From Methylobacter sp. (GTDB lineage: Bacteria > Pseudomonadota > Gammaproteobacteria > Methylococcales > Methylomonadaceae), in NCBI GenBank assembly GCA_030653175.1, contig JAURZV010000098.1, forward strand, positions 1-64,000: DNA of 64,000 nt, in the 5' to 3' direction. The first letter of the stretch is position 1. Each line of letters begins with the position of its first letter. The notes below the pieces were generated by a model that worked only from the letters and a program-made list of their open reading frames with translations, ran no database searches and had not been told where the DNA came from. A program made the translations under genes and the position numbers. Positions 1-64,000 of the stretch are shown here, piece by piece.

Positions 1-323
1 AATGAGCGACATAAGACTCTCCCGCTGATGCATTTTTTTAGGAAGAAAATCTTATTTTAGCTCCACTTGGAGGTTTAGTGGATTAAAATACCCTATAGCA
101 TTTTGTTTTATATCGATATTTTGTGGGGATACCTCAGGGTCTGTCCCCTATTTTTCTGTTCATCGAACTCTGATGGCGCTAATTCGCCATAATAAAAATC
201 ACGCAACTTACGCTTCACAATATCCAATTTGGCTGTTGACATAGTTATCTGGCTCACCGAATGAATTTCAGCTCAATATTGGCACCGGCTACTCAAACAC
301 GACAAAGGGGGCCAGATTAGGCT
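1..323. other. Window edge, no clear gene
   Basis: No gene with recognisable homology is seen in this stretch. A 44-codon minus-strand frame at 108-242 starts MSTAKLDIVKRKLRDFYYG and has no obvious ribosome binding site. It could be a small hypothetical protein or a remnant of the neighbouring toxin locus. The rest is AT-rich and holds no strong hairpin I can defend. Confidence 0.3.
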
Positions 324-704
324 CTATCCCTTATTGTCGTTTACCTGTTTTTTCAATTCATGAAATTTTTCGTATACATCCACAGCAACATCGTCCTTAT
401 CAATATAAGTAAAGCGTAAACATGCTTTAAAATTAATATCAGATTTGGATAATTCAACTACCCTATCTATATAATCATTACCATGATAAACAAGCAAATC
501 CTCTAAAACTCCTGCTCCTATTGCACCAAGAATTTTTGGTGTTGCATCAATTTTTAAAATCTCAACGATAATGCATAAAAGCTTATCAGGGTCATCATGT
601 GCCAAATCAAATAACTCATCAACTGCCCAGCTCACATCACCATATTCATTACTTTCCACATCTATGTGCTGAGCGGAAAGCCAAGTTTTTATTAACTCAT
701 TCAT
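324..704 (-). CDS. Putative immunity protein of orphan Rhs tip
   Basis: A 126-residue acidic cytoplasmic protein with no signal peptide or membrane segment, starting MNELIKTWLSAQHIDVES. I do not recognise a named family with confidence. Its role is inferred from position: it begins 5 bp downstream of an orphan Rhs C-terminal tip on the same strand, the usual place for the cognate immunity gene of a polymorphic toxin. Small size, high Asp/Glu content and AT-rich codon use relative to the flanking housekeeping block fit an immunity protein. It could also be an unrelated hypothetical protein. Confidence 0.55.
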   Translation of the reverse strand: MNELIKTWLSAQHIDVESNEYGDVSWAVDELFDLAHDDPDKLLCIIVEILKIDATPKILGAIGAGVLEDLLVYHGNDYIDRVVELSKSDINFKACLRFTYIDKDDVAVDVYEKFHELKKQVNDNKG

Positions 705-709
705 ATTAT

Positions 710-1012
710 TTACTTTTTACTAGCCCAATACCATGCGTCCGATGGAATTAGGCACCCTTTCATTGCTGCATCATTGAGAAGCTTTCTAAGATTTCTTTGT
801 CTACCCCTAAGTTGTTCCCAATGTGTTGTTTGATCTATTCCTCCAGCATTCTCAGCAAGCTGTCTGAAACGTCTAGCAATTCCATTTTTGGCTATATTTA
901 TTTTCTCTATTAATTTGGAACACTCATCACCATTATCGCTATCATTATCGGACTTGCAAAGATCAGCAACCGCCTTGCCAGCACTGTTAATAGCGTCAGA
1001 TAGTCTTGCCAT
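710..1012 (-). CDS. Orphan Rhs C-terminal toxin tip
   Basis: About 100 residues. I start it at the ATG reading MARLSDAINSAGKAV; a TTG lies three codons upstream. The body (Cys-x-x-Leu pattern, then IARRFRQL, then LRKLLNDAAMKGCLIPSDAW) resembles a variable tip commonly found after the Rhs core, but here the core and its DPxGL junction are missing. It is therefore an orphan tip, displaced when newer tips were inserted upstream. The putative immunity gene follows at once. Whether it is still translated, or only kept as a recombination donor, cannot be told from the sequence. The assignment as a tip is by remembered resemblance, not by a search. Confidence 0.5.
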   Translation of the reverse strand: MARLSDAINSAGKAVADLCKSDNDSDNGDECSKLIEKINIAKNGIARRFRQLAENAGGIDQTTHWEQLRGRQRNLRKLLNDAAMKGCLIPSDAWYWASKK

Positions 1013-1013
1013 A

Positions 1014-1046
1014 CGGTGCAATACACTACGCTACTGCACCCTACCG
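1014..1046. repeat. Short palindromic repeat upstream of orphan tip
   Basis: The segment begins ggtgcaat and ends ctgcaccctac around a short loop, so it is an imperfect inverted repeat of the genome-wide GGTGCAATACGC type. It sits directly before the start of the orphan Rhs tip and may mark the recombination edge of that cassette. Confidence 0.4.
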
Positions 1047-1187
1047 ATTGCGCCTTACCGTGTTGGAAGCCCGCCTTGAATCAGTTTATGATTCTCTACG
1101 AGGATCGATTCCCAGAGATTTTTTAACTGCGGTTTACACGGAAATTTTTACACCCTCCCTCCTTTTGGTTTTAGCCTAGCCCGTGTT

Positions 1188-1433
1188 TTAGGTTTCTCCA
1201 CCTTTGTAAAACGCATACAATCGAGCAATAATGCTATAACCAAAATCAGCTAGCTCTTTGTCGTCAAATTCTAAATTTTCAAACACTTCAGAATCATATT
1301 CTTTAGAAGAATATAAAATATCTTTAATCCATGAAGCACCGTCAGTTGACTGAACTATGTCATCGAGGCTTATCCTAATAACTCCACTTTCAGCTTTTTC
1401 CAAACTTACTTTTACAGCTCTTTTCTTTTTCAT
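1188..1433 (-). CDS. Putative immunity protein of displaced Rhs
   Basis: 81 residues from the ATG reading MKKKRAVKVSLEKAE. This ATG overlaps the TGA of the upstream Rhs gene in an ATGA arrangement, so translation is probably coupled. An upstream TTG is less likely. After a basic N-terminus the protein is acidic (EYDSEVFENLEFDDKELADFG) with no membrane segment. No family is recognised. The coupled position straight after an Rhs toxin tip is the argument for an immunity role, so the function is inferred from context only. Confidence 0.6.
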   Translation of the reverse strand: MKKKRAVKVSLEKAESGVIRISLDDIVQSTDGASWIKDILYSSKEYDSEVFENLEFDDKELADFGYSIIARLYAFYKGGET

Positions 1434-3367
1434 TTCGTACCCCAAGGCGGTAAAGGAGGAACAATGTCGCTACCTTGCAAACAACGTGAATAACGTGCAT
1501 ATGCTTGTCCTTCGCATATTTTATATGCAGATTTTCCATTTCGTTTACCTAAAGCTTCACAAGTTTCTAAGTCTCTTGTTAAGTTCTCGTCACACCTTTT
1601 TTCTGTATCGTTGATACTATCATCCTGACACATTAAAGCGCCAATACCGACCCCGATAGCAGTGCCAATAACCGCCCCAACAACCGAGCCAGGCCCTGGA
1701 AGAATTAACGAGCCAATACTTGCACCCGCAGCAGTTGCTGGATTAATTATCAACCCCATCGGATCGGTGTAATTAACTGGATTCCCCCCAACATAAGCAT
1801 ACGTATTCAACCCACCCTCAAGTCCAATCGGATCGCTGGTGATGTACCTGCCAGTCTGCGGATCATAATACCGGTTCAAGTTATAATGCAATCCGGTCTC
1901 AGCATCAAAATACTGTCCCGGAAAGCGCAGGTTGTATTCGAATGCTACCCCATTGCCGTCGGGATCTTGGTTAACCGGCGAGTCGCCAAATGGCATGTCC
2001 TGCCACTGCCAGACTATAGTACCTGCCTGACTGGTGATTTTTCGGGGAGAGCCCAGGTGGTCGGCATGCACATTGTAGACTTCCGTTCCTTTCAGCACGG
2101 CGATGGGTTGGCCGAACAGGTAAACGGTCTCCTGAATGGCTTGCCCGGTGGCGCTATATTCGCCGATTAAGCGGGCGTTTTCGTCATAGACATAATGGGT
2201 CAGTGTGCCGTTGCTGTTTTTCGCTATCCGCTGGCCTAGGCCATTATACAGATACGATGCTACGCCGGTAACATCGGTCAATTGGTTTTTGGCATCGTAG
2301 AGATAGGCATGCAAGCCATCGCTTAGGGTATTGCCTGTTTCGTCATATTGGTAGTTTTTGATGACCGTCCCCTGAACTGCGGCCAGTTTGTTGCTGGCCG
2401 GATCATAGCTGTAATTATGAAGATCAGTCGCGCTATTGGCGGTCAAGCGGTTGCCGTTGAGGTCATAGGCATAGCTCAGGTTATAGTCGGTAGCATTGAG
2501 CAGACGGTTCATCGGGTCATAACTATAGCCATGTTGGTTAAGGCCGTCGTTAATGTTGAGGATATTACCCACCAAGTCGTATGCCAAATTGCGATCGGTA
2601 TCCGCCAGACTTTGTTGAGTCAGTCGGCCATCTTGATCGTAGCTGTGTTGCGTCATCGCGCCGTTAGCCCAGCGCCAACCCGTAACCTGGTTAGCTGCAT
2701 TATAGGTAATCTGGTTTAATAGCGTTACGCCGTTGCTGGTGACTTGATCAATGCGGCCATCAGCGTAATGATACGCTACCGCTTTACCGGATGGGTAGGT
2801 GATACCGGACAACTGACCGAGCGGGTTATATTGATAGCTGACGACAGAACTGATGGTTCCGCTTGTTTCCCGCCTTTCTGTCACATGGCCTTGTGCATCA
2901 TAGTGCCAGCTTGAACTGAATCCGGCGCCGGTTATGCTGCAAAGTCGGCCTGCACCGTTGCTACAGCTGTCATACTGGTAATTGACTGACGAACCGTCCG
3001 TATAACTGGCTCCGGTTAGACGATTTAAGGCGTCGTATTGATAATCGACGCTTTTGCCGTTGGCCTGTGTTTCATTAATCAGGTTACCGGCCTTGTCGTA
3101 ACTGTAGCGGGTTATTCCGGTATCGGGGCTGTTGGTTTCTGTTTTTTGCCCAAGGCCGTTATAACGGTAACGCGTGGTATGGCCTTCCGCATCGGTAACG
3201 GCAAGCAGATTGTCCTGACTGTCGTAGGCTTTGCCAACTACTCCGGTATCAGGGTAGTGAGTGGTAACAGGCCGGTCAAGCGCATCAATGTTATGGGTTG
3301 TCTGCCGGCTGTTGGCATCTGTAACGCCGGTGAGATTGCCGTTTTTGTCGTAGTTGTAACGAGTCAT
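1430..3367 (-). CDS. Displaced Rhs core with alternative toxin tip
   Basis: 645 residues made of YD repeats (pattern YDxxGRL), the Rhs-associated core near residues 470-540 (motifs YYDPQTGRYITSDPIGL and YTDPMGL), and a tip of about 105 residues. The tip begins with a glycine-rich hydrophobic stretch (GPGSVVGAVIGTAIGVGIGA) and ends in a Cys-rich segment with ARYSRCLQG and PPLPPWGTK. It has no signal peptide or N-terminal domains. Homology with the full-length Rhs upstream starts abruptly near 3402, where an in-frame stop lies just outside. It is thus a truncated second copy, a direct repeat of roughly 1.65 kb (about 1755-3402 against 4205-5853). Most likely it is an older C-terminus displaced by a newer one. 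Confidence 0.85.
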   Translation of the reverse strand: MTRYNYDKNGNLTGVTDANSRQTTHNIDALDRPVTTHYPDTGVVGKAYDSQDNLLAVTDAEGHTTRYRYNGLGQKTETNSPDTGITRYSYDKAGNLINETQANGKSVDYQYDALNRLTGASYTDGSSVNYQYDSCSNGAGRLCSITGAGFSSSWHYDAQGHVTERRETSGTISSVVSYQYNPLGQLSGITYPSGKAVAYHYADGRIDQVTSNGVTLLNQITYNAANQVTGWRWANGAMTQHSYDQDGRLTQQSLADTDRNLAYDLVGNILNINDGLNQHGYSYDPMNRLLNATDYNLSYAYDLNGNRLTANSATDLHNYSYDPASNKLAAVQGTVIKNYQYDETGNTLSDGLHAYLYDAKNQLTDVTGVASYLYNGLGQRIAKNSNGTLTHYVYDENARLIGEYSATGQAIQETVYLFGQPIAVLKGTEVYNVHADHLGSPRKITSQAGTIVWQWQDMPFGDSPVNQDPDGNGVAFEYNLRFPGQYFDAETGLHYNLNRYYDPQTGRYITSDPIGLEGGLNTYAYVGGNPVNYTDPMGLIINPATAAGASIGSLILPGPGSVVGAVIGTAIGVGIGALMCQDDSINDTEKRCDENLTRDLETCEALGKRNGKSAYKICEGQAYARYSRCLQGSDIVPPLPPWGTK

Positions 3368-3447
3368 CTGACCGGCTGCGCCTGTTGTGCTGATCAGTTT
3401 CCATTAAAATCAACGACACTGACCCTATTGATCGCTCCTATTGATCG

Positions 3448-3843
3448 CTATTGATCGCCAATTGATTTGCAATTATTCAACAACGCCATTATTTCTTCTT
3501 CTTCCAAAAGAACTGACAATGCAAGCGCTGTGTCACCATCATCATTTGTAATATCTTTATTAGCTCCATGTTCGAGAAGAAATTTAACGACATTCATATG
3601 TCCTTGTTCGACAGCATAATGTAAAGGCGTATATCCGTGTTCCCCCTTACTATTTATGTCTGATCCAAAATTTAGCAACGTTTCGATATCTTCTAATCTA
3701 CCGAGAATTGCTGCAATATTTATAGGATAATCCCCGAATAAACTCTTAGTATATATATCTGTCAACTCTAACCCACTATATTGTGGATGAGCGGAGTATT
3801 CTTTGAGGATTGCTAATAATTTTGTTCGCTCTGACTTATTCAC
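3448..3843 (-). CDS. Ankyrin-repeat protein, putative Rhs immunity
   Basis: About 131 residues with two to three ankyrin repeats, clearest at GYTPLHYAVEQGHMNVVKFL and the following LLEHGANKDITNDDGDTALAL. No signal peptide. I choose a GTG start at 3841-3843 (GTG AAT AAG) that overlaps the TAA of the full-length Rhs gene. An open frame continues upstream to 3957 but would sit inside the toxin coding region; GTG codons at about 3852 and 3855 are alternatives. Ankyrin proteins are known as immunity partners in polymorphic toxin loci, and the coupled position supports that role here. Confidence 0.7.
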   Translation of the reverse strand: MNKSERTKLLAILKEYSAHPQYSGLELTDIYTKSLFGDYPINIAAILGRLEDIETLLNFGSDINSKGEHGYTPLHYAVEQGHMNVVKFLLEHGANKDITNDDGDTALALSVLLEEEEIMALLNNCKSIGDQ

Positions 3844-6800
3844 ATTGTCCACCACAATGGTGTTCAATCCACTCTTCAAGATTACTGATAGCTTTTCGTG
3901 TCTCTTGATTTTTAGTTTCATGACCAGGATCAGCATCGTTGTACCACTTACGACCAAATTCTTCCCTAAGTTGTAAGCATTGCTTCAAACGACTTAAGTT
4001 AGCTTTTGCATCGGTACATGGATCACCAGTTTGAGTAATAGCTGTTTTACAAATTCTGTTATATTCCTTACTTTCTCTTGATTTTTCGGCTTTTTCAGAT
4101 AATGAATCAGCAATCATCGCTCCACCGAGGGTTACAGTCGCAACATCCACGACCGCTTGTGCGACGGGTATTATTATCCAAGGCAAAGCAGGTACAAATA
4201 ATCCTTGTGGATCCGTATAACTAACAGGATTTCCCCCAACATAGCCATAAGTATTCAACCCACCTACAAGCCCAATCGGATCGCTGGTGATGTATCTGCC
4301 AGTTTGCGGATCATAATACCGGTTCCAGTTATAATGCAATCCCGTCTCAGCATCAAAATATTGCCCCGGAAAGCGCAGGTTGTATTCGAACGCGATGCCA
4401 TTGCCGTCGGGGTCTTGGTTAACCGGCGCATCGCCAAAGGGTTTATCCTGCCACTGCCAGACTGTATTCCCCGCCTGACTGGTGATTTTTCGGGGGGAGC
4501 CCAGATGGTCGGCATGCACATTGTAGACTGCCGTCCCCTTGAGCACGGCGATGGGTTGGCCGAACAGGTAAACGGTCTCCTGGATGGCTTGCCCCGCGGC
4601 GTTATATTCGCCGATCAGGCGGGCGTTTTCGTCATAAGCGTAACGGGTCAGCGCGCCGTTGCTGTTTTTCGCTGTCCGCTGGCCGAGGCCGTTATAGAAA
4701 TACGAGGCTACGCCGGTAACATCGGTCAATTGGTTTTTAGCGTTGTAGAGATAGGCGTGCACACCATCGTTCAGGGTATTGCCTGTTTCGTCATACTGAT
4801 AGTTTTTGACGACCGGCCCCTGAACTGCGGCCAGTCTGTTGCTGGCCGGGTCGTAGCTGTAATTATTAAGCTCGGTCGCGCTATTGGCGGTCAAGCGGTT
4901 GCCGTTGCGGTCATAGGCATAGCTCAGGTTATAGTCGGTGGCGCTGACCAGACGGTTCATCAGGTCATAACCATAGCCATGCTGGTTAAGGCCGTCGTTA
5001 ATGTTGAGGATATTGCCCACCAGGTCGTATGACAAATTACGATTAACATCCGCAAGGCTTTGTTGAATCAATCGGCCATCCTGATCGTAGCTGCGTTGCG
5101 TCATCGCGCCGTTAGCCCAGCGCCAACTCGTTATCTGGTTGGCTGCGTTATAGCTAATCTGGCTTAATAGCGTTGCACCGTTGCCGGTGACATGATCGAT
5201 GCGCCCGTCGGTGTAATGATAGGATACCGTCTTACCCGATGGATAAGTGATACCTGACAACTGTCCAAGCGGACTATATTGATAGCTGACGACAGAATTG
5301 ACTGTTCCGCTTGTTTCCCGCCTTTCTGTAATATGGCCTTGTGCGTCATAGTGCCAGCTTGAACTGAATCCGGCACCGGTTATGCTGCAAAGACGGCCTG
5401 CACCGTTGCTACAACTGTCATACTGGTAATTGACTGACGAACCGTCCGTATAACTGACACCGGTTAGGCGATTTAAGGCGTCGTATTGATAATCGACGCT
5501 TTTGCCGTTGGCCTGCGCTTCATTAATCAGGTTCCCGGCCTTGTCGTAACTGTAACGGGTTATACCGGTATCCGGGCTGTTGGTTTCTGTTTTTTGCCCA
5601 AGGCCGTTATAACGGTAACGCGTGGTATGGCTCTCCGCATCGGTCACGGCAATCAGATTGTCCTGACTGTCGTAGGCTTTGCCTACTACCCCGGTATCAG
5701 GGTAGCGAGTGGTAACAGGCCGGTCAAGCGCATCAATGTTATGGACTGTCTGCTGATTGTTGGCATCAGTAACGCCGGTGAGATTGCCGTTTTTATCGTA
5801 GCTGTAACGGGTCATCTGACCGGCGGCGCCTGTTGCTCTGATCAGTTTTCCGGTTGGGTCGTAGTTCCAGTTTTGTTGCTGCTGCAAGGTTCCATCAGGG
5901 GCATGGACGGTCTGGCTGGTCAGGTTGCTATTGTTGTCATATTGATAGCGGGTCTGATTGTTCCAGTGGTCGCGTTTCAGTACCAGCCGGTCGGCCTCGT
6001 CGTATTCGTAACCAACCGTTGTCTGGTCGGGTAATGCTGTTTGAATCAGGCGGCCCTTATTATCATAACTTAGCACGGTGACTTCTCCGCCCACGTCCTG
6101 ACGTGTCAGCCTGCCTCTCAGGTCGTAACTGAATGTGGTAATAACCGCATTTTGGTCTTTTAGTTTGATAGGCCTGCCGTGCGGGTCGTACTCCAGCACT
6201 TCCAAAACATGCCCCAGTGCATTGGCGATACGCCAGAGTCTTCCATCTGGGGCATATTGGTAGTTTGTTATATCATTCACATCCGTTCGCGGCCCGTCTT
6301 CCGTTTCAATGGAACCCAACGGGGTGTAGGTGTATGTCCAGACCTGTGCTGCTTTTGTGGCGGTATCGACTTTACGTTTTTCCAGGACATTGCCGTTGGC
6401 ATCATAGCTGTAATAAGTAATCTTCCCCGGTTCTTGGATTGCAACCGGAAGATTCAACGTCTCATGCCAGACTCGTGTTCCGGTTTGTTGATCAGCTGTG
6501 CCTGCGGCTTTTGTCTGGCTGACCTGTAGTCCCCTTTCGTTATAGGCTAGATAGCCGGTATTGCCGTTCGCATCCACCATGCTATTCGGATAGCCTTTGC
6601 TATCGTAGTTGAAGCTTGTTTTATCCAGAGGCGAACAGGTGGGACATGTTTTTGTATCAACGCCGCCGACTTTAACGGTGCCGTATAGACTTCCTGCAAA
6701 ATAGGTTTTAATCTGGCCAAGAGTGTCTGTGACGATGCGTGAGCCATCGGTATTGTATAGAACGGCTATTTTTTCGGCGCCTCCGGCATGTTCGCTGCTG

Positions 6801-8413
6801 ACGGCGCGGCCAAAGCTATCATAATTCCAGGTCGCAAAGCGCACCCCGTTTTCGTCTATGATCCCGGTTAATGCATGAGGGAAGTTAGTGTTCTCATAAA
6901 GATATTGGCGGCTGCTTCCGTCAGGATACTCCACGCGATTCAGGTTGCCGACCATGTCATAATAATACCAATAAGCGTTATTGGCGGCGTCAGCCATTGA
7001 TACCAGCTTGCCTGAAAAATCATAGTTAAAAGTCAATATCGGGCCAAAACTTGAGGATACCTGTATCAGCTTATTGGCGATATTGTAGTCAAGCTGTTGC
7101 TCAAGGCCGTTTCGATCCAGAAGCTTTGTAAGCTTGCCACTTTCATCATACTCTTCAACTTGATTATTTTTCTTGATATAACGCCATCCGCTTGCCGTTT
7201 TAAGCAATTGATCGGCGACATCCGGGTCTCCTTTCCATAAGCCGCTGTTTAACGTAAAGATATAGACTTTACCATCCGCTCGATAGACATTTGCTGCCTG
7301 AGTTTTGTTTGGTCCTTTACCGATGCTATAAACAACAATGTTCTGATCGTATGAGCCCCGCCAATAACTGCCCAAAGATGACGCTGTAGGCGCATCGCTA
7401 TTGTAGTGACGATCAAAGATCAGGGGAAAGCTGTCAGCACTGGTGTAATCGTGTTCATGTTGATAGTTATTGCCAGTGCCCAGATTGATAGGGTCGCCTG
7501 CCATTGGAGTAGCTTCACATATTAACGAATCCGCGATTCCATGATTTTTAGATAAATCAATATCCTTCAGTGGATCTGTTGTTTTGCCATGCACCGATGG
7601 CGGCACTTTAACGTTAATAGTAAAGGTTTGCGGCTTATCGGGCGCAGAACGTGTTGTTGCAATAATCGAATATGAACCTGTAGCGGAGCCGGGTATAAAA
7701 TTGGCCGAAGCAATGCCCGTGGAATCGGTAGTTGCGCTGGAAGGTGTAACACCGCCGCCTTTATTTCCTTTGGGTGTCGATGCTAATGTAAATGTCACGG
7801 GTTCTCCTGCGTATGGAGAGCTTCCGTCATAATCTATCAGTTGAACCGATAAAGGCAACGCCTTAAACGAACCATCAGCCGCAACGACAATAGTTTGGCC
7901 GTCGCCACCCGTTTTTCTTAAGGTTCTTGGGATTACCCCAAAAGTCTTGGTAACAACTATTTGGTTATTTACGACTATTTGAGCAGTCCAGATGCCCGGT
8001 TTTCCGTAATTAGTTTTAGTTGTAAGAAATTGCCACCAATTGGGGTCCCAACAGGTTCGATCCCAAATATTGTAAAAATTCCACCAACAGCTTGAGCCGT
8101 CTGCTTGTGTCACATAAAACAATTTTTGGTTTTCCACAACCCCGTCAGGGTTAATGAAATTTACTTCGAGCGAATCACCGTTTACCGGTGATGAGGAGGT
8201 ATAAAACTGTATGCCAACTGCCTTATCTGAAATATAAGCATTCCCACCGGAAAGGCTGAGCGAAATACCACCCCAGATATCTGTTGAAATAGTGTTCTCA
8301 TGCCGGACAATATCCCGAAATCCAACATCAAGGGCGCTTGCAACATTGGCGAAAGTAACCAGGAAAAAAGTCAAGAATACAATTTTAATATTGGCAAACA
8401 TATGAAAACCCAT
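3836..8413 (-). CDS. Full-length Sec-type Rhs/YD-repeat toxin
   Basis: 1525 residues. The N-terminus has a Sec signal peptide (MFANIKIVFLTFFLVTFANV, then ASA before LDVG); the start is M1 or M5. A bacterial Ig-like domain lies at about residues 165-275, a DUF6531-like region near 305-380, then some 900 residues of YD repeats and the Rhs core (YYDPQTGRYITSDPIGL). The last 120 or so residues are the variable tip, beginning after YTDPQGL with a hydrophobic stretch, then a Cys-rich helical region (GDPCTDAK, KQCLQLREEF, EWIEHHC). That pattern recalls the Novel-toxin-16 type of tip, from memory. No PAAR or type VI adaptor is seen, so delivery is probably Sec-dependent and not by a type VI spike. 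The last bases overlap the ankyrin gene. Confidence 0.88.
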   Translation of the reverse strand: MGFHMFANIKIVFLTFFLVTFANVASALDVGFRDIVRHENTISTDIWGGISLSLSGGNAYISDKAVGIQFYTSSSPVNGDSLEVNFINPDGVVENQKLFYVTQADGSSCWWNFYNIWDRTCWDPNWWQFLTTKTNYGKPGIWTAQIVVNNQIVVTKTFGVIPRTLRKTGGDGQTIVVAADGSFKALPLSVQLIDYDGSSPYAGEPVTFTLASTPKGNKGGGVTPSSATTDSTGIASANFIPGSATGSYSIIATTRSAPDKPQTFTINVKVPPSVHGKTTDPLKDIDLSKNHGIADSLICEATPMAGDPINLGTGNNYQHEHDYTSADSFPLIFDRHYNSDAPTASSLGSYWRGSYDQNIVVYSIGKGPNKTQAANVYRADGKVYIFTLNSGLWKGDPDVADQLLKTASGWRYIKKNNQVEEYDESGKLTKLLDRNGLEQQLDYNIANKLIQVSSSFGPILTFNYDFSGKLVSMADAANNAYWYYYDMVGNLNRVEYPDGSSRQYLYENTNFPHALTGIIDENGVRFATWNYDSFGRAVSSEHAGGAEKIAVLYNTDGSRIVTDTLGQIKTYFAGSLYGTVKVGGVDTKTCPTCSPLDKTSFNYDSKGYPNSMVDANGNTGYLAYNERGLQVSQTKAAGTADQQTGTRVWHETLNLPVAIQEPGKITYYSYDANGNVLEKRKVDTATKAAQVWTYTYTPLGSIETEDGPRTDVNDITNYQYAPDGRLWRIANALGHVLEVLEYDPHGRPIKLKDQNAVITTFSYDLRGRLTRQDVGGEVTVLSYDNKGRLIQTALPDQTTVGYEYDEADRLVLKRDHWNNQTRYQYDNNSNLTSQTVHAPDGTLQQQQNWNYDPTGKLIRATGAAGQMTRYSYDKNGNLTGVTDANNQQTVHNIDALDRPVTTRYPDTGVVGKAYDSQDNLIAVTDAESHTTRYRYNGLGQKTETNSPDTGITRYSYDKAGNLINEAQANGKSVDYQYDALNRLTGVSYTDGSSVNYQYDSCSNGAGRLCSITGAGFSSSWHYDAQGHITERRETSGTVNSVVSYQYSPLGQLSGITYPSGKTVSYHYTDGRIDHVTGNGATLLSQISYNAANQITSWRWANGAMTQRSYDQDGRLIQQSLADVNRNLSYDLVGNILNINDGLNQHGYGYDLMNRLVSATDYNLSYAYDRNGNRLTANSATELNNYSYDPASNRLAAVQGPVVKNYQYDETGNTLNDGVHAYLYNAKNQLTDVTGVASYFYNGLGQRTAKNSNGALTRYAYDENARLIGEYNAAGQAIQETVYLFGQPIAVLKGTAVYNVHADHLGSPRKITSQAGNTVWQWQDKPFGDAPVNQDPDGNGIAFEYNLRFPGQYFDAETGLHYNWNRYYDPQTGRYITSDPIGLVGGLNTYGYVGGNPVSYTDPQGLFVPALPWIIIPVAQAVVDVATVTLGGAMIADSLSEKAEKSRESKEYNRICKTAITQTGDPCTDAKANLSRLKQCLQLREEFGRKWYNDADPGHETKNQETRKAISNLEEWIEHHCGGQCE

Positions 8414-8892
8414 GATCAGAATTAATAATTGGTGGACTCAGCTCCGAAATGCAATCCTAGTATTTATGCGGCTTTTTGCAATGACTCAACAAAAATACCG
8501 TATGTCATGCACTCCCCGCAGGATGCCGTACAGGAAAATAAGGCATGATTGAGCGAATTAAACGACGGTGCCATTGTGAATCAAAAAACGGCCAAAGTAT
8601 GTCAGCCAAAGCTGAGCCTTGTGTAAGCCTAAGACTAAATCTCAGCTTATGTGACCTTTATCACGGATTTAAGAAATTTTCACTTCTCACCCTATGAGGG
8701 CTACCCAAAAATTGGATAGCACCAGGAGATAGTTCGGAATTAATTTTAACTTGTTGATTTTGGACGAGGATGGATCGGGTGATGTCCATAAAATGGGCGT
8801 TTTCTGGACAGTCTCAGTAAGCTATCTTTTACATTTAATCTAAGTTAGTTTCGGGGGTGAAATGTACTTGTCCCCATGGATATTCGCGCCCA
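8414..8892. other. Intergenic region upstream of rhs
   Basis: About 480 bp without a credible gene in any frame. It must hold the promoter of the minus-strand Rhs gene and the 3' end of the DUF2058 transcript. I see no strong intrinsic terminator and no repeat belonging to the families found elsewhere in the window. Confidence 0.4.
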
Positions 8893-9438
8893 CTACCAGA
8901 TCAAATCATCAGGAACCTGATACTCCGCATAAGCATCATCCACCACGTCGGTAGCTTTATTTTGCTCATTAAAAACAATCACGCCGGCCACATCGCGTTG
9001 TTGTATTTTTCTTGCCGTCTCGGCTGACACCACTTCATATTGTTGCCCAAGCTTTACAATAGCCAGCCGTCCTTCGGCAATTTGATCGCGCATCCCCTCC
9101 GAGACGTATAGCCGCTTAACCTTATTATTATCGGTAAAATTGTAGGCCAAGCCTTCAGCATCCCTGGGCAGTCGGTTTAATTCAATAATCTGTTTGATTT
9201 GAGCGACCAACTGTTTTTGCTCGTCCTGCTGCTGGCGCAATTGATTAAGCTCCCGATCCCTTTCAATTTTTTCAGCCTGTGCTTTTTGAGCCAGCTCTTT
9301 GGCCTCATCAACCACTTCGACTTTATTCTTGCGCTGCTGCTGGGTTTGCTTGCGCTTATCGGATTTGACGCTTTTGGCTTGAGCGGCGCTGACTAAGCCG
9401 GATTTTAACAATTGTTCTTGCAGTGATAATTTTGCCAT
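8893..9438 (-). CDS. DUF2058 (YaiL-like) protein
   Basis: 181 residues that match the DUF2058 family, represented by YaiL in Escherichia coli. The N-terminus (MAKLSLQEQLLKSGLVSAAQAK) is typical. It is followed by a highly charged coiled-coil of Lys, Glu and Gln at about residues 25-85, then the conserved C-terminal domain (YNFTDNNKVKRLYVSEGMRD). The protein is cytoplasmic and its role is unknown; the charged region could bind nucleic acid. It begins 2 bp after the glmS stop on the same strand, so it is probably co-transcribed with glmU and glmS. Confidence 0.85.
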   Translation of the reverse strand: MAKLSLQEQLLKSGLVSAAQAKSVKSDKRKQTQQQRKNKVEVVDEAKELAQKAQAEKIERDRELNQLRQQQDEQKQLVAQIKQIIELNRLPRDAEGLAYNFTDNNKVKRLYVSEGMRDQIAEGRLAIVKLGQQYEVVSAETARKIQQRDVAGVIVFNEQNKATDVVDDAYAEYQVPDDLIW

Positions 9439-9440
9439 TT

Positions 9441-11270
9441 CTACTCCACCGTAACCGACTTCGCAAGATTCCTGGGCTGGTCAACATCCGTGCCCTTTAA
9501 AACGGCGACATGATAAGCCAACAACTGCAAGGGGATGGTGTACACAATAGGCGAAATCTCATTACCGACTTGAGGTACTTTTACGATCTGTACATTTTCA
9601 TTATTTGCGGTAGCTAATGTCTCATCCATAAAAACAATCAGTTGCCCCCCCCTGGCGCTTACTTCCTGCATATTCGATTTCAGTTTTTCCAGCAGGCTGT
9701 TGTTTGGCGCTACGGTCACAACCGGCATATCGGCATCGATTAATGCCAAGGGACCGTGTTTTAACTCGCCTGCCGGGTAAGCCTCAGCATGAATATAAGA
9801 AATTTCCTTTAGTTTTAACGCGCCTTCCATGGCTATCGGATAATGGGTGCCTCGGCCTAAAAACAAGGCATGCTGTTTTTCGGCAAATTGCTCGGACAGA
9901 TCTTTAACTTCATCATCCAGCTGTAAAGCTTTTTCAATTTTTCCCGGCAAGCTGAATAATTCCGAGGTAATTTTTTGCTCCACTATTTCGTTCAGCTGAA
10001 AACGTCTGCCGATAGCAATGACTAGCAGCATTAATGTTACCAATTGCGTAGTGAATGCTTTGGTTGATGCGACGCCAATTTCAGGACCGGCGCGGGTCAT
10101 TAGTACCAGATCCGATTCTCTAACCAGCGAGCTTTCCGGTACGTTGCAAATGGCTAATGAAAATTTTGCCCCCAGCTTCTTGGCTTCCAGTAATGCTGCC
10201 AGTGTGTCGGCGGTTTCGCCGGATTGAGAAATGGTGACAATCAAGGTATCCGGCGCTAACACCGGACTTCTATAGCGAAACTCACTGGCTACTTCGATAT
10301 TACAAGGGACATGGGCTAACTCTTCAAACCAGTACCGTGCCACCAACCCTGCATGGTAACTCGTTCCACAGGCTAAAATCTGAATAACTTTTATGCTATC
10401 GAATATTTTGGCGGCGTTATGCCCGAATACATTTTCCTGCAAGCGGTTGTTGATGAATCGGCCTTCCAGGGTTTGTGAGATGGCAAAAGGCTGCTCATAA
10501 ATTTCTTTCAGCATGTAATGACGGTAGTCGCCTTTATCGACGGCATCCGCTGTCAACTGACTCTCTATGATCGAACGATTCACTGCCTTGTCATTCACGT
10601 CATAAATAACTAGCCCCTTTATGGTAATCTCAGCTATGTCACCGTCTTCCAGAAAAATAAAGCGTTGCGTGACCGGAAGCAATGCCGCTACATCCGAGGC
10701 GATAAAATATTCGCCTATCCCGACACCGATAACCAGCGGACTGCCTTTTCTGCATGCTACCAGCGTATCGGGATTGTCAATACTCATTATCCCCAGCGCA
10801 TAGGCGCCATCCAATTTTTTGACGGTCTTTTTAACGGCGCTGAGCAATCCGTCGCTGGATTCCATCGCATGGTGTATTTCATGCACAATCACTTCGGTAT
10901 CGGTTTCTGAAGTGAACTCGTAGCCCTGTTGCAGCTGCACTTCTCTTAAATGCTCATGGTTTTCGATAATACCGTTATGGACTACAGCCACTTTATGTCG
11001 ACAAATATGCGGATGCGCATTAGCCGTGCTGGGTTTACCGTGAGTAGCCCACCGGGTATGAGCTATACCGATCTGCCCTGAAATGGGATCGGCCTCTAAC
11101 AGAGCTTCCAGGCTTTTTACTTTGCCCAGCTCTCGTTTCCGATAGATTTGCCGATTATTTATGACCGCGAGGCCTGCCGAATCATAACCGCGATATTCCA
11201 GTCGTTTCAGCCCCTCAAGTAAAATCGGCACTACATTTCGTTGCGCGATACCGCCTACAATTCCACACAT
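9441..11270 (-). CDS. glmS: Glucosamine-6-phosphate synthase
   Basis: 609 residues, the usual length. It makes glucosamine-6-phosphate from fructose-6-phosphate and glutamine, the first step to UDP-GlcNAc for peptidoglycan and LPS. The glutaminase half has catalytic Cys2 (MCGIVGG), RWATHG and the [10 protein letters not shown] segment. The isomerase half has two SIS domains, seen at [20 protein letters not shown] and [18 protein letters not shown]. The C-terminus [15 protein letters not shown] is the conserved sugar-binding tail. It lies directly after glmU, so two consecutive activities of the pathway are encoded together. No glmS ribozyme is seen. Confidence 0.97.
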
Positions 11271-11478
11271 TTATTTCTCCTCGACAATTGTTCCTGACAT
11301 TGTACTCGGCAACAGCTCCTGCGTTGCTATCGATCGCTGTTCCAGACGCGATTCTACCTCCCCCATCCTTGGGGTCGTACCTCCTCCATCCGTGGAGTCG
11401 TACCTTCCTGATCTGACCTCCATGGATGGAGGAAATGCCGCAAGACTACCGGGAGCAGTCGCGGCCATGCAGTCGTGC
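11271..11478. repeat. Repeat sequence forming GlmU C-terminal extension
   Basis: This stretch contains ggcaacagctcctgcgttgc at about 11308, a near match to the element in the atpE-atpB gap (18696-18717). It also holds several cctccatcc/ggatggagg inverted units. It lies where the glmU stop codon would be expected and is translated as a 69-residue low-homology tail. Confidence 0.6.
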
Positions 11479-12860
11479 TTAACGGGTCGTTGCCATCCTG
11501 CAAGGGACATCTGTTTGGTTCTGCTTAAAGTCAACTGATTCTCAGGAGTGTCTTTAGTGATAGTTGATCCTGCGCCTATCGTAGCGTTTTTGCCTATAGT
11601 AACCGGAGCTACCAGCTGACTGTTCGAGCCTATAAAAGCACCGTCTTCAATAATAGTTCTGAACTTATTAACGCCATCATAATTACAGGTAATCGTTCCT
11701 GCTCCAATATTGACTTTACTGCCCACTGTAGTATCACCGATATAACTTAAGTGATTTATTTTGCTGCCTGCCGCTACCGATGATTTCTTGATTTCTACAA
11801 AATTACCGATATGAACATCATTAGCCAGCACACTTTCCGGTCTTAACCTGGCGTAAGGACCAATTCTACTGCCTTGTCCTATCACCGCATCCTCAATAAT
11901 GCAGTTTGCAAATATTGTTACATTATCGCCAATAATGGAATTTTTTATATTAGTATTGGCGCCTATTTTGACATTGCTACCGATACTATTTTTTCCCTCT
12001 AAAATCACGTTAATATCGATTTCGATGTCTTGACCCAGGCTTTCAATTGAACCTCTTTGATCAAAGCGCATTGGGTCTTTTAAGGTAACACCCTGTTCCA
12101 TCAAGCTAGTGGCCTGCTCATACTGATAAACGCGCTCCAAGTGACTAAGCTGTATGCGATTATTAACACCCAGCACTTCATCCTCAGTTTCAGGCTGGCT
12201 TGTAATAATACTGACTTGATCGGCAACCGCCATTTCAATCACATCTGTCAAATAGTATTCGCCCTGGACGTTGCTGTTATTTAACTGACTCAACCATTTT
12301 TTTAATTGCTTGCCTTGCACCGCCATAATGCCGGTATTGACTTCATTGATCTGCTTTTCACTGGACGTCGCATCTTTTTCTTCAACAATTTTTGTAACCT
12401 GTCCCGCCGCATTTCTGACTATTCTGCCGTAACCCGAAGGATCGGCAAGATTCACCGTCAGCAAAGCAAGAGACTGGTCATTAACATTGTTTATTAGCAG
12501 CTTGACAGTTGCTAATTTCAACAAAGGCACATCGCCGTACAGTATCAAAACAGTATCGGCATCGGCAATTCCCGTTTGCCCTGAGCCTGTCGAAGGCTCG
12601 CTAACCTGTTGCACAGCATGTCCTGTGCCTAACTGCTGCTTTTGCTCTACCCAGTCGGCATCCAGATCCTTTAAAGTGTTTGTAACCAACTCTGCACCAT
12701 GGCCTACAACAATCTTGATAGTATTGTTTTCCAATTGCGTAGCTGTGTCGTAGACATGCTGTAGTAAAGATCTATTGGCAATTTTATGTAAAATTTTGGG
12801 CAATTCTGAACGCATACGCGTTCCTTTACCCGCAGCTAGAATAATGGTCGTTATTTTCAT
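11271..12860 (-). CDS. glmU: Bifunctional GlmU with repeat-derived additions
   Basis: 529 residues against about 455 in the family. It acetylates glucosamine-1-phosphate and then uridylylates GlcNAc-1-phosphate. The N-terminal pyrophosphorylase has the LAAGKGTRMRSELPK loop, GTGHAVQQ and YGDVPLL; the C-terminal left-handed beta-helix carries the acetyltransferase site. Two oddities are visible. A palindromic repeat at about 12577-12600 inserts a SEPSTGSGQTG peptide between GTGHAVQQ and YGDVPLL. After the normal end (GWQRPVK) the frame runs on for about 69 codons (11271-11478) through repeat sequence. Both core domains look intact, so the enzyme is probably active. It lies downstream of the atpC terminator. 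Confidence 0.95.
   Translation of the reverse strand: MKITTIILAAGKGTRMRSELPKILHKIANRSLLQHVYDTATQLENNTIKIVVGHGAELVTNTLKDLDADWVEQKQQLGTGHAVQQVSEPSTGSGQTGIADADTVLILYGDVPLLKLATVKLLINNVNDQSLALLTVNLADPSGYGRIVRNAAGQVTKIVEEKDATSSEKQINEVNTGIMAVQGKQLKKWLSQLNNSNVQGEYYLTDVIEMAVADQVSIITSQPETEDEVLGVNNRIQLSHLERVYQYEQATSLMEQGVTLKDPMRFDQRGSIESLGQDIEIDINVILEGKNSIGSNVKIGANTNIKNSIIGDNVTIFANCIIEDAVIGQGSRIGPYARLRPESVLANDVHIGNFVEIKKSSVAAGSKINHLSYIGDTTVGSKVNIGAGTITCNYDGVNKFRTIIEDGAFIGSNSQLVAPVTIGKNATIGAGSTITKDTPENQLTLSRTKQMSLAGWQRPVKHDCMAATAPGSLAAFPPSMEVRSGRYDSTDGGGTTPRMGEVESRLEQRSIATQELLPSTMSGTIVEEK
12577..12600. repeat. GAGCC-TGTCGAA-GGCTC palindrome inside glmU
   Basis: A short dispersed palindrome of the CCTGAGCCTGTCGAAGG type. 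Related copies lie at 14819-14839 (between atpG and atpD) and 38965-39040 (inside the tolC-like gene). Here it is inserted in frame in the uridylyltransferase domain. Confidence 0.6.
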
Positions 12861-12878
12861 ATGATATCCCGTTAAACC

Positions 12879-12921
12879 AAAAAAGCCCGACAGCGCATCA
12901 ACACGTTATCGGGCTTTCAAA
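12879..12921 (-). terminator. Intrinsic terminator of atp operon
   Basis: On the minus strand the DNA reads AAGCCCGA, a loop of about 19 nt, TCGGGCTT and then a T-run. It lies 32 bp after the atpC stop and before glmU, and is a good Rho-independent terminator for the ATP synthase operon. Readthrough into glmU remains possible. Confidence 0.8.
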
Positions 12922-12952
12922 AAGGGCAGAGGCATATCGTGCGATATCCCAA

Positions 12953-13375
12953 CTAACCGCCGCGTTTTCTAAATCTATCCAATGTTCTTAATTGCATAAC
13001 AGCTTCCTGCAATTGTGCCTGAGCAGTCGCAAAATCAATCTTGCCCGACTTATCTGTCAATGCTTCTTCTGCTCTGGCCTTGGCTTCAATTGCGGATGCC
13101 TCATCAATATCTTTTGCTCTTATAGCCGTATCAGCCAGAATGGTAATCAGATGCGGCTGTATCTCCAGCATCCCCCCCGACACATAAAACGGATAAATCT
13201 CCTTGTCGCTGACTTTTACCCGAACTTCGCCGGGCTTAAGTCTTGATATTAATGGTGCATGCCGAGGCGAAATGCCCACTTCGCCGAGCTCAGCAGGAGC
13301 AAATACCATTTCCGCTAATCCGGAAAATATTTCCTTTTCTGCGCTAACGATGTCTACATGTACGGTCATGGTCAT
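12953..13375 (-). CDS. atpC: ATP synthase epsilon subunit
   Basis: 140 residues. It is the epsilon subunit of the F1 central stalk, which couples rotation to catalysis and can inhibit hydrolysis. The N-terminal beta-sandwich is recognisable (VDIVSAEKEIFSGLAEMVFAP, GISPRHAPLISRLKPGEVRV), followed by the C-terminal helical hairpin (DIDEASAIEAKARAEEAL). It is the last gene of the atp operon and is followed by an intrinsic terminator. Confidence 0.96.
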   Translation of the reverse strand: MTMTVHVDIVSAEKEIFSGLAEMVFAPAELGEVGISPRHAPLISRLKPGEVRVKVSDKEIYPFYVSGGMLEIQPHLITILADTAIRAKDIDEASAIEAKARAEEALTDKSGKIDFATAQAQLQEAVMQLRTLDRFRKRGG

Positions 13376-13400
13376 ATTTATTACCTGCCAATTGTATAAC

Positions 13401-14807
<1,407 letters not shown>

Positions 14808-14818
14808 TTAACTTGGAT

Positions 14819-14839
14819 CCTTCGACTAGCTCAGGAGCG
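14819..14839. repeat. Short dispersed repeat between atpG and atpD
   Basis: ccttcgactagctcaggagc is a degenerate copy of the CCTTCGAC-GCTCAGGA repeat also found in glmU and the tolC-like gene. It lies in the spacer between two ATP synthase genes. Confidence 0.45.
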
Positions 14840-14841
14840 CC

Positions 14842-15705
14842 TTAAACAGCTGCGGCACCGGCAACAATTTCTGAAATTTCCTGAGTGATAGCGGCTTGCC
14901 GGGCTTTGTTATAAATCAGCTGTAACTCACTGATAATATTTCCGGCATTATCCGAAGCACTCTTCATCGCCACCATTCTGGCAGCCTGCTCACAGGCATT
15001 ATTTTCAACCAGACCCTGATAGACGATAGACTCGGTATAACGAGTTAACAGATGATCCAAAACTTCCTTGGCATCAGGCTCATAAATATAATCCCAATGA
15101 CCGTTTAGACTTTCCTCAAGCTCACCGGCTATGACGGGCAGTAATTTTTCAATAGTAGGCTTCTGAGTCATGGTATTAACAAATTCATTGTATATTACAT
15201 GCAACTCATCGATTCTACCCTGCCCATAGGCATCCAACATGATTTTAATGATGCCGATAATGTCATGCTGGTGCGGAGTGTCGCCTAACTTAGAAACCTG
15301 CCCGACCAGATTTATTTTCAGATTGCCAAAAAAACTAAACGCCTTGGTGCCAATTGTACAAATATCCACCTCAATATTCGCTTTTTCCCATTTCATTATT
15401 TGAGTCAGCGTTTTTCTGAATAAATTTGAATTCAGTCCTCCGCACAAGCCCCTGTCTGAACTAATCACAATGATCCCTACCCGCTTAACCTGACGTTCAA
15501 CGAGAAAAGAGTGTTTGTATTCAGGATTGGCTTGAGCCAGATGCTTAATGATCTGACCAATTTTTTTCGAGTAGGGGCGCGTCGCCAACATTCGGTCTTT
15601 TGTTTTACGCATTTTACTCGCGGCAACCATTTCCATGGCCCGGGTGATCTTTTGAGTATTTTTAATACTCCCGATCTTGCTGCGTATTTCTTTGCCAACA
15701 GCCAT
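14842..15705 (-). CDS. atpG: ATP synthase gamma subunit
   Basis: 287 residues. Central rotor shaft of F1. The N-terminal coiled-coil helix ([30 protein letters not shown]) and the C-terminal helix ([35 protein letters not shown]) are both conserved and pair in the shaft. The region [16 protein letters not shown] is also typical. Normal length. It sits between atpA and atpD as usual. Confidence 0.97.
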
Positions 15706-15717
15706 CTTAAGACCCTT

Positions 15718-17259
15718 TTACCAGCTATGAGTTTTGACGAAAGTCTGGATAGCAGCCAGCATATCCTTTCTTATGTCATCACTAAAATCGCCAGTTGCAT
15801 TAATGTTGTTCATTAATTCAGAATGCTCTGACGTCATATACGACTGTAAGGCAGCCTCAAAATCAAGTACCTTATTAACTTCCAAGCTATCAAGAAAACC
15901 TTCATTAGCCGCAAACAAGGAAACCGCCATTTGCGCAACCGACATCGGCGAATATTGATTCTGCTTCATCAGCTCAGTCACACGTTGACCGCGTTCAATC
16001 TGCTTGCGGGTGTTTTCATCCAAGTCGGATGCAAACTGGGCGAAAGCGGCCAATTCACGATATTGCGCCAAATCAAGACGCGTACCTCCACCCAATTTCT
16101 TGATGATCTTGGTTTGAGCGGCCCCACCTACACGCGATACCGATAAACCTGCGTTCACCGCCGGACGTATGCCGGAGTTAAACAAATTGCTTTCCAGGAA
16201 GATCTGACCATCGGTAATAGAAATCACGTTAGTCGGTACGAAAGCCGATACATCGCCGCCTTGAGTTTCAATAATCGGCAATGCGGTTAATGATCCTGTT
16301 TTACCTTTTACTTTGCCGCCGGTTAATTTCTCAACTTCAGCCGCATTAATACGCGATGCTCTTTCCAGCAAACGGGAATGCAAATAGAACACATCTCCTG
16401 GATACGCTTCACGACCTGGCGGACGACGCAACAACAGGGAAATCTGACGATAAGCCCAAGCTTGCTTGGTTAAATCGTCATAAATAATCAATGCATCTTC
16501 GCCGCGATCCCTGAAGAACTCACCCATCGAACAACCGGTATAAGGAGCGATAAATTGCAGCGCCGCCGATTCTGATGCCGAGGCCGAGACTACAATAGTG
16601 TGAGCCATTGCGCCATGCTCTTCGAGCTTCCGAACCACGTTGGCAATCGATGCACGCTTTTGGCCGATAGCCACATAGATACATTTAATGCCTGTACCTT
16701 TTTGATTGATAATCGCATCAATCGCAATTGCCGTTTTACCGGTTTGTCTATCACCAATGATCAACTCCCGTTGGCCGCGGCCTACCGGAATCATCGCATC
16801 AATAGATTTCAAACCCAATTGCACGGGTTGATCAACTGATTGACGGGCAATTACACCGGGAGCAATTTTTTCAATCGGCGAAGTTTCGGTTGTTTCAATA
16901 GCGCCTTTGCCATCAATAGGATTACCCAGCGCGTCAACGACACGACCCAGCAATGCTTCCCCAACAGGTACTTCCAGAATTTTACCGGTACATTTTACGG
17001 TGTCGCCTTCGGAGATATGCTGGTATGAACCTAATACCACCACACCCACGGAATCCCTTTCAAGGTTAAGCGCCATGCCAAAGGTATTGCCGGGGAATTC
17101 CAGCATCTCGCCTTGCATCGCTTCCGAAAGACCGTGTACCCGTACAATACCGTCAGTCACACTGACTACGGTACCTTCCGTATGGGACTCGGCACTCAGG
17201 TCGAAGTTTTCGATCTTCTTTTTAATCAGATCACTTATTTCAGATGGGTTTAATTGCAT
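15718..17259 (-). CDS. atpA: ATP synthase alpha subunit
   Basis: 513 residues. Non-catalytic nucleotide-binding F1 subunit. Walker [14 protein letters not shown] is near residue 170. The arginine finger lies in [13 protein letters not shown] near residue 375. The N-terminal membrane-associated helix ([17 protein letters not shown]) is present. Length matches E. coli (513). It lies between atpH and atpG. Confidence 0.98.
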
Positions 17260-17279
17260 GTTCTTTTTCTCGCTCTAGT

Positions 17280-17810
17280 TTAGAGTCGTTTTGCTAGTTG
17301 TTGAAGCCGGCCTTTAATGGAAGCGTCAATCACTCTGTCGCCTGCACGTACCAGAACGCCGCCAATTAATGATTTATCCACAGTCACATTCATATGGACT
17401 TTTTTGCTTAGCGTTTTTTCCAGCGTTGAAGTGAAACGTTGCTTTTCTTCTTTGGAGAAGGCGTAAGCAGTTGCTACTTCAACATCGACATACCCTTCAC
17501 TTTCCGCCTTATAGGCTTCGAATAGCTCCGCAATTGCCGGCGCTAAGGTTAGCCGGTTGTTTTGAACCAGTAATTTCAGAAAATTTGCACCCTCTTCATC
17601 TACTTGCCCCTGACAAATATCGAGCATCAACGCCGATAACCTCTCACTACTTACCTTGGGGTTATCCACTACGATAGAAATCTCTTTATTAGTCAGGACA
17701 GCCGACATAAATGCCAAACTTTTCGACCACTGTTCAGTAGTACCGGTTTCTTTGGACCGCTTGAACGCCGCCGCTGCGTAAGGTCTTGCCAATGTTGCCA
17801 GTTCGCTCAT
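17280..17810 (-). CDS. atpH: ATP synthase delta subunit
   Basis: 176 residues. Peripheral-stalk subunit that joins F1 to the b subunits. The N-terminal helical domain (LATLARPYAAAAFKRSKETG) and the C-terminal signature (VDKSLIGGVLVRAGDRVIDASIKGRLQQLAK) are clear. It starts 5 bp after the atpF stop, consistent with one transcript. Confidence 0.96.
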   Translation of the reverse strand: MSELATLARPYAAAAFKRSKETGTTEQWSKSLAFMSAVLTNKEISIVVDNPKVSSERLSALMLDICQGQVDEEGANFLKLLVQNNRLTLAPAIAELFEAYKAESEGYVDVEVATAYAFSKEEKQRFTSTLEKTLSKKVHMNVTVDKSLIGGVLVRAGDRVIDASIKGRLQQLAKRL

Positions 17811-17815
17811 TATGC

Positions 17816-18289
17816 TTAACCCAGTTGATTAGAGATTTTGCTCAGGATGTCCTGGTGCTTGGTTTTATCGACTTCCGCACCCAAAATCTGTTCTGCTGCC
17901 CGTAAAGCCAAGGCTGCCACTTCTTTACGCAAACCTTCCTTAGCTTGTTGTTTTTCTTGTTCGATTTGCGCCTTTGCCACAAGAATCAAACGCTCACCTT
18001 CTTTCTTGGCGGTGTCTTTTGATGCTTCAACAATTTCATTTGCGCGTTTTTGAGCTAGATTCACAATCTCTGAAGATTGCTCTTTGGCTTCTTTTAAAAC
18101 ACCCTTGGCCTTCTTCTCTGCCAAATGCATTTCTTCCTGACCTTTTTCAGCCGCAGCCAAACCATCAGAAATCTTCTTCTTACGTTCTTCTAAAGAGTCA
18201 AATAAAGGCGGCCAGATGTACTTCATGGTAAACCATACCAGAAGTGCAAAGGTAATCATTTGCCCAATCAGAGTAGCATTGATACTCAC
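17816..18289 (-). CDS. atpF: ATP synthase b subunit
   Basis: 157 residues. Peripheral stalk. One N-terminal membrane helix ([20 protein letters not shown], then KYIWPPL) is followed by a long charged coiled coil rich in Lys, Glu and Ala, which dimerises and holds F1 against the a subunit. Only one b gene is present, so the stalk is a homodimer, as in heterotrophic gammaproteobacteria. Confidence 0.96.
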
Positions 18290-18331
18290 GATGCGTTCCT
18301 CTTGTTGCTATTAAAGTTAAAACCGCCTGTG

Positions 18332-18634
<303 letters not shown>

Positions 18635-18665
18635 TTAGTTAAATTATAAAAAAGTTAAAAAAATC

Positions 18666-18803
18666 ATTGCCTACATGGGCAGATATTTGCCCCTCGGCAA
18701 CTGCTCCTGCGTTGCTCTACTATAGGCCATCCATGGCCTTATGCAATATCTGCATTCACCACATCCATGTGCATTATGCAGGTAAGGGGCAGGAGCGGAA
18801 GCT
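18666..18803. repeat. Repeat element inside the atp operon
   Basis: The atpB-atpE spacer is unusually long. It contains ggcaactgctcctgcgttgc, which recurs with one change in the glmU tail, and ends in ggtaaggggcaggagcgg, which recurs at about 26189-26215. The piece gccatccatggcc is palindromic. The element may alter the relative amounts of a and c subunits. Confidence 0.6.
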
Positions 18804-19589
<786 letters not shown>

Positions 19590-19605
19590 CTAAATATTAA
19601 TAATG

Positions 19606-19977
19606 TCAGCGCATTAACAGCGCAAACCAAAAAACCGATAATGCTGCTATGTATACTGCCAGCAGCGGTAATATTTCTACGTTTGGAAGTTGAAAAATCA
19701 TGAAAAACAGCGCGGCCGTTAACAATAACTTGCCCGACTCCCCCGCATAAAAAGACCTTACAATCTTTCTTGCTTCCCGCCCTTCAGATTTATGTACCCG
19801 CAATGCAAAATACAGGTTTGGAATAAATGCCGCCGCCCCGCCTAAAGCCGCCGATAGGGCGTAAGATCTTCCCCCTGCCAGGGCAAATCCTGCTGTCATT
19901 ATTATTATCATCAGAATTTGATAACTTATAATTTTACTGACAGCAGAGCGATTTCTAGCTGTCACACCCAACTCCAT
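19606..19977 (-). CDS. atpI: ATP synthase subunit I
   Basis: About 123 residues from the ATG (a TTG lies two codons upstream). Four hydrophobic segments are visible (ISYQILMIIIMTAGFAL, YALSAALGGAAAFIPNLYFA, LLLTAALFFMIFQL and a C-terminal helix). It is a membrane protein that assists c-ring assembly or ion supply and is poorly conserved. It is first in the atp operon, so the operon promoter should lie in 19978-20085. Confidence 0.85.
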   Translation of the reverse strand: MELGVTARNRSAVSKIISYQILMIIIMTAGFALAGGRSYALSAALGGAAAFIPNLYFALRVHKSEGREARKIVRSFYAGESGKLLLTAALFFMIFQLPNVEILPLLAVYIAALSVFWFALLMR

Positions 19978-20085
19978 ACCCAACAGCTCGGGAATTATAT
20001 CTATCGACCTTCATTAAATCAAGGAAGATTAAATTTAACTTACATTTTTTATTGTTTTTCATCTACCGGCTCATTAGCTATCACA

Positions 20086-20949
20086 CTATTTAATTTGCCC
20101 GAGAATTCCATCCAACTCTTCTAAACTGGAATATGCGATGACCAGCTTACCGGTGCCATTTTCTTTATGCTCAATCAACACCTTTGCACCTAGTTTTGCG
20201 GTCAAGTCTTCCTGCAAACGCAAGGTGTCTTTGTCTATTTCCTTTGTTTTAGTTATTTTAGGTTCTGCCTGACTGTCTTTAACCAGACGCTCCGCTGCTC
20301 TTACCGTTAAACCCTCTTTGACAATCTTGTTAGCCGCAGCCACCTGCTTTGGACCATCCAGAGACAGCAGCGCTCGCGCATGACCCATTTCCAGCTGCCT
20401 ATTGATCAATAACTTTTTCACGTCCGGGTGCAAATCTATCAATCTCAATAGATTGGTCACCGTAGCGCGCGATTTGCCAACCGCATCTGCAACTTGTTGA
20501 TGGGTCATTTCAAACTCATCCAACAGCCGTCTTAATGCTTCCGCTTCTTCCAAAGGATTAAGGTCTTCTCGTTGAATATTTTCAATCAGTGCTATCGCCA
20601 TTGCGGTACGATCGTCTATATCCTTGATAACTACCGGCACCTGCTGCAATCCGGCCAATTGCGCGGCACGCCAGCGCCGCTCTCCCGCCACTATCTCGTA
20701 TTTTTCCGGCGTAATCTTACGCACCACAATCGGCTGGATGATTCCTTGCACTTTGATGGAATCGGCCAGCTCCTGCAATTTTTCGGGGTTCATATCTTTT
20801 CTTGGCTGATACTTGCCCCGCTGCATATGTTCGATCGGCAGGGTTTGCAACTGATGACCTTCTTCGGTCTCGCCGTGATCGCCTTTACCGGCAACGTTGC
20901 CCAATAAAGCATCCAGTCCTCGATTTAATCCCCGCTTTTTCACAGCCAT
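20086..20949 (-). CDS. parB: Chromosome partitioning protein ParB
   Basis: 287 residues from the ATG reading MAVKKRGLNRGLDALLG; an in-frame TTG lies three codons upstream. It is a CTP-dependent DNA clamp that binds parS and works with ParA in chromosome segregation. Visible parts: the ParA-contacting N-terminus, a ParB/Spo0J domain with GERRWRAAQLAG and ALIENIQREDLNPLEEAEAL, a helix-turn-helix (MTHQQVADAVGKSRATVTNLLRL), and a C-terminal dimerisation region. It is preceded by a decayed second parB and by a remnant of the parA 3' end, so it is one product of a tandem duplication. Confidence 0.96.
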   Translation of the reverse strand: MAVKKRGLNRGLDALLGNVAGKGDHGETEEGHQLQTLPIEHMQRGKYQPRKDMNPEKLQELADSIKVQGIIQPIVVRKITPEKYEIVAGERRWRAAQLAGLQQVPVVIKDIDDRTAMAIALIENIQREDLNPLEEAEALRRLLDEFEMTHQQVADAVGKSRATVTNLLRLIDLHPDVKKLLINRQLEMGHARALLSLDGPKQVAAANKIVKEGLTVRAAERLVKDSQAEPKITKTKEIDKDTLRLQEDLTAKLGAKVLIEHKENGTGKLVIAYSSLEELDGILGQIK

Positions 20950-20951
20950 AA

Positions 20952-21020
20952 CTTTCAACTTTTCTCTTTTCTAATCATTTCACCCACCAAATTCAACCGT
21001 CCCATAGCTCTTGCGCTGAT
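20952..21020 (-). pseudogene. Remnant of a duplicated parA 3' end
   Basis: Read on the minus strand this DNA aligns with the last part of parA. The block tgaaatgattagaaaagaga matches cgaaatgatcagaaaagaaa at the parA end, which encodes GEMIRKEK. Upstream, cataaatcagcgc parallels gataaatcatcgc of parA. It lies between the mini-parB and parB, as expected if a parA'-parB unit was duplicated in tandem. Confidence 0.65.
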
Positions 21021-21314
21021 TTATGACGGATCGGCACGGACTATCGATTCAAACTCTATAATTAATTTCCTTAAAGCCTCCGCTTCCTCAAGTAAGATAA
21101 GGTTTTCTCTTTGAATATTTTTAAACAACGCAACCACCATTGCCGCGCGATCATCTACTTCCTCGATGACCTGTACTTCATCCTGACCCACACCTTTAGA
21201 AGGCTGATATTCGCCCGATTGCACAGTTTGCGACTGATGTATTTGCTCTTTAGCCGACTCATCAGCCAACAAGGCTTCAAGCCCCCGACCTAACCCACGT
21301 TTTCTTAAAGTCAT
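21021..21314 (-). pseudogene. Decayed mini-ParB paralogue
   Basis: 97 residues. The start overlaps the parA stop in ATGA form, so this is the original parB position. It keeps the N-terminal ParA-contact region (MTLRKRGLGRGLEALLADES), a piece matching GKYQPRK, and the block DDRAAMVVALFKNIQRENLILLEEAEALRKLIIEFE. The roughly 50 residues holding the CTP-binding part and the GERRxRA motif are lost, as are the helix-turn-helix and dimerisation domain. It cannot clamp DNA as ParB does. A translated product could still contact ParA, so a residual regulatory role is possible but unproven. Confidence 0.8.
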
Positions 21315-22087
21315 GCGCTGTTATGTTTTTCTTTTCTGATCATTTCGCCCGCCAATGCAATATAGGCTACAGACCCTCGCGATGATTTATCGTAACTCAG
21401 CACAGGCAAACCATGACTCGGGGCTTCCGCCAAACGAATATTTCTTGGAATGCAGGTTCGAAACACCTTGTCGCCGAAATAGCGGATCAACTGCTCCGAT
21501 ACGTCCTTGGTCAAGCGGTTTCTGTCGTCATACATGGTTCGCAGGATACCTTCCAAATGCAGTTCCGGGTTAACGGAGTCCTGAATATTTTTCAATGTAC
21601 TCATTAATGCGGATAGTCCTTCAAGCGCATAGTACTCGCATTGCATGGGTATCAACAGGCTGTTGGCTGCTACCATCGCATTTAAGGTCAGCATATTCAA
21701 AGAAGGCGGGCAATCGATCAAAATAAAATCATACTCCGATTTTATCGGGATCAGGGCATCGGCCAGCCGCCGCTCCTTATGATCTGCATGCATCAATTCC
21801 ACTTCAGCCGCAGTCAAATCGGAATTGCCGGGAATCACCGAAAAACCGATATCAGGAATTTTAATGACCGTTTCCGACGCAGGCACTTCTTCCATCAACA
21901 AATCGTAACTGGAATATTTGACCTCCTGCTTATCGATGCCGCAGCCCATCGCCGCATTGCCCTGCGGATCGAGATCCACCAGCAACACGCGCCGGTTAGC
22001 CGCAGCCAGCGAGGCCGCCAGATTTACGCTGGTTGTAGTTTTTCCTACACCGCCTTTTTGATTGGTTACGGCAATTATTTTTCCCAC
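21311..22087 (-). CDS. parA: Chromosome partitioning ATPase ParA/Soj
   Basis: 258 residues. Deviant Walker A KGGVGKTTTSVNLAASLA with the signature lysine at its start, switch I DPQGNAAMGCGID, and Walker B DFILIDCPPSLN. It acts with ParB at parS to segregate replication origins. The start is GTG, sharing one base with the rsmG stop. Its 3' end overlaps the start of the decayed parB copy, and a diverged duplicate of that 3' end lies before the intact parB. Confidence 0.96.
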   Translation of the reverse strand: MGKIIAVTNQKGGVGKTTTSVNLAASLAAANRRVLLVDLDPQGNAAMGCGIDKQEVKYSSYDLLMEEVPASETVIKIPDIGFSVIPGNSDLTAAEVELMHADHKERRLADALIPIKSEYDFILIDCPPSLNMLTLNAMVAANSLLIPMQCEYYALEGLSALMSTLKNIQDSVNPELHLEGILRTMYDDRNRLTKDVSEQLIRYFGDKVFRTCIPRNIRLAEAPSHGLPVLSYDKSSRGSVAYIALAGEMIRKEKHNSA

Positions 22088-22722
22088 TAGCTTACCTCGG
22101 CCTGTTCAGGCAATTGTATTCGTACCAGACATCTCTCAACATCAGTTCCCGGCACACTAACCGATATGACAGATTTTTTTGCCGTTATCTCTGCCAGTTC
22201 TGTATCCGGATTCTGCCCCTTCATTGCCAGCAACACGCCATTCTTGGTCAGTAAATGCGCAGTCAGTTTCACTATATCGGACAAATCGGCAAACGCTCGG
22301 GTAAGAACTGCATCATACGTTTTTTCAGGATGATAATCTTCCACGCGACTGTGGAGAACCTCCACGTTTTTAAGCTTTAATTCCAGGACGACCTGTTGCA
22401 CAAACCGGGTCTTTTTGGCATTGCTATCAAGCAAAGTAAAGTCAATCTCAGGCAGGCATATCGCCAACGGGATACCCGGCAATCCTGCACCGGTGCCGAT
22501 ATCGATGACTCGCTTGCCTTCAATATGCGGAGCAATCGCCAAGCTGTCCAGTATATGCAGCCGCGCCATCTCCTCCCTGTCCCGTATCGCGGTCAGATTA
22601 TAGGCTTTATTCCATTTCTCAATCAGCTTTATAAAACCAAGCAACTGATCTATCTTTTCGTCACTAATATTTAAATTTAACGACGCTATCCCGGAGACCA
22701 GAATTTCTCGACATGCTTCCAT
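22087..22722 (-). CDS. rsmG: 16S rRNA m7G527 methyltransferase
   Basis: 211 residues. SAM-dependent methyltransferase of 16S rRNA G527. The SAM loop VIDIGTGAGLPGIPLAI is near residue 70 and the N-terminal helical part is typical. The start overlaps the mnmG stop (TGATG) and the end overlaps parA, giving the conserved mnmG-rsmG-parA-parB cluster near the chromosome origin. Confidence 0.95.
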   Translation of the reverse strand: MEACREILVSGIASLNLNISDEKIDQLLGFIKLIEKWNKAYNLTAIRDREEMARLHILDSLAIAPHIEGKRVIDIGTGAGLPGIPLAICLPEIDFTLLDSNAKKTRFVQQVVLELKLKNVEVLHSRVEDYHPEKTYDAVLTRAFADLSDIVKLTAHLLTKNGVLLAMKGQNPDTELAEITAKKSVISVSVPGTDVERCLVRIQLPEQAEVS

Positions 22723-24593
22723 CAGGCACTTTTCTTCTTTAGATAAACCAGCAACAGGGAAATGGCGGCCGGGGTAATGCCGGGGATTCGCGATGCCTGA
22801 CCCAATGTTTCCGGTCGCTGTTTTTTAAGTTTTTCACTCACTTCATTGGAAAGACCGGGAATGCCATTGTAATCAATAACTTCAGGCAAACGCAGGTGAT
22901 CATAACGCAAAGCCTTGTCTATCTCGGTTTGCTGCCGGTCAATATAGCCTGCATATTTGGCCTGAATTTCAACCTGCTCAGCCACCTGCTGATCAATATC
23001 CTCATCACTATCCATAAATGACAACAGCTGCTTAACATCCACTTCGGGACGACGCAGCAAATCCATCAAATTAGCTTCCCGCAATAACGGCTTACCCCAG
23101 TATTGCTCAACCTGACCGGCCTCTTCCGTTTCCGTTCTGACCCATTTCTTTTTCAGGTCGCCCTGCAATTGGGAGATGGCGGCCCGCTTGGTCTCAAAAG
23201 CCTGCCAACGCTGATCATTAACCAAGCCCAATTCCCGGCCTTTTTCGGTCAGGCGCAAATCGGCATTGTCTTCCCTTAACAGTAATCTGTATTCCGCTCT
23301 ACTGGTGAACATACGATACGGCTCTTGGGTGCCGCGCGTAATCAGGTCGTCAATCATCACGCCGATATAAGCCTCATCGCGTCCCGGACACCAGCTGTCC
23401 AGACCCTGAACCAATCGCGCCGCATTAAGCCCAGCGATTAAGCCTTGAGCCGCCGCTTCTTCATAACCGGTCGTGCCATTCACTTGCCCGGCAAAAAACA
23501 GCGCATTCATGTGCTTGGTTTCCAGTGATGATTTCAGGTCTCTCGGATCAAAAAAATCATATTCGATCGCATAACCGGGGCGCACGATTTCGGCATTTTC
23601 AAAACCCAGCATCGAGCGCACGAACTCATATTGCACATCAAAAGGCAGACTGGTCGATATGCCGTTGGGATAAATCTCATGGGTATTCAAGCCTTCCGGT
23701 TCGACAAAAATCTGGTGCGAATCCCGGTCGGCAAAGCGTACGACTTTATCTTCAATAGACGGACAATAACGCGGCCCGATGCCCTCGATAATCCCCGAAT
23801 ACAGCGGCGAACGATCCAGGCCGGAGCGAATAATATCGTGAGTTTTATTGTTAGTGCGGGTGATATGACACGGAATTTGTCTGGGATGCTGCTCCCGCTT
23901 GCCGATAAACGAAAACACCGGCACCGGATCATCGCCGTGTTGCTCTTCCAACTTGCTAAAATCGATCGTTCGGCCGTCGATACGCGGCGGCGTACCGGTT
24001 TTTAACCGGTCGATCCTGAACGGCAATTCCCTTAATCGCTCAGCCAGGGCGATAGAGGCCGGATCGCCCGCACGACCGCCGCTGTAGTTTTCCAGACCGA
24101 TATGTATTTTGCCGCCTAAAAAAGTGCCTGTGGTTAAAACCACAGCTCTTGCCGTAAAGCTTAAGCCCATTTGAGTTTTTACACCGGCAACCCTATCGCC
24201 TTCGACAATCAAATCAGACACGGTTTGCTGAAACAAAGCCAGATTCGGCTGATTTTCCAGCGCCGTTCTTACCGCCTGCTTGTAAAGCTGGCGATCCGCC
24301 TGAGCGCGGGTCGCCCTGACTGCCGGGCCTTTGCTGGCATTCAGGGTGCGAAACTGAATGCCGCCATGGTCAATAGCCTGAGCCATCACCCCGCCTAAGG
24401 CATCAACCTCTTTAACCAAATGCCCCTTGCCTATCCCGCCAATGGCAGGATTGCAACTCATTTGTCCCAGGGTGTCGATATTTTGCGTCAGCAACAATGT
24501 GTTTGCACCGCACCGGGCCGATGCCAGTGCGGCTTCCGTACCCGCATGACCGCCGCCAACTACAATGACATCAAAGTCTCTTCTAAATTTCAC
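22722..24593 (-). CDS. mnmG: tRNA uridine-5-carboxymethylaminomethyl enzyme MnmG
   Basis: 623 residues. FAD enzyme that with MnmE modifies U34 of tRNA. The dinucleotide fold [19 protein letters not shown] is at the N-terminus, and [18 protein letters not shown] and the signature [23 protein letters not shown] are present. The helical C-terminus ([19 protein letters not shown]) is complete. The start is GTG. It diverges from the small gene at 24671, leaving about 77 bp for two promoters. Confidence 0.97.
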
Positions 24594-24670
24594 TAGCGCT
24601 ATGTACTCTTAAAAAATGGTATATTATTAATGTGTGGACTCACACAAACTTGTCTTATTATAAGAGGTAA

Positions 24671-24880
24671 ATGATGAAAAAACGCAAAAATCCGAAAGGA
24701 ACAGAAATTGTTCCTATCCAAAATCCGGTTGCGAAGTACGCGCACCTGTTTAATAAAGCGCAAACTTTTTGCGATAAAAGCAAATACAGCCGCAAAGCGA
24801 AACACACAAGACAGGAGGCTAGTCCAATGGTTCCAGGCGGAATTATCGGACTAGCCTCTTGTTTTATCCTTCAGTTCTAA
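24671..24880 (+). CDS. Small basic ArfA-like or DUF7230-type protein
   Basis: 69 residues, start MMKKRKNPKG, with ribosome binding site aagaggtaa just upstream. The N-terminal 50 residues are strongly basic and carry NPVAKYAHLFNKAQ and KYSRKAKH. The latter resembles the SYxRKxKH motif of the ribosome rescue factor ArfA; the overall pattern also recalls DUF7230 small proteins. The last 14 residues (GGIIGLASCFILQF) are hydrophobic and are encoded by a Rho-independent terminator that ends before the stop codon. Transcripts stopping there have no stop codon, as in known arfA genes whose product is made from non-stop mRNA when trans-translation fails. The functional assignment is inference. Confidence 0.6.
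   Translation: MMKKRKNPKGTEIVPIQNPVAKYAHLFNKAQTFCDKSKYSRKAKHTRQEASPMVPGGIIGLASCFILQF
24815..24866 (+). terminator. Intrinsic terminator inside the reading frame
   Basis: Left arm gaggctagtcc (24815-24825) and right arm ggactagcctc (24848-24858) form a perfect 11-bp stem, followed by the T-rich tail ttgttttat. The stop codon of the gene is downstream, at 24878-24880, so termination yields mRNA without a stop codon. Confidence 0.8.
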
Positions 24881-25028
24881 GCCCCTCAAAAACGGTATCT
24901 CCCTCTGGATTTCGACACCCAATGCCGCATAATGTGTTTGCGCTATCTTATTTTCATTTTTTAAGCGACATTGCAACCATTATATAAATCGAGAGACTTG
25001 TAGCGTCTGATTTACAGGAGGTAAAACC

Positions 25029-26190
25029 TTGATCAAGCAACCAAAGATTCAAAAAAACCAACCTTCCGCACCTCCGTGGCATCTCCTTGAGCCCTGGCAG
25101 ACCACCGCGTGGCTCAAGGTTGACCCCGAAAAGGGCCTCAATCATCAGGAGGCAAAAGAACGTCTTGAGATCTACGGCCCAAATGCCATCAAGGAGCAAA
25201 GCCGCCGGGGGCCGATTCGGATGTTTTTCGGGCAATTCGCCGATTTCATGATTATCGTGCTGATTTTGGCCTGCATCGTTTCGGGTTTGGTCGGCGACTT
25301 GACGGATACAATCGCCATCGTCGTGATCATCGTGTTGAACGCCATCATCGGTTTCATCCAGGAGTACCGTGCGGAAAAAGCCGTAGCCGCGCTCAAACGT
25401 TTGTCCAGTCCCACCGCGCAGGTGCTCCGCGAGGGGGAAAACAAAATCATCGCCGCGCATGAGCTGGTTCCCGGCGATCTGGTCATGCTTGAGGCCGGCA
25501 ATGTCGTCCCGGCCGACCTTAAGCTGTTGGATGTGGCGCGGCTCAAGGTGGAAGAGGCCGCGCTGACCGGCGAATCTTTACCGGTCGAAAAATCGGGGGC
25601 GCTGATACGGGAGCTGGATTTGCCTCTCGGCGATCGGCTCAACATGGCTTACAAGGGAATTATCGCAACTTATGGCTCTGGCCGTCGAGCCGGAAGAGCG
25701 GGGCATTATGCAACGTCCGCCCCGAGCGCCCCAGGAAAGCATCTTTGCGCAATGCATGTGGCAGCACATTCTGTGGATCGGCCTGTTAATGGGCGGCGTT
25801 TCCTTATTCGCCCAAGGCTGGGCTTATTTTACCGGTTCAGCCCATTGGCAGAGCATGATATTCACTGTACTGACCCTGTCGCAAATGGAGCACGTGCTGG
25901 CGATCAGGTCGGAACGGGAATCGTTGTTCAGTCAGGGACTGTTTTCCAACAAGCCGCTTTTGGGTGCGGTACTGTTGACCTTCGGTCTGCAAATGGCGGT
26001 GTTGTATGTGCCGGTCTTGCAACCCATCTTCAAGACCGAGGCTTTGAGCCTTGATGAGCTGTTGTTCTGTCTGGCGCTTTCTTCGGGCGTGTTCTTTGTG
26101 GCGGAAATCGAAAAGTGGATGCGCCGCCGAGGCTGGATTTACCGAAATGGGCCGCAAAATTCAAAGCAAGCTTTGCCTACATGGATGTAG
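25029..26190 (+). pseudogene. P-type cation ATPase pseudogene, internal deletion
   Basis: The start is TTG after a strong ribosome site (aggaggtaaaacc). The first 215 or so codons encode the N-terminus, TM1-2 and actuator domain of a class II P-type ATPase, including VEEAALTGESLPVEK and DRLNMAYKG. At about 25668 the sequence jumps to the C-terminal end in another frame (MALAVEPEERGIMQRPPRAP and the last four membrane helices, 25672-26190). The phosphorylation site DKTGT and the nucleotide domain, some 450 residues, are missing. The protein cannot pump ions. The intact class II ATPase at 33186-36149 is a relative, not the same gene. Confidence 0.85.
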
Positions 26191-26270
26191 GTAAGGGGCG
26201 TGAGCAGGAGCGGAAGCTTTGAACTCCGGCATCTAATTTTTCCGGAGTCCAAAGCTTGCTTTGGCTGTTT
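26179..26270. repeat. Dispersed repeat between ATPase pseudogene and UPF0182
   Basis: Contains ggtaaggggcgtgagcaggagcggaagc, shared in part with the atpB-atpE gap, then gaactccggcatc and ggagtccaaagcttgctttgg, pieces of the palindromic TTCAAAGC-AAGC-TTTGAACTCC family also found near 37280, 44500 and 58955. The first part overlaps the very end of the pseudogene frame. Confidence 0.55.
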
Positions 26271-26450
26271 CAAAGTCGGCATAAGGATCAGCACAAACCG
26301 CTTACACACGCTTCAACTGCGGTTAGGATAATGCCTAAATCATTACGAACATTTTATTGGGTGTTAGAATACGACCAGAACTGTGCGTTTACCCCACTGA
26401 AAAATGCACAAAGCGAATACGTTAAAAACATTTTCCATTAAGAGGACACT

Positions 26451-29102
26451 ATGCGGAACCTGAAGCTTCTACCCGCGCTGATTGGAGCGACACTTGTCAT
26501 CGCTATCATTTTATACGTCGCCTTCTATTTCATATTTCTTGATCTGTTTGTCGACTTATGGTGGTACGAATCATTAAAACTTGAAGCTTACTTTTGGCTT
26601 AGACTGCTCTACAAGTTTTTTCTTTCCGGCGGAGTAACGCTGGCGTTCTTTGCGATTTTCTTTTTTCATTTCTGGATCGCCTCGCGTTATTTGGGATTAA
26701 ATCCCCCGGATGAAATTCTCGGCAATTTAGACAAACGCCGACGTTTCCAGCGTTTTGCCGATACCTTTATGAATGGTTCGGCAGCCGTATACACACCGAT
26801 TTCCTTGATATTGGCCGTATTTATCGCCATCCCCTTTTATAACCAGTGGGAATCGACACTGCTGTACTTTTTCGGCAGCGATTCGGGGGTAACCGAATCG
26901 GTTTACGGCAATGATGTCAGTTTTTATATGCTGTCCTACCCGACCTACATGCTGATTCAGCAGGAGCTGCTGACCACCGCTTCGCTGATCTTCTGCATGG
27001 TCGGTATTTTATATTGGCTGGAGCATGTTTTTATACCTGATCAAAGCTCGGAATTTCCGTTGGGCGCCAAGGTTCACTTAACCATCCTGATCGGCTTTGT
27101 GGTTGCCTTTGTGGTCTGGGGCTTCATGCTGGATCGGTTTACGCTGCTTTATACCGATAAGCACGAACCGGTTTTTTACGGCCCCGGCTTTGTTGAATTA
27201 CGCTATCACTTGCCGCTGATCTGGCTGGAAATCGTTACCTTTGTGGCTACAGCAATAACGGCAGGCCTGTTTATTTTCTCCGAAAAACACCGGGTAAAAG
27301 CGCCGTTTTTAATATCGCTTACCCTGTTCCTTTGCGTCGCAGGTTTGCCGAAGGTTCAGTTTATCCCCGATTTGATCCAACAATTTATCGTCAACCCGAA
27401 TCCGGTCAAAACCAATAAGTCGCTTATGCAGCACAATATTGACTCGACGCTGGCTGCTTACGACTTGAAGAATATCAAGACGGTTGATATGACGATTAAG
27501 CTGGATGCGACCCAGGACATTGAAACATGGAGCACACAAAAACATTTTGATAATATTCCGGTATGGGACAGGGAATTTATCATTGACAACTTTAAGCAGT
27601 TACAGGAGATAAGGCCTTATTACAAATTCTCGTCTGTCGATGAAGACCGTTATTTCATTCTCGACCATACCCGACAGGTTAATCTGGCGGCCAGAGAAAT
27701 CAATGTTTCAAAGTTGCCGCCGGAAGCGCAAAACTGGGAAAACATCCACTTGCGCTACACCCACGGTTATGGCGCTGTTGCCACCCCGGCTGCACAGGAT
27801 GCCGACAAGCAGCTAATCTGGTACCTGCGTGATTTAAACATGAATTCCGATGTCGGCTTCAGCGTCAAGCACCCGGACATCTACTACGGACAGGAACAAT
27901 TCGACTACGCCATAGTCCCTAATAAGTTAAACGTCATGGGCATTGCCGGTACTGAACCTGAATTGGCCGAGCCTTACCACGGTGAGGGAGGCATTCTCAT
28001 TCCATCGCTGTTCAGAAAAGCATTGTTTTCCTTTTATTTAAAAGACGAAAAAATATTCTTTTCAACCAGCATCTCCAAACAAAGCAAGCTCAAGATACGC
28101 AGAAACATAACCGAGCGCATTAACAGGCTAACCCCCTTCCTGCATCTGGATAAAGACCCTTATCTGGTTATAACCCAGGACAGGTTCTACTGGATTCAGG
28201 ATGCCTATACCCTGTCTAACAAGTATCCGGTTTCCAAGCTTGCAGCCGATGACTTCCTGGAAGGAAAACAGGATTTCAACTACATCCGCAATTCAGTCAA
28301 GATTGTTGTGGATGCCTTTGACGGCGATGTCGATTTTTATATTTCAGATCCATCAGACGCCATTATTCAGGCATACAGCAATGCGTACCCGGGCGTATTT
28401 AAAAACCTGAATGAAATGCCGTCGGAATTAAGGAAACACTTGCGCTATCCCCGCGATCTTTACTATTTACAGATGAAAGTGTATGCAAAATATCACCAGC
28501 TAAGCCCTGAGTTATTTTACGAACAGGCTGAAACCTGGCAATTTGCCAATGTCCGGGGTCAACCGGTATTGCCTTATTATCAGACCATGGACTTTGGCAA
28601 CTGTAATGAAAGGGAAGAATTCGTCATGATTAATCCGATGACACCGATTAACAGGCCTAATCTCAGCATGATAGGTGTAGCAGGGACAGTCGATAACACC
28701 AATTGCGGCGAGGATTATAAACCCGGCATTACCGTTTACAAATTTGGCAAGGAGGTTCAGGTGAACGGGCCTGCGCAGGTTGAAGCCCTGATTCACCAGG
28801 ATCCGTTAATTTCCGAGCAATTTACCTTATGGGATCAGAGTGGTTCGCGGATTGAAATGGGCCGCATGATTATCCTGCCGATGGGCAATAGCGTCCTGTA
28901 TGTGCAGCCGGTTTATATAGCCTCGACCAAAAACAGAATACCCCAATTAATTCGGGTAATTGTTTCCATTGGCAATGAGGTTGTTATGGACAGAACCTTA
29001 TGGTCGGCTTTTAACCGCTTAAAACAAATTTATATCAAAAGCGCCGCTGAAAGTAACGGAACAGGAACGCCAAAATCCGTTATAGAGCGGATAAAAAACT
29101 AA
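26451..29102 (+). CDS. UPF0182 family membrane protein
   Basis: 883 residues, typical of UPF0182 (COG1615). About seven membrane helices fill the first 300 residues, starting with LLPALIGATLVIAIILYVAF. A large soluble domain follows, probably periplasmic, with the conserved stretches NIHLRYTHGYGAVATPA and YYGQEQFDYAIVP. The function of the family is unknown. Ribosome site aagaggac lies before the ATG. It appears to be a single-gene unit flanked by repeats. Confidence 0.92.
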   Translation: MRNLKLLPALIGATLVIAIILYVAFYFIFLDLFVDLWWYESLKLEAYFWLRLLYKFFLSGGVTLAFFAIFFFHFWIASRYLGLNPPDEILGNLDKRRRFQRFADTFMNGSAAVYTPISLILAVFIAIPFYNQWESTLLYFFGSDSGVTESVYGNDVSFYMLSYPTYMLIQQELLTTASLIFCMVGILYWLEHVFIPDQSSEFPLGAKVHLTILIGFVVAFVVWGFMLDRFTLLYTDKHEPVFYGPGFVELRYHLPLIWLEIVTFVATAITAGLFIFSEKHRVKAPFLISLTLFLCVAGLPKVQFIPDLIQQFIVNPNPVKTNKSLMQHNIDSTLAAYDLKNIKTVDMTIKLDATQDIETWSTQKHFDNIPVWDREFIIDNFKQLQEIRPYYKFSSVDEDRYFILDHTRQVNLAAREINVSKLPPEAQNWENIHLRYTHGYGAVATPAAQDADKQLIWYLRDLNMNSDVGFSVKHPDIYYGQEQFDYAIVPNKLNVMGIAGTEPELAEPYHGEGGILIPSLFRKALFSFYLKDEKIFFSTSISKQSKLKIRRNITERINRLTPFLHLDKDPYLVITQDRFYWIQDAYTLSNKYPVSKLAADDFLEGKQDFNYIRNSVKIVVDAFDGDVDFYISDPSDAIIQAYSNAYPGVFKNLNEMPSELRKHLRYPRDLYYLQMKVYAKYHQLSPELFYEQAETWQFANVRGQPVLPYYQTMDFGNCNEREEFVMINPMTPINRPNLSMIGVAGTVDNTNCGEDYKPGITVYKFGKEVQVNGPAQVEALIHQDPLISEQFTLWDQSGSRIEMGRMIILPMGNSVLYVQPVYIASTKNRIPQLIRVIVSIGNEVVMDRTLWSAFNRLKQIYIKSAAESNGTGTPKSVIERIKN

Positions 29103-29504
29103 GAGGGGCGGAGTTGCGCCGGATCAGCGGAGTTTATGCCACGCTGCTCCGGCACTATCAATTGGCTTTAAAACATCACGTTATGCAGCTCGTAGGATGG
29201 GTAGAGGCGATAGCCGAAACCCACCACAAACAATCGCCTATACGATGGTTTTCGCGTCGCCTAAAGCGCCTACTTTTGGTGATCTACCCATCCTACCGCG
29301 CTGCTTGGCGAGCGTTATGTTCACTTATAGAATCCGAAGTTGGTAAGGCGACAAAGTCCCCTCTCCCCTTGGGAAGAGGGCTAGGGTGAGGGCATTTCAA
29401 ATGTCGCTTTACCAACTTCGTCTACATATATGCCAATTCCGAGTAACTGGGGTGCGGAATGTCGGTTATATAGGCAGCGCTGATAACATTAAACCTCGTA
29501 TATT
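29103..29504. other. Intergenic region filled with inverted repeats
   Basis: No credible gene; a 91-codon frame here lies wholly in repeat sequence. Two elements can be seen. At about 29192-29300, gtaggatgggtagaggcg and ggtgatctacccatcctac form the ends of an inverted repeat. At 29336-29420 a second hairpin has ends cgaagttggtaaggcgaca and tgtcgctttaccaacttcg around a common ccctctcccctt-gggaagagggctagggtgag core. The 3' part should hold the promoter of the hydrolase gene. Confidence 0.6.
29336..29420. repeat. 85-bp hairpin element
   Basis: 19-bp terminal inverted repeats with one mismatch (cgaagttggtaaggcgaca against the complement of tgtcgctttaccaacttcg) enclose a pyrimidine/purine palindrome. 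This is the structure of a small non-coding mobile element. Confidence 0.65.
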
Positions 29505-30704
29505 ATGGATAGGATTCGATTAATCTGTTTATTATTAATCCTGTTTTGCACCGGTTGCTCGCACCGGCAAACGGTAACGGCCCGTTATCCTTTCTGGGGT
29601 GAGGCCGTTTACCTGAATGTGCCCGGCAGCGATGCGCGCCGGAGCCTGCAACTGCTTGCCCCCAAACCGACCGATCCGGTTAAGGGATGTCTGCTCATCG
29701 TACACGGCATGAACGAGCATATCGGCCGTTATGGCAATGTCGCCCGGCATTTTGCCGATCGTTATATTGTCGCCGGCATAGACTTGACCGCTCACGGCAT
29801 GAGTAATCCGGTACTGGCAAAGGCTCATGAAAGCATCGTTAACGGAGCGGCCAGCTACGATGTCGGCGATGCTTTTATCGAACAGGCGCAACTGGGCGAT
29901 TTGCAGCCGATGCGTGAAGACCTGAAGCTGGCGTTGAATTATTTGTCCGCACATTGCAACAGGCCTTCGGATCATACGCCGATGCCCATTTTTATTTTGT
30001 CGCACAGTCTCGGTTCGCTGGTTGCTTCAAGCTATCTGCTGAAAACAAAACAGGAGCCGTTAACGGCCAGAATAAAAGGCATTATTTTCAGCGGCCCCGC
30101 ATTTTCAGTGACTGAAGTGCCAGGTTGGCGCGGCTGGTTTCAAAACCCGGTTGTGCGTTTTACTTTCCATACCCATGAACACTTTTTAAATCCGCATGAC
30201 GAGCCGATACCCGTCATGCTGTTCAATCAATTTGTCGCCCTGATCACCGTACCGTTGCAAGACGGCCTAATTGAATTGGTATCGTTGCCAGGCTTTCGGC
30301 AACTGTTTTCGCCAACCGCGCCGCCTTGGGTGAAAGAGTATCTGACTGACTCGGAAGCAGAGAAAGTTCTTCTTGGCAATGACAAATACATGATTAAACG
30401 CACAGTAATGCGCTACGTCCTTGGCGTCGAAAAGGAAATAATCGACTTTCGAAGCCGCATGAATCAATTCGATTTCCCCTATTTACTGATGTATTCGGAA
30501 AGCGATCCCATCACCCCTGCTTGGGGAAACACCGATTTTGCGGCTGCAACACGGCATAAAAACGACCATAACCGCGTCGTTTTGCTGGCCGGCAATCAAT
30601 ATCATGAGCAGCTTTTTTCCGCCCAACCGTTGCGCGGGCAAATTCTGAATGTTATCGATGATTGGCTACAGGAACGGCTGAATAGCCCTGGCGAAGACAA
30701 ATGA
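29505..30704 (+). CDS. Alpha/beta hydrolase lipoprotein
   Basis: 399 residues. The N-terminal signal (IRLICLLLILFCTGCSHRQ) ends in a lipobox-like Cys, so it is probably a lipoprotein anchored in an envelope membrane. The hydrolase fold has the oxyanion segment VHGMNEHIGRYG and nucleophile elbow SHSLGS. Catalytic Asp and His are likely in MYSESDPITPAWG and AGNQYHEQLFS. It resembles serine aminopeptidase S33 and monoacylglycerol lipase (lysophospholipase) enzymes, so an acyl ester is a likely substrate. No operon partner is seen. Specificity cannot be told from the sequence. Confidence 0.85.
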   Translation: MDRIRLICLLLILFCTGCSHRQTVTARYPFWGEAVYLNVPGSDARRSLQLLAPKPTDPVKGCLLIVHGMNEHIGRYGNVARHFADRYIVAGIDLTAHGMSNPVLAKAHESIVNGAASYDVGDAFIEQAQLGDLQPMREDLKLALNYLSAHCNRPSDHTPMPIFILSHSLGSLVASSYLLKTKQEPLTARIKGIIFSGPAFSVTEVPGWRGWFQNPVVRFTFHTHEHFLNPHDEPIPVMLFNQFVALITVPLQDGLIELVSLPGFRQLFSPTAPPWVKEYLTDSEAEKVLLGNDKYMIKRTVMRYVLGVEKEIIDFRSRMNQFDFPYLLMYSESDPITPAWGNTDFAAATRHKNDHNRVVLLAGNQYHEQLFSAQPLRGQILNVIDDWLQERLNSPGEDK

Positions 30705-30748
30705 GATAACTATTCAGCCGAATGAAGACCTACGAGGTTTTTTTATCA

Positions 30749-30862
30749 CAAGGTCAAAGGCGAAAGGCACAAGGCGAAGGACAGATTTGGATTTTTTCGC
30801 CTTGTGCCCTTTGCCCTTTGCCCTTTGCCTTGTGCCCTTTGCCTTGTGCCTTGTGCCTTTTT
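30749..30862. repeat. Low-complexity CCCTTTGCCTTGTGCC repeat
   Basis: aaggtcaaaggcgaaaggcacaaggcga is followed by its inverted counterpart and then several tandem units of ccctttgcc and ccttgtgcc. The whole can fold into a long hairpin. A small relative (gccttgtgtcttttgccttttgcc) lies after cysD near 47160. Confidence 0.6.
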
Positions 30863-30893
30863 CTTGGTCTTGCTGGATAGTTACGAAAATACC

Positions 30894-32939
30894 TTACAGC
30901 AACGGCGCAATCAACAAGGCAACAATATTGACCATTTTGATAATGATATTGACGGCAGGACCGGCAGTGTCCTTGTAGGGATCGCCCACTGTATCGCCGG
31001 TAATCGACGCTTTATGCGCAGGAGAACCTTTGCCGCCATAGTGTCCTGCTTCAATATATTTTTTGGCGTTGTCAAAAGCGCCTCCGCCTATGGTCATGGA
31101 GACGGCAACATATAGACCGGAAACAATTGCACCTATCAGTACGCCGCCCAAAGCCTCTTTGCCCAAGGTAAATCCGACGATGACCGGAATGGAAACCGGC
31201 AACAAGGACGGAACCAGCATTTTTCTGATCGCTGAAATCGCCAGTATATCGACAGCTCTGGAATAATCCGGTTTGGCTGTGTAATCCATAATCCCGGGAA
31301 TTTCTTTAAACTGACGGCGAACTTCATTGACAATATCGCCGGCGGCCTTGCCTACGGCCTCCATAGCCAATGCGGCAAACAGATAAGGGATGAGGGCGCC
31401 GAGTAACAGCCCGATAATGACTCTGATATCGGCCAGGTCGCAAACCAGGCCTTCCAGTTCACTGGTATAGTCGGAAAACAACACTAACGCCACAAGACCA
31501 GCAGAGCCCATCGCAAATCCCTTGGTCACCGCTTTCGTGGTATTTCCGACAGTATCCAGGGCATCGGTAATCTTGCGAATTTCTCCGGGCATGTTTGCCA
31601 TTTCAGCAATGCCGCCCGCATTATCGGTAATCGGTCCGTATGCATCCATCGCGACTATCAGCCCGGTTAACGACAACATGCCGGTCGAAGCAATGGCAAT
31701 GCCGAACAAACCGGCGAGCTGGTATGATATCCACATGCTGGCGCAAATTAGAATAACCGGCGGCGCCGTTGCTTTCATCGAAACACTCAATCCGGCAATG
31801 ACATTGGTGCCGTCACCCGTGGTTGCTGCTTTTGCAATATAACGGACGGGGGCATAGGCGCTGGAAGTGTAGTACTCGGTCACCAGCATTAAGGCGCCCA
31901 TTAAACCCAGACCGGTAATGGCCGAATAAAACAGGTTAATCGATGGCACGGTCTTCCCGTTGATAATCAGCGATTCTCCCAGGAGCCACTGCGTGACGGG
32001 GTAATAGATTAATACCGACAAAACGGCAGACACTATCACCCCCCTATATAGCGCAGACATGATGTTGCCATTACTGCCGATTCTGATACAGAAGATACCG
32101 ATAATGGAAGTCAGGATGGAGACGCCTGCCAGCACGAGCGGGTATAGGTGAATGTTGCTGTTTTCCGTGACCAGCAGGCCTGCCAGTATCATCGTGGCGA
32201 TCAGCGACACCGTGTACGATTCGAATAAATCAGCCGCCATGCCTGCGCAATCGCCGACGTTATCGCCGACGTTATCGGCAATAACGGCCGGATTTCGTGG
32301 ATCGTCTTCAGGAATTCCGGCCTCCACTTTACCGACCAGATCGGCGCCTACATCAGCGCCTTTGGTAAAAATACCGCCGCCGAGGCGGGCAAATAGTGCG
32401 ATTAACGAGGCCCCGAAGGCGACCCCGGTCATCGCCTGCAAGGGTTCATGCACACCGCTTGCCAGTAAAAATCCGTAGTAGCCGCTGGCGGCCAAAAGTC
32501 CCAGGCCGACCACCAGCATCCCGGTAATAGATCCCCCTCTGATGGCAATCAAAAAGGCCTGACCCGTGCCTGCATAAGCCGCCTGGGCAGTACGGACATT
32601 GGCGCGTACGGAAATATTCATGCCGCTAAAACCGGCCAGTGCAGAAAACGTTGCTCCTATAACAAAACCGCCCGCAGTTTCCCAGTTTAGCAAGAATACA
32701 ATTATCGAGAGCAGGATAAGTCCAACCAGCGTTATGACCTTATATTGCCGGGATAGATAGGCTTTGGCTCCCTCCTGTATGGCGGCGGCAATGGCCTGCA
32801 TTTGTTCATTACCGGCAGGCTGGGCTTTAATCCACTTGATCGAAATAAGGCCGTATAAAATCGCACAGATTGCTGCAACAGGAGCAAAGAGCATAAGCCA
32901 ATGCGCCGGCAAAAAAACAGAAAAGAGGTTGTCAAGCAT
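30894..32939 (-). CDS. hppA: Membrane H+-translocating pyrophosphatase
   Basis: 681 residues with about 16 membrane helices. It hydrolyses pyrophosphate and pumps protons. The signature [20 protein letters not shown] and the following [21 protein letters not shown] bind Mg-pyrophosphate. The segment [18 protein letters not shown] has Lys at the position that marks the K+-insensitive subgroup (Ala in K+-dependent enzymes). The C-terminal repeat [17 protein letters not shown] is intact. It could conserve energy from biosynthetic pyrophosphate next to the F-type ATP synthase. It has its own upstream spacer and is not coupled to the ATPase gene. Confidence 0.95.
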
Positions 32940-33119
32940 AATCGTTCCTGGTTAAAGAGCGTGTCAACGATGTCCTAACAGGCAAAACGGCTGTATTTGT
33001 TTCATTTTAATCTCCTGGTTTTTGATAGAGTGTGTTTAGAAAATCGCCTTAGCATTGGGTCGACTATTTGGCTACCAGCTTAAGACGGTACAGTGTTAAT
33101 AGGCTACGGCATGCGGAGT

Positions 33120-33185
33120 GCAAGCTTCGCTTGAAAACAGGCGAAGCCTGTACTCCGAACTTGCTCCGGCTTAGTTGGTAGCCGA
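33120..33185. repeat. Inverted repeat before hppA
   Basis: The sequence cggagtgcaagcttcgcttg, then aaaacaggcgaagcctgtactccg, forms a stem with related arms. It is a dispersed palindromic element lying between the P-type ATPase stop and the hppA promoter region. Confidence 0.45.
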
Positions 33186-36149
33186 CTATTTTTTAAAACT
33201 CCAACGTAATATCAGCCAAAAAAATTTGCGCAATTCCTCAAGGATGAGTACGAACGCGGCAACACCGGTCGCAATCAGCCAATCAATCTGCGTCAATGCC
33301 GTGGTGTGGAATATGGCTTGCGCAGGCGGCCAGTGAATAACCAGTATCTGTAGCAGGATCACCGAGGCAATGGCTATCCAGAGCATTCTGTTAGCAAAGA
33401 AATGCCGGTTGAAGGCGCTGTTTTTTTCAGCTCGGGCATTAAAAACGTTAAACACCTGAAACAGCACAAACGTGGTGAAAGCCAGCGTTGTGGCATGCGC
33501 CGCGCCTGCTCCCGACAGGCTTACGGCATACACACCATCCCTGGCGATCGCCGCGCCTGTTCCCGACAGGCTTGCGGCATACACACCATCCCTGGCGATA
33601 TGAGTCTCGCCGGTCTGTAAGTCGTAATATAAAACCCCCAAGGTACCGATAGCCATGGTCAATCCATAGCTGAAAAGATTGCCGAAGCGTCGCAATGACA
33701 GTATCCGCGCTTCAGGGTCACGCGGCGCTTCGTTCATGCTGCCGGTGCGAACGGGATCAACGCCCAGCGCCATGGCCGGTGGACCGTCCATAATGATGTT
33801 AATCCACAGCAATTGCACAGCGGTAAAAGGCACAGGCATTCCTAGCAGCGGTGCGCTGGCTACTGTCAGGATAGCGCCGATATTGGTGGAAAGCTGAAAG
33901 CGGATAAATTTGACCATGTTGTCGTAAATCCCCCGCCCTTCCTTGACCGCCTTGACGATCGTGGCAAAATTATCATCGGTCAGTATCATCGTCGCCGCTT
34001 CCTGAGCGACATCGGTGCCGGTGATGCCCATGGCGATGCCAATATCGGCGCTCTTCAGGGCAGGGGCATCGTTGACGCCGTCGCCGGTCATCGCAACTAT
34101 GTGACCGTCTGCTTTCAGGGCTTTTACAATCCTGACTTTCTGTTCGGGCGCAGTGCGGGCGAAGACGGCGATGGCGTTAATGCGTGCGGCCAGAGCGCGA
34201 TCATCCAGAGCAGCCAATTCCTCGCCTTCAATGACTTCACCCAGCAAACCGAGCTCCTTGGCAATCGCCTTAGCGGTTACCTTTTGGTCGCCGGTGATCA
34301 TCTTGACTGCGATACCGGCCTGCTGGCAGAGTTTGATGGCCTCGCGGGCTTCGGCTCTTGGCGGATCCATCAGACCGACCAGCGCGACAAAGGTAAGATC
34401 CTCGATGTATTGAAACAGATCGCCATCCGGCTGCATGGTGTCGGCGGGCAGAGTTCGTACTGCCACTCCCAGTACTCGCAGACCCGTGCCGGCCATGATT
34501 TCGTTTTGTGTCAACAGCGTGTCTTGCTGAACAGGAGCCGGGGTTTCATTTTCATCAACAACCGATTGACACAGCTTTAGCAATACTTCCGGTGCGCCTT
34601 TAATGAACACCTTGATCTGATCGCCATGACGATGAAATGTCGCCATAAATTTATGCTCGGCATCAAAAGGGATTTCGGCAATTCGGGGTAGTTGGCTGTT
34701 TGCCTGTTCCTTGTCGATACCGCCTTTAACGGCAAGCACCAGTAATGCGCCTTCCATCGGGTCGCCAACCACCTGCTTCCCTTGCAAATGGCTGTTATTG
34801 CACAAAGCCAGCGGCAACAATAAATCCGACAGATCCCTTGGCGGACTGTTTGGTAAAATTTCACCGGCAATGTCATAACCTTCGCCGCTAACGCTATAAC
34901 TTTGACCTTTATAGAAGATTGACCGCGCAGTCATTTGGTTGACCGTCAAGGTACCGGTTTTGTCGGTGCAGATCACCGTGGTGCAGCCCAGCGTTTCCAC
35001 GGCGGCCAGACGTTTGACGATGGCCCGCTGACGCGCCATGCGGTGCATCCCCAGCGCAAGCGTTACCGTAACGACCGCCGGCAGGCCTTCGGGGATGGCT
35101 GCCACGGCCAGTGCGATGGCGGTAAAAGCCGTCTGGATCAGCGGCTCCCCTCGCCACAGGGCGCTGACAAACAAAACGACAATGACTGCCAGCGCAATCA
35201 GCGCCATGCGTTTACCCAGACTGTCGAGCTGTATTTGCAGTGGCGTGGCTCCGTCTTCTGTTTGCGTTAACAGGTTCGCCAGTTTGCCGATTTCGGTTTC
35301 CATGCCGGTGGCAGTCACCACCATTTCAGCACGGCCACGGGTGACGGCATTGTTCATGTAAAGCATGTTGCTGCGTTCGGCGAGAGGCAGTGATGCCATT
35401 GTAAGCGCCTGTTTCTGCTTGGTAACTGGCATCGACTCACCGGTCAGGGAGGATTCATCGACTTCCAGTGTGTGTGCAGTGATAATGCGGCCATCTGCGG
35501 GTATTTTGCTGCCGGCTTCGAGAATGACAATATCCCCCGGCACGAGCTGGTCGGCAGGCAGTTCAACATTACTACCGTCCCGGCGTACCTCGGCTAGCAA
35601 CGCAAGCATCTTTTTAAGCGCAGCCAGCGATTTTTCGGCCTGAAATTCCTGATAAAATCCCAATAAGCCGTTAATGATGACCACCATCAGAATCACTACG
35701 CCGTCTTTTAAATCACCGATAGCGGCAGCCAAAACAGCCGCTGCAATCAGCACCAGAATGAGAAAGCTCTTGAATTGGGAGAGCAGCAAATGCCAGGCGG
35801 GGCGGGGCGGCTTCTCGACAAGCCGGTTAAGGCCGTAACGGTGCAAACGATCTGCGGCATCGGTTTGGCTCAAGCCGGTAGCTAGCTCCGAAACCTGTTC
35901 ATGGAGCGCTTCTTCCGCTGACAGGGTATGCCATGGACGGAGGACGGATTTTGGTGTGGCTACGCCACGCTTTTTTTCTGTCTTCTGTCCTCTGATCGGG
36001 GACAGGCGCGGCGGACGACGTTTATAAAAACAACGCCTTGCGGCTAACCAAATCAATGCGCCTGAAATAACGGCCAGCAGGGCGATTGCCGGTAAAGCGG
36101 CCATGTCTGTGAGCAAATCATTATTGAATAAATCTTTAACCAGTGGCAT
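33186..36149 (-). CDS. Class II P-type cation ATPase
   Basis: 987 residues. Motifs in order: an N-terminal extension with one membrane helix (ALPAIALLAVISGALIWLA), actuator TGES in DESSLTGESMPVTK, TM4 AAIPEGLPAV, phosphorylation site CTDKTGTLTVNQM, KGAPEVLL, MITGDQK, and hinge MTGDGVNDAPALKSADIGIAMG. PEGLP and NIIMDGPPAMALGVDP point to a Ca2+/Na+-type pump of the SERCA/PMR1-like group; the ion is not certain. Between C-terminal helices lies a duplicated 17-residue insertion (IARDGVYAASLSGTGAA, then IARDGVYAVSLSGAGAA) encoded by a 51-bp DNA repeat. A second insertion of repeat origin gives QKTEKKRGVATPKSVLRP near residue 55. The catalytic parts are intact. Confidence 0.92.
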   Translation of the reverse strand: MPLVKDLFNNDLLTDMAALPAIALLAVISGALIWLAARRCFYKRRPPRLSPIRGQKTEKKRGVATPKSVLRPWHTLSAEEALHEQVSELATGLSQTDAADRLHRYGLNRLVEKPPRPAWHLLLSQFKSFLILVLIAAAVLAAAIGDLKDGVVILMVVIINGLLGFYQEFQAEKSLAALKKMLALLAEVRRDGSNVELPADQLVPGDIVILEAGSKIPADGRIITAHTLEVDESSLTGESMPVTKQKQALTMASLPLAERSNMLYMNNAVTRGRAEMVVTATGMETEIGKLANLLTQTEDGATPLQIQLDSLGKRMALIALAVIVVLFVSALWRGEPLIQTAFTAIALAVAAIPEGLPAVVTVTLALGMHRMARQRAIVKRLAAVETLGCTTVICTDKTGTLTVNQMTARSIFYKGQSYSVSGEGYDIAGEILPNSPPRDLSDLLLPLALCNNSHLQGKQVVGDPMEGALLVLAVKGGIDKEQANSQLPRIAEIPFDAEHKFMATFHRHGDQIKVFIKGAPEVLLKLCQSVVDENETPAPVQQDTLLTQNEIMAGTGLRVLGVAVRTLPADTMQPDGDLFQYIEDLTFVALVGLMDPPRAEAREAIKLCQQAGIAVKMITGDQKVTAKAIAKELGLLGEVIEGEELAALDDRALAARINAIAVFARTAPEQKVRIVKALKADGHIVAMTGDGVNDAPALKSADIGIAMGITGTDVAQEAATMILTDDNFATIVKAVKEGRGIYDNMVKFIRFQLSTNIGAILTVASAPLLGMPVPFTAVQLLWINIIMDGPPAMALGVDPVRTGSMNEAPRDPEARILSLRRFGNLFSYGLTMAIGTLGVLYYDLQTGETHIARDGVYAASLSGTGAAIARDGVYAVSLSGAGAAHATTLAFTTFVLFQVFNVFNARAEKNSAFNRHFFANRMLWIAIASVILLQILVIHWPPAQAIFHTTALTQIDWLIATGVAAFVLILEELRKFFWLILRWSFKK
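33500..33601. repeat. Two tandem 51-bp repeats inside P-type ATPase
   Basis: Units 33500-33550 and 33551-33601 differ at only a few bases and share cggcatacacaccatccctg. A third copy lies inside sua5 at 57602-57648 on the opposite reading strand. The unit length is a multiple of three, so the ATPase frame is kept. Confidence 0.85.
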
Positions 36150-36520
36150 TGCAGTGTGTCTCCATTGTTACGTGCAAGGTATCAGCTCAAACCCAATCGG
36201 CGCAATATCTGCCAAAGCTGGATAGTGCGCTCTGGTGTGATTAAAAGTGCGGTTTAACCTCAAACCAGGAAATCAAGTAGGTTGGGTTAGGCGCGTCTTT
36301 TTGCGCCGTAACCCAACACATTCGTGCCGCAAATGTCGGGTTACGCTACGAGAGTGTGAAAGTATTAGGAATTTGGAGTACAAACCTAGGTTTGTACTCC
36401 GATAGCCAGCTAAAAATCAATAACTTAAAAATAAGAAAACAATTTTAAGCCAATTTTTACAATACTTTCACAGTCTCCTACGCTACCCCGTAGCTCTTTC
36501 CCGGCATTTTCAGGAACAAG
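36150..36520. other. Repeat-filled intergenic region
   Basis: No gene is seen. It contains an inverted repeat gttgggttaggcgc/gcgccgtaacccaac at about 36281-36315 of the common GTAGGGTGGGTTA type, then a MITE-like element at 36348-36480. The first 60 or so bases should carry the promoter of the P-type ATPase. Confidence 0.6.
36348..36480. mobile_element. MITE-like element with perfect central palindrome
   Basis: The ends tgtgaaagtatt (36355-36366) and aatactttcaca (36461-36472) are perfect inverted repeats, and the match extends outward with two mismatches. Inside, ggagtacaaacct and its exact complement make a 26-bp perfect palindrome at 36375-36400. No coding capacity. Confidence 0.65.
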
Positions 36521-37200
36521 TCACTCGGATGACTTGTCCCGCAGCATCGTTCCAAATGACCGGACCTGCATCATCAGGTTATCCCCGGTGATTGCAAGGA
36601 ATGGCCTGACCGGACATCCGGCAGTATATAACACTCTTGCTGTCCAGACATTGCAGGTTCTGAACAAGTGATACGTTTCTTGAGACCGGTAAAACTGACT
36701 GACGCCATAGAGACCCACGCCTAAAGGCACCAGGTTGCCGACCGGATCCCTGTCATAACTTGCCGCAATAGAGCGGACCAAGCGTTGAAACCCGGCATCT
36801 GACAGCCTGCTATAATGATCTCGCTATGAGGAAAATAGGCTGCTACAGCATCATTGAAAGCAACAATGTGCAAGACGCTCGGCGTAGGCAAAAAGATTGC
36901 CTTAAGGGCAATGCCCAAGTGAGGCCTCGGAGTTTGGTAGAAATCCCTGTCGCCCCAGCCGGTTTCAAAATATTCGGCATTGGAAAAGTCCTTATGAACC
37001 AGCCGGACATCATCCGGTATATCAACCCTTTTAACAACGATACCGACGTGCCAGCCGTGACTTACCAGATAGATTGTTTTCGCCGGCTCCTTTGCATCTA
37101 CGGGGCACGCCCCGTTGATCGAAGCCGCACACCCGCTGCAAAGGACTGTTACAGCCAGTGTGCAAAGGAGAAGAATTCGGTTAATCATATCGCTCATCAT
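36521..37200 (-). pseudogene. DUF2459 lipoprotein gene, frameshifted
   Basis: Read in two frames this gives a DUF2459 protein of about 225 residues. The first frame has a lipoprotein-like signal (ILLLCTLAVTVLCSGCAAS), the conserved SHGWHVGIVV and WGDRDFYQTPRP. Near 36785-36790 the frame shifts: the continuation LVRSIAASYDRDPVGNLVP and GLYGVSQFYRSQETYHLFRT lies in the next frame down to 36521. A single-base indel explains it. The family is of unknown function. It is either a recent pseudogene or a sequencing error; the conservation of both halves favours a recent event. Confidence 0.75.
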
Positions 37201-37210
37201 GAAGAATATA

Positions 37211-37411
37211 GGTAACTACTCACCCTAGCCAATGCTCGCTTCTGCACATCACAAAACGCGCTGTTTAAATTCATAGGGTTCAAAGCAAGCTTTGAACTCC
37301 GGTATTCATGTCGGGCTTTCCTGCCCGACACCCTTCGGGTCAATGCAAATCTGTTCCAGACAGATTTGTCAGGTTTTCCGGAGTCATGCAGGGGCGACCG
37401 GCCGGTCGCCC
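37211..37411. repeat. Truncated family-B repeat with nested palindromes
   Basis: Begins gtaactactcaccctagcc, the terminus of the family-B element seen whole at 44394-44583. It then carries ttcaaagcaagctttgaactcc (palindrome), a gtcgggc/gcccgac hairpin and the ggggcgaccggccggtcgcc palindrome, ending near the stop of the tolC-like gene. Confidence 0.6.
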
Positions 37412-39292
37412 CTACGGTCGCATTAAAGTAGGCTTTGCTACTCTTTCGCCCACTGCTGCGCCCAAATCCACGCGACTATGGCCGAGCAAGGTGCCGGTGG
37501 CGAAAGCGAGGTCGATCAGGGACACCTGATAGTCGCCGATGGCGCGCACTTCGCGCAGTTGCGCCTCACCGAGGCGGGTGAGGGTTTCCAATACCTCGGT
37601 CATGGTTCTAAGTCCTTCGCGAAACTGTTTCAACTCGGCATCGTAGTTAAGGCCGGCTAGCAAGACATTTTGCCGCGCGGCGAGAATGCGTTGCCAGTTC
37701 TGCTCCAGCTGATCCAGCGCGTCATAAATTTCCCGGCGCACGCTGAGTTCCCGCAGTTGCTGGGTGGTGAGACGCTGCATGCGATCCTGTACCGCCCGAT
37801 CCAACTGCGCTTTACGCAATTCGTTGGTGAGCGGAATTTCCATGCGCATACCCACCGACCAGTCGGCATAGTTACCACTGATCGTCTGGTCTAAAGCGCC
37901 GCCGTAGGATGATGGATCCCGTCCCGGCGACGCATAGCTATAATCGAGCATGAACATCGGCAGTGTTTGGTTGCTTAAATAATCAATCTTGGTCAGGTCG
38001 GCGGCAAGCTTCAGTTCCAATTCCAGCAGATCCAGCCGTCCTTCCAGCGCATGTTGCACCAGTTGTTTGCGATCGAATTTGAATTCGACCAGGGTTGGCG
38101 TAGTCTCCGGAATCAAGACCGTGGGGGAGTCCAAATCCAGGCCGGGATCGTTCAGCAATAACTTGAGCTGACGCTGCCTGATCTTAAGCGTAGTTTCAGC
38201 AATAATCAGCGCTTCCAGCCGCTCGGCCACACCAATCTCGGCACGGTTGATCTCCACAGCCGCGGTCAGTCCTTCCGCCACGCGCTTTTTCACCATCGCC
38301 AGGTTGTCCGCCGCGTTCTCGTACTGCTGACGGCGCACATCCAGCTCGCCCCAGACGATATAAAGCCCCCAATAGCTGCGTTCGACGGTGGCCAGCACAC
38401 GAATCGTCTGCAACCGGGTTCTCACATCCACGGCCTGCTGTTCGTAACGGGCGATGCGGATGCCGGCGACGTTGGTGTCGATCCCCCCGTCACGTAACAG
38501 GGGTTGGCTGATGGAGAAGCGTAGCGCGGCGCCATATTGTTCCGCCTGGAGACCTTTTTTTCTTACGGCCTTTTCATCGAGCGGGGCGATCAGCGTAATC
38601 TTTCCGCCGGTGCGTAGCGGAATGGAGATACCTGCATCGAAATCCAGAAATTCTTTTTTCTGCTCCGAATCAACGCGCAGTGCCTCTTGTCCGGCAAGAG
38701 GCGAGTTGGGATCCGCTGCAACAAATTTGTCTATCTCGGTGATATCGGGCGGCAAATGTTTGGAGGAATATTTTGCGCGGGCGAAGATCAAGTCGTCGAA
38801 CTTGGCTTGTTCCTGGCTGACCGCAGTGGCCGCGATCTTCGGGTCGACCAGGGCGATCTTCAAGTCGAGATTATTCTCCAGCGCCAGAGCACGGGCTTCG
38901 GCGATGGATAACTGTTTGCCGGCTTCGGGCTGAGCCTTGGGCGGAGACGCAGGCGGACTATCCGCCCCTTCAACTTTGGCTGTCCTGAGCGTAGCCGAAG
39001 GGCTAGTGACAGCCCCTTCGACTTTGCTCAGGACAGGCTTGACAGGCGGCAAAGTGCGACCGGTCTGAAGGCGCCCTTCCCTGAACTTGGGCAGGGCCTG
39101 CTCGACGCTTAATTGCGGGGGTTTCGAGAGCTGCTCCACCGGCAGGCCTTCCTCGCTTTGCATGCGTTCCTCGACCCGGCGAGCCAGGTGTCGATCGGGT
39201 GCAGTGTCAAAGTAATAGCTGCAACCCGTTAACAATGATGCTAAAAGCCATGCGGCCCGGCTGCGGCGGTAAGTCGAAAATCGTTTCATCAT
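37412..39292 (-). CDS. TolC-family outer membrane efflux lipoprotein
   Basis: 626 residues. The signal ends in a lipobox (WLLASLLTGCSYYFD), so it is a lipoprotein of the TolC/OEP superfamily. Two OEP repeats fill about residues 140-610, with long alpha-helical stretches and NNLDLKIALVDPKIA. Together with the HlyD-like and ABC proteins encoded upstream on the same strand it would form a tripartite type I exporter. Residues of about 85-115 (VLSKVEGAVTSPSATLRTAK and flanks) are encoded by a double DNA repeat and look like a tolerated insertion in the N-terminal linker. No substrate gene is seen. Confidence 0.9.
   Translation of the reverse strand: MMKRFSTYRRSRAAWLLASLLTGCSYYFDTAPDRHLARRVEERMQSEEGLPVEQLSKPPQLSVEQALPKFREGRLQTGRTLPPVKPVLSKVEGAVTSPSATLRTAKVEGADSPPASPPKAQPEAGKQLSIAEARALALENNLDLKIALVDPKIAATAVSQEQAKFDDLIFARAKYSSKHLPPDITEIDKFVAADPNSPLAGQEALRVDSEQKKEFLDFDAGISIPLRTGGKITLIAPLDEKAVRKKGLQAEQYGAALRFSISQPLLRDGGIDTNVAGIRIARYEQQAVDVRTRLQTIRVLATVERSYWGLYIVWGELDVRRQQYENAADNLAMVKKRVAEGLTAAVEINRAEIGVAERLEALIIAETTLKIRQRQLKLLLNDPGLDLDSPTVLIPETTPTLVEFKFDRKQLVQHALEGRLDLLELELKLAADLTKIDYLSNQTLPMFMLDYSYASPGRDPSSYGGALDQTISGNYADWSVGMRMEIPLTNELRKAQLDRAVQDRMQRLTTQQLRELSVRREIYDALDQLEQNWQRILAARQNVLLAGLNYDAELKQFREGLRTMTEVLETLTRLGEAQLREVRAIGDYQVSLIDLAFATGTLLGHSRVDLGAAVGERVAKPTLMRP
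38965..39040. repeat. Double repeat inside the tolC-like gene
   Basis: Two related units, ccccttcaactttggctgtcctgag and ccccttcgactttgctcaggac, lie head to tail with partial inverted symmetry. They belong to the family found in glmU and between atpG and atpD. They are translated in frame. Confidence 0.7.
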
Positions 39293-39301
39293 TGATTATT
39301 T

Positions 39302-39433
39302 GTAATTATTCAGCAGTTAGAAAAATGGAACGCAGATGACGCTGATAATTATGATTAAATAAGATTTTATCTGTGTTCATCATATTCATCTGTGTCATCA
39401 GCGTTCCATTGTATTTGATAGCTAAATAATTAC
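39302..39433. mobile_element. Family-A MITE between hlyD- and tolC-like genes
   Basis: 132-bp element with ends gtaattattcagcagttag and tgatagctaaataattac and inner arms tggaacgcagatgacgctga/tgtcatcagcgttccatt. It is flanked by a perfect 8-bp target duplication gattattt (39294-39301 and 39434-39441). The right duplication contains the TAA stop of the hlyD-like gene. No coding capacity. Confidence 0.85.
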
Positions 39434-39435
39434 GA

Positions 39436-40746
39436 TTATTTCAACTTTTGGCGAATCGGGTCAGTTGACGGTTTTTCTTCCGTCAATTGCGGTGGGAAAG
39501 CGTTCAACTGACGCCAGAGTTCATAAGCCATCGTGACCCGGTTCAGCATTACCCAGCCATTAACGCGCACACCCTGACGCAGGAAGCGCTCTGACGGCCA
39601 GGGCCGGTCGGATGGGTCGGGGACGATGAGTACACGGAACCTGCCTTTGCCGTCGTCGGTGGAATCCACGAAGGCGACGGTGCCGCCGAAAGTGCCTACC
39701 GCCAATTCCGTCCAGCCGGCAAACTGAATGGCCGGCCAGCCCTCGAATTGTAGGCGTGCATGGCGGCCCGGCGTGATGAGCACCGCATCGATGCCACTCA
39801 CCCACATTTCCACGGCCTTAATGTCAGTATCCGGCACCAGAACCAGCAAAGGATCGCCCTGTTTGACAATGTCGCTTTGCGGATTGGCCACAAGGCGCAA
39901 GATGCTGCCGTCTCGTGGCGCCTTCACCACTTGGGATTGTTGGCGCGACAGGTCAATCTCGCTCTTGAGCAGGCTGCTCCGGCTGTCTTCCAGTTCGCTC
40001 CGGGTCTTGTTGGCCGAAGCGCCGGCGGAGTCGATGCGTGCCTGGGCATCGGCGCGGATACGCCCGATCTCCGCCTCGGCGGCGCTTTGTTCGGCCTGCG
40101 CTGCGTTCAGCGCAGCCTGGGCGCTGTTCAGGCTGCGCCGGGCGACGATGCCGTCGCGCTCGGCGACCTCGAAGTCACGCTTCGACACCAGGCCGTCACC
40201 CAGCAAACGTTGCAAGCGCCCGGTCTGAACGGCTGCCGCATCCAGGGTCGCCCGCGCTGAAGCTATCGTCTCGCCGGCTGAAAGCGCCCGCTGGCGAGCG
40301 ACATCCAGCCGGTACTGGGCGGTGGCGGCCTGCAAATCCCGGGTGGTGATCAGATTGTCGATCTGCAGCCGGTAGGCGCGCAATTCTTCTTCCTTGGCCG
40401 CCAGTTTGGCGGCGGCGGCGTTAGTCTGCCGACTCAGGCGTTCGAGCTGTTCGGGATCGACATCGGCTATTTCCATCAGCACGTCGCCGGCCTTGACCTT
40501 GGCGCCCTCACGCGCCTGCCATTGCACAATGCGCCCGGAAACCGGCGCTTCCACGGTCTGCTGACGTTCGAGGGGAGCGAAGGCTGTTACCCGCCCCGTG
40601 CCGGTGATGTTTTGTTGCCAGGGCGTCAACAGCAAAGCCGGCGGCGTCAGCAGGAACAGCCACACGCAGGCTCTGGCCAATGTGCTGATCAGGCGCGGTG
40701 TGCGTGCGGTGGAGAGGGCGGAAAGGCGGGAATGCAGTTCAGGCAT
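39436..40746 (-). CDS. HlyD-family membrane fusion protein
   Basis: 436 residues from the ATG reading MPELHSRLSAL, which overlaps the stop of the upstream ABC gene; a TTG lies three codons further up. One N-terminal membrane helix (LARACVWLFLLTPPALLL) is followed by a lipoyl-like half (VEAPVSGRIVQWQAREGAKV), a long coiled-coil hairpin at about residues 100-270, and the second lipoyl half plus beta-barrel (VVKAPRDGSILRLVANPQSD). It links the inner-membrane ABC protein to the TolC-like channel. It belongs to the same operon as both. Confidence 0.92.
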   Translation of the reverse strand: MPELHSRLSALSTARTPRLISTLARACVWLFLLTPPALLLTPWQQNITGTGRVTAFAPLERQQTVEAPVSGRIVQWQAREGAKVKAGDVLMEIADVDPEQLERLSRQTNAAAAKLAAKEEELRAYRLQIDNLITTRDLQAATAQYRLDVARQRALSAGETIASARATLDAAAVQTGRLQRLLGDGLVSKRDFEVAERDGIVARRSLNSAQAALNAAQAEQSAAEAEIGRIRADAQARIDSAGASANKTRSELEDSRSSLLKSEIDLSRQQSQVVKAPRDGSILRLVANPQSDIVKQGDPLLVLVPDTDIKAVEMWVSGIDAVLITPGRHARLQFEGWPAIQFAGWTELAVGTFGGTVAFVDSTDDGKGRFRVLIVPDPSDRPWPSERFLRQGVRVNGWVMLNRVTMAYELWRQLNAFPPQLTEEKPSTDPIRQKLK

Positions 40747-42853
40747 GGTCGTCAACTCCTTGCAGCTCCACCACCCGCCCGCACAGAGCGGCGACGTTCG
40801 GCGATCCGGTCAGCACCAGCAGGGTCCAGGGCGCATCGGCGGCGAACAACGCCGCAGCGATACGCTCGCGCGCCGCTTCGTCCATTTCGTCGAGAATACC
40901 GTCCAGAATCAGTAAGGCGGGGCGTCCGGCAATGGCCCGTGCGAGCAGCAACAGGCGTCCCTGAGCGGCGGACAAAGGTGCGCCGCTGGGGCTGAGATCG
41001 GTATCCAGACCATCTTCCAAACTGGCGACATCGTCCAGCAGGCCAACCGCATCCAGCGCCTGCTCAACCTCGTCCTGCCCAAGTTCAGATCGGCCGAGGC
41101 GCACGTTTTCGAAGAGGCTGTCCCTGAAGAACTCCGCGCGACCGACCACGGCAATCCGGTTGCGCAATGCCTCCAGGCGCAAGTTGCCCAGATCGACGCC
41201 GTTTATTTCGATATGTCCCTTTCCCGGTTGGCGCAGGCCGCATAAAAGCGCCGCCAGCGTACTTTTGCCGCTGCCGTGGCCGCCGAACACGGCAACCCTC
41301 TCGCCAGGCTGAACCAGGAAACTGAGATTGGAAAATACCGGCTGTTTTGCGCCGAAGCCGAAGGACAAACCCCGTACTGCAAGCGAGACCGGCCCGGCCA
41401 TGTCCGGCGCAATGCCATACTCGCGCTCCAGCGGCAAATCCAGCAGATGGCCGATCTTGTCGGCGCCGGCCATCAGGTCATAGTAACCTTCCAGATGCTT
41501 GCCGAACTTGACCAGCGAGATCAGTGCCGACGACACGATCAATTCGGCGGCCACCAATTGTCCGAGGGTCAGATGGCCGTCGATGACCAGATAGCCGCCG
41601 ATGGCGAGCAAGGCAGTGCTGGCTATTGCATACAAGGTCACCGAACCGATGATCTGGCGTAGCAATACCTGATAATGGTTGCGCTTCGCTGCCAGATAGT
41701 CGAGCGCGAGCGCGTCGGTTCGCTTGGCGGCGAGTTCCGGCCCGCCGCTGAATTTGAAGGTCTGCATGTTGCCGGCGACGATTTCCAGCCAGGCAACCAG
41801 GGCGTATTTGGATAATGATTCCTGGATGGCGGTAGCGACACCGCCGCGTCCCAGCGCGAATATGATGAAGAAGATCGACAGCACCAACACCACATCGAAA
41901 GCCAGCAGGAAAGGATGGTAAAAAGCCAGCATGATCAAACCGACTAAAGTCTGTACCGCCGTGCTCAAGCCGTCCAGCAGCAGTGACGAACCTGCTTTCT
42001 GCACCGTCAGCACGTCGAAGAAGCGGTTGACCAGTTCCGGGCCATGGTGATGCTCGTAAGCATCGCTACGCACCCTGGGCAGGCGGTAAGCCAGATCCGT
42101 CGCCAGCCGCACGAAGATGCGCCGCTGCACGATTTCCACCAGGTACGACTGAAGCACATGCACCGCGCCGGCAAACGTTAAGAAGAAGAACAGAATGGTT
42201 GACAGCACCAGCAAGGGTTGCCCCATGCCGCTCATTGCCACCGTGTTCACCAGGGCCTGCACCGCGACCGGCGAGGCTAAAGCCAGTAGGCCGGAACCCA
42301 GCGCCAGCCCCAGCACCACCCACAGATCGGCATGGTCGGCGCGCATCAGTTCGATGAGCCGACGTAACGGCGGCAAATGCGCATGATGATCGTGACTGAC
42401 AGCACCGCTAAGCGGCGCCTTTGCATGCACCAGCAACCAGTCTCCCAACCGCCCGTCGGACAACCCCAGCAGCTCCCTTACGGCGGAGGGCTTGATCAGA
42501 CGTTTTTCAATTACCTCGCCCTGCACCAGAGCCACACGCACCCGGCCGGCACGAAACCCGTACAGTACCAGCCAGCCGCGCCCGCCTCCAAGACGCGCCA
42601 CCAGGGGCGTCTGTGCAGCCGATGCCTCCGCTGCGGCGCTTGGAGTCAAAGCCACGCGATCCATGCGCAAACCGATGTTTTCGCCGATATCGGACAGACT
42701 ATCCAGCTCATCATCAGAATCCAGTTGAATGAGCCGCTCCAATGACTTGGCGGGTTCGGTTTCTAATTCTAACAACCCCAGCAAAAAACCGAGCAATGTC
42801 TGCCAGGCTTGTTTACGCTGAAGGTTAAGCTTGTCGCCGGTGGAAATAGTCAT
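40739..42853 (-). CDS. ABC exporter with degenerate nucleotide-binding domain
   Basis: 704 residues from the ATG reading MTISTGDKLNLQ. An N-terminal cytoplasmic domain of about 165 residues has no visible Cys-protease site. A six-helix exporter membrane domain spans about residues 170-460 and is followed by the nucleotide-binding domain. Walker A is good (GGHGSGKST). Other motifs are not: the signature is LSAAQ in place of LSGGQ, Walker B reads LLILDGILDEMD so that Gly replaces the catalytic Glu, and the switch region reads LTGSPN with no His. ATP hydrolysis should be weak or absent unless a partner supplies a good half. It is first in the export operon. Confidence 0.9.
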   Translation of the reverse strand: MTISTGDKLNLQRKQAWQTLLGFLLGLLELETEPAKSLERLIQLDSDDELDSLSDIGENIGLRMDRVALTPSAAAEASAAQTPLVARLGGGRGWLVLYGFRAGRVRVALVQGEVIEKRLIKPSAVRELLGLSDGRLGDWLLVHAKAPLSGAVSHDHHAHLPPLRRLIELMRADHADLWVVLGLALGSGLLALASPVAVQALVNTVAMSGMGQPLLVLSTILFFFLTFAGAVHVLQSYLVEIVQRRIFVRLATDLAYRLPRVRSDAYEHHHGPELVNRFFDVLTVQKAGSSLLLDGLSTAVQTLVGLIMLAFYHPFLLAFDVVLVLSIFFIIFALGRGGVATAIQESLSKYALVAWLEIVAGNMQTFKFSGGPELAAKRTDALALDYLAAKRNHYQVLLRQIIGSVTLYAIASTALLAIGGYLVIDGHLTLGQLVAAELIVSSALISLVKFGKHLEGYYDLMAGADKIGHLLDLPLEREYGIAPDMAGPVSLAVRGLSFGFGAKQPVFSNLSFLVQPGERVAVFGGHGSGKSTLAALLCGLRQPGKGHIEINGVDLGNLRLEALRNRIAVVGRAEFFRDSLFENVRLGRSELGQDEVEQALDAVGLLDDVASLEDGLDTDLSPSGAPLSAAQGRLLLLARAIAGRPALLILDGILDEMDEAARERIAAALFAADAPWTLLVLTGSPNVAALCGRVVELQGVDDHA

Positions 42854-42872
42854 ATACAACAATAGTCAGGGC

Positions 42873-42974
42873 TTAGATGAAAAGAAAAACAGTCGCGCTC
42901 ATGGTGCTGATTATAACCGCACCCCATATCCAGTTGATGTCCGTCATTGCATAGGCAGGTGCAGATGGACTCAT
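42873..42974 (-). CDS. Candidate 33-residue membrane peptide
   Basis: A short frame whose ATG overlaps the marC stop (ATGA). It reads MSPSAPAYAMTDINWIWGAV, then IISTMSATVFLFI, giving one membrane helix. The end resembles the C-terminus of the 152-residue membrane protein at 43741-44199 (WIRFALIISSLSATLYFFT), which suggests a shared origin. Its coupled start and conserved pattern argue for expression, but no ribosome site of its own and no family are evident. It could be a relic of a longer gene. Confidence 0.35.
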   Translation of the reverse strand: MSPSAPAYAMTDINWIWGAVIISTMSATVFLFI

Positions 42975-43618
42975 ATATGCGTCCATGCTGGAAACAACGC
43001 GATCAAACCGTTGGCAATAAACTGCACCGCCATGGCTGCCAAAAGGAGACCCATAATCCGGGTTGCTATGTTAATGCCTGCCGTACCTAATCGCTTTCCT
43101 AAAGGCACTGCCAAGCTTAAAATTATCCACACAACGCCCGCTAAAAATACAGACCCTAAGCTAGTGATTGCTTTATCAGTCCAATGGAACATCTGCTCGG
43201 CATTCACGATGACCAGACTGATTGCACCGGGCCCAGCCAGCAAAGGAATCGCCAGAGGCACCACAGCTATACCTTCTTTGTCTTCCGCTTCTAGCGCTTC
43301 TGCATGGGTATGTATTGCCGGGCTTATTTTGGCTTGAAACATTGAAATCGCGATCAGCAGTACTAAAAGACCGCTAGCAATGCGGAAGGCGGGCATACCA
43401 ATACCGAAAAACTGTAACAGCAAATTACCTGCCCAGATCGAAATAATTAATATCACGCCAACGGCAATTGACGCTTTAGCGGCTATATGGCGCATTTCGC
43501 CAGTGGATTTGTGGGCGGTCATAGTCAGGTAAACAGGGATGGCGCCTACGGGATTGATAATCGCAAAGATACCGATGAGATCTTTAAACAGTTCAGTCCA
43601 ATTGAGTAAATGCGGCAT
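42971..43618 (-). CDS. MarC-family integral membrane protein
   Basis: 215 residues from the ATG reading MPHLLNWTELFKDLIGIFAI; an in-frame extension of 23 codons upstream lacks family similarity. Six membrane helices. The motif FAIINPVGAIPVYLTMT is diagnostic of the MarC/YchE (UPF0056) family, and the second half has the matching LAIPLLAGPGAISLVIV. The family has no established substrate; the old link to multiple antibiotic resistance has not held up. The neighbouring genes do not suggest a role. Confidence 0.9.
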   Translation of the reverse strand: MPHLLNWTELFKDLIGIFAIINPVGAIPVYLTMTAHKSTGEMRHIAAKASIAVGVILIISIWAGNLLLQFFGIGMPAFRIASGLLVLLIAISMFQAKISPAIHTHAEALEAEDKEGIAVVPLAIPLLAGPGAISLVIVNAEQMFHWTDKAITSLGSVFLAGVVWIILSLAVPLGKRLGTAGINIATRIMGLLLAAMAVQFIANGLIALFPAWTHI

Positions 43619-43740
43619 AGAAATTAAGTGTTTAAATTGATTGTGCAGGTTGTAAAAATTAGTTTGCTGGAAATATCGGTTGCGCATAACCCAGCCGCCG
43701 GAATGACATTAATATCAGTTGTGCAGATACTTTTATGGCA

Positions 43741-44199
43741 TTAGGTGAAAAAATAAAGGGTCGCGCTCAGCGAACTGATGATAAGCGCAAACCGGATCCA
43801 GGTCATGATTTTAGACGATTCCGCCAGTGCAAGCCGTCGTTCCTGAACGGTGGTGACTGCGCGTCGCGCGGCACGATGCGCCTTGCGCGAAAGAGTCCAC
43901 GATAAGCCAATGGCTATCGCCAGGCTGATCCAGAAAATAATAATTTCCGCCGCTTTCTTAGACAGATGGAAAGCCTCCTCAAGGAAATGTCCGGCTATCG
44001 ATTCAAAAACCTCAAACAGCAAATGCAAACCGTGTCCGAGCACCGCGAGACCATGTCCGATCAGCGACAGCAGGGTATCGCCAAACAGGAACAAGGTTGG
44101 GATGCCCAGCATGATGCCAACTGTCACACTGCCAATAAAGCGATACAGGGTTCTGGCGTGAGCAGTCAGCCATATTATCAGCCATTCAAATTTTTTCAT
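43741..44199 (-). CDS. Hypothetical membrane protein
   Basis: 152 residues, start MKKFEWLIIWLTAHARTLYR. Three to four hydrophobic segments are visible (IGSVTVGIMLGIPTLFLFG, LIGHGLAVLGHGLHLLFEVF, IIIFWISLAIAIGLSW and the C-terminal FALIISSLSATLYFF), with a basic cytoplasmic loop (SRKAHRAARRAVTTVQERR). No family is recognised. It lies upstream of marC on the same strand with a 120-bp spacer and may share its transcript. Confidence 0.7.
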   Translation of the reverse strand: MKKFEWLIIWLTAHARTLYRFIGSVTVGIMLGIPTLFLFGDTLLSLIGHGLAVLGHGLHLLFEVFESIAGHFLEEAFHLSKKAAEIIIFWISLAIAIGLSWTLSRKAHRAARRAVTTVQERRLALAESSKIMTWIRFALIISSLSATLYFFT

Positions 44200-44336
44200 G
44201 ACATTTTCCTCGCAATATAGCAGTTAACGGTTCAACAACGACCTGCGTGCGGGGCGGCAATAAAGTATTCGGCGGATAGCGATGCCGATAATTTAAGGTA
44301 ACTCGAAAAAAATAAACCACCATATCCTCCAATCTT

Positions 44337-44695
44337 AACTACTCAGCAGCCAAAAATAGAACGCTGATTATTATGATTAACCTAAGATTTTTCGTAACTA
44401 CTCACTCCCCTTATTAAATCGCAAAGCCGGCTTTGAAGCGTCCGTAGGGGCGACCGGCCGGTCGCCCCTACAAGACTCCAGAAAGCGTAGATGCCGGAGT
44501 TCAAAGCTAGCTTTGAACTTTATGGTTCCAAACTGCGTGTTTTATGGCGCTCGGAATCCAGTGCCTCCTAGGGGAGTAGTTACGATTTTTCATGAGTTAT
44601 CTGTGTTTATCATATTCATCTGCGTCGCCTAGAGGCGCCTACTTTTGCCATCTGCGTTCCATTGTATTAATAACCAGATATTTTATTTATTGCGA
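44337..44695. mobile_element. Family-A MITE, interrupted and diverged
   Basis: The left part has aactactcagcagcc and atagaacgctgat; the right part has tatctgtgtttatcatattc and tctgcgttccattgtatta. A further short insertion (gcctagaggcgcctactttt) is seen near 44626-44647; a similar piece occurs near 29258. This copy is older than the two intact family-A copies. Confidence 0.7.
44394..44583. mobile_element. Family-B MITE nested in a family-A MITE
   Basis: 190 bp from gtaactactcactccccttat to cctaggggagtagttac, with inverted ends. It is flanked by a perfect 8-bp duplication gatttttc (44386-44393 and 44584-44591). Inside are the palindrome ggggcgaccggccggtcgcc and a ttcaaagctagctttgaa palindrome. 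No coding capacity. Confidence 0.85.
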
Positions 44696-44727
44696 GCTGC
44701 TTAACCGGCTCTACCCCGAAGCACGGG

Positions 44728-46080
44728 CTAGCGGGTACGCTGCATAAGTTCTGCAACGAGGTTTTCCATTGCCATGCAACGCGATCCTTTGACCAGAATA
44801 TTCACGCCAGGCCGAAGCTTCGGAAGCAAAACCTTGACCAACGCCTGATTGCCGGTTAGATGGTGAGCGCCTTCCCCAAAACTTTCTGCGGCGAGGCGCG
44901 CCCTCTTTCCCACCGCAAAAAGCTCCACAACGCCTGCCGCACGCGCTGCCTGCCCGGCCCAGCTATGCCAGATATCCGTTTCATCACCCAGTTCAGCCAT
45001 ATCGCCCAGCACCAGGAGTTTTTTGCCCGGCATGGTAGCCAAGGTTTCCAATGCCGCCGCCAGCGACGAGGGATTGGCGTTGTAGGTGTCGTCAATGATG
45101 CGCGCACCGCCCGCGCCAAGTTTAGACTGTAAACGCCCGGCTACCGGCCGCACGGCCGCCAAACCCGCCGCAATCGCTTCCGGTTCAATATCCAGCGCCA
45201 GGCAGGCCGCTGCTGCCGCCAAGGCATTCAGGGCGTTATGTCTGCCCATGAGACGCAAACGGGTTTGGATCCGGCCCCACGGCGATTCGATAGTCAGATC
45301 GCCGCCGTCGGACCGTGGCTGCCAGTTACCCCGTACATCCATGCCTGACTTGAATCCGAAGTGTAAACACAGCCGGTCGCCCGCTTGTTGACGCCAGATC
45401 GCCAGACATTCGTCGTCACCGTTCAGTACGGCGATGCCGTTGCTATCCATGACGGAAAACACCTCGCCGTTGGCGTGAGCGGCGCCCTCGCGCCCGCCGA
45501 AACCGGCCAGATGATCCAGCCCGGCATTGGTGATTATCGCGATATCCGGCAATGCCATTTCGCCGAGAGGTGCAATCTCGCCGTGCCCGCCGGCTCCCAA
45601 TTCCAGGATGGCGGCGCGATACTGCGAACTCAGGCGGAACAGGGTCAGCGGCACGCCGAGCGCATTGTTCCGGTTACCCTGAGTCGCCAGTACGGCATCG
45701 CCATACCGCTGCCGCAAAATCGCTGCTGTGAGCTCCTTGACGGTAGTCTTGCCATTACTGCCGAGCACCGCAATCACCGGCAATTGGAACTGCCGCCGCC
45801 AGGCGGCCGCCAACCGTCCCAGGGCCGGCACCGTGTCCTCTGCGACCAGGAGCGGCAAGGATGTCGGTACGGGGCGAGCAGCGAACACGGCAGTGGCCCC
45901 CCGTGATTGCGCTTCATCAAGATGATCGTGGCCATCGTGATGCGCACCTGTCAACGCGACGAACAGGGAGCCGGGACGCACCCGGCGCGAATCGATTTCA
46001 ATTCCGGAAAATTCGGCATCCTGGCCGAAACGGTCAGCGCCGGACCATTTGGCGACATCGGATAAGCGAGCGTGGATCAT
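44728..46080 (-). CDS. murF: UDP-MurNAc-tripeptide:D-Ala-D-Ala ligase
   Basis: 450 residues from the ATG reading MIHARLSDVAKW (GAGG lies 10 bases upstream; a longer frame starts at 46113). It adds D-Ala-D-Ala to the peptidoglycan precursor in the cytoplasm. The Mur ligase ATP loop GSNGKTTVKE, the central domain (ATQGNRNNALGVPLTLFRL, ELGAGGHGEIAPL) and the C-terminal domain (IIDDTYNANPSSLAAALETL) are all clear. It stands alone here, away from a dcw cluster, which is unusual; whether it is the only murF cannot be told. Confidence 0.94.
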   Translation of the reverse strand: MIHARLSDVAKWSGADRFGQDAEFSGIEIDSRRVRPGSLFVALTGAHHDGHDHLDEAQSRGATAVFAARPVPTSLPLLVAEDTVPALGRLAAAWRRQFQLPVIAVLGSNGKTTVKELTAAILRQRYGDAVLATQGNRNNALGVPLTLFRLSSQYRAAILELGAGGHGEIAPLGEMALPDIAIITNAGLDHLAGFGGREGAAHANGEVFSVMDSNGIAVLNGDDECLAIWRQQAGDRLCLHFGFKSGMDVRGNWQPRSDGGDLTIESPWGRIQTRLRLMGRHNALNALAAAAACLALDIEPEAIAAGLAAVRPVAGRLQSKLGAGGARIIDDTYNANPSSLAAALETLATMPGKKLLVLGDMAELGDETDIWHSWAGQAARAAGVVELFAVGKRARLAAESFGEGAHHLTGNQALVKVLLPKLRPGVNILVKGSRCMAMENLVAELMQRTR

Positions 46081-46139
46081 GGCAGCGGTACCTCGTAAAC
46101 GTTCAATGCCCAATCAGGGTTCAAAGCTTTCAAGCGGGT

Positions 46140-46312
46140 GTAACTAAAAGTGCGGGGAATCGATAGCGACATCCTGTTGTGGGCGCGAATTCATTCGCGT
46201 TTTTTAAACACCTGCCGCGCGCGAATGAATTCGCGCCCACACATGACTGAACTGTAGTAATGCCGAGTGTGGAAACAATAGCCTCAATCCCCACACTTTT
46301 AATCGAACCTCT
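46140..46312. repeat. Hairpin element between murF and bioD
   Basis: Outer ends taaaagtgcgggga (near 46145) and tccccacactttta (near 46290) are inverted. Nested inside is a perfect pair tgggcgcgaattcattcgcg and cgcgaatgaattcgcgccca at about 46179-46240. A relative of the outer end (taaaagtgcggt) occurs near 36241. Confidence 0.65.
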
Positions 46313-46319
46313 TTCAAAC

Positions 46320-47060
46320 TCATAGAATTTTCTGTGACATTAAATCCTGGTTGGACGCCGCCAACCGGTCAGCCAGGGCTGCCAGCGCCGGACAAAGCAT
46401 CATCCAGCCGGGATCAACGGTGCCCGTATCGAACCGGTCGGTCACGGTCACCGGATGTCCCAGCCATCGGGACAGGTCTGCTGCGTTGTCCATCAGCGGG
46501 TCGCCGTGAGGATCAAGCCGGTTCAATACCACCCCCGCGAGAGTCAAGCCGCGCCGTTTGATTGCATCCACAGTCATCAGGGTGTGGCCGATGGTGCCCA
46601 GCCGGTCCGCCGCCACCAATAGCACCGGCAAGGACAGCGCCACGGCCAGATCGGCGTTGAGCGCGCCCGGCGCCAGAGGGGAATAGAATCCCCCGGCGCC
46701 TTCCACCAACAGGAAATCGGTTTCGGCCACTCCTTCGAGGCAGGCCGCCTGTACGCCATTCAAAGTCAAAGTCGTACCGGACAAGACCGCCGCCCGTTCC
46801 GGCGACAGGGCCGGTTCCATGGAGTAAGGGCAGACGAGCTCCAAGGGGTCGTCGGTACGGGCGGCGGCTTGCAGCGTTCGGGCGTCCTCCGGCACCAGGC
46901 GACCTCCTTCCCGACGACAGCCGGATTCCACCGGTTTTCGGGGGCGCACGATCAGGTTCCGTTCCGCGAGCAGGCGAGCCAAGGCGGCGGCGATCTGAGT
47001 TTTGCCGACGCTGGTGTCGGTGCCGGTCACAAACAGACCGTGGGAGATGAGTCTAGCCAT
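46320..47060 (-). CDS. bioD: Dethiobiotin synthetase
   Basis: 246 residues. It closes the ureido ring of dethiobiotin from diaminopelargonate, CO2 and ATP. The P-loop FVTGTDTSVGKTQIAAALA is at the N-terminus, RPRKPVESGC is the substrate region, and LVEGAGGFYSPL holds the conserved Gly-rich loop. No other bio genes lie in the window. Biotin is needed by the pyruvate carboxylase encoded at 53-57 kb, but there is no sign of a shared regulation. Confidence 0.93.
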   Translation of the reverse strand: MARLISHGLFVTGTDTSVGKTQIAAALARLLAERNLIVRPRKPVESGCRREGGRLVPEDARTLQAAARTDDPLELVCPYSMEPALSPERAAVLSGTTLTLNGVQAACLEGVAETDFLLVEGAGGFYSPLAPGALNADLAVALSLPVLLVAADRLGTIGHTLMTVDAIKRRGLTLAGVVLNRLDPHGDPLMDNAADLSRWLGHPVTVTDRFDTGTVDPGWMMLCPALAALADRLAASNQDLMSQKIL

Positions 47061-47184
47061 CAGAAATAACCTCGTTAGTTTTTAGGTTTATAGATTTCAA
47101 CACAAAGCCTTGATAGGCGTTGCCAAACGTCCAAGTCTTCAAATCGCGCCATTTTTAGCCTTGTGTCTTTTGCCTTTTGCCTGT

Positions 47185-48093
47185 CTAAAAATACCCCTCT
47201 TTCTTTTTATCTTCCATCGAACCGGCCTGGTCGTGATCGATGATCCGACCCTGCCGTTCCGAGGTGGTGGCCAATAGCATTTCCTGGATGATTTCAGGCA
47301 ATGTGGTGGCGGTGGATTCAACGGCGCCGGTTAATGGATAGCAGCCCAGGGTGCGGAAGCGCACCATTTTCATCTGAGGCGTCTCGCCGGGCTCCAGCGG
47401 CATGCGGTCGTCATCGACCATGATCCATGTGCCTTCGCGCTGGACGACGGGACGTTCCTTGGCGAAATATAACGTTGGGATAGGAATGTTTTCCAAATGG
47501 ATGTATTGCCAAATATCCAGTTCAGTCCAGTTGGACAAGGGAAATACCCGGATCGACTCGCCCTTGTCGATCCTGCCGTTGTAGAGATTCCACAGTTCCG
47601 GACGCTGGTTCTTTGGATCCCAGCGGTGGTTCCGGTCGCGAAACGAATAAACGCGCTCCTTAGCGCGGGATTTTTCCTCGTCGCGCCGTGCGCCGCCGAA
47701 GGCCGCGTCGAACCGGTATTTATCCAGCGCCTGCTTGAGCGCCTCGGTCTTCATGATGTCGGTGTGTCTCTTGCTGCCGTAGGTGAAAGGGTTGACGCCC
47801 TTGCTCACGCCTTCCTGATTGGTGTGAACGATCAGCTCCAAACCCAGTTCGCGCGCCAGCCGGTCGCGGAATTCGATCATTTCGCGGAATTTCCAGGTAG
47901 TGTCCACATGCAGCAGCGGAAACGGAGGTTTGCCGGGAAAGAACGCTTTCAGCGCCAGTTGCAACATGACGGCGGAATCCTTGCCGACGGAATAGAGCAT
48001 TACCGGCCGCTCGAACTCCGCAGCCACCTCGCGGATGATGTAGATGCTTTCCGCTTCAAGCTGTTTTAGGTGGGTCAACTGATATGAAGTCAC
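47185..48093 (-). CDS. cysD: Sulfate adenylyltransferase subunit 2
   Basis: 302 residues, the same as E. coli CysD. It transfers AMP to sulfate to make APS, driven by the GTPase CysN. The PP-loop [39 protein letters not shown] and the C-terminal [11 protein letters not shown] and [23 protein letters not shown] are all intact. cysN, normally directly downstream, is absent: a 125-bp spacer with a small repeat leads to bioD. CysN may be elsewhere or replaced. Confidence 0.94.
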
Positions 48094-48191
48094 GCGGGTA
48101 ATCTCCTATATTAAAGGGTATTGTTGAGCGTACATCTTTGGTATTTCATAGGTAGCCAAAAACATGAGGCGCTCCAGTAAAGTTAAGGATT

Positions 48192-48331
48192 GTAACTACT
48201 CAGTAGCTAAAAAAATGGAACGCTGATGACGCTGATAGTTATGATGTGTAAGATTTTTCTTAAATTATCTGCGTTGATCATATTCATCTGCGTCATCAGC
48301 GTTCCATTGTATTTGATGGCTGAGTAGTTAC
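48192..48331. mobile_element. Family-A MITE at the end of the DUF6671 gene
   Basis: 140 bp from gtaactactcagtagctaa to ggctgagtagttac, with inner arms tggaacgctgatgacgctga/gcgtcatcagcgttccatt. It is flanked by a perfect 8-bp duplication taaggatt (48184-48191 and 48332-48339). The insertion falls on the stop codon of the DUF6671 gene and turns what would have been TAA into TAG. Confidence 0.9.
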
Positions 48332-49209
48332 TAAGGATTGCAGTAATCGCAATATCGGGCGGAGGCGTATTCCCGCTCCCGCTCCACCAGCACTTGATGT
48401 TCGCAGCGAACGCAGCGGTGAACATCTGCCTTCGCCTCGCCGGTTGGAGCGCCGCAGTCCTCGCAGGGAAGTCCCCGCACCTGTCCGGCCAGGGAAAACC
48501 CCGGCGCATCGCAGGCCGGACAGAGCGTAGTAAGGCGCCGCGCCAAATCCTCGGCAGCCAGCCGGATGTTTTCCAGGCGCGTCGGATTGGCGAACGCGCG
48601 CATGTCGGTCTCGATGAAAGCGCGCCGGTTCGGCGCCAAGCCCAATGCCCAGATTACCGCATCCTTTAAGCCGGCCCAGTCTGCCAGCCCTTTGCGGAAT
48701 TCGGGGTGATTTTCGTCCACCGGACGGATCACCAGGCCATGTTCGGGAAATCCGGCCGATCGGGCGAAATCTTCGGCTTCCTCCCAGCTCTCGGCCAGAC
48801 AATGAGATAAATTGGTCCTGCCGGACGAGATTGCGACGACCTCGATGCCGAGCCGGTCGTCAATCCAGATCAAGAGCTCCCTGTTCCCTGGCAGCATAAA
48901 GGCGAAAGGGTCTGGACCGAACGCGCCCTCGCTGGCGATGCCGATGGAAAGCCCTGACAGCTCCATGCCGATGCGCGCTTTTTTCCGCGCTGCATCCAGT
49001 TGGCTTCCCTCGCGTGCGATGTCGCGGGTGAAAGTGCCGAGAAGGTCGGTGTCGAACCCGTCCACTATTTCTACGCAGCAACCCAGCAGCTCTGCCAACA
49101 CAGGCGCTATCACGGCTTCCTTACCGTGCTGGGTGAGCAGGGCGACCCGTTGGTTGCGATAGCTGTTTGCCGACGGTTCATTGTTTGGTTGATGTGTTTT
49201 CTCGCTCAT
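48331..49209 (-). CDS. DUF6671 family protein with zinc ribbons
   Basis: 292 residues. The N-terminal domain has the family pattern RVALLTQHGKEAVIAPVLAE, FDTDLLGTFTRDI and GIASEGAFGPDPFAF. The C-terminus carries four CxxC pairs (CPAC, CEDC, CVRC, CDYC), so it probably binds two zinc ions. The function is unknown. The stop codon is supplied by a MITE that inserted at the gene end. No operon partner is evident. Confidence 0.8.
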   Translation of the reverse strand: MSEKTHQPNNEPSANSYRNQRVALLTQHGKEAVIAPVLAELLGCCVEIVDGFDTDLLGTFTRDIAREGSQLDAARKKARIGMELSGLSIGIASEGAFGPDPFAFMLPGNRELLIWIDDRLGIEVVAISSGRTNLSHCLAESWEEAEDFARSAGFPEHGLVIRPVDENHPEFRKGLADWAGLKDAVIWALGLAPNRRAFIETDMRAFANPTRLENIRLAAEDLARRLTTLCPACDAPGFSLAGQVRGLPCEDCGAPTGEAKADVHRCVRCEHQVLVEREREYASARYCDYCNP

Positions 49210-49232
49210 GTCCTGTTCGGTAACCGGTTAGT

Positions 49233-49383
49233 GTGGTGGGCAGGAAAACGCGCCTACTGTTGGCGCCGTAAGCGGGGCGGGGTTTACAAACCCCGCTCTT
49301 AACGTTTTCGCGATGCCTAAGCAAAGAGGTTGCACTTAACCAACGCAAAACGTTTCAGGAAGCGCCTACTGCTGGTGCCCACG
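49233..49383. repeat. Repeat element between DUF6671 and DUF2490 genes
   Basis: The ends gtgggcaggaaaacgcgcc and gctggtgcccac are partly inverted, and gcgcctactg occurs twice. Inside, gcggggttt and aaaccccgc form a perfect 9-bp stem (49277-49296), which could act as a weak terminator or only as element structure. Confidence 0.45.
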
Positions 49384-49389
49384 AGATAG

Positions 49390-50100
49390 TTAGAAATTTA
49401 AATTAAGATTTGTCATCCATATATTGTTGTTTTGATCAGCCGATGGAGAATTTCTCCATACATGTTGGTATAAATACCCTGTTTCGACTTGAGCCTCAGG
49501 AGTAAATCGATAACCGACCCCCGCATATAACCGGTTTTGCTGTGCCCCGGCTTGTAATTGGGCATTATTGGAATTGTCGTTTAGATTCACGAATATTTCT
49601 TCAGAGGCAATGACAGACCAGTGCGACCAGTCGGGAATTAACTGTTCTACCCGAAAACGTGTTCGCCAACGGATACTGGGATCAGAATTCCCCGCTAAAA
49701 AACGCTCTTCCAGCCTATTACGGACTTCCCATATAAATTGTTTTTCATTAGCGGTATCTCGCCATGTAAATCCTTGCCATGCACGGTTTTCAATGCCATA
49801 CCTATCCGAATCGGGCGTAACGGAATCGGCCTGCATTAAATAGCCAACCCATAGTGTAGCCTGTTCATTAATCGCCCAGCCAAGAGAGGGTCTAACTATT
49901 GCGGTGGTAAGATTTGATGCGTTATTGCCAATTCGCGGTTGGAGCTCTAAAAACCCGCGTAATTGTTCTGTCAATTTTGCATTAATGTTTATTGGAACCC
50001 ATATCTGAAAATCAGAAGTAGCTTGTACATGAGCGCTGGCCACTAATGCCATTATCATAATGACAGAGCCAATCCAATTTGTTTGGCGCTTTAATATCAT
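49390..50100 (-). CDS. DUF2490 family outer-membrane-like protein
   Basis: 236 residues with a Sec signal peptide (SVIMIMALVASAHVQA, then TSDF). The body is a series of amphipathic beta strands with alternating Trp, Tyr and Arg, consistent with a beta-barrel, and ends in an aromatic residue (NLNLNF) as outer membrane proteins do. Family features: RPSLGWAINEQATLWVGYL and WRTRFRVEQLIPD. It lies 70 bp after the carbonic anhydrase gene on the same strand. The role is unknown. Confidence 0.8.
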   Translation of the reverse strand: MILKRQTNWIGSVIMIMALVASAHVQATSDFQIWVPININAKLTEQLRGFLELQPRIGNNASNLTTAIVRPSLGWAINEQATLWVGYLMQADSVTPDSDRYGIENRAWQGFTWRDTANEKQFIWEVRNRLEERFLAGNSDPSIRWRTRFRVEQLIPDWSHWSVIASEEIFVNLNDNSNNAQLQAGAQQNRLYAGVGYRFTPEAQVETGYLYQHVWRNSPSADQNNNIWMTNLNLNF

Positions 50101-50172
50101 TGTTTCATCCTTAGCCCGCCTTGTTTGGCTGAGCCTGTAGCGGCAGGCTTTTACATCCGCCTGAAAGCGGTT

Positions 50173-50823
50173 TTACTTGGGATTATTAATAACTAAAGTA
50201 TCATCATAAAAAGTGACTTCACCCGTTGTAAGATCATGATTGCCGCCAATAATTCCGATTGCGCCTGTTTCAATCATGTCCTTTAAAATAGGGCTGCGTT
50301 CCATAATGGCCTGTACTGTTCTTTTTACATTGATGGCGGCCACTTTTTCGACAAATTCACTGTTGTCCGAATTACGGTTTTCGGTCACGGTTTTTTCATC
50401 ATAAACCGCAGGCTGTATTTTACTTAACAGCGCCGTCAGGTTGCCCATTTCCACATGATCGCAAGCGCCTTTTATCGCACCGCATCTGGTATGGCCTAAA
50501 ACCACTATTATTTTAGAACCGGCCACTTTGCAACCAAATTCCATGCTACCTAAAATGTCCTCATTAATAATATTGCCCGCAATACGGACACTAAATACAT
50601 CTCCCAAGCCCTGGTCAAAAATCAACTCGACTGAAGTACGGGAATCTATGCAACTTAAAATAACCGCAAACGGATGCTGGCCGTCGGATGTTTCATTGGC
50701 CTGTTGCAACAGGTTACGGTTTACTTTAAGGTTATTTACGAACCTTTTATTGCCCTCTTTTAATAAGTCCAATGCCATTGCCGGCGTAATGGCTGCTTGC
50801 ATTTCTTTGGTTAATGTTTTCAT
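50173..50823 (-). CDS. Beta-class carbonic anhydrase
   Basis: 216 residues. Zinc enzyme interconverting CO2 and bicarbonate. Zinc ligands are Cys58, His111 and Cys114 (SCIDSR and GHTRCGA), with the Asp60/Arg62 dyad present. No signal peptide. It is 12 bp after the SulP gene, so the pair should supply and equilibrate bicarbonate together. AT-rich codon use and the SulP partnership recall Bacteroidetes loci, which may point to transfer, but this is impression only. Confidence 0.94.
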   Translation of the reverse strand: MKTLTKEMQAAITPAMALDLLKEGNKRFVNNLKVNRNLLQQANETSDGQHPFAVILSCIDSRTSVELIFDQGLGDVFSVRIAGNIINEDILGSMEFGCKVAGSKIIVVLGHTRCGAIKGACDHVEMGNLTALLSKIQPAVYDEKTVTENRNSDNSEFVEKVAAINVKRTVQAIMERSPILKDMIETGAIGIIGGNHDLTTGEVTFYDDTLVINNPK

Positions 50824-50835
50824 TTTTTATATTTC

Positions 50836-52401
50836 CTAAGTTGTTAGCGACACAGCCGGTTCAATAAAATTTATTTTTTCGATCGTTATGTTCTTGGTAA
50901 GGGCATTACTCTGATAATTTTCTATGATCTCTACCACATCATAAGCAATTGATTTGGATTTTGAACAATCAATAATCACTTTTGCATTTTGGGGAATGTT
51001 ATTTAATGCGTTTAATATGCTTGCCTTATTAAAAAACGAAACTTCTTCCGCCAAAACAAGATGGTGAACTTCGTGCCCATCTTCTGTAGTCATTACATCT
51101 TTCATTGAGTAGGCGTTGAGGTAACTGTGGCGTAATGTGTAAAAGATGCCGAACAGGATGCCTATGGTAATTCCTTTTAGTAAATCGGTTGCCAATATGC
51201 CGGCAACAGTAGCCGCAAAAGGAACAAACTGCTCCCCGCCCAATTGGTACATCTGTTTAAAGAGAGCCGGTTTGGCCAGCTTATAGCCCACTATAATCAA
51301 TATGGCCGCCAAGCTGGCAAGCGGAATCCTGTTCAGCAAACCGGCAATGGTAATGGCGCTGATTAACAAGAAGACCCCATGAAGTATTGCGGACAGTTTG
51401 GTTTTACCGCCAAAGGCAATATTTGCCGAACTGCGCACAATAACCTGGGTAACAGGCAATCCGCCACACAGCCCGGAGACAATGTTGCCTAACCCTTGCG
51501 CCTTTAATTCCCGGTTAGTGGGCGTAACTCGTTTGAATGGGTCAAGCTTGTCGGTTGCCTCCACACAAAGCAATGTTTCCAAACTGGCAACAACCGCCAA
51601 TACGAAAGCCGTTTTCCAAACTTCAAAATTGGTTATTGCAGAAAAATCGGGGAGGGTAAACTGGCTGAAAAAACCGGCCAGGTTTTCAGGAACCGGAATA
51701 CTAACAACCTGGTCGGCAGTTAAACTAAAATTCAATAGCCCATTTTGGTAAAAAGTGTTCATTACCATACCCAAAACAACCACCACAATAGGCCCTTGTA
51801 TCAGTTGAAACAGCTTGTGTTTTTTGGTTAAAACCGTGTCCCATAGGATAAGGACCGCAAGTGATATGACGGCAATCAATATAGCCCCCGGCGTAAAGGC
51901 ATCAAAAGCGCTGGTAATGGCTGAAAGGGTAGTCTCTCCGTCCGTTTGAAAATACGAAAGATCGCCTTCAACGTCTTTATCGTAGCCTAAGGCATGGGGT
52001 ATCTGTTTTAAGATAATCAAAAGCCCTATACCGGTAAGCATTCCTTTAATGACGGAGGAAGGGAAGAAGTAGGCAATAAAGCCTGCCCTGGCAAAGCCCA
52101 TAACAAGCTGAATAATGCCGGCCAGAACGACGGCTAGTAAAAAGGCAGGCCAGGAACCCAGTGTCGTAATAGCGGATAATACAATGACGGCTAAGCCTGC
52201 GGCAGGGCCGCTAACCCCCAGTGGCGAACCGCTGGCAATACCCACCACAATACCGCCGACTATGCCGGCTATAATACCTGCGAACAAAGGCGCACCGGAT
52301 GCCAACGCGATACCCAGGCATAAGGGAACCGCCACAAAAAACACCACAATACTGGCAGGCAAGTCACTTTTGATTTCTTTAAACATATTTTTTACTTCCA
52401 T
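50836..52401 (-). CDS. SulP-family anion (bicarbonate?) transporter
   Basis: 521 residues, about 12-14 membrane helices from PASIVVFFVAVPLCLGIALA on, with SGSPLGVSGPAAGLAVIV as the SulP signature region. The last 90 residues form a STAS domain (LVLAEEVSFFNKASILNALN). SulP proteins carry sulfate, bicarbonate or other anions. The coupled carbonic anhydrase gene makes bicarbonate the most likely substrate. It is divergent from a TetR regulator, with a palindromic operator near its start. An alternative start is Met6. Confidence 0.92.
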   Translation of the reverse strand: MEVKNMFKEIKSDLPASIVVFFVAVPLCLGIALASGAPLFAGIIAGIVGGIVVGIASGSPLGVSGPAAGLAVIVLSAITTLGSWPAFLLAVVLAGIIQLVMGFARAGFIAYFFPSSVIKGMLTGIGLLIILKQIPHALGYDKDVEGDLSYFQTDGETTLSAITSAFDAFTPGAILIAVISLAVLILWDTVLTKKHKLFQLIQGPIVVVVLGMVMNTFYQNGLLNFSLTADQVVSIPVPENLAGFFSQFTLPDFSAITNFEVWKTAFVLAVVASLETLLCVEATDKLDPFKRVTPTNRELKAQGLGNIVSGLCGGLPVTQVIVRSSANIAFGGKTKLSAILHGVFLLISAITIAGLLNRIPLASLAAILIIVGYKLAKPALFKQMYQLGGEQFVPFAATVAGILATDLLKGITIGILFGIFYTLRHSYLNAYSMKDVMTTEDGHEVHHLVLAEEVSFFNKASILNALNNIPQNAKVIIDCSKSKSIAYDVVEIIENYQSNALTKNITIEKINFIEPAVSLTT

Positions 52402-52441
52402 AATCGGATGCCTTTAGAATAAAGGTGAAAAATAGCAAAAA

Positions 52442-52479
52442 CAATTTGTAAATGATAGTAACACTATCTTTGCAAATTG
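52442..52479. promoter_or_regulatory. Probable TetR operator
   Basis: An imperfect 38-bp palindrome centred on gatagt-aac-actatc, with outer arms caatttg and caaattg. It lies in the 174-bp gap between the divergent SulP and TetR genes, 41 bp upstream of the SulP start. A palindrome of this size next to a TetR-family gene is the usual site of autoregulation. Confidence 0.65.
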
Positions 52480-52575
52480 CAATACTTTCAGTTATCATTT
52501 TTACAGTGAAATGCGGTAGTCCTTGTTAAAACAATCGGGTCAAATGCATTAACTACAGATAAAAAACAGGGTGCT

Positions 52576-53256
52576 ATGGAAATACAGCTGCAAATTAAAA
52601 TGAATGAAAAATTATTTCTCAGGGATCCGGAGCAATCCGAACTGGGCAAAAAAATAATTCTGCACAGCATCCAGTTAATTCACCTTAACGGGTTTGAAGC
52701 CTTCACGTTTAAAAAACTGGCAGAAGCTATCGGCACAACCGAGGCGGGTATTTACCGGTATTTTGAAAACAAGCACCGGTTGCTGATGTATATTACGGCC
52801 TGGTATTGGAGCTGGCTCGAATACCGGGTTGCTTTTCATACCCATAATATTAAAGATCCTGTCGTTAAGCTAAAAATGGTCATTAAATTGTTAGCTACCA
52901 CAGTGGAGGACGATAGTAGAACCAGTTATGTCGATGAAAGCATCCTTCATCAAATCATTATTACCGAAGGCTCCAAAGCCTATCTGACCAAACGGGTATC
53001 GGAAGATAACAAGGATCACTTGTTTAAACCCTACAAAGACCTTTGCGCTGTTATCGGAAATATGATTTTGGAATGCAACCCCCAATACAAATACCCGAAA
53101 TCGTTAGCGTCCACCATTATTGAAATGGCGCATTTCCAGAATTTTTTTATGAATAACCTGCCTTCGCTGACTGACTTTGGTAAAAATAAAGATGAGGCGG
53201 AGATTGTAAGGTTTCTGGAAACGCTGGTGTTTTCCAGCTTACATTCGGCTCATTAG
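52576..53256 (+). CDS. TetR-family transcriptional regulator
   Basis: 226 residues. The N-terminal helix-turn-helix is clear (FEAFTFKKLAEAIGTTEAGI followed by YRYFENKHRLLMYI). The C-terminal ligand domain is not assigned. It is divergent from the SulP-carbonic anhydrase operon and probably represses it and itself through the palindrome between them. Effector unknown; CO2-related control would be attractive but is speculation. Confidence 0.88.
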   Translation: MEIQLQIKMNEKLFLRDPEQSELGKKIILHSIQLIHLNGFEAFTFKKLAEAIGTTEAGIYRYFENKHRLLMYITAWYWSWLEYRVAFHTHNIKDPVVKLKMVIKLLATTVEDDSRTSYVDESILHQIIITEGSKAYLTKRVSEDNKDHLFKPYKDLCAVIGNMILECNPQYKYPKSLASTIIEMAHFQNFFMNNLPSLTDFGKNKDEAEIVRFLETLVFSSLHSAH

Positions 53257-53291
53257 TACAATCGGCAAGCTTCGAGGGATAAATAAAAATT

Positions 53292-54710
53292 ATGTTACGT
53301 AAAATTCTAATTGCCAATCGAGGCGAAATCGCGGTGCGCATTATTCGCGCCTGCGCCGAAATGGGTATACGCTCGGTCGCCATTTATTCGGATGCAGACC
53401 GTTTTGCCCTGCATGTTAAAAAAGCCGATGAATCTTATTGCATCGGCAGCGAGCCTTTAGCCGGCTATCTTAATGTCTATGCCTTAGTCGATTTGGCTGC
53501 TGCGACAGGCTGTGACGCCATTCATCCGGGTTATGGTTTTCTCTCTGAGAATGCGCAATTTGCCAGAGTCTGCAAAGAACGCGGTATTATTTTCATCGGC
53601 CCTGATGCCGATGTCATTCATCGTATGGGCGATAAAACCGAAGCCCGAAAAGCGATGATTGCAGCAGGCATTCCGGTAACCCCAGGTTCGGACGGTAATC
53701 TGGACAGTGTCGAACATGCGCTTACCGTGGCTGAAACCATCGGTTACCCGATTATGCTCAAAGCAACCTCGGGCGGCGGTGGCCGGGGCATACGGCGCTG
53801 CGATAGTGCCGATGATTTGCAGCGAAATTACCAACGGGTTATTTCCGAGGCGACCAAAGCCTTTGGCAGCGCCGATGTGTTTTTGGAAAAATGCGTGGTT
53901 AACCCCAAGCATATTGAAGTTCAGGTATTAGCCGACCATCATGGCAATACCATTCATCTTTACGAACGCGATTGTTCCATACAACGGCGCAATCAAAAGC
54001 TGATCGAAATAGCCCCGTCCCCGCAACTGGATGAGGCGCAACGCCAATATATAGGCGGACTTGCGGTATTGGCAGCCAAAGCCGTTGGCTATACCAATGC
54101 CGGTACCGTGGAATTCCTGCTCGACGATAAAGATCGGTTTTATTTCATGGAAATGAATACCCGTGTCCAGGTCGAACATACCATTACCGAAACGGTGACC
54201 GGTGTCGATATCGTTGAAGAACAGATACGGGTGGCGGCCGGATTGACCTTGCGCTTCAAGCAACACGAAATTGTCAGGCGCGGCTATGCCATCGAGTTTC
54301 GGATTAATGCCGAAGACCCCCAAAACAGTTTTTTGCCCAGTTTTGGCCGGATTTCCCGTTACTATGCGCCCGGCGGCCCCGGTGTGCGTACCGATACCGC
54401 AATTTATACCGGTTATGAAATTCCGCCTTTTTACGACTCCATGCTGGCCAAAGTGATTGTCAGCGCCTTGACCTGGGAGGATGTCATCAAACGCGGCGAA
54501 CGGGCTTTGAAAGATATGGGCTTGTTCGGCATTAAAACCACCATCCCTTACTATCTGGAAATTCTTCGTCATCCTGATTTTCGGGCCGCTACCTTTAATA
54601 CCGGCTTTGTCGAGAAATATCCCGAACTTGTTAATTATTCCAATAAACTCCGGCCCGAAGAACTGGCCAGCGTTATCGCCGCTGTAATGGCTGCCCATAC
54701 CGGCTTGTAA
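53292..54710 (+). CDS. pycA: Pyruvate carboxylase subunit A
   Basis: 472 residues. Biotin carboxylase subunit: it carboxylates biotin with bicarbonate and ATP. The N-terminal domain KILIANRGEIAVRIIRACAEMG, glycine-rich ATP-grasp loop KATSGGGGRGIR, and catalytic EMNTRVQVEHTITE are intact. The distinction from acetyl-CoA carboxylase AccC rests on the neighbour pycB. The end of the gene is followed by a duplicated copy of the pycB start region. Confidence 0.92.
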   Translation: MLRKILIANRGEIAVRIIRACAEMGIRSVAIYSDADRFALHVKKADESYCIGSEPLAGYLNVYALVDLAAATGCDAIHPGYGFLSENAQFARVCKERGIIFIGPDADVIHRMGDKTEARKAMIAAGIPVTPGSDGNLDSVEHALTVAETIGYPIMLKATSGGGGRGIRRCDSADDLQRNYQRVISEATKAFGSADVFLEKCVVNPKHIEVQVLADHHGNTIHLYERDCSIQRRNQKLIEIAPSPQLDEAQRQYIGGLAVLAAKAVGYTNAGTVEFLLDDKDRFYFMEMNTRVQVEHTITETVTGVDIVEEQIRVAAGLTLRFKQHEIVRRGYAIEFRINAEDPQNSFLPSFGRISRYYAPGGPGVRTDTAIYTGYEIPPFYDSMLAKVIVSALTWEDVIKRGERALKDMGLFGIKTTIPYYLEILRHPDFRAATFNTGFVEKYPELVNYSNKLRPEELASVIAAVMAAHTGL

Positions 54711-54960
54711 TCCAAGGAAAAAAACAGATACAAAAAATTCATATTACCGACGTTATTCTTCGAGAGCTGTAGGCCGGCATAAGCCTGTTTAAGCGCAAGC
54801 GAAAACAGGTGTTTCCGGCACACCGCCTGACAAGCCGGAAACGCCCACCCTGCGCTACGCTTGGACGGTCTTATTCCGGCCTACGCCTTCCCATCCCGGC
54901 TTGTAACCCAAGGAAAAAACAGATGCAAAAAGTTCATATTACCGACGTTATTCTTCGAGA
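54693..54960. repeat. 71-bp direct repeat flanking a palindromic element
   Basis: 54693-54765 and 54890-54960 are near-identical direct repeats. Each contains a stretch like cttgtaa-ccaaggaaaa and ttcatattaccgacgttatt. Between them lies an element starting gtaggccggcataagcctg and ending ttattccggcctacg. The left repeat is a dead copy of the pycB start (IQKIHITDVILRE, then a stop), the right one is the real start. Confidence 0.85.
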
Positions 54961-56752
54961 CGCTCATCAATCTCTGATCGCGACCCGTTTACGCACCGAA
55001 GACATGTTGCCGGCCTGCGCCATGCTCGACGATATCGGCTATTGGTCGCTGGAGTGCTGGGGCGGCGCTACTTTTGACGCCTGCTTGCGCTTTCTGAAAG
55101 AAGATCCCTGGGAACGCTTGCAGAAACTGAAAGCGGCCCTGCCGAAAACCCGCCTGCAAATGCTGTTGCGGGGACAGAATCTGCTCGGTTACCGCCATTA
55201 TTCCGACGATGTGGTGCGGGCGTTTATTGTCAAGGCCGCCGAAAACGGCATGGATGTGTTTCGGATCTTTGATGCGCTTAACGACATCCGCAATCTTAAA
55301 GCCGCTATCGAAGCCGTTAAGGCAACCGGCAAACACGCACAAGGCACTATTTGTTATACCACCAGTCCGGTGCATGATGTGGCCGGTTTTGTAGCATTAG
55401 GCAAAGGTTTGGCAGAACTGGGTTGCGATTCCATTGCCATTAAAGATATGGCTGGGTTACTGACCCCCTATGCTGCCGGCGAACTGGTAAAAGCGCTTAA
55501 AGATACAGTCGATCTGCCGCTGCACTTGCATAGCCATGCAACGTCCGGATTAGCGGAAATGTGCCAGCTCAAAGCCATAGAAGCAGGCTGTCAGCATGTC
55601 GATACCGCGTTGTCATCGTGGGCGGGCGGCACCAGTCATCCACCGACTGAAAGCCTGGTGACGGCATTGCGCGGCACGGTTTACGACACGGGTTTGGATT
55701 TGGATAAGCTACAGGCCGTCAACAGTTATTTTGCCGAGGTCAGGAAAAAATATCATCGTTACGAGAGCGAATTCACCGGTATCGATACTCAGGTGCATGT
55801 GTTTCAAGTGCCCGGCGGCATGATTTCCAATTTGGCCAATCAACTAAAAGAACGCAATGCGCTGGATCGCATCGGTGAAGTGTATAAAGAAATTCCGCTG
55901 GTGCGTAAAGATCTTGGCTATCCGCCGCTGGTTACCCCAACTTCGCAAATTGTAGGAACGCAGGCCGTGCTGAATGTGTTAACCGGCAAACGTTACGAAA
56001 CCATTACCAATGAGGTAAAACGTTATCTGCAAGGCGGTTACGGCAAGGCTCCGGCAGCTGTTGACAGCGATTTGCAAAAACGTGCGATTGGCAAGGAAGA
56101 GGTGATCGACTGCCGCCCTGCCGATTTGCTTAAACCGGAGTTTGACAATCTGCGTCAGGAAATCGGCGCACTGGCGCTTAATGATGAAGACGTGCTGAGT
56201 TATGCGATGTTTCCTGAAGTTGGCAGGCTGTTTTTAGAGCAGCGGTCTAACAACACCCTGATGCCTGAGCCTTTGGAACTTGAGTCAAGAGCGGCTGACG
56301 CCGTTAAAAAAGCGCCTACCGAGTTTAATGTGGCGTTACATGGCGAGTCTTATCACGTCAAAGTCACCGGCGCCGGCCCGAAAAACCAGACTTTACGGCA
56401 TTTTTATTTCATGGTGGACGGTGTTCCCGAGGATATTGTTGTCGAAACCCTGGACGAAATAGTTCTGGAAGGCGGCACCCAGGGCGCAGTTAAGAGCGCT
56501 ATTTCCAGTAAGCGCGCCAAACCTTCAGCAGAAGGCGATGTGGTGGTGAGTATGCCGTGCAACATTCTTGATGTGTTGGTCAAAGTCGGTCAGCAAGTAG
56601 CTGCGGGGCAAGCTGTTTTAATCACTGAAGCGATGAAAATGGAAACGGAAGTGACGGCGCCCATAGCCGGAACCGTTAAAGCCGTGCATGTGGTTAAAGG
56701 CGAACCGGCTAACCCGGGTGAAGTATTGATTGAAATCGTACCCTCTGCTTGA
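54923..56752 (+). CDS. pycB: Pyruvate carboxylase subunit B
   Basis: 609 residues from the ATG reading MQKVHITDVILRDAHQSLIA, with aaggaaa upstream; an open frame extends to 54809 but lies in repeat sequence. Carboxyltransferase subunit that makes oxaloacetate from pyruvate. Domains: HMGL-like barrel with RDAHQSLIATRLR and DVFRIFDALNDIRN, PYC/OADA domain, and a C-terminal biotinyl domain with EAMKMETEV. It could also be read as oxaloacetate decarboxylase alpha, but no beta or gamma subunit is present. It works with pycA. Confidence 0.92.
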   Translation: MQKVHITDVILRDAHQSLIATRLRTEDMLPACAMLDDIGYWSLECWGGATFDACLRFLKEDPWERLQKLKAALPKTRLQMLLRGQNLLGYRHYSDDVVRAFIVKAAENGMDVFRIFDALNDIRNLKAAIEAVKATGKHAQGTICYTTSPVHDVAGFVALGKGLAELGCDSIAIKDMAGLLTPYAAGELVKALKDTVDLPLHLHSHATSGLAEMCQLKAIEAGCQHVDTALSSWAGGTSHPPTESLVTALRGTVYDTGLDLDKLQAVNSYFAEVRKKYHRYESEFTGIDTQVHVFQVPGGMISNLANQLKERNALDRIGEVYKEIPLVRKDLGYPPLVTPTSQIVGTQAVLNVLTGKRYETITNEVKRYLQGGYGKAPAAVDSDLQKRAIGKEEVIDCRPADLLKPEFDNLRQEIGALALNDEDVLSYAMFPEVGRLFLEQRSNNTLMPEPLELESRAADAVKKAPTEFNVALHGESYHVKVTGAGPKNQTLRHFYFMVDGVPEDIVVETLDEIVLEGGTQGAVKSAISSKRAKPSAEGDVVVSMPCNILDVLVKVGQQVAAGQAVLITEAMKMETEVTAPIAGTVKAVHVVKGEPANPGEVLIEIVPSA

Positions 56753-56784
56753 ACCTCACGGCCTTTAAGTTAATGGATTTAGAA

Positions 56785-56885
56785 TATCGTAGGGGCAATC
56801 CCTTGTGGTTGCCCATGGAGGGCAAGAGCCGGAATTGCGGGCAATCGACTCAGAGGGCAGGCATAAAGCCTGCCCCCTACGAGGA
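56785..56885. repeat. Inverted repeat between pycB and sua5
   Basis: Starts gtaggggcaatcccttgtgg and ends ataaagcctgccccctac, with inverted ends. It lies directly upstream of the ribosome site of the next gene. Confidence 0.55.
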
Positions 56886-56891
56886 AATAAT

Positions 56892-57998
56892 ATGACAAAA
56901 CCGCCGGGAGCGGATTTGCACCCGCCCGTAGGGTGCCGGGCAGGACAGCCCGGCATGAAACCGGTTGTAGCCGATGCTAACGCCATTGCCCATGCCGCTG
57001 ACTTATTGAGGCAAGGCCGTCTGGTCGCTTTTCCCACCGAGACGGTTTACGGCCTGGGTGCTGACGCCGGCAATCCCGATGCGGTAGCAGGCATATTTAA
57101 AGCGAAAGGTCGGCCGGCCGATCATCCTTTAATTGTGCATATCGCCGATATTGACAGCCTTGGCGATTGGGCAAGCATAGTGCCTGATGCCGCGTTAAAG
57201 CTGGCGGATCGTTTCTGGCCCGGCCCGTTGGCTATGATATTGAACAAAAAATCCGAAGTACCGCTAGCGGTTACCGGCGGCCAGCAAACGGTCGGTTTGC
57301 GCATGCCTGATCATCCGGTAGCGCTGGCCTTGTTAAAAAGCTTTGGTGGCGGTATTGCGGCGCCATCGGCTAATCGCTTTTGCCGGATTAGTCCTACCCA
57401 AGCCATACATGTCAGCGAAGAGCTGGGCGATGCGGTTGACATGATCCTTGATGGGGGTACCTGTCAGGTCGGTGTGGAATCAACCATTATTGATTTAAGC
57501 GGCAGCGGGCCCAGATTACTCAGACCGGGGCATATCACCCGTCAGGAGATTGAAGCCGTTTTACAGACTGAACTCATAATTCCGCCGGCATCAAACGCCG
57601 CGCCAGCTCCCGGCTGGCTTGCGGCATACACACCATCCCTGGCGATATCAGCGGGAATTCGTGCGCCGGGCATGATGGCAGTACATTATGCGCCGATAAC
57701 GCCCGCTATTCGTTGCCCGGCAGAACAGTTACCGGATAGGGTCCGGCAATTGATCGCCGATGGCAAAAGGATTGGCCTGTTGAGCTATCAACTGGAAATA
57801 ACAGAAACCGGCCAAATCCGTGTTTTGCATTTACCTAAACAAGCCCGTGATTATGCCCATCGGCTTTATGCGGCGCTTCGGGAGCTGGATAGCTTGCAGC
57901 TGGATCTGATTCTGGTGGAACAGCCCCCGCAAACAGAGCCATGGCGGGCGATCAATGACCGTTTAAGCAAAGCTGCCGCTACGGCTTGGTTGTTATGA
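56892..57998 (+). CDS. L-threonylcarbamoyladenylate synthase (Sua5 type)
   Basis: About 368 residues from the ATG after gaggaaataat. It makes threonylcarbamoyl-AMP for tRNA t6A37. The YrdC domain has VAFPTETVYGLGADA, KAKGRPADHPLIVHI and SANRFCRISPT, and a Sua5 domain follows (MMAVHYAPITP). Two repeat-derived parts are seen. About 20 N-terminal residues (TKPPGADLHPPVGCRAGQPG) come from a dispersed hairpin, so the family start would be the inner MKPVVADANA. The linker between the two domains holds APAPGWLAAYTPSLAIS from the 51-bp element also found in the P-type ATPase. Confidence 0.9.
   Translation: MTKPPGADLHPPVGCRAGQPGMKPVVADANAIAHAADLLRQGRLVAFPTETVYGLGADAGNPDAVAGIFKAKGRPADHPLIVHIADIDSLGDWASIVPDAALKLADRFWPGPLAMILNKKSEVPLAVTGGQQTVGLRMPDHPVALALLKSFGGGIAAPSANRFCRISPTQAIHVSEELGDAVDMILDGGTCQVGVESTIIDLSGSGPRLLRPGHITRQEIEAVLQTELIIPPASNAAPAPGWLAAYTPSLAISAGIRAPGMMAVHYAPITPAIRCPAEQLPDRVRQLIADGKRIGLLSYQLEITETGQIRVLHLPKQARDYAHRLYAALRELDSLQLDLILVEQPPQTEPWRAINDRLSKAAATAWLL
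57602..57648. repeat. Copy of the 51-bp element inside sua5
   Basis: Shares gcggcatacacaccatccct and flanking bases with the two units at 33500-33601. Here the plus strand is translated; in the ATPase gene the opposite strand is. It lies in the linker between YrdC and Sua5 domains. Confidence 0.8.
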
Positions 57999-58837
57999 AT
58001 ATTTCGGTTGTTATCCCCAGCTACAATCGCCGTGATCTACTCAAACGGACGCTATTATCCGTGTATTCCCAAACCTTATTACCGGCAGAAGTTGTAGTAA
58101 TTGATGACGGTTCAACCGATGATACGGGAATCATGCTCCGCCGGGAATTTCCTCAAGTAAGTTATTACCATCAGGAGAACCTCGGAGTCAGTGCTGCACG
58201 TAATCTTGGCATACAACAAGCGACCGGCGACTGGCTGGCTTTTCTGGATTCCGATGATGAATGGCTGCCTGAAAAGCTGGCGAACCAGAAAGCGGCGCTG
58301 GCGACCAACCCTGAATACAAGGTTTGCCACACCGAAGAAAACTGGATACACAATGGCACTCAGGTTGATGTACCCAAAAAATACGCCAAGACAGGCGGCT
58401 GGATATTTAGCCATTGCTTGCCGTTATGCGCAATGTCGCCGTCTACTGTTCTGATACACCGCTCGGTATTTACGGGCATTGGCCTGTTTGACGTCCAGCT
58501 GCCAGCCTGCGAAGACTATGACCTGTGGCTTAGAATCACAGCAAACTACCCGGTTCTATTGGTTGAACAACCGCAAATAAACAAGCATGGCGGTCATGAA
58601 GATCAGTTATCCCAAACATTCTGGGGCATGGACCGGTTTCGAATCAGCGCCTTGCAAAAAATCATAGCTAGCGGTCAATTGTCTGAGCAAAATCAGCAGG
58701 CGGCGCTAAATATGCTGGTAAAAAAGGCTACTATTTACCTCAATGGTGTTACAAAACGTGGCAAAATAGAGGAAGCAAGCTATTACCGACAGCTTATTAA
58801 GCACTATGCAATAAGTTTGACTGATGTTACGCAATAG
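57995..58837 (+). CDS. Family 2 glycosyltransferase
   Basis: 280 residues; the ATG overlaps the sua5 stop (ATGA). GT-A fold: SVVIPSYNRRDLLKRTLLSV, VVVIDDGSTDDTG and the metal-binding LAFLDSDDEW. It probably transfers a sugar from a nucleotide donor in the cytoplasm. The acceptor domain has PACEDYDLWLRIT, common in cell-surface glycan enzymes. No surface polysaccharide cluster surrounds it, so the acceptor is unknown. Confidence 0.88.
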   Translation: MNISVVIPSYNRRDLLKRTLLSVYSQTLLPAEVVVIDDGSTDDTGIMLRREFPQVSYYHQENLGVSAARNLGIQQATGDWLAFLDSDDEWLPEKLANQKAALATNPEYKVCHTEENWIHNGTQVDVPKKYAKTGGWIFSHCLPLCAMSPSTVLIHRSVFTGIGLFDVQLPACEDYDLWLRITANYPVLLVEQPQINKHGGHEDQLSQTFWGMDRFRISALQKIIASGQLSEQNQQAALNMLVKKATIYLNGVTKRGKIEEASYYRQLIKHYAISLTDVTQ

Positions 58838-59139
58838 CTAAGAATTTTTACCACGAAGACACGAAGTTCACGAAGAAAAAGCTATGGTAACTATTCACCC
58901 TCGCCGGTACTCATTCCCCTACTCTGCGTCACAAAACGTGATGTTTAGAATTGCAAAGCAAGCTTTGAACTCCGGCATCTTTGGTTTTTGGAGTTCAAAG
59001 CTTGCTTTGGCCTTTGCAATGCCAACGAGCTGGAGCATCTATCATTTCACAATGGCTGAAGAGTGTAATCATTAGGAAACGCCCAATAACTTCGTGCTCT
59101 TCGTGTCCTTCGTGGTTTCAATCAATCTGCTTACTTAAG
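58838..59139. other. Intergenic region with nested repeats
   Basis: No gene. An outer element with ends accacgaagacacgaag (near 58850) and cttcgtgtccttcgtggt (near 59097) is interrupted by a family-B-like repeat beginning ggtaactattcaccctcg and carrying gcaaagcaagctttgaactc and ggagttcaaagcttgctttg. The short 3' end separates it from the stop of the SufR-like regulator. Confidence 0.65.
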
Positions 59140-59778
59140 TTATTTGATTCTAAAGCTACAGTTACAATCGCCCTTGGCCATACAACTTAACTGCTCGACT
59201 TCCTTGTCCAGCAACGAGGACATAAGCGCCAGATCGAACTCGCAAATCTCATGATGTTTCTGGGCCAGATCATGATAAATACAATTATATGCCTGCATAT
59301 TCGGCCTTTCAGTTTCGGATTCCATACCCACTTTTACTTGAAAACCAAGATCTGTCATGACCATGACCAGCTCATCAACGCGTTCGGTTAAATTTTTTCC
59401 TTCAAATTTGCCACGCAGCTTATCCGCCAGCTTGCCGCCCAGTTTTTGCATATAGGATTTAAAGCGTTCAGAGCCTATTTCCTGCTGCAAATCGCTAAGA
59501 ATTAATTCTGAAAACCAGGCATATTGTTTGGGAAAATAATTGTTGCCTTTGTCGGTTATGACATAAATAGTCACCGGACGCCCGGCTGTTTTATTGAGGG
59601 TGCTTTTCCTGATATAGCCATCCCGCTCAAGAACAACAAAGTGCTGCTGCACACCTGTTCTGGAAATATCCAGCGCTTTAGCCAGCTCATCAACACTCAA
59701 GCCATTCCTGCTTTCCAGCAAATGTTCAAGTATCTGATGTTGGCGGGAACTTATCTTTTGAAGCATTAGCGGATTCAT
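59140..59778 (-). CDS. SufR-like iron-sulfur HTH regulator
   Basis: 212 residues. The N-terminal winged helix-turn-helix (QHQILEHLLESRNGLSVDEL, ALDISRTGVQQHF) resembles the DeoR/SufR type. The C-terminus has a SufR-like cysteine pattern: NC, 12 residues, C in YNCIYHDLAQKHHEICEF, then LSCMAKGDCNC. It therefore probably binds an Fe-S cluster that could sense NO, oxygen or iron status. It is divergent from the globin-reductase pair at 59.9 kb, with a palindrome in the gap, and is likely to control it. It is probably not SufR proper, since no suf genes are near. Confidence 0.8.
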   Translation of the reverse strand: MNPLMLQKISSRQHQILEHLLESRNGLSVDELAKALDISRTGVQQHFVVLERDGYIRKSTLNKTAGRPVTIYVITDKGNNYFPKQYAWFSELILSDLQQEIGSERFKSYMQKLGGKLADKLRGKFEGKNLTERVDELVMVMTDLGFQVKVGMESETERPNMQAYNCIYHDLAQKHHEICEFDLALMSSLLDKEVEQLSCMAKGDCNCSFRIK

Positions 59779-59833
59779 CCTTTCGTCATGACTTTGTTGT
59801 TAAGCGTGCAGTGAAAATAGCTTATTATGACAC

Positions 59834-59857
59834 ATATAACTTGTAAAAGTTTTATAT
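59834..59857. promoter_or_regulatory. Candidate operator of the SufR-like regulator
   Basis: AACTT-gtaa-AAGTT (59838-59851) with further AT-rich symmetry lies in the divergent gap between the SufR-like gene and the first globin gene. It is the clearest palindrome there, but assignment to this regulator is inference. Confidence 0.45.
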
Positions 59858-59946
59858 AGCAAAAAATCGTCTGCTGTTATAAACTCTTCCATGAGCATAT
59901 TTGCTTAAAATAAGAATAATTATCCTACACAATACTGGAGACAATA

Positions 59947-60339
59947 ATGAGCGATTCACAAGAAACAACTTCAAGCCAAACACTCTATGAAAAAATCGGC
60001 GGCGAAGCGGCTGTTAATGCTGCTGTAGATATTTTTTATCGTAAAGTGCTGGCGGATTACCGCATTAACCGTTTTTTCGACAATTCCGACATGGAAAAAC
60101 AAGCCGCCAAACAAAAAGCCTTTTTGACCATGGCATTCGGCGGCCCAAATAATTATAGCGGTCAAGACATGCGTAATGCTCATGCACATCTTGTCAAAAT
60201 GGGCTTAAATGCAAGTCATTTTGATGCCGTAATGGAGCATCTCGGTGCAACGTTAACCGAGTTGAATGTACCGCAAGAACTGATCGCTCAAGCTGCAGCC
60301 ATTGCAGAAAGCACACGCAATGACGTTTTGGGCAAATAA
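59947..60339 (+). CDS. Group I truncated hemoglobin (GlbN-like), copy 1
   Basis: 130 residues. 2-on-2 globin. B10 Tyr is Tyr31 (DIFYRKVL), the E-helix reads KQKAFLTMAFGGP, and the proximal His is His79 in RNAHAHLV by alignment with cyanobacterial GlbN. The C-terminal part (HFDAVMEHLGATLTELNVPQ) is very GlbN-like. Such globins oxidise NO to nitrate or carry oxygen and need a reductase. The gene 13-22 bp downstream encodes one. A ribosome site (ctggagacaata) precedes the ATG. Confidence 0.92.
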   Translation: MSDSQETTSSQTLYEKIGGEAAVNAAVDIFYRKVLADYRINRFFDNSDMEKQAAKQKAFLTMAFGGPNNYSGQDMRNAHAHLVKMGLNASHFDAVMEHLGATLTELNVPQELIAQAAAIAESTRNDVLGK

Positions 60340-60360
60340 CTGAAATACCAGGTGGAGACC

Positions 60361-61338
60361 ATGCGAAGCATAACTATTGGCGAATCAACATTTTCCTGTC
60401 AACCGGATGAGACTGTATTGGAAACCCTGTTAAGGGAAAACGTACAGGTGCCTAACGGTTGTCGTCAAGGTCTTTGCCAAGCCTGCATGATGCGCAGTCT
60501 TGATAACTCTCCACCTGTCTTGGCCCAAGTCGGTCTTAAAGATACCTTGCAAAAGCAGAACTACTTTCTGGCTTGTGTTTGTCATCCTGAACAGGATATG
60601 ACCGTTGCCTTGCCCAACCGGCAAGGCGCTTCGATTGAAGCCGTCGTTATCAAAAAACAGCTGTTGACGCCCGATATTGTACAGTTGGTTTTGGAATACC
60701 AAAGCCCGTTTAATTTTTTCGCCGGTCAGTTTGTTAATTTAAAACGACCCGATGGTTTAACCCGCAGTTATTCGATTGCGAATATCCCGCAGCACGAAAA
60801 CATCCTGGAATTTCATATTCGTCGTTTACCGAACGGTCAATTCAGCAGTTGGGTATATGATGAATTGGAGTTAGGCGCTCAATTAACCATTTCAGAAGCG
60901 CAAGGTTCTTGCCATTATCTGCCCGGACGTGCAGAGCAGCCCTTGATGCTGGTCGGAACCGGCAGCGGCCTGGCGCCGCTTTACGGCATTATTGCCGATG
61001 CTTTGGCGCAAGAGCACTCGGGGCCCATCCACTTGTTTCACGGCAGCCGCGATCTTAACGGCCTGTATTTTATTGATGAAATGCATGAACTTGCCGAGAA
61101 ATTTGATAATTTTCATTACACACCCTGTCTTTCAGGGGAAGATATTGAATCGGATCATATCCAAGGCCGCGCTCACGACATTGCCTTATCATCCACTGAA
61201 ACCTTAAACGGATGGCGCGTTTTCCTGTGCGGTCACCCGGAAATGGTCAATCAGACCAAAAGAATGGCGTTCATGAAAGGCGCGTCTATCGGCGATATTT
61301 ACGCCGACGCGTTTCATGTTATCCAAGCTGAAAAATAA
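60361..61338 (+). CDS. 2Fe-2S/FAD NADH reductase, copy 1
   Basis: 325 residues from the ATG reading MRSITIGESTF; a GTG lies three codons upstream. The plant-type ferredoxin domain has ligands Cys34, Cys39, Cys42 and Cys72. The FAD domain shows RSYSIANIP. The NAD domain shows GTGSGLAPLYGI, and CGHPEMV lies near the end. The domain order is that of MmoC-like oxygenase reductases, but no oxygenase is present. Placed directly after a truncated globin it probably reduces it, making a split version of flavohemoglobin. Confidence 0.9.
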   Translation: MRSITIGESTFSCQPDETVLETLLRENVQVPNGCRQGLCQACMMRSLDNSPPVLAQVGLKDTLQKQNYFLACVCHPEQDMTVALPNRQGASIEAVVIKKQLLTPDIVQLVLEYQSPFNFFAGQFVNLKRPDGLTRSYSIANIPQHENILEFHIRRLPNGQFSSWVYDELELGAQLTISEAQGSCHYLPGRAEQPLMLVGTGSGLAPLYGIIADALAQEHSGPIHLFHGSRDLNGLYFIDEMHELAEKFDNFHYTPCLSGEDIESDHIQGRAHDIALSSTETLNGWRVFLCGHPEMVNQTKRMAFMKGASIGDIYADAFHVIQAEK

Positions 61339-61484
61339 ACCTCACTCAAACTTCCCCTTATGCGCTGCAATTGCTATTCAACGCAATGGCGGCGTATTTC
61401 TATTTGTTTGCCGAGCTTTATGACGAACAGTTAGCAATCACCCGCTTGTTATGAGACTGCAATCGCTTTTTAAGGAGACTGACT
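61339..61484. other. Gap between reductase 1 and MOSC remnant
   Basis: A short plus-strand frame from 61387 reads MAAYFYLFAELYDEQLAITR and stops soon after. It is not recognised. Otherwise nothing is seen; no terminator could be identified for the first globin operon. Confidence 0.35.
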
Positions 61485-61805
61485 TTATATCGCGGCAGCA
61501 ATTCTCTTACGACCTTTCTCATCCAGCGCTTCATTGACTAAAACAGCGCCTTCCCCAAGCTGATGCATAATCTAAGCGCCTTATAATCAAACCGAAGCTG
61601 AAGGCGTGCTATGCCGGGCGTGTTCACCAATGCAATGAACTCGTGTTTTTTACTCCAGGCATCATCCATCGCGCCTGAATTCGCAAAGCGAATACCGAAC
61701 CCTGTCGCCGGCGATTCGCCCTTCATCAAGGACATCTACCACTTCACACGTTTCAGGTGTGAAGCCCTTTACTGGATAACGATATAAGACAACGACTTGA
61801 GGCAT
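61485..61805 (-). pseudogene. MOSC-domain protein remnant
   Basis: Reading across three frames gives MPQVVVLYRYPVKGFTPETC and GRIAGDRV (from 61805), then FGIRFANSGAMDDAWSKKHE and ALVNTPGIARLQLRFD in the next frame, then EGAVLVNEALDEKGRKRIAA and a stop at 61485. This is the N-terminal part of a MOSC-type molybdenum-cofactor-related protein, as remembered from the family pattern. Two frameshifts and loss of the rest show it is dead. It lies between the two globin-reductase pairs. Confidence 0.65.
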
Positions 61806-61954
61806 AAGACAATCTCCATCTGTAAGCATTTGCAGAAACAGCCCAGTATTCTCCAGTGAGAGGTATTACATCAGCTTGGCTTAGAGCGCTTGAAGGCAGT
61901 TCGGTGCCGGACAAGCATCCGATAGAATGACGAAAATCCTGCAATGGACTTTTA
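61806..61954. other. Unassigned spacer after the second reductase gene
   Basis: No credible gene. A minus-strand frame reads through with DFRHSIGCLSGTELPSS but cannot be tied to a family. It may be part of the same decayed region as the MOSC remnant. Confidence 0.3.
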
Positions 61955-62935
61955 TTAGGAAGACTGACTGACATTGAACGCATCGGCATAAATATCCTTC
62001 ATAGAGGCCCCCGCCATAAAGGCTTTCTTCTTGGCCGCTTTAACCATATCCGGATGCCCGCAGAGAAACATGCGCCAGTTCTTGAGATTGGGAATCTGCT
62101 GAAAGGCCACGTCATCGGCCCGTCCTGAGGCAAAGCCGTGGGGCGCCTCCCCGCCGGAAAGGCAGGGTACATAATTGAAATTCGGATATTGCTCAACCAG
62201 ATCGCGCAATTCGCCGGTCAAATAGAGTCCGTTCAGATCGCGGCTGCCGTGAAACAAATGGATAGGGCCGGTGTGGTTCTGACTGAGAGCATCGCGGACG
62301 ATACCGTAGAGAGGCGCAAGCCCGGAGCCTGTGCCGATGAGAACCAAACCCTGCTCGGTATTGCCGGGTATGTAAAAGCAGTCGCCGCCGGGGCCGCGAA
62401 TCTCGACGGTCTCGCCGGGACGCAATTCCTCATGTATCCAGCCGCTTACCCGACCTTGCGGCAGTCGGCGGACATGGAGGTGAAGATGATCATCTTCATG
62501 CGGCACGCTGGCAAGCGAGTAACTGCGACCAAGCGACTGGTCTCGAAAAAGATTTATGAATTGCCCGGCCCTGTAATCGATGGGCGCGTGGCATTCGAGC
62601 TCGACATGCATGATTTCCGAATTGAGTAATTTCAAGCTTTTGACGGTAGCCGGAATAACCGCCTGGACATCATCGTCATTCGGCAGGGCAACTTCGAGGT
62701 CTGCGGTGGGATGGCAAATACAAGCGAGAAAATAGTTTTGAAGCTTCAGAGTATCCTTCAAGCCATTTTGCGAATTTTCAGGAGGCGTGCCTCCAGTGGC
62801 GCGCATCAGACAGGTCTGACAGACCCCGTTGCGACAGGAAAAAGGAATGGGCACACCGCGGCCGGTCAAACAATCCAGAACGGATTGGTTTTCACCCAGT
62901 TCGAAGTTGTCTTTTGCGTAACGAATATTAACCAT
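61955..62935 (-). CDS. 2Fe-2S/FAD NADH reductase, copy 2
   Basis: 326 residues, a paralogue of the protein at 60361-61338 along its whole length. 2Fe-2S ligands are Cys34, Cys39, Cys42 and Cys72, at identical positions. FAD motif RSYSLASVP, NAD motif GTGSGLAPLYGI, and CGHPDMV near the end. It follows the second globin gene after 29 bp and probably reduces it. It is more GC-rich than copy 1, so the two pairs have diverged for a long time or have different histories. Confidence 0.9.
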   Translation of the reverse strand: MVNIRYAKDNFELGENQSVLDCLTGRGVPIPFSCRNGVCQTCLMRATGGTPPENSQNGLKDTLKLQNYFLACICHPTADLEVALPNDDDVQAVIPATVKSLKLLNSEIMHVELECHAPIDYRAGQFINLFRDQSLGRSYSLASVPHEDDHLHLHVRRLPQGRVSGWIHEELRPGETVEIRGPGGDCFYIPGNTEQGLVLIGTGSGLAPLYGIVRDALSQNHTGPIHLFHGSRDLNGLYLTGELRDLVEQYPNFNYVPCLSGGEAPHGFASGRADDVAFQQIPNLKNWRMFLCGHPDMVKAAKKKAFMAGASMKDIYADAFNVSQSS

Positions 62936-62964
62936 GGCGGCACACTTGTTTCAAAGATGGAAAA

Positions 62965-63339
62965 TTAACGGCCCAGCACGTCGTTGCGTGTGCTTTCGGC
63001 GATGGCGGCAACCTGAGCGATCAACTCCTCACTTACGTTCAACTCGCGGAGGGTTGCACCGAGATCTTCTATCACGGCATCGACATGGGAGTCATTCAGG
63101 CCGCGCTCGACCAGATGGGCGTGCCCACGACGCATATCGAGGCCGCTGTAATTATGCGGTCCGCCGAAAGCCATGGTCAGGAATGATTTTTGTTTGGCGG
63201 CCTGAGTCTCCATATCCACGCCTTCGAAAAAGGAGCTGATGCGGTCATCGCTCAACACCTTGCGGTAAAAAATATCAACGGCGGCATTAACAGCGGCTTC
63301 TCCGCCCAATTTCTCGTATAAAGATTGTTGTTGCGACAT
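62965..63339 (-). CDS. Group I truncated hemoglobin (GlbN-like), copy 2
   Basis: 124 residues from the ATG reading MSQQQSLYEKLGG, preceded by ggagaaaaat. A frame extending to 63384 would run into the NsrR operator and is not the start. B10 Tyr25 and proximal His73 (RRGHAHLV) match copy 1, as do FLTMAFGGP and AAIAESTRNDVLG. The promoter region carries two NsrR-type sites and the nsrR gene is divergent, so expression is very likely induced by NO. This supports NO dioxygenation over simple oxygen transport. Confidence 0.92.
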   Translation of the reverse strand: MSQQQSLYEKLGGEAAVNAAVDIFYRKVLSDDRISSFFEGVDMETQAAKQKSFLTMAFGGPHNYSGLDMRRGHAHLVERGLNDSHVDAVIEDLGATLRELNVSEELIAQVAAIAESTRNDVLGR

Positions 63340-63360
63340 ATTTTTCTCCAAATAATTAAA

Positions 63361-63381
63361 AAGGTGTTTAAAATACATCTT
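63361..63381. promoter_or_regulatory. Secondary NsrR-type site
   Basis: AAGGTGTTTA-AAATACATCTT: the right half agrees with the NsrR half-site AAATGCATCTT in 10 of 11 bases, the left half is weaker. It lies 21 bp upstream of the copy-2 globin start codon, where binding would block transcription. Confidence 0.5.
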
Positions 63382-63423
63382 CAATAGCCCTAACTCTCAG
63401 GGCCTTTGCCAAGGCGCAACAAT

Positions 63424-63446
63424 AAGATGCATTTAGGATGCATCTT
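63424..63446. promoter_or_regulatory. NsrR operator
   Basis: AAGATGCATTT-a-GGATGCATCTT is an almost perfect match to the 11-1-11 NsrR consensus, and the symmetry extends three bases further on each side. It lies in the divergent gap between the copy-2 globin gene and nsrR, so it could regulate both. Confidence 0.8.
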
Positions 63447-63533
63447 ATTGTGCGATTATTAAACCGTCAAGACCTATCTTTTAATTTTCAAGATATAAGC
63501 TAAAAGACAGGCGACTTTGAAGGAGTATTCAAT

Positions 63534-63989
63534 ATGCAACTTACGCAGTTCACGGATCTTTCACTGCGCCTGCTGATTTATCTTGCCCGCCTGCCTGAAC
63601 CGGGTATGGCGACAATTCAAGAGATCGCCGAGTATCATCAAATTTCCCGCAACCATCTGGTGAAAGTGGCGAACAGCCTGGCCAATCAGGGATTTATTAT
63701 GACGACCCGGGGCAAGGGCGGCGGCATCCAGTTGGCCCGACCCGCGTATACAATAGGTGTGGGCGAAGTGGTGCGTCGGACTGAACTTAACATGAATCTG
63801 GTAGAGTGCTTCGATGCCCCGACCAATCAGTGCCGTCTGATCCGCAACTGCTTCCTCAAGGCTACTTTATATGAAGCGCAACGTGCATTTATGACTGTGC
63901 TGGACAAATACACGTTAGCTGATGCGGCCGGTTTCGGCTCCAACGTCGGCCTGTCGGCGTTGTCTGGAGATAAACCGCAAACCATCTGA
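63534..63989 (+). CDS. nsrR: NO-sensing Rrf2 regulator NsrR
   Basis: 151 residues. Rrf2-type winged helix (TIQEIAEYHQISRNHLVKVA) and wing GKGGGIQLARP. Cluster ligands Cys92, Cys100 and Cys106 (VECFDAPTNQC, then RLIRNC) are present, and Asp8 (QFTDLS), the fourth ligand known from the Streptomyces protein, is also there. VLDKYTLADA near the end is typical of NsrR. NO destroys the cluster and lifts repression. Ribosome site gaaggag precedes the ATG. It is divergent from the second globin-reductase pair. Confidence 0.93.
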   Translation: MQLTQFTDLSLRLLIYLARLPEPGMATIQEIAEYHQISRNHLVKVANSLANQGFIMTTRGKGGGIQLARPAYTIGVGEVVRRTELNMNLVECFDAPTNQCRLIRNCFLKATLYEAQRAFMTVLDKYTLADAAGFGSNVGLSALSGDKPQTI

Positions 63990-64000
63990 CGCGGAATGGA

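Follow-up and report, generated by a model that had tools for sequence, protein, structure and literature searches.

Two convergent truncated haemoglobin-reductase pairs beside NsrR and a SufR-like regulator in Methylobacter: candidate two-protein nitric oxide dioxygenases

A 64,000-nucleotide window of a Methylobacter sp. genome carries, at 59140-63989, two convergent gene pairs, each encoding a truncated haemoglobin and a 2Fe-2S/FAD reductase that together probably destroy toxic nitric oxide (NO). We favor, with moderate confidence, the reading of each pair as a two-protein NO dioxygenase, with pair B under NsrR, pair A under a SufR-type regulator, and the two pairs being old lineages that were joined at this locus.

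Organization of the locus

The initial annotation had described two globin-reductase pairs facing each other, each made up of a GlbN-type globin and a 2Fe-2S/FAD reductase, and two different Fe-S-type regulators beside them. All six genes were verified, the Pfam domains agree for both pairs, and each regulator has its own conserved candidate operator. Pair A comprises the SufR-like regulator, GlbN-A, and RedA; pair B comprises NsrR, GlbN-B, and RedB.

SufR-like winged-helix regulator: 59140-59778, minus strand, 212 aa, with the triad C166-x12-C179-x27-C207 and an invariant C199.
Candidate SufR-like operator: 59834-59856, no strand assigned, inverted repeat ATATAACTT-GTAA-AAGTTTTATA upstream of GlbN-A.
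GlbN-A, group 1 truncated haemoglobin: 59947-60339, plus strand, 130 aa, Bac_globin at 77 bits.
RedA, 2Fe-2S/FAD/NAD(P)H reductase: 60361-61338, plus strand, 325 aa, Fer2 + FAD_binding_6 + NAD_binding_1; an alternative GTG start lies at 60352.
MOSC-domain gene remnants: 61439-61805, minus strand, N-terminal half only, frames broken.
RedB, 2Fe-2S/FAD/NAD(P)H reductase: 61955-62935, minus strand, 326 aa.
GlbN-B, group 1 truncated haemoglobin: 62965-63339, minus strand, 124 aa.
Predicted NsrR operator: 63424-63446, no strand assigned, AAGATGCATTTAGGATGCATCTT, a palindrome that is perfect at the conserved positions.
Predicted sigma-70-type promoter of GlbN-B: 63442-63470, minus strand, TTGACG-17-TAAGAT, by consensus match only.
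NsrR, Rrf2 family: 63534-63989, plus strand, 151 aa.

Globins and reductases

GlbN-A and GlbN-B are 76% identical. Both contain the Bac_globin domain and have the HisF8, TyrB10, and PheCD1 of group 1 truncated haemoglobins. The haem pocket residues TyrB10/GlnE7/LysE10/GlnE11/HisF8 are invariant in 95 of 95 globins, and LysE10 is known as a haem ligand of Chlamydomonas THB1, which shares the group 1 fold with the globins described here; the latter differ in being bacterial and encoded with a dedicated reductase. A divergence between the active sites of GlbN-A and GlbN-B was rejected as the tested haem-pocket positions are identical, with E15 as the sole exception. Other activities of group 1 truncated haemoglobins, namely O2 binding, nitrite reduction, or peroxidase activity, speak against a two-protein NO dioxygenase.

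RedA and RedB share 50% identity. In both, Pfam finds Fer2, FAD_binding_6, and NAD_binding_1, which bears out the earlier remark that the reductase has a 2Fe-2S domain absent from the flavohaemoglobin Hmp. The cluster motif C-x4-C-x2-C-x29-C occurs in all 93 reductases, RedA included. Architecture (Fer2-FAD-NAD) and sequence similarity relate them to the MmoC/BenC-type oxygenase reductases; they differ from these in scoring below the equivalog cut-offs and in having a globin as the neighbor, and neither gene adjoins oxygenase components. An oxygenase as the reductase partner was rejected because the loci examined hold no oxygenase gene and a globin is the neighbor in most of them.

Conservation of the pairing had been put forward as a check in the initial annotation, and it extends across the Gammaproteobacteria. 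Order-wide, the reductase lies directly downstream of the globin in 103 of 113 scorable globin rows, with a median gap of 36 bp, and this linkage is far above chance. At the class level, where nearly all loci come from families other than that of the window, a globin is directly upstream of the reductase in 25 of 28 loci; by eye, the three loci without a globin show no obvious oxygenase among their open reading frames. The globin and its dedicated reductase are thus arranged as one operon, and gaps of 20-30 bp suggest that they are likely carried on a single transcript.

Regulators and candidate operators

NsrR: The protein matches Pfam Rrf2 with 118 bits, and its cluster-ligand cysteines C92, C100, and C106 are invariant in 32 of 32 relatives. 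The best NCBIfam family is NsrR with 135.7 bits, below the equivalog cut-off of 182. Using the recognition pattern gATGyAT-N5-ATrCATc, we found a perfect palindrome, GATGCAT-N5-ATGCATC, at 63426-63444, which is the sole site within one mismatch in the 4.0 Mb genome (the backwards-read control gave 0). The predicted operator overlaps the predicted -10 element of the GlbN-B promoter, which comes from a consensus scan that returned 2 promoters vs 0.7 expected. In the family of the window, the site score (maximum 14) is 11-14 in 17 NsrR-linked loci and 7-10 in 27 SufR-linked loci, and it is 9 for the sole Methylobacter GlbN-B without NsrR. In Methylobacter, as in this family, the NsrR-type site accompanies nsrR and is absent without it. 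The NsrR-type sites upstream of GlbN-B in the other family (that of the relatives of module B, see below) are mostly weak, which counts against the two-protein NO dioxygenase.

SufR-like regulator: Pfam assigns HTH and MetOD1 to this protein. The best NCBIfam family is SufR_cyano with 76.6 bits, below the curated cut-off of 178.8, and the protein is the only match of this model in the genome. That both regulators stay below their NCBIfam equivalog cut-offs is a further point against the proposed function. C166, C179, and C207 are present in 30 of 30 sequences, and their x12/x27 spacing is the same as that of C203/C216/C244 in M. tuberculosis SufR (Rv1460), where the triad is required for function. 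As in cyanobacterial SufR and Rv1460, a winged helix is combined with a C-terminal Cys-x12-Cys-x27-Cys, and the gene is divergent from its target operon. Here, however, the gene adjoins the globin operon and not suf genes; the same holds in the sampled order, as judged from gene neighborhoods. A SufR-type regulator has, by these sequence features, apparently been rewired onto a globin.

Wherever a Methylobacter module A has the SufR-like regulator, the core AACTT-N4-AAGTT of the candidate operator, which we take to be unlike the known SufR sites, is found with 0-1 mismatch; the four module A loci without the regulator show 3 mismatches. As regulator and operator were lost together, control by the SufR-type protein is a sharp and cheap prediction. 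No further copy within 3 mismatches was found elsewhere in the genome, and outside Methylobacter, matches to the module A repeat are mostly within chance.

Origin of the two modules

Tree analysis places RedA with SufR-like and RedB with NsrR on separate branches, and a single change of regulator maps onto the reductase tree. Module A, like its left flank, is native to the family. Copies of another family enclose module B in the tree (AU p=0.013); it probably came from that other Methylococcales family and was placed beside the native module A. The initial annotation had spoken of the pairs as duplicated. Given the 50% identity of the reductases, their separate branches, and the nesting of B in another family, a local inverted duplication was rejected, and the tree instead points to two old, separate lineages that were brought together.

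The 616-bp gap between the pairs contains the remnants of the MOSC-domain gene. Relatives, among them M. tundripaludum SV96, have an intact MOSC open reading frame (263 aa) that follows RedB in the same orientation, and the domain was confirmed in this intact gene. In these relatives, the MOSC protein encoded next to RedB may be a further electron acceptor, a possibility that tells against a two-protein NO dioxygenase.

Discussion

The analysis shows the gene anatomy, the linkage, the phylogeny, and the joint occurrence of regulator, operator, and reductase; electron transfer, NO chemistry, signals, and a direction of regulation we infer as follows. Each pair would be a split counterpart of flavohaemoglobin, in which electrons from NAD(P)H would reach the haem of the globin via the FAD and the 2Fe-2S cluster of the reductase. 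In its ferrous state, the LysE10-type globin would bind O2 and convert NO to nitrate, and the ferric haem would be re-reduced by the reductase. Pair B is likely repressed by NsrR on the palindrome over the promoter and should be released once NO attacks the Fe-S cluster of NsrR. Control of pair A would lie with the SufR-type Fe-S regulator, redirected from the suf genes that it usually serves and acting via its own inverted repeat; pair A would then respond to the state of Fe-S clusters, to redox state, or to iron, and possibly to NO as well.

Like Hmp with NsrR, the pairs combine a haem globin with an FAD/NAD(P)H reductase, and NsrR control is shared. Hmp, however, is one chain with a 3/3 globin fused to the reductase and lacks the 2Fe-2S domain, whereas here two separate genes encode two proteins, and the globin is a truncated 2/2 globin. 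An Hmp elsewhere in the genome as the NO remover was rejected: the family model matches reductase domains only, with 89 bits at best vs a cut-off of 432. The earlier interpretation of the locus as split Hmp chemistry is strengthened in this part by the Hmp-free genome. The genome also has hcp with an adjacent hcr-like reductase gene; Hcp/Hcr shields a Methylobacter strain against NO even under aerobic conditions, and this weighs against the proposed role of the pairs.

The closest known case is the glbN-lpg2536 operon of Legionella pneumophila, predicted in 2005 to be a split Hmp under NsrR (Rodionov et al. 2005, PMC1274295) and also treated in Gardner 2012 (PMC3820574). Pair B is, therefore, of an already known kind. 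GlbN is there followed by a ferredoxin reductase gene, with an upstream NsrR site and no hmp, and a split NO dioxygenase was likewise proposed, lpg2536 being matched to RedA/RedB by description. Legionella differs in having a single module and no SufR-type module. In the literature searched (mostly papers outside subscription, main texts only), we found nothing on methanotroph globin-reductase operons beyond the papers cited here and no description of a SufR-type globin module; this module and the two-module assembly look new.

The globins might instead store or deliver O2 for methane monooxygenase or oxidases in hypoxia, with the reductases keeping the haem ferrous and NO chemistry being secondary. 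We consider this unlikely because NsrR and the candidate operator tie pair B to NO, and a linked reductase is a usual feature of turnover enzymes. The pocket, moreover, is polar at B10, E7, and E11, and such pockets are usually slow to release O2. The idea is nevertheless favored by studies of methanotrophs, in which truncated haemoglobins were suggested to feed O2 to methane monooxygenase and the group II/III genes of Methylocella and Methylacidiphilum go up in suboxia (PMC11102522); in Methyloprofundus INp10, a group I gene is among the top 10 transcripts, but the authors themselves propose an NO response (PMC8788690).

It is less probable still that the reductase chiefly serves the MOSC protein, which would be a YcbX/mARC-type molybdenum enzyme reducing N-hydroxylated compounds, with the globin as a second client and the operon handling the hydroxylamine and nitrite stress of ammonia co-oxidation. 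YcbX/mARC proteins do take electrons from Fe-S/flavin donors, and many Methylobacter, along with some relatives, have the intact gene after RedB. However, most module A loci lack it, as do the loci of the other family and the class-level loci, and it is broken in this genome, whereas globin and reductase stay linked throughout. Least of all do we expect the globins to be low-O2 nitrite reductases or peroxidases that make or remove reactive nitrogen or oxygen species instead of dioxygenating NO. The LysE10 globin THB1 reduces nitrite slowly, and peroxidase activity has been reported for a Roseobacter truncated haemoglobin; the measured nitrite rates of THB1-like globins, tens per M per s, are slow for a dedicated reductase, and control by NsrR predicts the removal of NO, not its production.

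Returning to the two-protein NO dioxygenase, we see an even chance that, in Methylococcales, a SufR-type Fe-S regulator became detached from Fe-S assembly genes and was committed to an operon for a truncated-haemoglobin NO dioxygenase, which it controls through an operator of its own. With both modules, a cell would then remove NO under two separate Fe-S-based triggers (NO via NsrR, Fe-S/redox via the SufR-type regulator), the second module having been transferred and docked beside the native one. Methanotrophs produce NO while denitrifying at low oxygen and while oxidizing ammonia, and NO and nitrite influence their methane consumption. Since many Methylococcales genomes have the globin-reductase module, and the cultured M. 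tundripaludum SV96 has both, the question of which protein reduces a bacterial truncated haemoglobin can be put to a direct test with a natural partner.

Gene anatomy of the two pairs

The window lies on contig C65 of a 4.0-Mb genome, where the positions of all six genes in the initial annotation were confirmed. Module A comprises a SufR-like regulator, GlbN-A and RedA, and module B comprises NsrR, GlbN-B (GlbB) and RedB. GlbN-A and GlbN-B (76% identity) are both group 1 truncated haemoglobins. RedA and RedB (50% identity) are both Fer2-FAD-NAD proteins by domain search, each with the motif C-x4-C-x2-C-x29-C, and RedB shares 95% identity with its counterpart in Methylobacter tundripaludum SV96; the host is a Methylobacter. 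Two further genes belong to this neighbourhood:

61439-61805, minus strand: broken remnants of a MOSC-domain gene, in the 616-bp gap between both reductases
64077-64901 of C65 (1078-1902 of locus L004), minus strand: Red3, a third FAD/NAD reductase without the 2Fe-2S domain, past nsrR and outside the window

Many relatives have the MOSC gene intact downstream of RedB, with 263-aa copies in M. tundripaludum SV96 and others. RedB may also have the MOSC protein as a second client; the MOSC gene is dispensable to the globin-reductase linkage. Red3 lies within the operon NsrR-GlbB-RedB-Red3 in three relatives (L121, L123, L126). At locus L119, Red3 stands straight after GlbB and RedB is absent, which suggests that one reductase type is able to replace the other.

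Conservation of the linkage

Strong reductase matches were found in 216 of the 301 genomes of the order, and globin matches in 248. Among the matches listed, the reductase is directly 3' of the globin on the same strand in 103 of 113 globin rows (median gap 36 bp), which are a sample taken from genomes also having a listed reductase row. Class-wide, 64 of 369 genomes gave a reductase match, and the globin is immediately 5' of the reductase in 25 of the 28 loci fetched, 27 of which belong to families outside the order. Hence, the linkage is conserved elsewhere, and the objection that it might not be kept fails. The window's genome also encodes a third truncated haemoglobin of another group (L005 2915-3310, minus strand, contig C108), which scores 122 bits against Bac_globin and has no reductase gene close by.

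Regulators and candidate operators

A perfect NsrR palindrome (63426-63444; consensus from PMC1274295) overlaps the predicted -10 of GlbN-B and is the only site in the genome within one mismatch. In the window's family, the palindrome scores 11-14 (maximum 14) at NsrR-linked loci and 7-10 at SufR-linked ones, and a single Methylobacter GlbN-B lacking nsrR reaches 9/14. The three cysteines of NsrR are kept in 32/32 relatives.

The candidate operator of module A, AACTT-N4-AAGTT, sits 5' of GlbN-A, and its extended repeat occurs once in the genome at ≤3 mismatches. Every Methylobacter locus retaining the SufR-like gene has 0-1 mismatch. Three mismatches are seen at four module A loci where this gene is lost or missing from the fetched stretch (L044, L050, L051 at a contig end, L054). 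Beyond Methylobacter, the motif is mostly within chance expectation. A conserved TATAAA-like box lies just 3' of the repeat; scanning for promoters gave no consensus match at this position. One Methylobacter genome has a second, divergent A-type pair (L052 5466-6961, minus strand) with no adjacent SufR-like gene and 1 mismatch to the motif.

The SufR-like protein is the genome's sole match to the SufR model, scoring below the cut-off. C166, C179 and C207 are retained in 30/30 relatives, and their x12/x27 spacing is identical to the spacing between C203, C216 and C244 in Mycobacterium tuberculosis SufR (Rv1460), three residues shown to be needed for its function. C199 is a fourth invariant cysteine, and the non-invariant C205 corresponds to Rv1460 C242, which is not needed.

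Origin of the two modules

The initial annotation took the pairs for a duplication. A local duplication is rejected, as the modules represent separate regulator-reductase lineages. Order-wide, the SufR-like gene pairs with RedA and NsrR with RedB, with the sole exception of the divergent locus L149, whose reductase is RedA by BLAST and falls among NsrR-type sequences on the tree. The regulator label needs one change on the 93-row reductase tree (SufR-like clade support 100), and two are enough on the globin tree, built from few columns.

Module A is native because the left-flank glycosyltransferase gene also adjoins it in most A-only Methylobacter genomes; Sua5 and carboxylase genes are likewise beside it in one. 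RedB of the window's family is nested within that of a second family, whose forced monophyly was rejected (p-AU 0.013; of moderate weight, the test being chosen after a quick tree). This argues that module B was probably acquired and then docked beside module A.

Among 23 Methylobacter genomes, six, including the window's, carry complete convergent pairs, and three more carry module B with a decayed module A. At L044, L050 and L051, RedA and the SufR-like gene are lost or truncated, and GlbN-A persists beside an intact module B.

Haem pocket and proposed enzyme

Globin positions were mapped through alignment to Synechocystis GlbN and named by helix numbering. TyrB10, GlnE7, LysE10, GlnE11, PheCD1 and HisF8 are present in 95/95 globins. 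LysE10 is the sixth haem ligand of Chlamydomonas THB1, THB2 and THB4 (PMC7082302).

Hmp is absent from the window's genome. Hcp, with an adjoining hcr-like reductase gene, is encoded on C107 (46528-49561). Hcp/Hcr is an NO reductase pair and, in Methylobacter, the established defence against NO (PMC6977074); the text of that paper leaves the globins unmentioned. Module B agrees in kind with the Legionella glbN-lpg2536 prediction of 2005. No description of module A, in which a SufR-type regulator would control a globin operon, came up in the literature available.

Anatomy, linkage, co-occurrence and phylogeny are observed; for the enzyme itself, we propose that electrons would pass from NAD(P)H through FAD and 2Fe-2S to haem, where NO and O2 would be converted to nitrate. 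At the pocket positions tested, A and B are alike but for a minority Phe at E15; if the two modules share out tasks, they therefore probably do so through regulation or the reductase. Module B would be derepressed by NO, and module A may respond to Fe-S, redox or iron status, with the SufR-like protein as repressor or activator.
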